The notes below the pieces were generated by a model. The model did no database searches. It had not been told where the DNA came from and saw only the letters and a program-made list of their open reading frames with translations. 21,946 nt of DNA from a virus. A program made the position numbers and the translations under genes. Positions 1-21,946 of this stretch are shown one piece after another; the stretch's first letter is position 1, and each line of letters starts with the position of its first letter. The DNA is taken from the IMG/VR virus record IMGVR_UViG_3300035187_002120, positions 1 through 21,946 of that record; one strand, written 5' to 3'.

Positions 1-177
1 AACTGCGGGTGCTTGCGCGATTACTTTGCGGCGGCGGCGTTGCCAGCCGTTATTGCCACGCACCGCAGGGATGTGTACGGGAAACGGGATATAGCGTCAA
101 TCGCATACGACTATGCCGATGCCATGATTGACAAACGCAACATGCGCCGGCGGGTCGCAAAGAAAGGGGCGAAATGA
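1..177 (+). CDS. Small phage protein, C-terminal part (5' end outside window)
   Basis: Frame 1 is open from the first base to the TGA at 175-177, giving 58 residues with no start in the window. The visible part has an LRDYFAAAALPAVI segment, then a DIASIAYDYADAMI segment and a basic tail rich in Arg and Lys. Short phage proteins of unknown function often pair an RDYFAA helix with a later A-x-x-YADAMI helix, so this is probably the end of such a protein. The stop overlaps the next start (ATG at 174) as ATGA, which suggests translational coupling within one operon. No function can be assigned. Confidence 0.7.
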   Translation, partial: NCGCLRDYFAAAALPAVIATHRRDVYGKRDIASIAYDYADAMIDKRNMRRRVAKKGAK

Positions 178-539
178 ACAATCTCGTAATCAACCCCGAC
201 CAGCAGACGGGGAGTTTTAATAGGAAGATCGTGGCGGTGGTTTCAGATGATTGCACCTGTGGTGGGTGCGTCAAAAGAAGTGCCGAAAACTGGCTTGATA
301 TGTGCAAGGCAAACTGCACACCACATTCTCGGAACGATGGCAAGTACATCATCTGGAAATACGCCGATGATATTGCCGCCCCCGCCGACCCCAGCGACAC
401 CGCGATGCTGGACTATCTGTTGGCGCATTGCACCTGCATCACGGAGTGGAAATCTGGGCGCGATGCCGTTGAATCACGCGAGGAAAACAAATCGCTACGC
501 ACCCGCGAGGATGTGCGAAAGGCGATGGAGGGGTTATGA
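174..539 (+). CDS. Hypothetical phage protein, cysteine-rich
   Basis: The product has 121 residues and I do not recognise a family. It has a Cys-rich stretch (CTCGGC near residues 28-33) and further cysteines near 44, 48, 87 and 89. These could bind metal, but the spacing matches no zinc-finger class I know. The C-terminal part (AMLDYLL, TREDVRKAMEGL) resembles small accessory proteins of tailed phages. The start was chosen from the ATGA overlap with the upstream stop and the AAGAAAGGGG ribosome binding site just before it. The gene ends in a 17-bp sequence (524-540) that recurs exactly at the end of the next gene. Confidence 0.75.
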   Translation: MNNLVINPDQQTGSFNRKIVAVVSDDCTCGGCVKRSAENWLDMCKANCTPHSRNDGKYIIWKYADDIAAPADPSDTAMLDYLLAHCTCITEWKSGRDAVESREENKSLRTREDVRKAMEGL

Positions 540-540
540 G
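524..540 (+). repeat. 17-bp exact repeat at a gene junction, copy 1
   Basis: GATGGAGGGGTTATGAG contains the ribosome binding site, stop and overlapping start. It recurs exactly at 820-836, 296 bases later, at the next junction. Confidence 0.9.
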
Positions 541-835
541 AGCTACAAGAGATACGCCGTTGAATGTTTCGGTGGATGACGGTGACTTGGTAATCCGCAT
601 TGGTGTTGATCGTTTTGCGTGGTGCTTAATGCACGATGACGGGCCGATGCGTGATTTCAAAATAACCAATGCGCTCGGCTTTGTTGCTGATGTCATTGAT
701 GAAATGGAACGCGAAGATGATAGAGGCGGAACACCTCTCGGCGCGTTTTTGGATTCGATGGCGAAAGAGGCGTATGAATATGGAAGTCCCAACATCAAAG
801 AGAAGGCAAAGCGCAAGCAGATGGAGGGGTTATGA
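536..835 (+). CDS. Hypothetical phage protein, acidic
   Basis: This encodes 99 residues with no recognised family. The N-terminal half looks like beta strands (LNVSVDDGDLVIRIG), followed by an acidic helix (FVADVIDEMERED) and a basic C-terminus (KEKAKRKQMEGL). The start overlaps the upstream stop as ATGA (536-539), with GGAGGGG at 527-533 as the ribosome binding site. The last four residues, MEGL, and the underlying DNA are the same as at the end of the preceding gene. It sits in a run of small coupled genes typical of the early accessory region of tailed phages. Confidence 0.72.
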   Translation: MRATRDTPLNVSVDDGDLVIRIGVDRFAWCLMHDDGPMRDFKITNALGFVADVIDEMEREDDRGGTPLGAFLDSMAKEAYEYGSPNIKEKAKRKQMEGL

Positions 836-836
836 G
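820..836 (+). repeat. 17-bp exact repeat at a gene junction, copy 2
   Basis: This is the second exact copy of the 524-540 sequence, again joining a gene that ends in MEGL to an ATGA-overlapped start. Confidence 0.9.
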
Positions 837-1146
837 TGACATGATTGGTGGGCCTTACTGTGGATACACCAATCTGTATCCCGCACAGCAAAGGCAGTTG
901 AGCGACCTTAAGGCGCAACTCGCCGCCGCACAGGCGCGGGTCGCGGAATTGGAGGGCAAGCTTGCGCTGTGGATAGACGAGTGTGGCAAGCAGGACACGC
1001 AACTCCGCACCCTGCGCGAGGCCGTGGATGGGGTGATTGCTGGCGCTGATATGCCAACGGCGGATGACAAGCCCGAAGAAGTGATTGCCAATTTCCGTGC
1101 GTTTGTCGCCGCCATCGAGCGGCTAAAGATCGCGAGGGGGGCGTGA
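832..1146 (+). CDS. Small coiled-coil phage protein
   Basis: The product has 104 residues. Residues 20-65 form a clear heptad-like coiled coil (QRQLSDLKAQLAAAQARVAE onward), followed by a short Pro/Asp-rich loop and a second helix near 84-100. Proteins with this Q-L-x-L/A-x-A-R-V-A-E-L-E pattern are common in phage early operons and have no established function. The start overlaps the upstream stop (ATGA at 832-835), preceded by GGAGGGG. The stop at 1144-1146 overlaps the start of the next gene as TGATG. It probably oligomerises through the coiled coil; beyond that nothing can be said. Confidence 0.75.
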   Translation: MSDMIGGPYCGYTNLYPAQQRQLSDLKAQLAAAQARVAELEGKLALWIDECGKQDTQLRTLREAVDGVIAGADMPTADDKPEEVIANFRAFVAAIERLKIARGA

Positions 1147-1502
1147 TGCACGTCTACCTCGCAGGCCCCATGACGGGCTACCCCGACTACAACCGCCCCG
1201 CCTTCCACGCCGCACAGCGCTGGCTGGAGGCCCGCGGCCACTCCGTCATCAACCCCGCCCACCACGACATCACCGACGGGACGTGGGAGCAGTACCTCGC
1301 CCTCGCCCTGCACGTCATCCACGCGGGCCAGCCCGACGCCATCGTCATGCTGCCCGGGTGGCAGGCCTCGCGCGGGGCCCGGCTGGAACGCGCCTCGATC
1401 GCCGGGATCATGGCCAAGCCGGCCTATTCACTGATTTCTAACGGGCATCCAGGCGAGTACTGGATGGTGGAGCAGGACAACAACGGAGGCGTAAGAGCAT
1501 GA
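1146..1502 (+). CDS. DUF4406 nucleoside 2-deoxyribosyltransferase-like protein
   Basis: This 118-residue protein opens with the family signature HVYLAGPMTGYPDYN (residues 2-16). It later has the second conserved block LPGWQASRGARLE (69-81), in which the Ser and C-terminal Glu correspond to the nucleotide- or phosphate-binding part of the Rossmann-like fold. DUF4406 proteins are common in phages and are related to nucleoside 2-deoxyribosyltransferases, but most are biochemically uncharacterised, so a role in nucleotide salvage or signalling is inferred. I chose ATG 1146, which overlaps the upstream TGA as TGATG, with GAGGGGGG upstream. A GTG at 1143 would add one residue. Its stop overlaps the next start at 1499. 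Confidence 0.88.
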   Translation: MHVYLAGPMTGYPDYNRPAFHAAQRWLEARGHSVINPAHHDITDGTWEQYLALALHVIHAGQPDAIVMLPGWQASRGARLERASIAGIMAKPAYSLISNGHPGEYWMVEQDNNGGVRA

Positions 1503-2287
1503 AGATCAAGCCGAAACGCAACGTGGCAATAGCGGACATCCATGCAGGGAACGACGTGGCCCTGAGCATGGAGCCGGAAAACAACACCCAGCGCAAGCTG
1601 CTGGACCGATACGACGAAACCATTGAGGATTTCGGGATAGCCCCCGACGTGCTGATTGTGGACGGCGACACGCTGGACGGCCAAGACCTCAAGGGTTTGA
1701 CCGTGACGCGCCACAATATCCCGTGGCAGGTTCAGGACGCGCACGACCTTATCCTGCGCTGGAAGCCCAAGCAGGTGGTGCTTGTCGAGGGGACCGGCTA
1801 CCACACCGGCACCACGGTGGCGTTTGAGCATTTCATTTCGATGATGCTGAACGAGGGCGGCACGCCGTGCATGTTCGTCCGCAAGTTTCGCGGGCGGATC
1901 AATGGCTGGTTCAAGGTGCAGGCCCGCCACTTTATCGGCGGCAGCGCCCTGCCCTATGGAATCTTCACCTCCCCCGCACGCTCGCAGACGGGCCAAGTGC
2001 TGAACGCCGCCATCGAGGCCCGGGACGCGGGCAAGACACCCGATTGGCCGCAGCTGTCCATCTTTGCCCATGCGCACGTGTACGGGTTCGCTCAGTCGGC
2101 TCAGGGGTCGGTGGTGCGGTTGCCCTGCTGGAAGGCCACGGGCGACGCATACGGGGATCTCAAGTGTGACGGGCATATTGACTTGGGCGCGTTTCAATTC
2201 ACGGTTGGTGCAACACAAAAGGAGGGGTGGACATGGGAAAGCAAACTGTTTCCTGCAAGGCTCGAATCACGCACGGTGGAACTGTGA
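1499..2287 (+). CDS. Calcineurin-like metallophosphoesterase
   Basis: The 262-residue product carries the metallophosphoesterase metal-ligand motifs in order: D13-x-H15 (ADIHAG), G56-D57 (VDGDTLDG), a third motif EGTGYHTG (97-104), H144 and the final HAH (191-193). The usual third motif is GNH[D/E]. Here it reads GTxxH, a variant I associate with phage and archaeal members, with H102 the probable ligand. Relatives hydrolyse phosphodiesters or phosphomonoesters, often of nucleic acids; the substrate here is unknown. It lies in an operon with other nucleotide-related genes and overlaps the stop of DUF4406 by four bases. The last 55 bases overlap the next gene in another frame. Confidence 0.85.
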   Translation: MKIKPKRNVAIADIHAGNDVALSMEPENNTQRKLLDRYDETIEDFGIAPDVLIVDGDTLDGQDLKGLTVTRHNIPWQVQDAHDLILRWKPKQVVLVEGTGYHTGTTVAFEHFISMMLNEGGTPCMFVRKFRGRINGWFKVQARHFIGGSALPYGIFTSPARSQTGQVLNAAIEARDAGKTPDWPQLSIFAHAHVYGFAQSAQGSVVRLPCWKATGDAYGDLKCDGHIDLGAFQFTVGATQKEGWTWESKLFPARLESRTVEL

Positions 2288-2523
2288 CCATCAGCCTGGA
2301 CGATCTCAAGGCGGCGGTTGAGCAGACGCGCAAGCCGCCCAAGGAACTGGGGCAGATGTGGACGCTGACCGACATGACGGCGCACACAGGGCTACGGCGC
2401 GACACGCTGCGCAAGAAGCTCAAGCAGTTCAAGGTGCGGGCGTGGCAGAAGCACCACAACCGCGAGATTTACTACTGCGCCGCCGATGTCGTCAAGGCGT
2501 TCAAACAGGAGGGGAAGATATGA
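2233..2523 (+). CDS. Small excisionase/MerR-type HTH DNA-binding protein
   Basis: I chose ATG 2233 because AAGGAGGGG at 2219-2227 is at good spacing; GTG 2227 lies inside that site. The product has 96 residues. Residues 44-66 (WTLTDMTAHTGLRRDTLRKK) form a helix-turn-helix, followed by a wing-like NREIYY segment and a final helix, the arrangement of MerR/excisionase-type winged helices. It could be a transcriptional regulator or a replication accessory protein that binds near the ATPase gene. No integrase is in view, so calling it an excisionase would be unsupported. It overlaps the metallophosphoesterase by 55 bases and the next gene by four (ATGA). Confidence 0.8.
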   Translation: MGKQTVSCKARITHGGTVTISLDDLKAAVEQTRKPPKELGQMWTLTDMTAHTGLRRDTLRKKLKQFKVRAWQKHHNREIYYCAADVVKAFKQEGKI

Positions 2524-2912
2524 GCAAAGCCTACCGCAAATTCGACACGGGCGCGGACCGCGACCTCAACCACGACAAGCCGCAGTACGCCGCATGCTTC
2601 CCGCCCGAGCTCATGCGCGCCTTCGGCCAGTACATGCTGGCCAAGTCGCGCCGCAACGACGGGTCGATCCGCTCCTGCTCCAACTGGCAGAAGGGGATCC
2701 CCATCGAGTCCTATATCGACTCACTTCTGCGCCACGCCACCGACCTGCGCCTGGTGCGCAAAGGCTTTGCGGTGACGGAGCGGGATGGCCACAAGATGAC
2801 GGAAAAGGAGCTGGCCTGCGCGCTGGTGTTCAACGCCAACGGCCTGCTCTTTGAGATCCTCTGCCTGCTCAACGAAGCCAAACACGAAACGGAGGCCCCG
2901 CCATGCCCGTGA
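2520..2912 (+). CDS. DUF5664 (dATP/dGTP diphosphohydrolase N-terminal-like) protein
   Basis: The reading frame is open further upstream, but the start is ATG 2520, which overlaps the previous stop as ATGA with GGAGGGG before it. The product has 130 residues. Family hallmarks are RKFDTGADRD (6-15), SNWQKGIP (54-61), SLLRHATDL (68-76) and EKELACALVFNANGLLFEIL (95-114), which together match the all-alpha phage family DUF5664. That family is annotated as an N-terminal domain of dATP/dGTP diphosphohydrolases. Activity on dNTPs is therefore inferred from family naming, and the protein may be only a partial enzyme. Neighbouring DUF4406 and phosphoesterase genes support a nucleotide-metabolism theme. 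Confidence 0.82.
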   Translation: MSKAYRKFDTGADRDLNHDKPQYAACFPPELMRAFGQYMLAKSRRNDGSIRSCSNWQKGIPIESYIDSLLRHATDLRLVRKGFAVTERDGHKMTEKELACALVFNANGLLFEILCLLNEAKHETEAPPCP

Positions 2913-3118
2913 TCATCGAGCCAAAACAGAAGGTCGAACTCCCTGACCTTGTAAGGGGCATGCACGTGGACGGCTTTCTGGTCAGCGATGTGCTGACCTT
3001 CGGCCCCTACAACGGGCCCGCGGCCGCGCCGCGCTCCATGGTCGTGACGTTCCACCGGATCGACACCAAACCGCAGCCTAACCAACTGGAGGCCCGACAT
3101 GGGCGGCAACACCCCTAA
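2903..3118 (+). CDS. Small hypothetical phage protein
   Basis: This encodes 71 residues with no recognised family. It overlaps the end of the DUF5664 gene by ten bases and the start of the ATPase gene by twenty. ACGGAGG at 2889-2895 is a good ribosome binding site for ATG 2903. The middle of the protein (DGFLVSDVLTFGPYNG, then RSMVVTFHRID) looks like a small beta-rich fold. Tight coupling to the ATPase gene suggests co-expression and perhaps a replication-associated role, but that is only positional inference. Confidence 0.65.
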   Translation: MPVIIEPKQKVELPDLVRGMHVDGFLVSDVLTFGPYNGPAAAPRSMVVTFHRIDTKPQPNQLEARHGRQHP

Positions 3119-4346
3119 GAAAACACCCCTGGAGCGGCTCGTCGCCGACTTCCTGCCCGCCGCCAGCCCGGTCGGGCAGGCCGTCGAGCAGCAGGTCGCA
3201 CGCATCCAGGAGCCGCCGGCCCTGCGCGGGCTGTCCGACCTGCGCACGCCCGTCTACGGCAACGACCCCACCGAGCTGCTCAAGCACCGGTTCCTCTACC
3301 GCGGCGGGCTGGCCCTGCTCTGCGGGCCCACCGGGATCGGCAAGTCCTCCCTGCTCATGCAGGCGGCCATCCACTGGTCGATCGGCCGCCCGTTCTTCAG
3401 CATCGAGCCCGGGGACTGCTTCCGGCGCTCGGGCATGAGCATCCTGCTGGTGCAGGCGGAGAACGACGAGGGCGACCTCGCCGAGATGCGCAACGGCGTT
3501 CTGGCCGGCTGCACGGACCTGTCGGACACCGACAAGCAGTGGGCGGGCGAGCGGATCCGCATCGCCACCATCACCGACAAGAGCGCCGACGCCTTTGCCG
3601 CGGTGATCGAGGCCCTGCTGACCGAGGCCGGCCCGTTCGACCTGGTCCTCATCGACCCCGCCTTCGCCTACCTGGGCGGGGACGGCAGCAGCCAGCGGGA
3701 TGTCTCGCACTTCATGCGCGAGCTGCTCAACCCGCTGGCGCAGAAGCACGGCGCCGGGGTGATTCTGGCCCACCACACAAACAAGCCGCTCAACGGCAAG
3801 GAGAAGGACAGCTGGAGCGCCGGCGACTTCGCCTATCTGGGCGCAGGCTCGGCCGAGTGGATCAACCCGGCCCGCGCGGCCATCGCCCTGCGCTCGGTCG
3901 GGTCTGACACCGTGTTCGAGCTGCGGGCGGTCAAGCGCGGCCGCCGGCTGCGCTGGGTGGACGAGAACGGACTGCCCACCACCGTCCAGCACATCGCCCA
4001 CCACACCGAGCCCGGGGTCATCTGCTGGCGCCTGGCGACACCCGAGGAGGTTGACGAGGTGCAGGCTCAAAACGGGCCGAAACGGGGCAGGAAAAAGGAG
4101 CATTCCGAGGTCGAGGCGGTGCACGCAGTTCGTGCCCGGCCAGGAGAGAATCAGGAGGTCTATTTGGAGATGATCTCGGACGGGATGGGCTGCTCGAAAA
4201 TGACCTCCCACAACCTGATGAAAGCGGCGGTCTCGAACGGCTGGTTGATCGCAAATCGGAGCGCCAGAACGATCAAATATCTGGTCTCAATCGAGGGCGA
4301 AAAGGCCGCAAAAAGCAAGCCGAGCACGGTAAGCTGGGTACAGTAA
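3099..4346 (+). CDS. RepA/RecA-fold AAA ATPase, candidate replicative helicase
   Basis: The 415-residue protein has a Walker A motif GPTGIGKSS (76-84), a VQAEND segment (118-123), a Walker B motif DLVLIDPAF (181-189) and a following ILAHHTNKP segment (222-230) that fits the motif 3 His-Thr region of RepA/RadA-like hexameric ATPases. A basic linker (PKRGRKKE, near 328-335) precedes a C-terminal winged-helix-like region (about 350-400). This AAA_25-type architecture is common in phages and plasmids, where the protein is a replicative helicase or helicase-like ATPase. An A+T-rich, repeat-containing gap follows directly, a plausible origin. The start overlaps the preceding gene, with CTGGAGG just upstream. 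Confidence 0.87.
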   Translation: MGGNTPKKTPLERLVADFLPAASPVGQAVEQQVARIQEPPALRGLSDLRTPVYGNDPTELLKHRFLYRGGLALLCGPTGIGKSSLLMQAAIHWSIGRPFFSIEPGDCFRRSGMSILLVQAENDEGDLAEMRNGVLAGCTDLSDTDKQWAGERIRIATITDKSADAFAAVIEALLTEAGPFDLVLIDPAFAYLGGDGSSQRDVSHFMRELLNPLAQKHGAGVILAHHTNKPLNGKEKDSWSAGDFAYLGAGSAEWINPARAAIALRSVGSDTVFELRAVKRGRRLRWVDENGLPTTVQHIAHHTEPGVICWRLATPEEVDEVQAQNGPKRGRKKEHSEVEAVHAVRARPGENQEVYLEMISDGMGCSKMTSHNLMKAAVSNGWLIANRSARTIKYLVSIEGEKAAKSKPSTVSWVQ

Positions 4347-4403
4347 TACAAGAATTGGTTTTATGAATTATTGTAGTGTCACAAGTCGTTTAACGCTTAA
4401 CAG

Positions 4404-4432
4404 GTTACAAAGGCAAAAGCCATGTCTATACA
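4404..4432 (+). promoter_or_regulatory. Possible sigma70-type promoter
   Basis: GTTACA (4404-4409) and TATACA (4427-4432) are separated by 17 bases in the A+T-rich gap. Each matches four of six consensus positions. It would drive the 4528 and 4775 genes. The match is modest and A+T-rich DNA produces such pairs by chance. Confidence 0.25.
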
Positions 4433-4450
4433 AAATACAATTAATGTAGC

Positions 4451-4491
4451 TACAAGAATTCACCCCCTAAAGGGGGTGGTGAATTCTTGTA
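4451..4491 (+). repeat. Long hairpin / inverted repeat
   Basis: The left arm is TACAAGAATTCACCCCC (4451-4467), the loop TAAA (4468-4471) and the right arm GGGGGT (4472-4477) plus GAATTCTTGTA (4481-4491), with a three-base bulge GGT at 4478-4480. That is a 17-bp stem. There is no following T tract, so it is not a typical intrinsic terminator. It could be an origin hairpin, a regulator binding site or an RNA stem upstream of the 4528 gene. Confidence 0.75.
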
Positions 4492-4527
4492 CTGTCGGCT
4501 GGGTCGGCCAAAAAGGAGGGCATGGGC

Positions 4528-4782
4528 ATGTGGGTTGAAAATATAGCAAGGCTGCAGGAGGCGAGCAGGGTCCGGCTGGAGGCGCTGGAACTGGCCATCG
4601 AAATCAAGGAGCGCAATCCGGAGACGTTCCGGACTCTGCCGGCCTGGCAGAAGGCGATAGAGGACCAGAAGAAAGCGGAGCGGGAAATCATGGAGATCAA
4701 CCAGCTGCGCAGGGATGAACTCGGGCGCGGTAAGAACATTGAACGAAAACACAAACCAAGGGGAGGAATTGCCAATGCCTGA
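4528..4782 (+). CDS. Small helical hypothetical protein
   Basis: I prefer ATG 4528 over ATG 4522, because AAGGAGG (4513-4519) lies eight bases from 4528 but only two from 4522. The product has 84 residues, almost entirely charged helix (RLQEASRVRLEALELAIEIK, then KAIEDQKKAEREIMEI), with a basic tail. It was not recognised. It is the first gene after the A+T-rich gap and is followed, with an eight-base overlap, by the zinc-ribbon/HTH gene, so the two may form a small regulatory operon. A short coiled-coil partner for that regulator is possible but unproven. Confidence 0.65.
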   Translation: MWVENIARLQEASRVRLEALELAIEIKERNPETFRTLPAWQKAIEDQKKAEREIMEINQLRRDELGRGKNIERKHKPRGGIANA

Positions 4783-5227
4783 ATGTCATAAATGCTCACA
4801 CGACGGAAACCCGACACGCGACTGCCTGAAGTGCAAGGGGCCGTCGGACAACCCGAACACCCACCGCTATGGGCATCCCACCACCTCGAGGGATGCCTAC
4901 GCCCAAAACCCTGCCGGCGACGATTCGGGAGACTTCTTCGCCGATCGGATGCTGGACCAGGGGGCCATCAACGTCAATACCACCCTCACGTTCAATTTGG
5001 CCGATTGTTGCGCCGAGGCAGTAACCCGGTTGCTCCTGGCGCTGGAGGCCATCAACGACAAGGACCGCAATGTCCTGTTCGCCAGGCTGAACGGGGACAG
5101 CGTGTCAAAGATCGGGACCCGCTACGGGGTGTCCAAGCAGGCGGTATTCCAGCGCATGCGCAAGATCGCCCGCAAGTACCCGGAGATCCGCAGCGTGTTC
5201 GCCAAGATCGCCACCTCGGACCGGTAG
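4775..5227 (+). CDS. Zinc-ribbon plus sigma-region-4-like HTH protein
   Basis: The frame is open upstream to 4715, but ATG 4775 is chosen because GGGGAGG (4760-4766) is at ideal spacing and the protein then begins at the cysteine motif. The 150-residue product has C4-x2-C7-x9-C17-x2-C20, a likely zinc ribbon. After a linker comes a C-terminal domain (about 95-135) with DKDRNVLFARLNGDSVSKIG and GVSKQAVFQRMRKIARK, resembling the HTH of sigma factor region 4. This combination suggests a DNA-binding transcription factor. It is encoded immediately before the packaging genes, and the first copy of the repeated 20-bp element begins three bases after its stop. A role in switching on late genes is inferred. 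Confidence 0.72.
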   Translation: MPECHKCSHDGNPTRDCLKCKGPSDNPNTHRYGHPTTSRDAYAQNPAGDDSGDFFADRMLDQGAINVNTTLTFNLADCCAEAVTRLLLALEAINDKDRNVLFARLNGDSVSKIGTRYGVSKQAVFQRMRKIARKYPEIRSVFAKIATSDR

Positions 5228-5230
5228 GGG

Positions 5231-5250
5231 TTTAATTCAGCCCTTTCATT
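5231..5250 (+). promoter_or_regulatory. Late-gene control element, copy 1
   Basis: This copy reads TTTAATTCAGCCCTTTCATT and has the invariant core TTCAGCCCTTT shared by all four copies. It is the most divergent copy. It begins three bases after the stop of the sigma-like gene and ends 29 bases before the small terminase start. Confidence 0.65.
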
Positions 5251-5279
5251 GGGGGCAAATACTAAACCAATCGACCACT

Positions 5280-5699
5280 ATGGCACGCAAATCAACACCA
5301 CGCACACTGACCGATGAGGCTATCGCCAAGGCGTTAATGGCCTCTGGCGGAGTCTACAAGGACGCCGCCGCAATCCTTAACTGCTCGCGTGGAACCATCT
5401 GGAGCCGGGTGTGCAAAAGCCCGGACCTGTTCCGTGTTGCCATTGAGGCCGACACGGCTACCGGCGCGAAAGCCGTCGAGAACATCAAGACGGCCATCGC
5501 CCGCGGGGATGTGCGCACCTCGCAGTGGTGGTGCAACTGCCGCATCCATGACCACTTCTCGCAGCGGCAGGAGGTCACCGGAAGCAACGGCGGCCCGATC
5601 AAGACGCAGGACGTAACCGACAGCATGACTGAGGAGCAGATTGATGCCGCACTCGCCAGACTGTGCCCCGCCGACAGCACGCCAGCTCAAGGCGGCTAA
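5280..5699 (+). CDS. terS: Terminase small subunit
   Basis: The 139-residue protein has an N-terminal helix-turn-helix (residues 22-45, GGVYKDAAAILNCSRGTIWS), then a helical stretch (AIEADTATGAKAVENIKTAI) and an acidic C-terminus. This matches HTH-type small terminases, which bind the packaging site and deliver DNA to the large subunit. The neighbouring large terminase, overlapped by 56 bases, makes the assignment firm. The start ATG 5280 has no obvious Shine-Dalgarno sequence in the preceding 25 bases, unlike almost every other gene here. The repeated 20-bp element lies 29 bases upstream. The C-terminal ~25 residues probably contact the large subunit (family knowledge). Confidence 0.87.
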   Translation: MARKSTPRTLTDEAIAKALMASGGVYKDAAAILNCSRGTIWSRVCKSPDLFRVAIEADTATGAKAVENIKTAIARGDVRTSQWWCNCRIHDHFSQRQEVTGSNGGPIKTQDVTDSMTEEQIDAALARLCPADSTPAQGG

Positions 5700-7113
5700 A
5701 CTGAAATGCCTGGCGCGCCGCGACCTACTGGCATTCCTCGACTTCTGCTGGTGGATGCCCGGGCCCCTGCACATCGGCCGGCATACCCGGGCCATCTGCG
5801 ACCGCATTACCCGCGCCATTGACGACCTGACACGGGGCATCAGCTCGTTTCTGGTGTTTGAGGTCCCTTTTCGCCACGGCAAATCGGACATCGTCTCCCG
5901 CGCTATGCCAGCCTACGCACTCGGCCGGCTCAAGGACCTGCAGCCCGACCTGATGATGACCGGGTACGGCGCCACGCTCTCGCAGAGCTTCTCCAGACAG
6001 GTTAAGCGCATCATGTGCGAGGACCGCTATCAATCCCTGTTCCCAGGCGTGCGGCCCGGCTACGGCACCAACAGCGCCTCGCAGTGGCGGGTTGCCGGCA
6101 GCGCCGGCGAGGTGAACGCCTTCGGCCTACAGGGCGGGTTGACCGGCAAAGGATACACGGTGGGGACGTGTGACGACTTCTGCAAGAACATCGAGGAAGC
6201 CCGCTCGCTAACCTTCCGCGATAAGACGTGGGATGGGTTCACCAACAACTTCCTGACCCGCCGGCACGACCCGTGTGTCACGGTCCTGACGGCCACGCCC
6301 TGGCACATTGACGACGTGATTGGGCGCACGATTGCGGCAATGAAGGCCGACCCCAAGTTCCCCCGCTTTGAGTTCCACTGCTTTCCGGCCCACAAACCGG
6401 GCGAAGGTGGGTGGGATTACCTGTTCCCAGAGCATTTCTCCCCGCAGTGGTATGACGGGCAGCGGGCCACGCTTGGCCGCGGCATGAGCGCCGCGCTGCT
6501 GGACCTCAACCCGATCTTCGAGGGTGGCAACCGCTTCGACGTGCGCAAGGTGATCCTGCATGAGACCAAGGACGGCTGGCCCGCCGGCCGCGAGGTGCGC
6601 TTCTGGGATCCGGCCAGCTCCAGCGCCCAGCGTGACAAGTCCGATCCAGACTGGACGTGGGGATGCCGTGGCACGACGACCAAGGAGAACACCCCCTACG
6701 GCTCGCGCCTGAGCGTGTGGATCTCCGCCATGACCGCATGCCGGGATGAGGCGCCACGCCGCAACGAGCTCATTCGCCAGACAGCCAAGGCGGACGGCCC
6801 CGCCGTGGCGCAGTATGTCGAGAACTGGGGCGGGTACAAGGACGCCTACACCGACCTCAAGGAGATCCTGCGCGGGGTGTGTATCGTCAATCCGTCGCGC
6901 CTGCCTGGGGACAAGAGCGCCAAGGCCGCCATCCTCGAGCCGGCATTCGACAACTCAGCCGTGCACGTCTACCTGCCCGGGTGCCGGGATGTGCTCGATG
7001 AGTGGAAGCGGCAATTCGAGGAGTTCCCCAACGGCAAGCATGACGATGCCGTTGACGCGACGGCCGGCATGGCCCACAGCGTAAGCAAGGCGGCGGTTAC
7101 GCTCCTGGTATAA
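5644..7113 (+). CDS. terL: Terminase large subunit
   Basis: This is the DNA-packaging motor ATPase and nuclease. From ATG 5644 (GAGGAG at 5631-5636; a TTG at 5641 is less likely) it has 489 residues. The Walker A variant is VPFRHGKS (74-81). The Walker B position is TCDDF (175-179), and TATPWHID (216-223) fits the coupling motif. In the nuclease domain, FWDPASSS near 320-327 supplies the first acidic residue and KHDDAVDA near 465-472 the last acidic cluster. Length and motif order are normal for the terminase_6/RNaseH-like family. It reads in a different frame from the small subunit and overlaps it by 56 bases. A 266-bp structured gap follows. Confidence 0.95.
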   Translation: MPHSPDCAPPTARQLKAAKLKCLARRDLLAFLDFCWWMPGPLHIGRHTRAICDRITRAIDDLTRGISSFLVFEVPFRHGKSDIVSRAMPAYALGRLKDLQPDLMMTGYGATLSQSFSRQVKRIMCEDRYQSLFPGVRPGYGTNSASQWRVAGSAGEVNAFGLQGGLTGKGYTVGTCDDFCKNIEEARSLTFRDKTWDGFTNNFLTRRHDPCVTVLTATPWHIDDVIGRTIAAMKADPKFPRFEFHCFPAHKPGEGGWDYLFPEHFSPQWYDGQRATLGRGMSAALLDLNPIFEGGNRFDVRKVILHETKDGWPAGREVRFWDPASSSAQRDKSDPDWTWGCRGTTTKENTPYGSRLSVWISAMTACRDEAPRRNELIRQTAKADGPAVAQYVENWGGYKDAYTDLKEILRGVCIVNPSRLPGDKSAKAAILEPAFDNSAVHVYLPGCRDVLDEWKRQFEEFPNGKHDDAVDATAGMAHSVSKAAVTLLV

Positions 7114-7177
7114 CAGGGCGGCACGATAAACCTCAGCGCTTTATTGAGCCGATTCCCGACACGCAAACGGATCGTAT

Positions 7178-7213
7178 TTGTGTCAGAAATTTAGATACCT
7201 TTCTCTGACACAA
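7178..7213 (+). repeat. 10-bp perfect inverted repeat, 16-base loop
   Basis: TTGTGTCAGA (7178-7187) pairs with TCTGACACAA (7204-7213). The 16-base spacer is A+T-rich. It could be an operator dyad or an RNA hairpin; there is no T tract to make it a terminator. Confidence 0.7.
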
Positions 7214-7214
7214 T

Positions 7215-7290
7215 GGCCCTTATCCGGCCCATTATTCCCGCCGGCTGCCGATAAGGGCCTTTCATGGGCCTATTACCCACGGGCGGGAAT
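7215..7290 (+). ncRNA. Candidate H-type RNA pseudoknot in the portal leader
   Basis: Stem A is GGCCCTTATC (7215-7224) with GATAAGGGCC (7250-7259). Stem C is ATTCCCGCC (7234-7242) with GGCGGGAAT (7282-7290). The arms interleave as A, C, A', C', the order of an H-type pseudoknot, with connecting loops of 9, 7 and 22 bases. A third, 7-bp pair (GGCCCAT 7226-7232 with ATGGGCC 7264-7270) also crosses both and may be a chance match or an alternative fold. Stem A is followed by TTTC, so alone it could act as a weak attenuator. Function is inferred only. Confidence 0.45.
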
Positions 7291-7319
7291 TGAGTGCTGC
7301 TTTCGTTTTGGCAGGTAAT

Positions 7320-7345
7320 TGTTCCCGAAACAGATTTCGGGAACA
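7320..7345 (+). repeat. 11-bp perfect hairpin, loop CAGA
   Basis: TGTTCCCGAAA (7320-7330) pairs perfectly with TTTCGGGAACA (7335-7345) around a four-base loop CAGA. It lies 14 bases upstream of the second copy of the 20-bp element. No T tract follows, so it is more likely a protein-binding dyad or leader hairpin than a terminator. Confidence 0.75.
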
Positions 7346-7359
7346 TCCGCCCCGCCTGA

Positions 7360-7379
7360 TTGACTTCAGCCCTTTTATC
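7360..7379 (+). promoter_or_regulatory. Late-gene control element, copy 2
   Basis: This copy reads TTGACTTCAGCCCTTTTATC and abuts the portal ATG at 7380 with no gap. If it is a promoter starting transcription at its 3' end, the portal mRNA would be nearly leaderless. Confidence 0.7.
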
Positions 7380-8903
7380 ATGGACCCGACACCCGCCGAA
7401 CTGATTTATACCCGCGAAAACGACGTGCTTTCCGGCCGACGCGAACAGTTGACGACCAACCTGTTGGCGCTCAAGGGCGGGCGCCCGTATCTGGACGCCC
7501 GTTTATGGCGTGCTCCGAACGAGTCCGACCTATCGTGGGAGGGCAAGTCCAACTTCACCGGCCAGAAGAATGGCGCCGTAGGGCGTCGGGCCCGATCGGC
7601 CTTGATCAACGACTTTGGGCGCGTCTCGCAGAAGATCAACCAGTACTTGTTCTCGAAGCCGGTCCAGCGGGCTGGGATTGACGCGGAGTGGGCGGGCAAC
7701 GTCACCGGCACCGGCCTGAGCATCAACGCGTTTTTCATGGACGCCAGCGAAATGCTGACCGCCTGCGGGTGGGCGTGGATCCAAGTTGACCGCGGCGGCA
7801 TGGCCAAGGACCCGGTCACAGGCAAGCCCAAGCAGCGCACCCTGGCGGAACGCATCTCCGAAGGCGACCGCGTGCGCTGGTCGCTGTGGTCCCCTCTCGA
7901 TGTCGTGGACTGGTCGTTTGACGCCAATGGCCGGCTGATGTGGCTCATCACGCAGGAGCAGCGGACCGACAACCAGGACCCGTTCAAGAAGGCGACAACC
8001 AAGACCGCGCGCCGGTTCTGGCAGTACAACGCCACCGGCGCCACATGGACGGTTTACGAGAAGACCAAGAAATCCGTCGTGATCACCGACGCCGGCACCG
8101 TTTCAAGCCCTGAAATTCCGTTCATCTGCATCGGCACGCCCAGCCCTGACCCGTGGTGGTCGGACGACGTGGAGATGATGCAGTGCCAGCTGATGAATCT
8201 GGACAGCCTGCATGTGGACAACCTGGTCAAGACCTCATTCCCGCAGCTGATCATCGCCATGAGCCAGCTGGACGCCGTGCAGACGCGGCTGGTTGAGCAA
8301 GGCGGCCAGATTGACGGGGTGCGCATCCTGCAGATGGTCAAGGAGATTACCCGCGGGCTGGAGTCGCCCATGGTCGAGACGGCCGAGGACTCCGGAACCA
8401 CCCGCTATATCGCCCCTGACGCAGCCAATTTATCGGCGCTGGTCACTGAGATCGACCGCAAGCGCAAGCTGTTGTTCGATTCGGTCGGGCTCGCCCTATT
8501 CAACCGCGAAACCAGACAGATCCAGACGGCTGAGAGCAAGGCATTTGATCACTTGGACACCGAATCGACCTTACGCCACCGCGCCATCGTCATGCAGGAG
8601 TGCGAGCAGAAGTGCGTCGCCGCGTCCATGGCGATTGACACCATGTTCGCTGAGTACGACCCGCAGTGGCCGCAGGACTTCGGCATCGTGGATGCGCAGA
8701 CCAACGCCAGCGTCATCACCCAGCTGGGCAACCTGCCCGGGCTCGTCCTGACCTACCGCAAGGCTTTGCAGCGGGCGGCCGGCGTGACGATTGAGAGCAT
8801 CATCCGCCTGAGCGACGACGAGAAGGAAGCGGCGGCGGAAGAGATTGACGCCATGGAAGACGACAATTTCATGCTGCCCGATCCAGATCCCGCCGTCGTC
8901 TAA
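7380..8903 (+). CDS. Portal protein
   Basis: The frame is open from 7290 (TTG), but the first ATG, at 7380, is chosen; it gives 507 residues. The protein forms the dodecameric ring at the capsid vertex through which DNA is packaged and to which the tail attaches (family role). Evidence is its place between terminase and scaffold, its normal length, an N-terminal Arg-rich region around residues 50-90 (RRARSALINDFGRVSQKINQ), an aromatic central region (WSLWSPLDVVDW) and PEIPFICIGTPSPDPWWSDD. The acidic C-terminus (AMEDDNFMLPDPDPAVV) is usual for portals. It resembles podovirus/siphovirus portals of the DUF4055 type only loosely. There is no Shine-Dalgarno sequence; the 20-bp element occupies that place. 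Confidence 0.82.
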   Translation: MDPTPAELIYTRENDVLSGRREQLTTNLLALKGGRPYLDARLWRAPNESDLSWEGKSNFTGQKNGAVGRRARSALINDFGRVSQKINQYLFSKPVQRAGIDAEWAGNVTGTGLSINAFFMDASEMLTACGWAWIQVDRGGMAKDPVTGKPKQRTLAERISEGDRVRWSLWSPLDVVDWSFDANGRLMWLITQEQRTDNQDPFKKATTKTARRFWQYNATGATWTVYEKTKKSVVITDAGTVSSPEIPFICIGTPSPDPWWSDDVEMMQCQLMNLDSLHVDNLVKTSFPQLIIAMSQLDAVQTRLVEQGGQIDGVRILQMVKEITRGLESPMVETAEDSGTTRYIAPDAANLSALVTEIDRKRKLLFDSVGLALFNRETRQIQTAESKAFDHLDTESTLRHRAIVMQECEQKCVAASMAIDTMFAEYDPQWPQDFGIVDAQTNASVITQLGNLPGLVLTYRKALQRAAGVTIESIIRLSDDEKEAAAEEIDAMEDDNFMLPDPDPAVV

Positions 8904-8916
8904 CCCCTGCCCCGCA

Positions 8917-8936
8917 TTTACTTCAGCCCTTTTATT
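8917..8936 (+). promoter_or_regulatory. Late-gene control element, copy 3
   Basis: This copy reads TTTACTTCAGCCCTTTTATT, 13 bases after the portal stop and 81 bases before the scaffold start. It is followed by ATAG, so its 3' end also contains a TATTAT -10-like hexamer. Confidence 0.7.
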
Positions 8937-9017
8937 ATAGCCGGAACACCCTGCGGCGTTGTTTCAGGGCGCAACCACCCGACATGCGGCGGATTCCCGC
9001 ACGAAAAGAGGCCACAT

Positions 9018-9656
9018 ATGACGTTCAAGGAAGTGCAGGCGAAGTTGGTTTCTGGCGAGGCGTTGACGGATGCGGAGCGGGATTTCCTCAAGGGGTACGA
9101 CCCCGACAAGGTGTCCAACGACGCGGCGGCAGCGGCCCGGCGCAAGGCGGAGAAGGATGCGGCGGACGCACGGGCGGAAGTCGAAGCCTACAAGGCCGAG
9201 AAAGCCGAGCGGGATGCGCGGGCGGCCGAGGAGGCCGGCAAGGGGCAGACCGAGGCGCAGAAACAGGCAAAAGCGTTTGAGGCCATGCAGAAGGAAGTGG
9301 CCGCCATCAAGAAAGAGCGCGACGAGGCCAAGCAGGTTTCAGCGCAGATGGCACGCAAGCAGGCGCTGGCCGAGATACGTCAGGCGAATGGGATCCAGTT
9401 CACCGACAAGGTGAGGCAGTCCGTGGCGGTCGGGGCATTTGAGGAGACCTTCGGGGATCTTCAGGACCTGAGCGACCTGGCGCTGGTGACCGAGCGTGTG
9501 GCCAAGTTCAAGACGGAGAACCCGGCGCTGGTGGTTGACACCTCCGGGCATGGAACAGGTGCCAGCGGCCAGGCGGCGGCCGGCGCGGGATCGAAAAAGG
9601 AACTGTCGCTCGTTGAGCGGCAGAAGGCAATGCGGGAGTCGGGCCTGCTGAAATAA
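9018..9656 (+). CDS. Capsid scaffolding protein
   Basis: The 212-residue protein is very rich in Ala, Glu, Lys and Gln. Residues 35-115 are an extended coiled coil (AAARRKAEKDAADARAEVEA onward). A Gly/Ala-rich linker follows, then a basic C-terminal helix (ELSLVERQKAMRESGLLK) that would contact coat protein, as scaffold C-termini do. Its position between portal and major capsid genes makes a scaffold the natural call. The start at 9018 has AAAGAGG seven bases upstream. The 114-base gap before it carries copy 3 of the 20-bp element. No protease gene or protease motif is seen, so scaffold release rather than cleavage is inferred. Confidence 0.82.
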   Translation: MTFKEVQAKLVSGEALTDAERDFLKGYDPDKVSNDAAAAARRKAEKDAADARAEVEAYKAEKAERDARAAEEAGKGQTEAQKQAKAFEAMQKEVAAIKKERDEAKQVSAQMARKQALAEIRQANGIQFTDKVRQSVAVGAFEETFGDLQDLSDLALVTERVAKFKTENPALVVDTSGHGTGASGQAAAGAGSKKELSLVERQKAMRESGLLK

Positions 9657-9679
9657 CCCGGCAGAAGGAACACAACATC

Positions 9680-10807
9680 ATGGCTAATGATTTCCCTACC
9701 ACTCAAGTCGTCGCTGACTACGCGTCCATTTACATGGCGGAGTACGCCGGCGTCGCCAACCTGATGGACCGCTCCAATCAGGCCAAATTCACCGGCAACA
9801 AGGTCGGCCAGACCGTTCAGGTGATGGTCGAGCCGAATGCCGGGACCGCCAAAGAAATGACGGGCTCCACCAGCGCGTCCGATGCGACGGTCAACACGAT
9901 GGATTTGACCATCGAGCATTGGTTTTATGACCGTTGCGATCTCACGTCGAAGGAGCTTACCTTCGAGCTGCCGGATCTGGCAAAATATGTCATCGCGCCC
10001 AAGGTGCGTGGCATCATGACGGCGATCAACAAGTACGCGATCCAGAAGCTGCAGGTATTCCGGCAGAACATCGCGGGCACGGTGACGAGCCGCCCCAGCA
10101 CTGCCGCGCACATCGCCGCAGCGCACAAGGTTCTGCGTGACAACAAGATCGAAAAGAGCGGTCGCGTCGGCATCGTGGACACAACGGTTGAGTCGAGCTT
10201 TGTCCAGCTCGAGCAGTTTGCGGACACGGCGTTCGGCATGGACAACAGTGCCACCCTGCGCGAAATGGCGCTGGGCTACAAGTTCGGCACCGCGTGGTTC
10301 AGCGATCCCGACATGGGCGCTTTTGTGCGCTCGTCTGCGGCCAACGTCATCGCCGGCACCACCGTTATGGACGGGGATGCCGCGATTGGCGCCACGACCA
10401 TCCACATGGACGGCAACACCGCAGATGGCACCGTATACGCCGGGACGTGTCTGGTAATCACGGGCGACACGACACGCTATGTCTTGACCAAAGACGCGAC
10501 CATTTCCGGCAACGAGGGCGATTTGGAAATTAGCCCCCCGCTGGTGGTTGCCGCGCATGACGGCGATGCGATCACGTTCGAGGCGGCCGGGTTCGAGAAC
10601 CTCATCTTCCAGCCCAAGGCGACGAACCTTGTGGTGGTCGGTGGTGCCCCTCTGTGGGGTCTGGATTCAGTGGTCCAGAACTTCAACGGTTACGAGATTC
10701 GCGTGAGCCGTGGCGGGTCCATGACCAACCTGGCCAACAGCATCTGCTTTGACTGCTTCGTGGCGGCCAGAGTCGACCCGCGTGCGGGCGTGCTGCTCTG
10801 CGGTTAA
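9680..10807 (+). CDS. Major capsid protein, P22 coat-like
   Basis: The 375-residue protein begins MANDFPTTQVVADYASIYMA and has FTGNKVGQTVQVMVEP (38-52), the N-arm and early-strand pattern of P22 gp5-type coat proteins. Helices of the HK97 core follow (APKVRGIMTAINKYAIQKLQ, 106-125). Residues about 226-300 are a glycine-, threonine- and aspartate-rich beta domain inserted before the final core strands, as in the I-domain region of P22-like coats. It would form the icosahedral shell on the scaffold encoded upstream. GAAGGA before ATG 9680 is the ribosome binding site. A P22-type coat combined with a long-tail module is a known kind of mosaic. Confidence 0.88.
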   Translation: MANDFPTTQVVADYASIYMAEYAGVANLMDRSNQAKFTGNKVGQTVQVMVEPNAGTAKEMTGSTSASDATVNTMDLTIEHWFYDRCDLTSKELTFELPDLAKYVIAPKVRGIMTAINKYAIQKLQVFRQNIAGTVTSRPSTAAHIAAAHKVLRDNKIEKSGRVGIVDTTVESSFVQLEQFADTAFGMDNSATLREMALGYKFGTAWFSDPDMGAFVRSSAANVIAGTTVMDGDAAIGATTIHMDGNTADGTVYAGTCLVITGDTTRYVLTKDATISGNEGDLEISPPLVVAAHDGDAITFEAAGFENLIFQPKATNLVVVGGAPLWGLDSVVQNFNGYEIRVSRGGSMTNLANSICFDCFVAARVDPRAGVLLCG

Positions 10808-10823
10808 GTTCACATCACCCCGG

Positions 10824-10877
10824 CCCTGCCTGTCCGTGTCACACCCCACGGCAGGTAGGGCAACCCCTTAACTGGGG
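10824..10877 (+). promoter_or_regulatory. Two small hairpins after the capsid gene
   Basis: CCTGCC (10825-10830) pairs with GGCAGG (10850-10855). A second small stem, CCCC (10864-10867) with GGGG (10874-10877), lies against the GGAGGAAGG ribosome binding site of the next gene. The first resembles a weak terminator without a T tract and the second could tune translation of the 10892 gene. Both are short and could be chance. Confidence 0.3.
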
Positions 10878-10891
10878 AGGAAGGTCGAAAA

Positions 10892-11329
10892 ATGAAGAAG
10901 ATCCTTTGGATTATCGCGGGGAGTTTGATGCTGGTTGCCCGGGTGGGCATGGCCGGCGATGACTTCTACGGCAATGACGTGGTCACGGCGCGTATTGCGT
11001 CAAACGTCACGGCTGAGATTGCGGCGGCGCTTGCGGCTGAAACGAACAGCATACACCTCGCGGCCTTGACGCTGGTTCAGGGCAAGGCCACGACCAACGC
11101 GGCGAACATCGTGTTGCTGCAGGGGTTGGGTTCGACAAACGCCGGGCTGATCTCGGCAGAGACGACCTACGCCAAACCGCAAGTTGACACCAACGCCACA
11201 ACCGACGCCACGCTGAAGACCCCGCGCTATATCGGGGACATGCTCGTGGGCTCGGCCGGTTCAGGCACCGGTGCGGTATGGGTGGCGACAGTTGCCACGA
11301 CAAACGGCTGGCTTGCGATCAAACCGTAA
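10892..11329 (+). CDS. Signal-peptide-bearing small protein after the capsid gene
   Basis: The product has 145 residues. It begins MKKILWIIAGSLMLVARVGMA, with two lysines, a hydrophobic core and a plausible cleavage site after GMA, the pattern of a Sec signal peptide. The mature part is rich in Ala, Thr and Asn (TNAANIVLLQGLGSTNAGLI) and ends in a tail-fibre-like YIGDMLVGSAGSGTGAVW segment. It resembles in style the large tail fibre encoded at 17639. A capsid decoration or fibre protein would not be expected to need export, so an exported surface protein is possible. GGAGGAAGG precedes ATG 10892. Confidence 0.72.
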   Translation: MKKILWIIAGSLMLVARVGMAGDDFYGNDVVTARIASNVTAEIAAALAAETNSIHLAALTLVQGKATTNAANIVLLQGLGSTNAGLISAETTYAKPQVDTNATTDATLKTPRYIGDMLVGSAGSGTGAVWVATVATTNGWLAIKP

Positions 11330-11340
11330 CCGGGGAAATC

Positions 11341-11535
11341 ATGGTCTCAATCCCGACATCGTACATCTGGAAAGGCGGCGAGCGGGTTCGCGTGAACACG
11401 CAGGATGCCGCGGAGTGGGTGGACAAGGGGTGGTCATTGACCGACCCCGCCACCGTTCAGCCGGCACCGGCCGCTGCGCCCGTCGTTCCGGTTGAGAAGC
11501 CGGCAGTAAAGCGGGGCAAGTCGAAGTCGGGCTGA
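11341..11535 (+). CDS. Small hypothetical head-module protein
   Basis: The frame is open from 11278, but ATG 11341, just after the previous stop and with GGGGAAA upstream, is the natural start. The product has 64 residues. Its N-terminal half is SYIWKGGERVRVNTQDAAEW plus VDKGW, a short motif seen in small phage proteins encoded near connector genes. The C-terminal half is a Pro/Ala-rich tail ending in basic KRGKSKSG. Its function is unknown; a minor head or tail-joining component is only positional inference. A strong terminator follows. Confidence 0.65.
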   Translation: MVSIPTSYIWKGGERVRVNTQDAAEWVDKGWSLTDPATVQPAPAAAPVVPVEKPAVKRGKSKSG

Positions 11536-11554
11536 TGCGAAAGCGTTGAATCAT

Positions 11555-11588
11555 GGGGCTGGCTGGCAAACACCGGCCAGCCCCTTTT
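11555..11588 (+). terminator. Intrinsic (Rho-independent) terminator
   Basis: A 12-bp stem is formed by GGGGCTGGCTGG (11555-11566) and CCGGCCAGCCCC (11573-11584), with one G-T wobble, around the loop CAAACA. TTTT (11585-11588) follows. It lies between the 11341 gene and the 11607 gene and would end transcription from the capsid operon, at least partly. Confidence 0.85.
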
Positions 11589-11606
11589 AAGTTTCGGAGG
11601 TGACAC

Positions 11607-12002
11607 ATGGCGATCAATCTGGCAGGGGCAAACACCTATTTTGGGAGCGGAAGCCACGTTTACGCGGCTGTCTGGAGCGGGTTCAGCACGAGCATGTGCA
11701 CGGCGGCCATAGCCATGGCCAAGCAGAAGTACAGCCGGGCGCTACGTCGCGAGTTGAACGAGAACGAACCGGCCTATCAACCGGGCGACTTCATCCGCGA
11801 GGACCGCGCGGTCTACGAGCAGGCGCTGGGCATGCTGATTGACTCCCAGATCGCCGACGCCACCGGAGCGACCCCACAGCCGCAGATCACCGGGCGCATG
11901 CAGGTGGACAATACCGGGCCGTTCATGTCGTCCACCTTCGGGTTCTACGACGCCGCCCTGGAGTGGCTGAACTTCTCAGGGGCCTGCGTCGTGAGGGGGT
12001 AA
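11607..12002 (+). CDS. Putative head-tail connector / head completion protein
   Basis: The 131-residue protein starts MAINLAGANTYFGSGSHVYA, with a helical middle (AKQKYSRALRRELNENEPAY) and a second helix (DRAVYEQALGMLIDS). Small helical proteins of this size directly after the coat gene are usually head-completion or connector proteins. The alternating helices and GDFIRED loop fit that group, but the similarity is weak. GGAGGTG before ATG 11607 is an excellent ribosome binding site. It is the first gene after the terminator at 11555-11588. An unrelated structural role cannot be excluded. Confidence 0.62.
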   Translation: MAINLAGANTYFGSGSHVYAAVWSGFSTSMCTAAIAMAKQKYSRALRRELNENEPAYQPGDFIREDRAVYEQALGMLIDSQIADATGATPQPQITGRMQVDNTGPFMSSTFGFYDAALEWLNFSGACVVRG

Positions 12003-12008
12003 ACAGCC

Positions 12009-12860
12009 ATGGCGACGCCGTTTGACAAGCTGCCGCGCATCGAGAAGCAGGCTGTGGGCGAGATGCTGAAGGTTATCAGCGAGGCTCAGAAGCAGGCGCG
12101 GCGCATTGTGGCCGATGCGGCCAGCTCCCCGGCAGCAGTCAAGGACGCGCGCACGCGCGATGCGGTCTATCAGGAGATCCTGGCGACCTACAAGGACGCC
12201 ACGAAGCCGCTTGACGACATCCTGCGGCGGCTCATCACCAAGTCGGGCGCCATTGGAAACCAGGCGGCGGGCCTGAACGTTGCGTCCGGGGTTGACATCG
12301 TGCAGTTTAACGAGAAGCGCCTGCGCCAATACTGGCAGTACGTGGCGCCGGAGAACTCCAAGAGCCTTGCCGCCACCCTGACCGAGAACATGAGCAACCG
12401 CGCGGTGAGCCAGCTGCGCACGGCCTTTGTGGACAACTTCCGCGAGGCGGGCGTGCAGGGCTGGACCGCGCGGGAGACCCAGAAGAACCTCCAACTCAAG
12501 TGGGATGCGCTGGCCGGCGACCGGGACGCGTTCCGCTTCGTGGACCGTGGCGGAAAGGTCTGGGAAAACGCGCGTTACACACAAATGCTGGTCCGGACTA
12601 ACTCGCAGCGGGTCAGCCGGGAGAGCTTTGTGGACACCCTGGCGGAGTCCGGCATCGGCTACGCGCGGATCTCCAACGACTCCCCGCTGGAAAGCAGCAC
12701 GGAAGTCTGCGCGCGGTGGGCAGGAAAGATCATTTCAGTGGGTGGTACAGACCCCGACTTCCCCAGCTACCAGGACGCTCTGGATGACGGTATGTTCCAC
12801 CCGAACTGCCTGCACAGGCTGGAACCGGTCCTGCCCGAGCAGGTAGAGGCGGCGAGGTGA
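12009..12860 (+). CDS. Minor head protein (Mu F / SPP1 gp7-like)
   Basis: The 283-residue product has a long helical N-terminal two-thirds and a characteristic C-terminal segment: RTNSQRVSRESFVDTLAESG (about 197-216), then CARWAGKII (starting at C234) and finally GMFHPNCLHRLEPV, with H264, C267 and H269. The combination of C-x-x-W-x-G-K with HPNC-x-H is the hallmark of Mu gpF/SPP1 gp7-type minor capsid proteins, probably a metal or disulphide site. Such proteins are injected with or bound to portal and DNA. These genes usually sit next to portal; here it is downstream of the coat gene, a mild rearrangement. There is a weak ribosome binding site (GAGGGGG at 11994-12000). Confidence 0.83.
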   Translation: MATPFDKLPRIEKQAVGEMLKVISEAQKQARRIVADAASSPAAVKDARTRDAVYQEILATYKDATKPLDDILRRLITKSGAIGNQAAGLNVASGVDIVQFNEKRLRQYWQYVAPENSKSLAATLTENMSNRAVSQLRTAFVDNFREAGVQGWTARETQKNLQLKWDALAGDRDAFRFVDRGGKVWENARYTQMLVRTNSQRVSRESFVDTLAESGIGYARISNDSPLESSTEVCARWAGKIISVGGTDPDFPSYQDALDDGMFHPNCLHRLEPVLPEQVEAAR

Positions 12861-12863
12861 GGC

Positions 12864-13235
12864 ATGGCGGGCAACCCCAAAGGCTATGACGACGTGATGC
12901 GGCAGCTCAAAGACATGCCGACCACGCTGGCCTACGGGCTGCGGACGGGTCTTGAGGAGGCGGCGGTTTGGGTGCAGGCGGAGGCCAAGAAGCGTTGTCC
13001 ACGGTCGCCCAGCCAGGCGGAGATTGATGATGGTATGCGGCGCCGGAGTGATGCCAAAGACCCCGCAAGGAAGGCCAAAAAAGCCGAAATGCGGGAAAGA
13101 GAGAAGGCGCACAAGAAGGCTCAGTCTTTAAAATCACGCGCCCGGGAAAAAGCGCGTAGAGCGAATATTAAACGCCAAAATGAGGCGACCATTAAGCGGG
13201 TGGAAGATCGCAACCGTAAGAAGCGGGGTGGATAA
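12864..13235 (+). CDS. HK97 gp10-like protein, N-terminal half plus Lys/Arg-rich extension
   Basis: The product has 123 residues. Residues 1-57 (GYDDVMRQLKDMP, then GLEEAAVWVQAEAKKRCPRS) match the opening helices of HK97 gp10-like tail-completion proteins, which normally reach about 130-170 residues and continue into a Gly-x-Leu-x-x-Ser-Ile strand. Here residues 58-123 are instead an almost continuous Lys/Arg/Glu-rich stretch (RKAKKAEMREREKAHKKAQS). The missing C-terminal half is encoded by the next gene, whose ATG overlaps this stop as TAATG (13233-13237). The natural reading is one ancestral gp10-like gene now split. The DNA of the charged part is A-rich compared with flanking genes. Confidence 0.68.
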   Translation: MAGNPKGYDDVMRQLKDMPTTLAYGLRTGLEEAAVWVQAEAKKRCPRSPSQAEIDDGMRRRSDAKDPARKAKKAEMREREKAHKKAQSLKSRAREKARRANIKRQNEATIKRVEDRNRKKRGG

Positions 13236-13627
13236 TGGCGCTGCGCAAACTACGCAAGAAGCAGTCCGACTCCCGGGAGAAGCGGCGGGACGCATACCGC
13301 GCCAAGATGGGGCGCTCCGCATTCTCTCGCGCCGTGCCTGGCGGGCTGGAGCGTTCTATTGACTTTTTAGTGGAGGCCGAAGTCGGGCAGGAGGCCAAGG
13401 CGACGGTGTTTGTGTCCGGTTTTGCGGAGGCCAAGGAGTACGCCGAGTGGATGGAGGACGGCCCCTATCAGTTGGGCATCGGCTCTCAGCACAAGCAGGC
13501 GACTGGGGGCGAGGTGGTGGGGCCCGGCTTCCTGCAGCGGGCGGGAGACGAGAGCGGACCGGTTATTCAGGGCATTATCGAGCGCAATTTAAACGCGGCA
13601 ATCAAGAAAGCACAGGGGGGATTATGA
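13235..13627 (+). CDS. HK97 gp10-like protein, C-terminal half
   Basis: The product has 130 residues. After a basic N-terminal stretch (LRKLRKKQSDSREKRRDAYR) it runs GGLERSIDFLVEAEVGQEAK, then EYAEWMEDGPY and GPGFLQRAGDESGPVIQGII. These are the conserved C-terminal elements of HK97 gp10-like proteins: the G-x-L-x-x-S-I strand, YA-x-x-x-E-x-G and the terminal F-L-x-x-A helix. It starts at the ATG overlapping the stop of the gene carrying the N-terminal half. No independent strong ribosome binding site is seen beyond GCGGGG, so reinitiation is likely. The two products together would build the head-tail joining ring component. Confidence 0.75.
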   Translation: MALRKLRKKQSDSREKRRDAYRAKMGRSAFSRAVPGGLERSIDFLVEAEVGQEAKATVFVSGFAEAKEYAEWMEDGPYQLGIGSQHKQATGGEVVGPGFLQRAGDESGPVIQGIIERNLNAAIKKAQGGL

Positions 13628-14088
13628 TCAATCCGGCATCATTCGACACGGCATGGACCGAAGCAGAAGCGGCGGCGTTCGGGCATTTGTGCAGCGCCAC
13701 GGGGGCCGCGCCCAACGAGGGGGCGTTTATCGGCAGGACGTTCAACATCGCCAATGGGTTCTGGTTCACCTGTGCGCCCATGGGCCGGGAAGGCACCCAG
13801 ATCTTTCTCCAGTGCCTGGACTTCCCCACCATGACGACGCCCGCCTACGCCATATTGACTTACCAGCGCCGGCCGGTAGCCCAGGAGGCGGTGATGAAGA
13901 TCATCCGCGCGCTGCCGATCCGCGACGACGCGGCCAGCAATGTGCATCTGTTCCGGCTCACCAACGTCGGGGAAGTGGAAGCGGAGCAGAAGAATGTGCC
14001 AAACTCACCGCAAAAGGTGCTTTTGTGGACCGTGCGGCTCGATTTCGACCTGACTTTCATCACGGGCGGGAAGGCCAACAGCATATAA
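13624..14088 (+). CDS. Putative tail terminator / tail completion protein
   Basis: The frame is open from 13447, but ATG 13624 overlaps the upstream stop as ATGA and is preceded by AGGGGGGA, so it is the start. The product has 154 residues. It was not recognised by motif. Its position between the gp10-like genes and the tail tube candidate is where tail terminators lie. The alternating LFRLTNV and LLWTVRLDFDLTFI strands fit the beta-rich fold of those proteins. The first half contains a conserved-looking FDTAWTEAEAAAFGH helix. The stop is followed immediately by copy 4 of the 20-bp element at 14089. Confidence 0.68.
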   Translation: MINPASFDTAWTEAEAAAFGHLCSATGAAPNEGAFIGRTFNIANGFWFTCAPMGREGTQIFLQCLDFPTMTTPAYAILTYQRRPVAQEAVMKIIRALPIRDDAASNVHLFRLTNVGEVEAEQKNVPNSPQKVLLWTVRLDFDLTFITGGKANSI

Positions 14089-14108
14089 TTGACTTCAGCC
14101 CTTTTAAT
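14089..14108 (+). promoter_or_regulatory. Late-gene control element, copy 4
   Basis: This copy reads TTGACTTCAGCCCTTTTAAT and begins at the base after the upstream stop codon, 32 bases before the tail tube candidate start. Its first 17 bases are identical to copy 2. Confidence 0.7.
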
Positions 14109-14140
14109 AGCGGGGCAACGACACAAAAAGGAGCACGATC

Positions 14141-14860
14141 ATGGCCGTAGCATTTTTTAATCCCACAGCAGTTTCCACCGTCCTGACGGATTGGGTCGTC
14201 CAGAACGACAATCTCGGCATCTCGTCCGACGTGTCGGGCGGCCTGCGTGCCGATGGCGATTCCTATGGCACCGGCGCGGGAGAGACTGACTCCGTGACGT
14301 TGTTCAACCAGAAAACGAGCACCAAGCCGACCATGAAGTGCTTTATTGCCACCGGCGACCTGACCCTGGCGGCGGTTGGCGATCTGATCACCCTGACCGC
14401 GCCGGCCGTGGCGCAGCATTGCGACACCGTGAACCTGAAGCTGAACGTGGGCGACTTCCCCGAGCTTTCCCTCGACCTGCACACGCACGGCTCCTCCGCC
14501 CACCCCGCCTGCCGAGTGTACGAAGGCTCGCCGACGTTTGCGGCCGGCCGCGGGATCCCGGTAGCCCCCGGTGGGTTCGCCCTGGTTGACGCGACCAACG
14601 GGTGGTCGAGTTTCGATTACACGATTTCCGCCAAGCACACCGACGAGCCCGGTGGCGACGGGGAGACCTTGGCCAGTGAGAACAACGATGGAACCGAGGT
14701 GGTTAACTGCACGGTCCTCGGCAATGGCGGCGTCACCCCGCCGGTGGCCGTCCCGGTGTGGCGTGAGGTCACGTCCGACAGCGACCGGTCCAACAACACG
14801 GCCGAGAAGTCGAAACACACGTTTTCCCGGCATCTGGCGTTCACACCGGCCGTGCCGTAA
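14141..14860 (+). CDS. Putative major tail (tube) protein
   Basis: The 239-residue protein is rich in beta-prone Thr, Val, Gly and Ser residues, with alternating strands (TVNLKLNVGDFPELSLDL) and a later WSSFDYTISAKHTD segment. Its place after the tail terminator candidate and before the chaperone and tape measure candidates is typical for the tail tube subunit. It also has its own copy of the 20-bp element, as expected for a highly expressed structural gene. AAAAAGGAG before ATG 14141 is a strong ribosome binding site. No specific family motif was recognised; an Ig-like or other tail-decorating protein is an alternative. Confidence 0.65.
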   Translation: MAVAFFNPTAVSTVLTDWVVQNDNLGISSDVSGGLRADGDSYGTGAGETDSVTLFNQKTSTKPTMKCFIATGDLTLAAVGDLITLTAPAVAQHCDTVNLKLNVGDFPELSLDLHTHGSSAHPACRVYEGSPTFAAGRGIPVAPGGFALVDATNGWSSFDYTISAKHTDEPGGDGETLASENNDGTEVVNCTVLGNGGVTPPVAVPVWREVTSDSDRSNNTAEKSKHTFSRHLAFTPAVP

Positions 14861-14878
14861 GCAGGAGGGAGCGATGAA

Positions 14879-15778
14879 ATGCCTCTCTCATTCAATGCGA
14901 AATTTAGGCTGGATGACCTCAAGGCCAGGGGCATCTCCCCCACCCTGACCGAAACCATTGCGCTGAACGACCTGGGGCTTGCCGTTGACAACGCCGGATC
15001 AGGCGCCTTCCTGCGCGAGCGTGGTCTGCCTGTGATCGTAGGGGGCGCAAAACTGTGGCCCATGACGTGCCTGGGCGCTTCAGTCTGGGACGACTGGGCC
15101 GAGTGGTTTGGGGCGTCCGCCATGCTGTCCACCATCGCCCTCGCGTTCATCCTCGCCCACGGCCGCGACAAGCGGGTCGCCATCAAGAGCAATTTCCGGA
15201 TAGCGCAGTCGGTTTTGAAGGTCAAAGCGCCACCCGTCACACCCGAAAAAGAACCTGCCGTCACGCTCGACCAGATTACCGACAGGGCGACGGCGTTGCG
15301 GGCCATCCTGAGCTGGTTCTCCGACCTGACCTGCACAATCGCCGAGCTGGACGCCGCCACCGGCCTGCTGCTTGGCCATCAGGAAGCCTCCTCCCGCGCC
15401 ACAGCAAAGCAAGCGGCCTTTGTCCTGCTCGACAGGTATCAGGACGACCCCGCCCGGTGCGAGGCGTTGTCGGGCATCCTGGACGACCTGACCGAAAAGG
15501 AAAAGCAGGGGGCCAAGGCGGTTGAATCCCTCTCGTGGCGGCAACACTGCAACGAGCTGGGCGTGCTGACCGGAACCGACCCCGACTACTGGATGCGGTC
15601 CAGCCGGGCGGAAACCGTGCGCTGCTACGCGCTGGCCGTTGAGCATGACGCGGCCAAGGCCGGCGGCGAGACCGGGATGCTCACGCCCACCGAGCGGGCC
15701 ATCAAGGCCTTGCAGAAGGAATATGCCGAGATCATCGAGCGCCATACGCCGCCGCCGGATGCAACGGAGAAAAATTAG
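14879..15778 (+). CDS. Putative tail assembly chaperone or tail accessory protein
   Basis: The 299-residue protein lies where siphoviruses encode tail assembly chaperones, between tube and tape measure genes. It is mainly helical. Residues 66-95 contain a moderately hydrophobic stretch (ASVWDDWAEWFGASAMLSTI, then ALAFILAHG). Near 240-260 lies DYWMRSSRAETVRCYALAVE, similar in style to the W-x-x-T/S-x-x-E-x-x-x-x-x-x-A helix of chaperones that contact the tape measure. It is a single uninterrupted frame, and I saw no slippery site giving a G/GT-type frameshift product. AGGAGGG at 14863-14869 supports ATG 14879. The function is positional inference. Confidence 0.6.
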   Translation: MPLSFNAKFRLDDLKARGISPTLTETIALNDLGLAVDNAGSGAFLRERGLPVIVGGAKLWPMTCLGASVWDDWAEWFGASAMLSTIALAFILAHGRDKRVAIKSNFRIAQSVLKVKAPPVTPEKEPAVTLDQITDRATALRAILSWFSDLTCTIAELDAATGLLLGHQEASSRATAKQAAFVLLDRYQDDPARCEALSGILDDLTEKEKQGAKAVESLSWRQHCNELGVLTGTDPDYWMRSSRAETVRCYALAVEHDAAKAGGETGMLTPTERAIKALQKEYAEIIERHTPPPDATEKN

Positions 15779-15780
15779 CC

Positions 15781-17289
15781 ATGGCAAATATTTTACAGTA
15801 CATAATTGAGGGCATAGACAACACCAGAGCGGCGAATGCGTCTGCTCGCGCCGAAATGGAAAAGACCAGGGCCAAGGCGAATGAATCGTCAAGGTCATCC
15901 TCGCAAAGCGCCAACCAGACCATGCGCGGGTTTGGTGGGTCAATCATGGCAATTACCAAAGCCGTGAGCTACGGCACACTGATAGTCAGCACGTTCATCG
16001 CGGCATTTAAGGGTACAACCAAGGCGCTCAACTGGATTGACGGATTGACAAGCGGAATGACGCGGTTTAAGGCTGGGCTTGATGCCGCCCGTGCCGCCCA
16101 CAAAGAGTTGCAGGCGCAACTCGAAATGCAGGGCAAGATCGACCTCGAGAATCTGGAGAAGGCAAACAAGGCCCGTGAAGATGAAGCCAAAGGGAAACAG
16201 GAATACAACACATCCGTCACGGGGGTGCAGCAGTCGTTTTCGGAAGTGGATGCCGCGAAGCGCAATGCAAAGACGGAGGCGGATGTTGCGGCCGGGGGCG
16301 ACGAGGAGGCCATCCGCGCCAAGCTGCAGATGGAAAACGACCTGCAAGCGAAGAATGACGCAAAGGACCTTGCGCGCAAAGAGGCTAAAAACAAAAAAAT
16401 TGCCGAGGACGCCTACAACCAAAACCTCGAGGCAAGCAAGCTCGAGTACGACAAGAAGATGGCGCTCGCCAAAGAGTTTGCGCAAAAGGCGGAAGACATA
16501 AAGGCACAGAATCCGAATATGCAAGAGGCGTCGCCAAACCAGATGGAGGGCGACAAAAGGGCCGCGGCATGGAAAAAGTTTACCGAGGCGAGAACGGCGG
16601 CGGCGGAGTATAAAACGCAAGCCGAGGCCAGTGGTTATGACCCAACCGGCCGCCGCGCTCTTACACTTTCAAACGAAACCAAGGCGGCAGAAAACAAGGC
16701 AAACGCTCTTCAAATCGAAGTAGATGCACAGGCGCAAAAAAACGCCAACGCCGAAAAGGCACGTTTGGCCGAGATCAAGAAAGCCAAGGACGAAAAGTAC
16801 CTCGCTGAACACCGTTCGACCCTGCAGGACTTAGAGTACGCCAAGCAGGACGCTCAAGATAAAGAGGACGCATCAAAAGCTAGGCAGAAATTCGCCCTCG
16901 AGGACCAGTTGGCCGCGGCCCGCGGGCAAGCGGCGCCGGCCGCCGACGCCCTGGCGAAGGCCAAGGAGGCCGCCTCCGTCGCCATGCAGGCGTACCGCTC
17001 GCCCGAGTTCCGGCGCCAGCAGAAAGACGATGCCCGCGAGCAGGCGCAGGAGGAGAAGCGGCTGCAGCGGGATCTGGAGCGGGTTGACGAAAAAAAGGCC
17101 CGCGCCGAGAAGTGGGGCGGCAAGATTCACCTGACGGACCAGGAGAAGGCCGCGCTGGGCGTGCGCACCACCCGCGCCGCCGAGAAGGCCGCTCGGGCCG
17201 CCGACGCGCGAATCGGCATCAACGTCGAGTCGCTCTCCAAGGATATGCAGGACTTCCTGCGCAAAAACACGCTGGGAGGTAACACCTAA
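15781..17289 (+). CDS. Tape measure protein
   Basis: The 502-residue protein is Ala-, Lys-, Glu- and Gln-rich and almost entirely coiled coil from about residue 95 to 470. It has one hydrophobic segment near 53-75 (SIMAITKAVSYGTLIVSTFI), a layout typical of tape measure proteins, which set tail length and can act in genome entry. At about 1.5 angstrom per residue the tail would be roughly 75 nm, a short siphovirus-like tail. The first two-thirds of the gene (to about 16890) are A-rich; the last third is much more G+C-rich, which suggests recombination within the gene. No peptidase domain is seen. Confidence 0.82.
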   Translation: MANILQYIIEGIDNTRAANASARAEMEKTRAKANESSRSSSQSANQTMRGFGGSIMAITKAVSYGTLIVSTFIAAFKGTTKALNWIDGLTSGMTRFKAGLDAARAAHKELQAQLEMQGKIDLENLEKANKAREDEAKGKQEYNTSVTGVQQSFSEVDAAKRNAKTEADVAAGGDEEAIRAKLQMENDLQAKNDAKDLARKEAKNKKIAEDAYNQNLEASKLEYDKKMALAKEFAQKAEDIKAQNPNMQEASPNQMEGDKRAAAWKKFTEARTAAAEYKTQAEASGYDPTGRRALTLSNETKAAENKANALQIEVDAQAQKNANAEKARLAEIKKAKDEKYLAEHRSTLQDLEYAKQDAQDKEDASKARQKFALEDQLAAARGQAAPAADALAKAKEAASVAMQAYRSPEFRRQQKDDAREQAQEEKRLQRDLERVDEKKARAEKWGGKIHLTDQEKAALGVRTTRAAEKAARAADARIGINVESLSKDMQDFLRKNTLGGNT

Positions 17290-17630
17290 TGGCTATTCTC
17301 ACGTCACTTCCCGCCATCGTCCACGTCAGCACGCTGAGCGCCGAAAGCGTCCAGCTGCTATTCAAGAGCTTCTACACCGGCTTTAAGACGGTGACGAAAA
17401 CCACCGTCACGACAGAGGAATACCGGTTCATCACCAAGTCGCTGGCGGAAAGCACGGCGGCGGCCCTGTCATCCGACACCACCGCGGCCGGGGCCGGCGG
17501 TGTTCGGTACACCCGCACGCTGGTCACAGGCAACGCCCAGCGGGCTGGACAGGCTGGCAACTACACCTGCACCAAAACCACCGCCGTCCAGGCTGTTTAC
17601 AACCCGGTTGCGTTTGATCTCACCCCGTAA
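17289..17630 (+). CDS. Small hypothetical tail protein
   Basis: The product has 113 residues, rich in Thr, Ala and Val, with predicted beta strands (SLPAIVHVSTLSAESVQLLF, then YTCTKTTAVQAVYNPVAFDL). It begins at an ATG overlapping the tape measure stop as TAATG, with GGGAGG at 17274-17279, and precedes the signal-peptide tail fibre gene by eight bases. I do not recognise the family. By position it could be a distal tail or baseplate component joining tube to fibre, but it is much smaller than usual Dit proteins. Confidence 0.65.
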   Translation: MAILTSLPAIVHVSTLSAESVQLLFKSFYTGFKTVTKTTVTTEEYRFITKSLAESTAAALSSDTTAAGAGGVRYTRTLVTGNAQRAGQAGNYTCTKTTAVQAVYNPVAFDLTP

Positions 17631-17638
17631 GGAGAAAC

Positions 17639-19993
17639 ATGAAAAGCAAAATCATCGCCGCAGTTATGTTTGCCGCCACAGCCGCTTTCGGGCAGGCGAC
17701 ATTCGAGATCAAGAGCGATCTCAGCCGCCAGCTTGTGCCGTTCAATCTTCAAATCACCGAGGACATCGGCGCGACCATCACGGCGCGGTTCCTTTACGAG
17801 GGCTCCGATCTGGTCGTCACCAACTCCACCGGGCTGCTGGCCTACGGTAGCGGCGGCGGGGGCGTGTGGCTGACGAACGACACCGTGAGCGGCTCCACAA
17901 TGACATGGACGATCTCTGGCGGCAACACCCCGACCAACGGGCGATACAACGCGCAGATTTTTGGCGTGACGGGCGCGGTGACGCAGGAGTGGGCTCGCGG
18001 GAATCTTTCGGTAAGACTCAACACGAGCCGCTCTTTCCAGCCCACCAACTGGTTCAGCGGTGCGGTGACGATGAGCGACTTCCTGAGCTTCTCCAACTCC
18101 ATCACGGCGCGGGTGTCGAATCTGGAAACCAACGGCACGGGCGGCGGGGGCGGCGATCTGTCGGCCTTGAGCAACGGGCTGTCGAGCGTGTCCAATCGCC
18201 TTGTGACGCATACCGGCCTGACCACCGCGGCGCACGGCGGGATTGTGGCGGATACTGATGCCCGGCTCACCAACTCGCGCCCGCCTACCGCGCACACGCA
18301 GGACTATACCAGCATCACGGGCGCGATCCCTTGGCTCACGGTTGAGGCTGACACCAATGCGCTGGCGGTTGTCGCCGCGCTGACGAATCAGGTAGTCTAT
18401 ACCAACGATGCGCGGCTCACAGATGCCCGCACCCCGCTTGCCCACAATCAGGCATGGGGCAGTATCACTGATGCGCCCGCCATCCCCGCGCAGATCGCTG
18501 ACCACACCGCGCTGACGAACCAGAACGGCTCCACGAACTTCATGCACCTCACCACGGCGCAGGTTGCGCGGGTGGCGGCATCACTCACCAACGAAACGGA
18601 CGCGATTGCGATGGACGCGCTGACGAATGGGACGGTTTGGGCTTCATTTCAACAGATTATGATTGATGGCATATCCATCATAGGCTCGCCATCGACAGGT
18701 TTAATTGTTCCGATTGGCGAGGGAAGTAGTCTTGAAAACATAAACACGCTCCCCGAACTCGTCCGCACCAACGACACGCGGTATCTTGCGGCAATCTCCA
18801 ACATCATCGTGAACGGCACGACAGGCACGGTGGCGGCGGGTGTGGCGAGCGTGACGATTACGGATTCCGACACCAACTATGTCGCAAAGACGGGCGATAC
18901 CATGTCGGGCGCACTACTGACAGACCGCACCACGGGCTTTCTCGCCAACGAGCTTGTACCCGCCAACTGGGTGCGCGAACTGCTGGCGGTGGGTACGCCA
19001 ATCTACATGACCACCAATATCGTTGCGGTGGGCTGGCTTCCCACAAACACCACATTCGCTGGACACACCGTAGTTCCCGCCGCATCGTTCAGCGAGAATG
19101 TGACGGTGACGGGCGCACAGCAGTATGTTGCGTCCATGATTACCACCAACGCCATCACGGGTCTGTTGCGCTCGCCCGTGACGGCTGAGATATTCCTTTC
19201 ATCTCCCGGCGGGGGGGGACGCTCGCTGTCGGCAAAGCCTGAGATTTACTGGACTACCAACAAGGCTGACTTGACGATCACCAATGGCGATTTCAGCGCG
19301 GCGGCTCAGGTGATTACCTGCAATGGCACGACCAACCGCTACACGTTCTCAATAGCGTTTCCTGAAGTAACATTGACAAACGTGTATATCGTCGCGCGGC
19401 TCAAGACCACGGCGGTTGGCGGCAGCACGACCAATGTGGTGCTGTCTGCTGGCGGAACAACGCCCAGCATGATTCAGTTCCGTATGCCTGACGCCGCGTC
19501 AATATCGGGCGGCGGCATCACCAACCTGACGGCATCCACCAACAGCGCGGGTGTTGCGGTGCAGGTTGACGCAAGCAACTGGACGATTGGCACAAGCATT
19601 GTCGCCACGGCCTCGCTGGACACCAACACCGTGATTGCCTTGGCGCAGGTCGTTGCCACCAATGCGGTGAATGACGCGGGGCGGTATCCGTACATCTTGG
19701 CATCCGCGCCCACCACCACGCTCACCCGCGCCATGGGCAACCTCGTCATGCTTGAGCTTACCAGCAATGTGACGCTGTTCCAGATTGACAACACGGGCTG
19801 GTCAACCAATGAACGCGCATACGGCGAGCTTGACCTTGACCTCAAGGGGTTCTCATTCGCGTGGAACACCAACGTGGGTCAGTTCAGCGGAACGTCTACG
19901 CTGGTAGTGCCGACCAACGGCATGGCGCGTTTCCGGTGGGATGGGCTTCCACATCGTGACACGAACACGGCAAACAAGGCGGTGCGTCAATGA
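17639..19993 (+). CDS. Large tail fibre protein with N-terminal signal peptide
   Basis: The 784-residue protein starts MKSKIIAAVMFAATAAFGQA, a convincing Sec signal peptide (two lysines, hydrophobic core, AxG/GxA cleavage region). The remainder is very rich in Thr, Asn, Ala and Gly. Two fibre-type repeats lie near 207-227 (DARLTNSRPPTAH) and 257-277 (DARLTDARTPLAHNQ), the DARLTDxRxPxxH element common in phage fibre stems. Near 418-440 lies AKTGDTMSGALL, another fibre motif, ahead of a long beta-rich tip region. It is likely the receptor-binding fibre. No chaperone domain or peptidase was recognised. A run of eight G at 19211-19218 lies within the coding frame. AAGGAGA precedes ATG 17639. Confidence 0.82.
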   Translation: MKSKIIAAVMFAATAAFGQATFEIKSDLSRQLVPFNLQITEDIGATITARFLYEGSDLVVTNSTGLLAYGSGGGGVWLTNDTVSGSTMTWTISGGNTPTNGRYNAQIFGVTGAVTQEWARGNLSVRLNTSRSFQPTNWFSGAVTMSDFLSFSNSITARVSNLETNGTGGGGGDLSALSNGLSSVSNRLVTHTGLTTAAHGGIVADTDARLTNSRPPTAHTQDYTSITGAIPWLTVEADTNALAVVAALTNQVVYTNDARLTDARTPLAHNQAWGSITDAPAIPAQIADHTALTNQNGSTNFMHLTTAQVARVAASLTNETDAIAMDALTNGTVWASFQQIMIDGISIIGSPSTGLIVPIGEGSSLENINTLPELVRTNDTRYLAAISNIIVNGTTGTVAAGVASVTITDSDTNYVAKTGDTMSGALLTDRTTGFLANELVPANWVRELLAVGTPIYMTTNIVAVGWLPTNTTFAGHTVVPAASFSENVTVTGAQQYVASMITTNAITGLLRSPVTAEIFLSSPGGGGRSLSAKPEIYWTTNKADLTITNGDFSAAAQVITCNGTTNRYTFSIAFPEVTLTNVYIVARLKTTAVGGSTTNVVLSAGGTTPSMIQFRMPDAASISGGGITNLTASTNSAGVAVQVDASNWTIGTSIVATASLDTNTVIALAQVVATNAVNDAGRYPYILASAPTTTLTRAMGNLVMLELTSNVTLFQIDNTGWSTNERAYGELDLDLKGFSFAWNTNVGQFSGTSTLVVPTNGMARFRWDGLPHRDTNTANKAVRQ

Positions 19994-20508
19994 AAAAGTA
20001 CTATCACCTTGATTCGGGCGCAGAGTACCAAGGCCAGAGCATCGAAGGCATGTACAACCCCGCCAGCGACCACGCCTACATGGTGTCAAAGGGGTGGCGG
20101 TATGGCGAGCTTCCCGACATCACGGCAGGGTTCACTCGCGTTGTGTCAGGCGCACACCAAGACCCTGACCGCTCAGACTGGTGCGTGTTGGATTACATGG
20201 ACTACTCACAGGAAGCCATGGCGGAACAGGCGCGGTTGGCGAAGCTGGCAACGATCACGCCTGAACTGATGCAACAGGCCGCTGTATTCCGCTTGACCCT
20301 TCGCCGTCACTTTGGCGACAACGCGGAAACGAATACCAATGTCACGCAATCGGCGGTGGCTGGCTACTTCACGCAGAAGCAGGTCGCGCAGACGATCACC
20401 GCCGCAGAGCTTGCCGATGCCGTGATTCTGAATGAACTGTTCGCCGCCATTTCCGCATGGACGGGTGACGGCACAACGTGGTCGTTCCCTTACGAGTTAT
20501 TGCCATGA
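19990..20508 (+). CDS. Fibre-associated hypothetical protein
   Basis: The 172-residue product begins MKKYYHLDSGAEYQGQSIEG, with no signal peptide, and overlaps the fibre gene stop as ATGA. It has a helical middle (EAMAEQARLAKLATITPELM) and a later QKQVAQTITAAELADAVILN helix. Small genes directly after fibre genes often encode fibre-assembly chaperones or tip proteins, and the early YxxxSGxxYQG pattern recalls parts of such proteins, but I cannot assign a family. Its stop overlaps the start of the LamG gene (ATG 20505). Confidence 0.65.
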   Translation: MKKYYHLDSGAEYQGQSIEGMYNPASDHAYMVSKGWRYGELPDITAGFTRVVSGAHQDPDRSDWCVLDYMDYSQEAMAEQARLAKLATITPELMQQAAVFRLTLRRHFGDNAETNTNVTQSAVAGYFTQKQVAQTITAAELADAVILNELFAAISAWTGDGTTWSFPYELLP

Positions 20509-21299
20509 TTAAACGCTTGATATTAGCGGTTATGCTTGCCACATCCGCCATCGCGCAGATGGACGATGACGGCACTTGGGTCTGCCAGACCTGCCCAAGC
20601 ATATCGCAGGGGCTGGTGAGCCTGTGGACGTTCAATGACGGCACGGCAGTTGACAACTACGGAACGTCCAACGGTGCGCTGTCCAATGGCGCGTCAATCG
20701 CATGGGCAACCGGACTCGCGGGGCGGGGCGTGGACTTTGACGGCACGAATGACAACATCTTTATTGCAGACAACGACACCAACACCTTTGTCACCACCTA
20801 CCCCACCAACAAGGCGGGGTCAATCTCGCTGTGGATTTGGAAAGACACGACAAACGACCTGAACTACTTTGCCAAGGCGGATAACACCACGGCGGGGTCA
20901 ATCGAGTGGGCGTTGAACACCTCAAGCATGAAGCCGATCATTACGCTCTACGACAACGGCACGGCAAGCCGCATCAGCAGAACATGCGATGCTGCTATCC
21001 CGCTAGCCACATGGACACATTTGGTTTTTGTTTACACAGGAGGAGCAACTGCAAACCACCTTTTCATTTATGTCAATGGAGTATTAGCTGCATCCACAGG
21101 TGGTGGCGCGGGTACGTTTGTCTGCACGCGGCAGACCACCTCCAGCATCCGCATGGGTGTGGGCATTGTGCTGGCAGCATCCCCGTCATGGTTCAACGGG
21201 CGGGTTGACGATGTGCGGTGGTTCAGCCGCGCCGTGACCAGCACGGAGGTAACGGGGTTGTATCGTGCGGGTTCATATCTGCGAAACATAGGGAGGTAG
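20505..21299 (+). CDS. Secreted LamG-like (concanavalin A-like) carbohydrate-binding protein
   Basis: The frame is open from 20478, but ATG 20505 overlaps the previous stop as ATGA and gives a protein that starts with a signal peptide (MIKRLILAVMLATSAIAQ, cleavage after AIA). The 264-residue product has a CQTC pair just after the signal. A full LamG/laminin-G_3 domain follows: LVSLWTFNDGTAVDNYG, GRGVDFDGTNDNIFI, SISLWIW, WTHLVFVY, LFIYVNGVLAAS and WFNGRVDDVRWFSRA. Such domains bind carbohydrate and occur in phage adhesins. Its signal peptide resembles that of the large fibre, suggesting shared origin. It is probably a host-surface-binding partner of the fibre, or an exported surface protein. 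Confidence 0.85.
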   Translation: MIKRLILAVMLATSAIAQMDDDGTWVCQTCPSISQGLVSLWTFNDGTAVDNYGTSNGALSNGASIAWATGLAGRGVDFDGTNDNIFIADNDTNTFVTTYPTNKAGSISLWIWKDTTNDLNYFAKADNTTAGSIEWALNTSSMKPIITLYDNGTASRISRTCDAAIPLATWTHLVFVYTGGATANHLFIYVNGVLAASTGGGAGTFVCTRQTTSSIRMGVGIVLAASPSWFNGRVDDVRWFSRAVTSTEVTGLYRAGSYLRNIGR

Positions 21300-21301
21300 T
21301 T

Positions 21302-21829
21302 ATGTGGAAGTGGCTCAAGAAGCTGTTGGACATATTCGCGCCCAAGGTGAAGGAGAAGGTCACCCCGCCCGCCACGATACGCACCCTGCCCGCGCAGGAG
21401 GTGTGGCAGGGTTATGACGCCTCCGACTTCTTCCAGCACGGCTACGATGAGGAGAACGCCTACCGCGAGCGTTGCATTGCCGAGTGCGTGGACGGCTCAC
21501 CCGAACCCGCGACCATGTGCGTGGTGATGCGGTCAATACCCAACCCCGAACTGTCCATTCACATGCTCGAATACGAGAGCGACAAGGACAGGGGCAAGTT
21601 CCTGCCGAACAACTGGTATCGCCGCGCACGCAACGCCGGGGTGAAGCGGTGGGTGGTCAACGTGACGCAGGTATCGGGCAACCTGGCCGCGATTGCCGAC
21701 AGGTTCAAGGCGTATCCCGCTGGCTCAATCCAATTCGTGCTGTCCGACACCGTGAAGTTTCAACAGCTTTGCTCAATGATGGGGCTTGACGACCATGGAA
21801 TCAAATCGAGCGCACCGAAATTCCGCTAA
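21302..21829 (+). CDS. Hypothetical protein with amphipathic N-terminal helix
   Basis: I chose ATG 21302, with GGGAGG at 21291-21296 upstream; the frame is open further 5' without a ribosome binding site. The product has 175 residues. Residues 1-20 (MWKWLKKLLDIFAPKVKEKV) are an amphipathic Trp/Lys helix that could contact membrane, but no transmembrane segment follows. The rest is a soluble mixed domain (ATMCVVMRSIPNPELSIHML, then WVVNVTQVSGNLAAIADRFK). I do not recognise it. It follows the LamG gene by two bases, so it belongs to the same transcript. A lysis-associated role is possible from the position and helix, but not shown. Confidence 0.7.
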   Translation: MWKWLKKLLDIFAPKVKEKVTPPATIRTLPAQEVWQGYDASDFFQHGYDEENAYRERCIAECVDGSPEPATMCVVMRSIPNPELSIHMLEYESDKDRGKFLPNNWYRRARNAGVKRWVVNVTQVSGNLAAIADRFKAYPAGSIQFVLSDTVKFQQLCSMMGLDDHGIKSSAPKFR

Positions 21830-21846
21830 ACGGAGGCGATTGGCGC

Positions 21847-21946
21847 ATGGACAAGGCAAAAAAGATTCTGGCACGGCTGGCAAGGCGGCTGCGGATGCAA
21901 TGGCGGTTGCTAGGGCTGAAAAGTTCCTGCGCTGGCTATGCCAAAA
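21847..21946 (+). CDS. Partial ORF at right edge, frame uncertain
   Basis: Two + strand frames are open to the end of the window. ATG 21847 gives MDKAKKILARLARRLRMQWR onward, with GGAGG at 21832-21836. ATG 21795 gives a frame ending AADAMAVARAEKFLRWLCQ, whose composition looks equally coding. I cannot decide between them from 100 bases. Either would continue the operon of the 21302 gene. The ribosome binding site supports 21847, but its spacing of ten bases is long. No function is assigned. Confidence 0.35.
   Translation, partial: MDKAKKILARLARRLRMQWRLLGLKSSCAGYAK

Follow-up and report, generated by a model that had tools for sequence, protein, structure and literature searches.

Predicted export signals on a tail fibre, a LamG protein and a post-capsid protein in the late gene block of a phage related to Verrucomicrobia/Kiritimatiellia-type prophages

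Why would the late gene block of a tailed phage encode virion-type proteins that begin with export signals? The usual assumption is that a tailed phage keeps its receptor-binding proteins in the cytoplasm until the cell lyses. A conserved export signal placed directly before a tail-docking domain, as predicted for the locus described here, breaks with that rule and would imply either that the virion is assembled in two compartments or that the fibre has a second job at the cell surface.

Three predicted signals in one late gene block

The window, by which we mean the whole stretch of 21,946 bases that was analysed (IMG/VR record IMGVR_UViG_3300035187_002120, positions 1–21,946), carries a phage late block on the plus strand. 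The block comprises the large terminase subunit TerL (5644..7113), a portal, a scaffold-like gene, a P22-type major capsid protein (9680..10807; phrog_283, 2.4e-41), head-completion genes, tail proteins (14141–14860 and 17289–17630), a coiled-coil gene assigned as tape-measure-like on position and composition only (15781..17289), and the fibre-region genes, whose upstream border that gene forms. The initial annotation had pointed to signal peptides on the proteins starting at 10892, 17639 and 20505. Its coordinates and reading frames are correct, and all three proteins begin with a complete Sec/signal-peptidase-I-type signal, as judged by our own n/h/c-region heuristic (not SignalP), with a basic n-region, a hydrophobic h-region of moderate length and an AXA-type cleavage site but no lipobox at the end. 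P0001, a 145-residue protein encoded just behind the capsid gene (10892..11329, signal 10892–10954), reads MKKILWIIAGSLMLVARVGMA up to the cleavage site and continues with GDDFYG; its start is preceded by the Shine–Dalgarno (SD) sequence GGAGGAAGG. P0002, a 784-residue tail fibre (17639..19993), begins with MKSKIIAAVMFAATAAFG followed by QA and TFEIK, has the SD sequence AAGGAG, and could be cleaved after AFG or GQA, so that its signal spans 17639–17692 or 17639–17698. P0003, a 264-residue LamG protein (20505..21299, signal 20505–20555), begins with MIKRLILAVMLATSAIA and continues with QMDDD; it has no clear SD site, and its ATG overlaps the stop codon of the preceding gene (ATGA). That preceding gene (19990..20508, plus strand) encodes a 172-residue protein without a signal, possibly a fibre accessory protein, whose only match is to phrog_3658 (E 0.036).

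Among all called genes in the window, including TerL, the capsid gene and the tape-measure-like gene, the heuristic flags only P0001, P0002 and P0003. It passes 11 of 11 textbook signals and has a false-positive background of 1.1% on shuffled phage N termini. In distantly related phages (L026–L093), 12 of 561 genes downstream of TerL (2.1%) score after removal of exact duplicates, a control count in which some of the 12 are probably real signals. From their sequences, the N termini of P0001–P0003 are very probably working export signals. The further proposal that the second and third signals form a common module built on AVM-x-AT-x-A is unsupported: their similarity ranks sixth at the DNA level and 27th at the protein level among 406 signal pairs, and equally high scores occur between signals whose genes are clearly different and come from different phages.

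We collected related phages and their hosts through TerL. Relatives found in genomes come mostly from metagenome-assembled genomes (MAGs) labelled Verrucomicrobia, Lentisphaerae or Kiritimatiellae. One of them is the L106 prophage, whose contig also carries mfd and a tRNA-Asp gene; the genome that it belongs to falls in the same class as a Kiritimatiellae MAG. Because the relatives include this prophage beside mfd in a Kiritimatiellia-class MAG, the host of the window probably belongs to the Verrucomicrobia/Kiritimatiellia-type group. A separate contig (L107), binned as Alphaproteobacteria, carries a TerL 48% identical to that of the window, reflecting either a binning error or a wider host range.

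Signals recur at two positions across the clade

Gathering the clade by TerL alignments yielded relatives where single-protein scans of viral contigs for the fibre, tail protein and TerL gave no match, the corresponding capsid scan gave one weak match, and a single-protein fibre scan of genome contigs gave none. Across 20 deduplicated stretches including the window, 20 of 232 late genes carry signals (p 8e-5 against the control phages), with two of the 20 matches flagged as possible membrane anchors. The positions of these signals are more telling than their number. Each of the 20 belongs to one of two places. One is a head-proximal slot that follows the capsid gene immediately or almost so, except in L151, where it lies between portal and scaffold; the other is the group of fibre-region genes behind the tape measure. 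None of the genes for portal, scaffold, capsid, head completion, tail tube or tape measure in the 20 stretches scores for a signal.

These data bear on whether the signals might be chance hydrophobic N termini or products of wrong start codons. A false-positive rate of 1–2% and the lack of a clear SD site at P0003 could be read in that way, but the slot pattern across the clade, taken with the controls, rules out a chance origin. Starts lying downstream of the signals are likewise unlikely, and a wrong-start artefact is ruled out by the SD sites, by the stop–start overlap and by homologues that keep the character of the signal although its letters have diverged; clade starts are ATG, nearly all with SD-like sites. 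We regard this explanation as hardly credible.

The post-capsid slot, anchored by the capsid gene, holds a signal-bearing protein in 14 lineages (the window, L145, L014, L015, the L016 group, L017, L149, L153, L156, L158, L021/L161, L164, L167 and L106). The count includes genes of L015, the L016 group and, in one case, L158 that carried an anchor-like flag or lay just below the threshold and were retained on the strength of their scores and visual inspection; the L145 gene, missed by the gene caller, was taken from the list of open reading frames. In L167, one unsignalled gene separates the capsid gene from the signal-bearing one. Five clade members (L018, L152, L155, L160 and L163) lack the signal in this slot, as do more distant relatives. 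After cleavage, the proteins that fill the slot would belong to several families, those related to P0001 having in common a (G/D)xFY(G/D) motif shortly behind the cleavage site. That different proteins in the slot all carry a signal points to selection for export at this position. In the L153 homologue of P0001 (14941–15423), the signal ends in an ALAGC lipobox followed by GGDSFYD, which marks it as a predicted phage lipoprotein in the capsid-gene neighbourhood; for that protein at least, a lipid anchor would suit a place in the envelope better than one in the virion. P0001 itself has no match among annotated phages, and its model, a long helix with a small C-terminal beta part, is of low confidence (pLDDT 57) and too poor for a fold search. 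In two other stretches (L160 8237–9307 and L167 13916–14989), the capsid frames are open upstream of the usual start and would encode a hydrophobic stretch (MFESLFSILGVFGLFSVLGVVATSTKV and MLNIDVLMGLCGLVGLWGCLGVVATATKV, respectively), which, though recurring in both, is probably upstream non-coding sequence.

A predicted tail-docking domain behind the fibre signal

The first mature domain of P0002 (17696..18067), directly behind the signal, is predicted to be a BppU-type beta-sandwich. Delimited by alignment (A6), this domain gave an AlphaFold model with pLDDT 88.4 and pTM 0.82, for which Foldseek returned baseplate proteins of TP901-1, 80alpha and NF5, including the N-terminal domain of TP901-1 ORF48 (E 5.9e-6 to 3uh8 and 4.7e-6 to 6v8i), and, in BFVD, many BppU-domain proteins. 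Pfam sequence models (up to E 10) and a PDB sequence search gave only noise with the same domain. Judged from the model, the domain thus resembles BppU at the level of the fold and is not a member of the Pfam sequence family. In known phages, the BppU-type domain docks receptor-binding proteins on the tail, and P0002 would therefore carry a tail-docking domain directly behind its export signal. Further along, P0002 contains fibre-type repeats, and residues 203–309 match minor tail proteins of Gordonia phages (39%, E 1e-6). The predicted docking fold makes the original identification of P0002 as a fibre firmer.

Comparison with the upper baseplate BppU proteins of TP901-1 (ORF48), 80alpha and NF5 is instructive. 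As in those proteins, a conserved docking domain with this predicted fold is followed by a variable body, and the gene lies behind the tape measure. By contrast, P0002 has a Sec-type signal in front of the domain and no match to the Pfam sequence models, no Dit partner is recognised within the window, and the host is probably a diderm PVC bacterium.

The first 140 residues of P0002 recur in L095 (43%), L113/G014, L118/G229 and G485 (pieces L125 and L128), in front of bodies that differ, and G620 and G621, which are closely related to the L095 phage, have the N-terminal domain as well; a conserved N-terminal domain joined to a variable remainder is the arrangement seen in receptor-binding fibres. 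The homologues in these six further records, which represent three or four lineages, all have N-terminal signals, and where mature domains are 37–43% identical the signals are kept while their letters have diverged. Conservation of signals in related phages, for which the initial annotation had proposed a search, is thus found at both the fibre gene and the slot behind the capsid gene. The main irregularity is a distant homologue in G556 (L126 619–1881, minus strand, and L131), in which the BppU-type domain is present but the N-terminal signal is absent; an internal hydrophobic stretch around residue 163 looks signal-like, and the next two genes carry signals. Neither portal nor capsid was among the genes called from TerL to the neck genes of G556, which may therefore be a decayed prophage.

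The LamG assignment of P0003 is clear (PF13385 at residues 101–249, E 1.4e-16, 61.4 bits against a curated cut-off of 27.6), and the protein also matches the virion structural protein family phrog_8510 (2.9e-15). Secreted bacterial LamG/concanavalin-like adhesins likewise combine a signal with PF13385, whereas P0003 is encoded in a phage late operon. Among LamG relatives, those in L003–L008 have no signal at the LamG gene by the heuristic, which rules out the LamG domain itself as the bringer of the signal. A different gene order is seen in L002 (5690–8042), where three consecutive signal-bearing proteins occur, one of them with a LamG domain and starting MRNLIIFLVVMGICASASAQ.

A possible route through the periplasm, and its rivals

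The signals, the conservation of their slots, the docking fold and the host group of the relatives are computed results. From here on, we infer Sec export, cleavage, a periplasmic fate, attachment of the fibre and LamG protein at lysis, and the site at which P0001 acts. In our proposal, this lineage would make its host-facing accessory proteins as Sec precursors: the post-capsid protein, the BppU-docked fibre and the LamG adhesin would pass into the periplasm and have their signals removed. Heads and tails would meanwhile be built in the cytoplasm, as suggested by the finding that none of the head and tail genes carries a signal. Once the inner membrane is breached at lysis, finished tails could pick up the fibre, via its BppU-type domain, and probably the LamG protein as well. 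We hold the full proposal, which also places the window in a siphovirus-like phage or prophage with a Verrucomicrobiota/Kiritimatiellota-type host, tentatively, at a little less than an even chance. It is doubtful, although a serious possibility, that a tailed-phage lineage of PVC bacteria completes its virions outside the cytoplasm by two-compartment assembly, with Sec-exported fibres and decoration proteins folding in the periplasm and docking on released capsids and tails.

Precedents exist for phage proteins that are exported and act elsewhere. Lambda Lom bears a signal and is encoded between the tail spike and tail fibre genes (PMC12309495), and Llp of T5 is an exclusion lipoprotein (PMC9586334). 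Both are envelope proteins. Lom is an outer-membrane beta-barrel, whereas the proteins that bear signals in the window are a docking-domain fibre, a LamG protein and a post-capsid protein. T5 Llp is a phage-encoded exported protein, as the lipobox predicts for the L153 homologue of P0001; P0001 itself lacks a lipobox. To our knowledge, the T5 Llp gene does not occupy a capsid-gene slot. These precedents, together with the lipobox in L153 and the fact that adhesins with signals, LamG proteins included, are a normal part of the host cell surface, favour the idea that the exported proteins act in the host envelope only and are not virion parts, serving to mask receptors, exclude superinfection, shield progeny from debris or let lysogens adhere. 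Against this idea, P0002 begins with a predicted tail-docking fold and contains fibre-type repeats, and the window would be left with no visible tail fibre, as P0002 is the sole fibre-like gene behind the tape measure and the window has no unsignalled fibre-like gene. We consider such roles, taken jointly, unlikely but deserving of weight.

A compromise, in which the signal is used only in part, so that a fraction of the fibre remains cytoplasmic and joins tails while the rest is exported for receptor masking or cell-surface display, has the appeal that a functional signal on a fibre that is also part of the virion would require one gene to do both. The moderate length of the h-regions is in its favour too, but the signals appear strong rather than weak, and we think dual localisation distinctly unlikely. 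Less probable still is that the signal-like N termini are not used for export and are instead hydrophobic virion anchors, assembly leaders or neutral relics, such as might come with genes that the phage acquired from a host. The internal hydrophobic segment of the G556 fibre and the possible derivation of the LamG genes from host secreted proteins are compatible with such an origin; the full n/h/c architecture, the AXA-type ends and the lipobox in one homologue argue against it, as do the recurrence of signals in unrelated proteins at the same slot and the persistence of signal character despite diverging letters, and we would be surprised if it were correct.

The reading that we prefer is export followed by late attachment at lysis. 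In the literature covered, mostly without subscription papers, we found no report of BppU-docked or other signal-bearing fibres of this kind and no precedent in tailed phages for periplasmic fibre attachment or two-compartment assembly. Phage diversity-generating retroelement (DGR) target proteins are reported to lack signal peptides, which has been used as support for their phage origin (PMC6199706); pipelines that take a signal peptide as evidence of a bacterial gene would misfile fibres such as P0002. For the little-known Verrucomicrobia-type phages, export tags on a fibre and on a small capsid-adjacent protein suggest that parts of the virus cross the host membrane before lysis. The export interpretation with which the work began accordingly survives in part: export-type signals on virion-block proteins, kept in related phages, stand, and the shared module does not.

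Signals also occur in phages with more distant TerL proteins. In two such Kiritimatiellae/Lentisphaerae prophages (L108 17593–19062 and L109 17670–19121), a protein of 483–489 residues in the virion block carries a signal. On the reverse strand of L143 (1992–6429; G622, the same phage as L047), whose TerL is only distantly related (27%), proteins of 1318 and 158 residues encoded directly after TerL both begin with Sec-type signals, and signal-bearing fibres may be present in other phage groups too.
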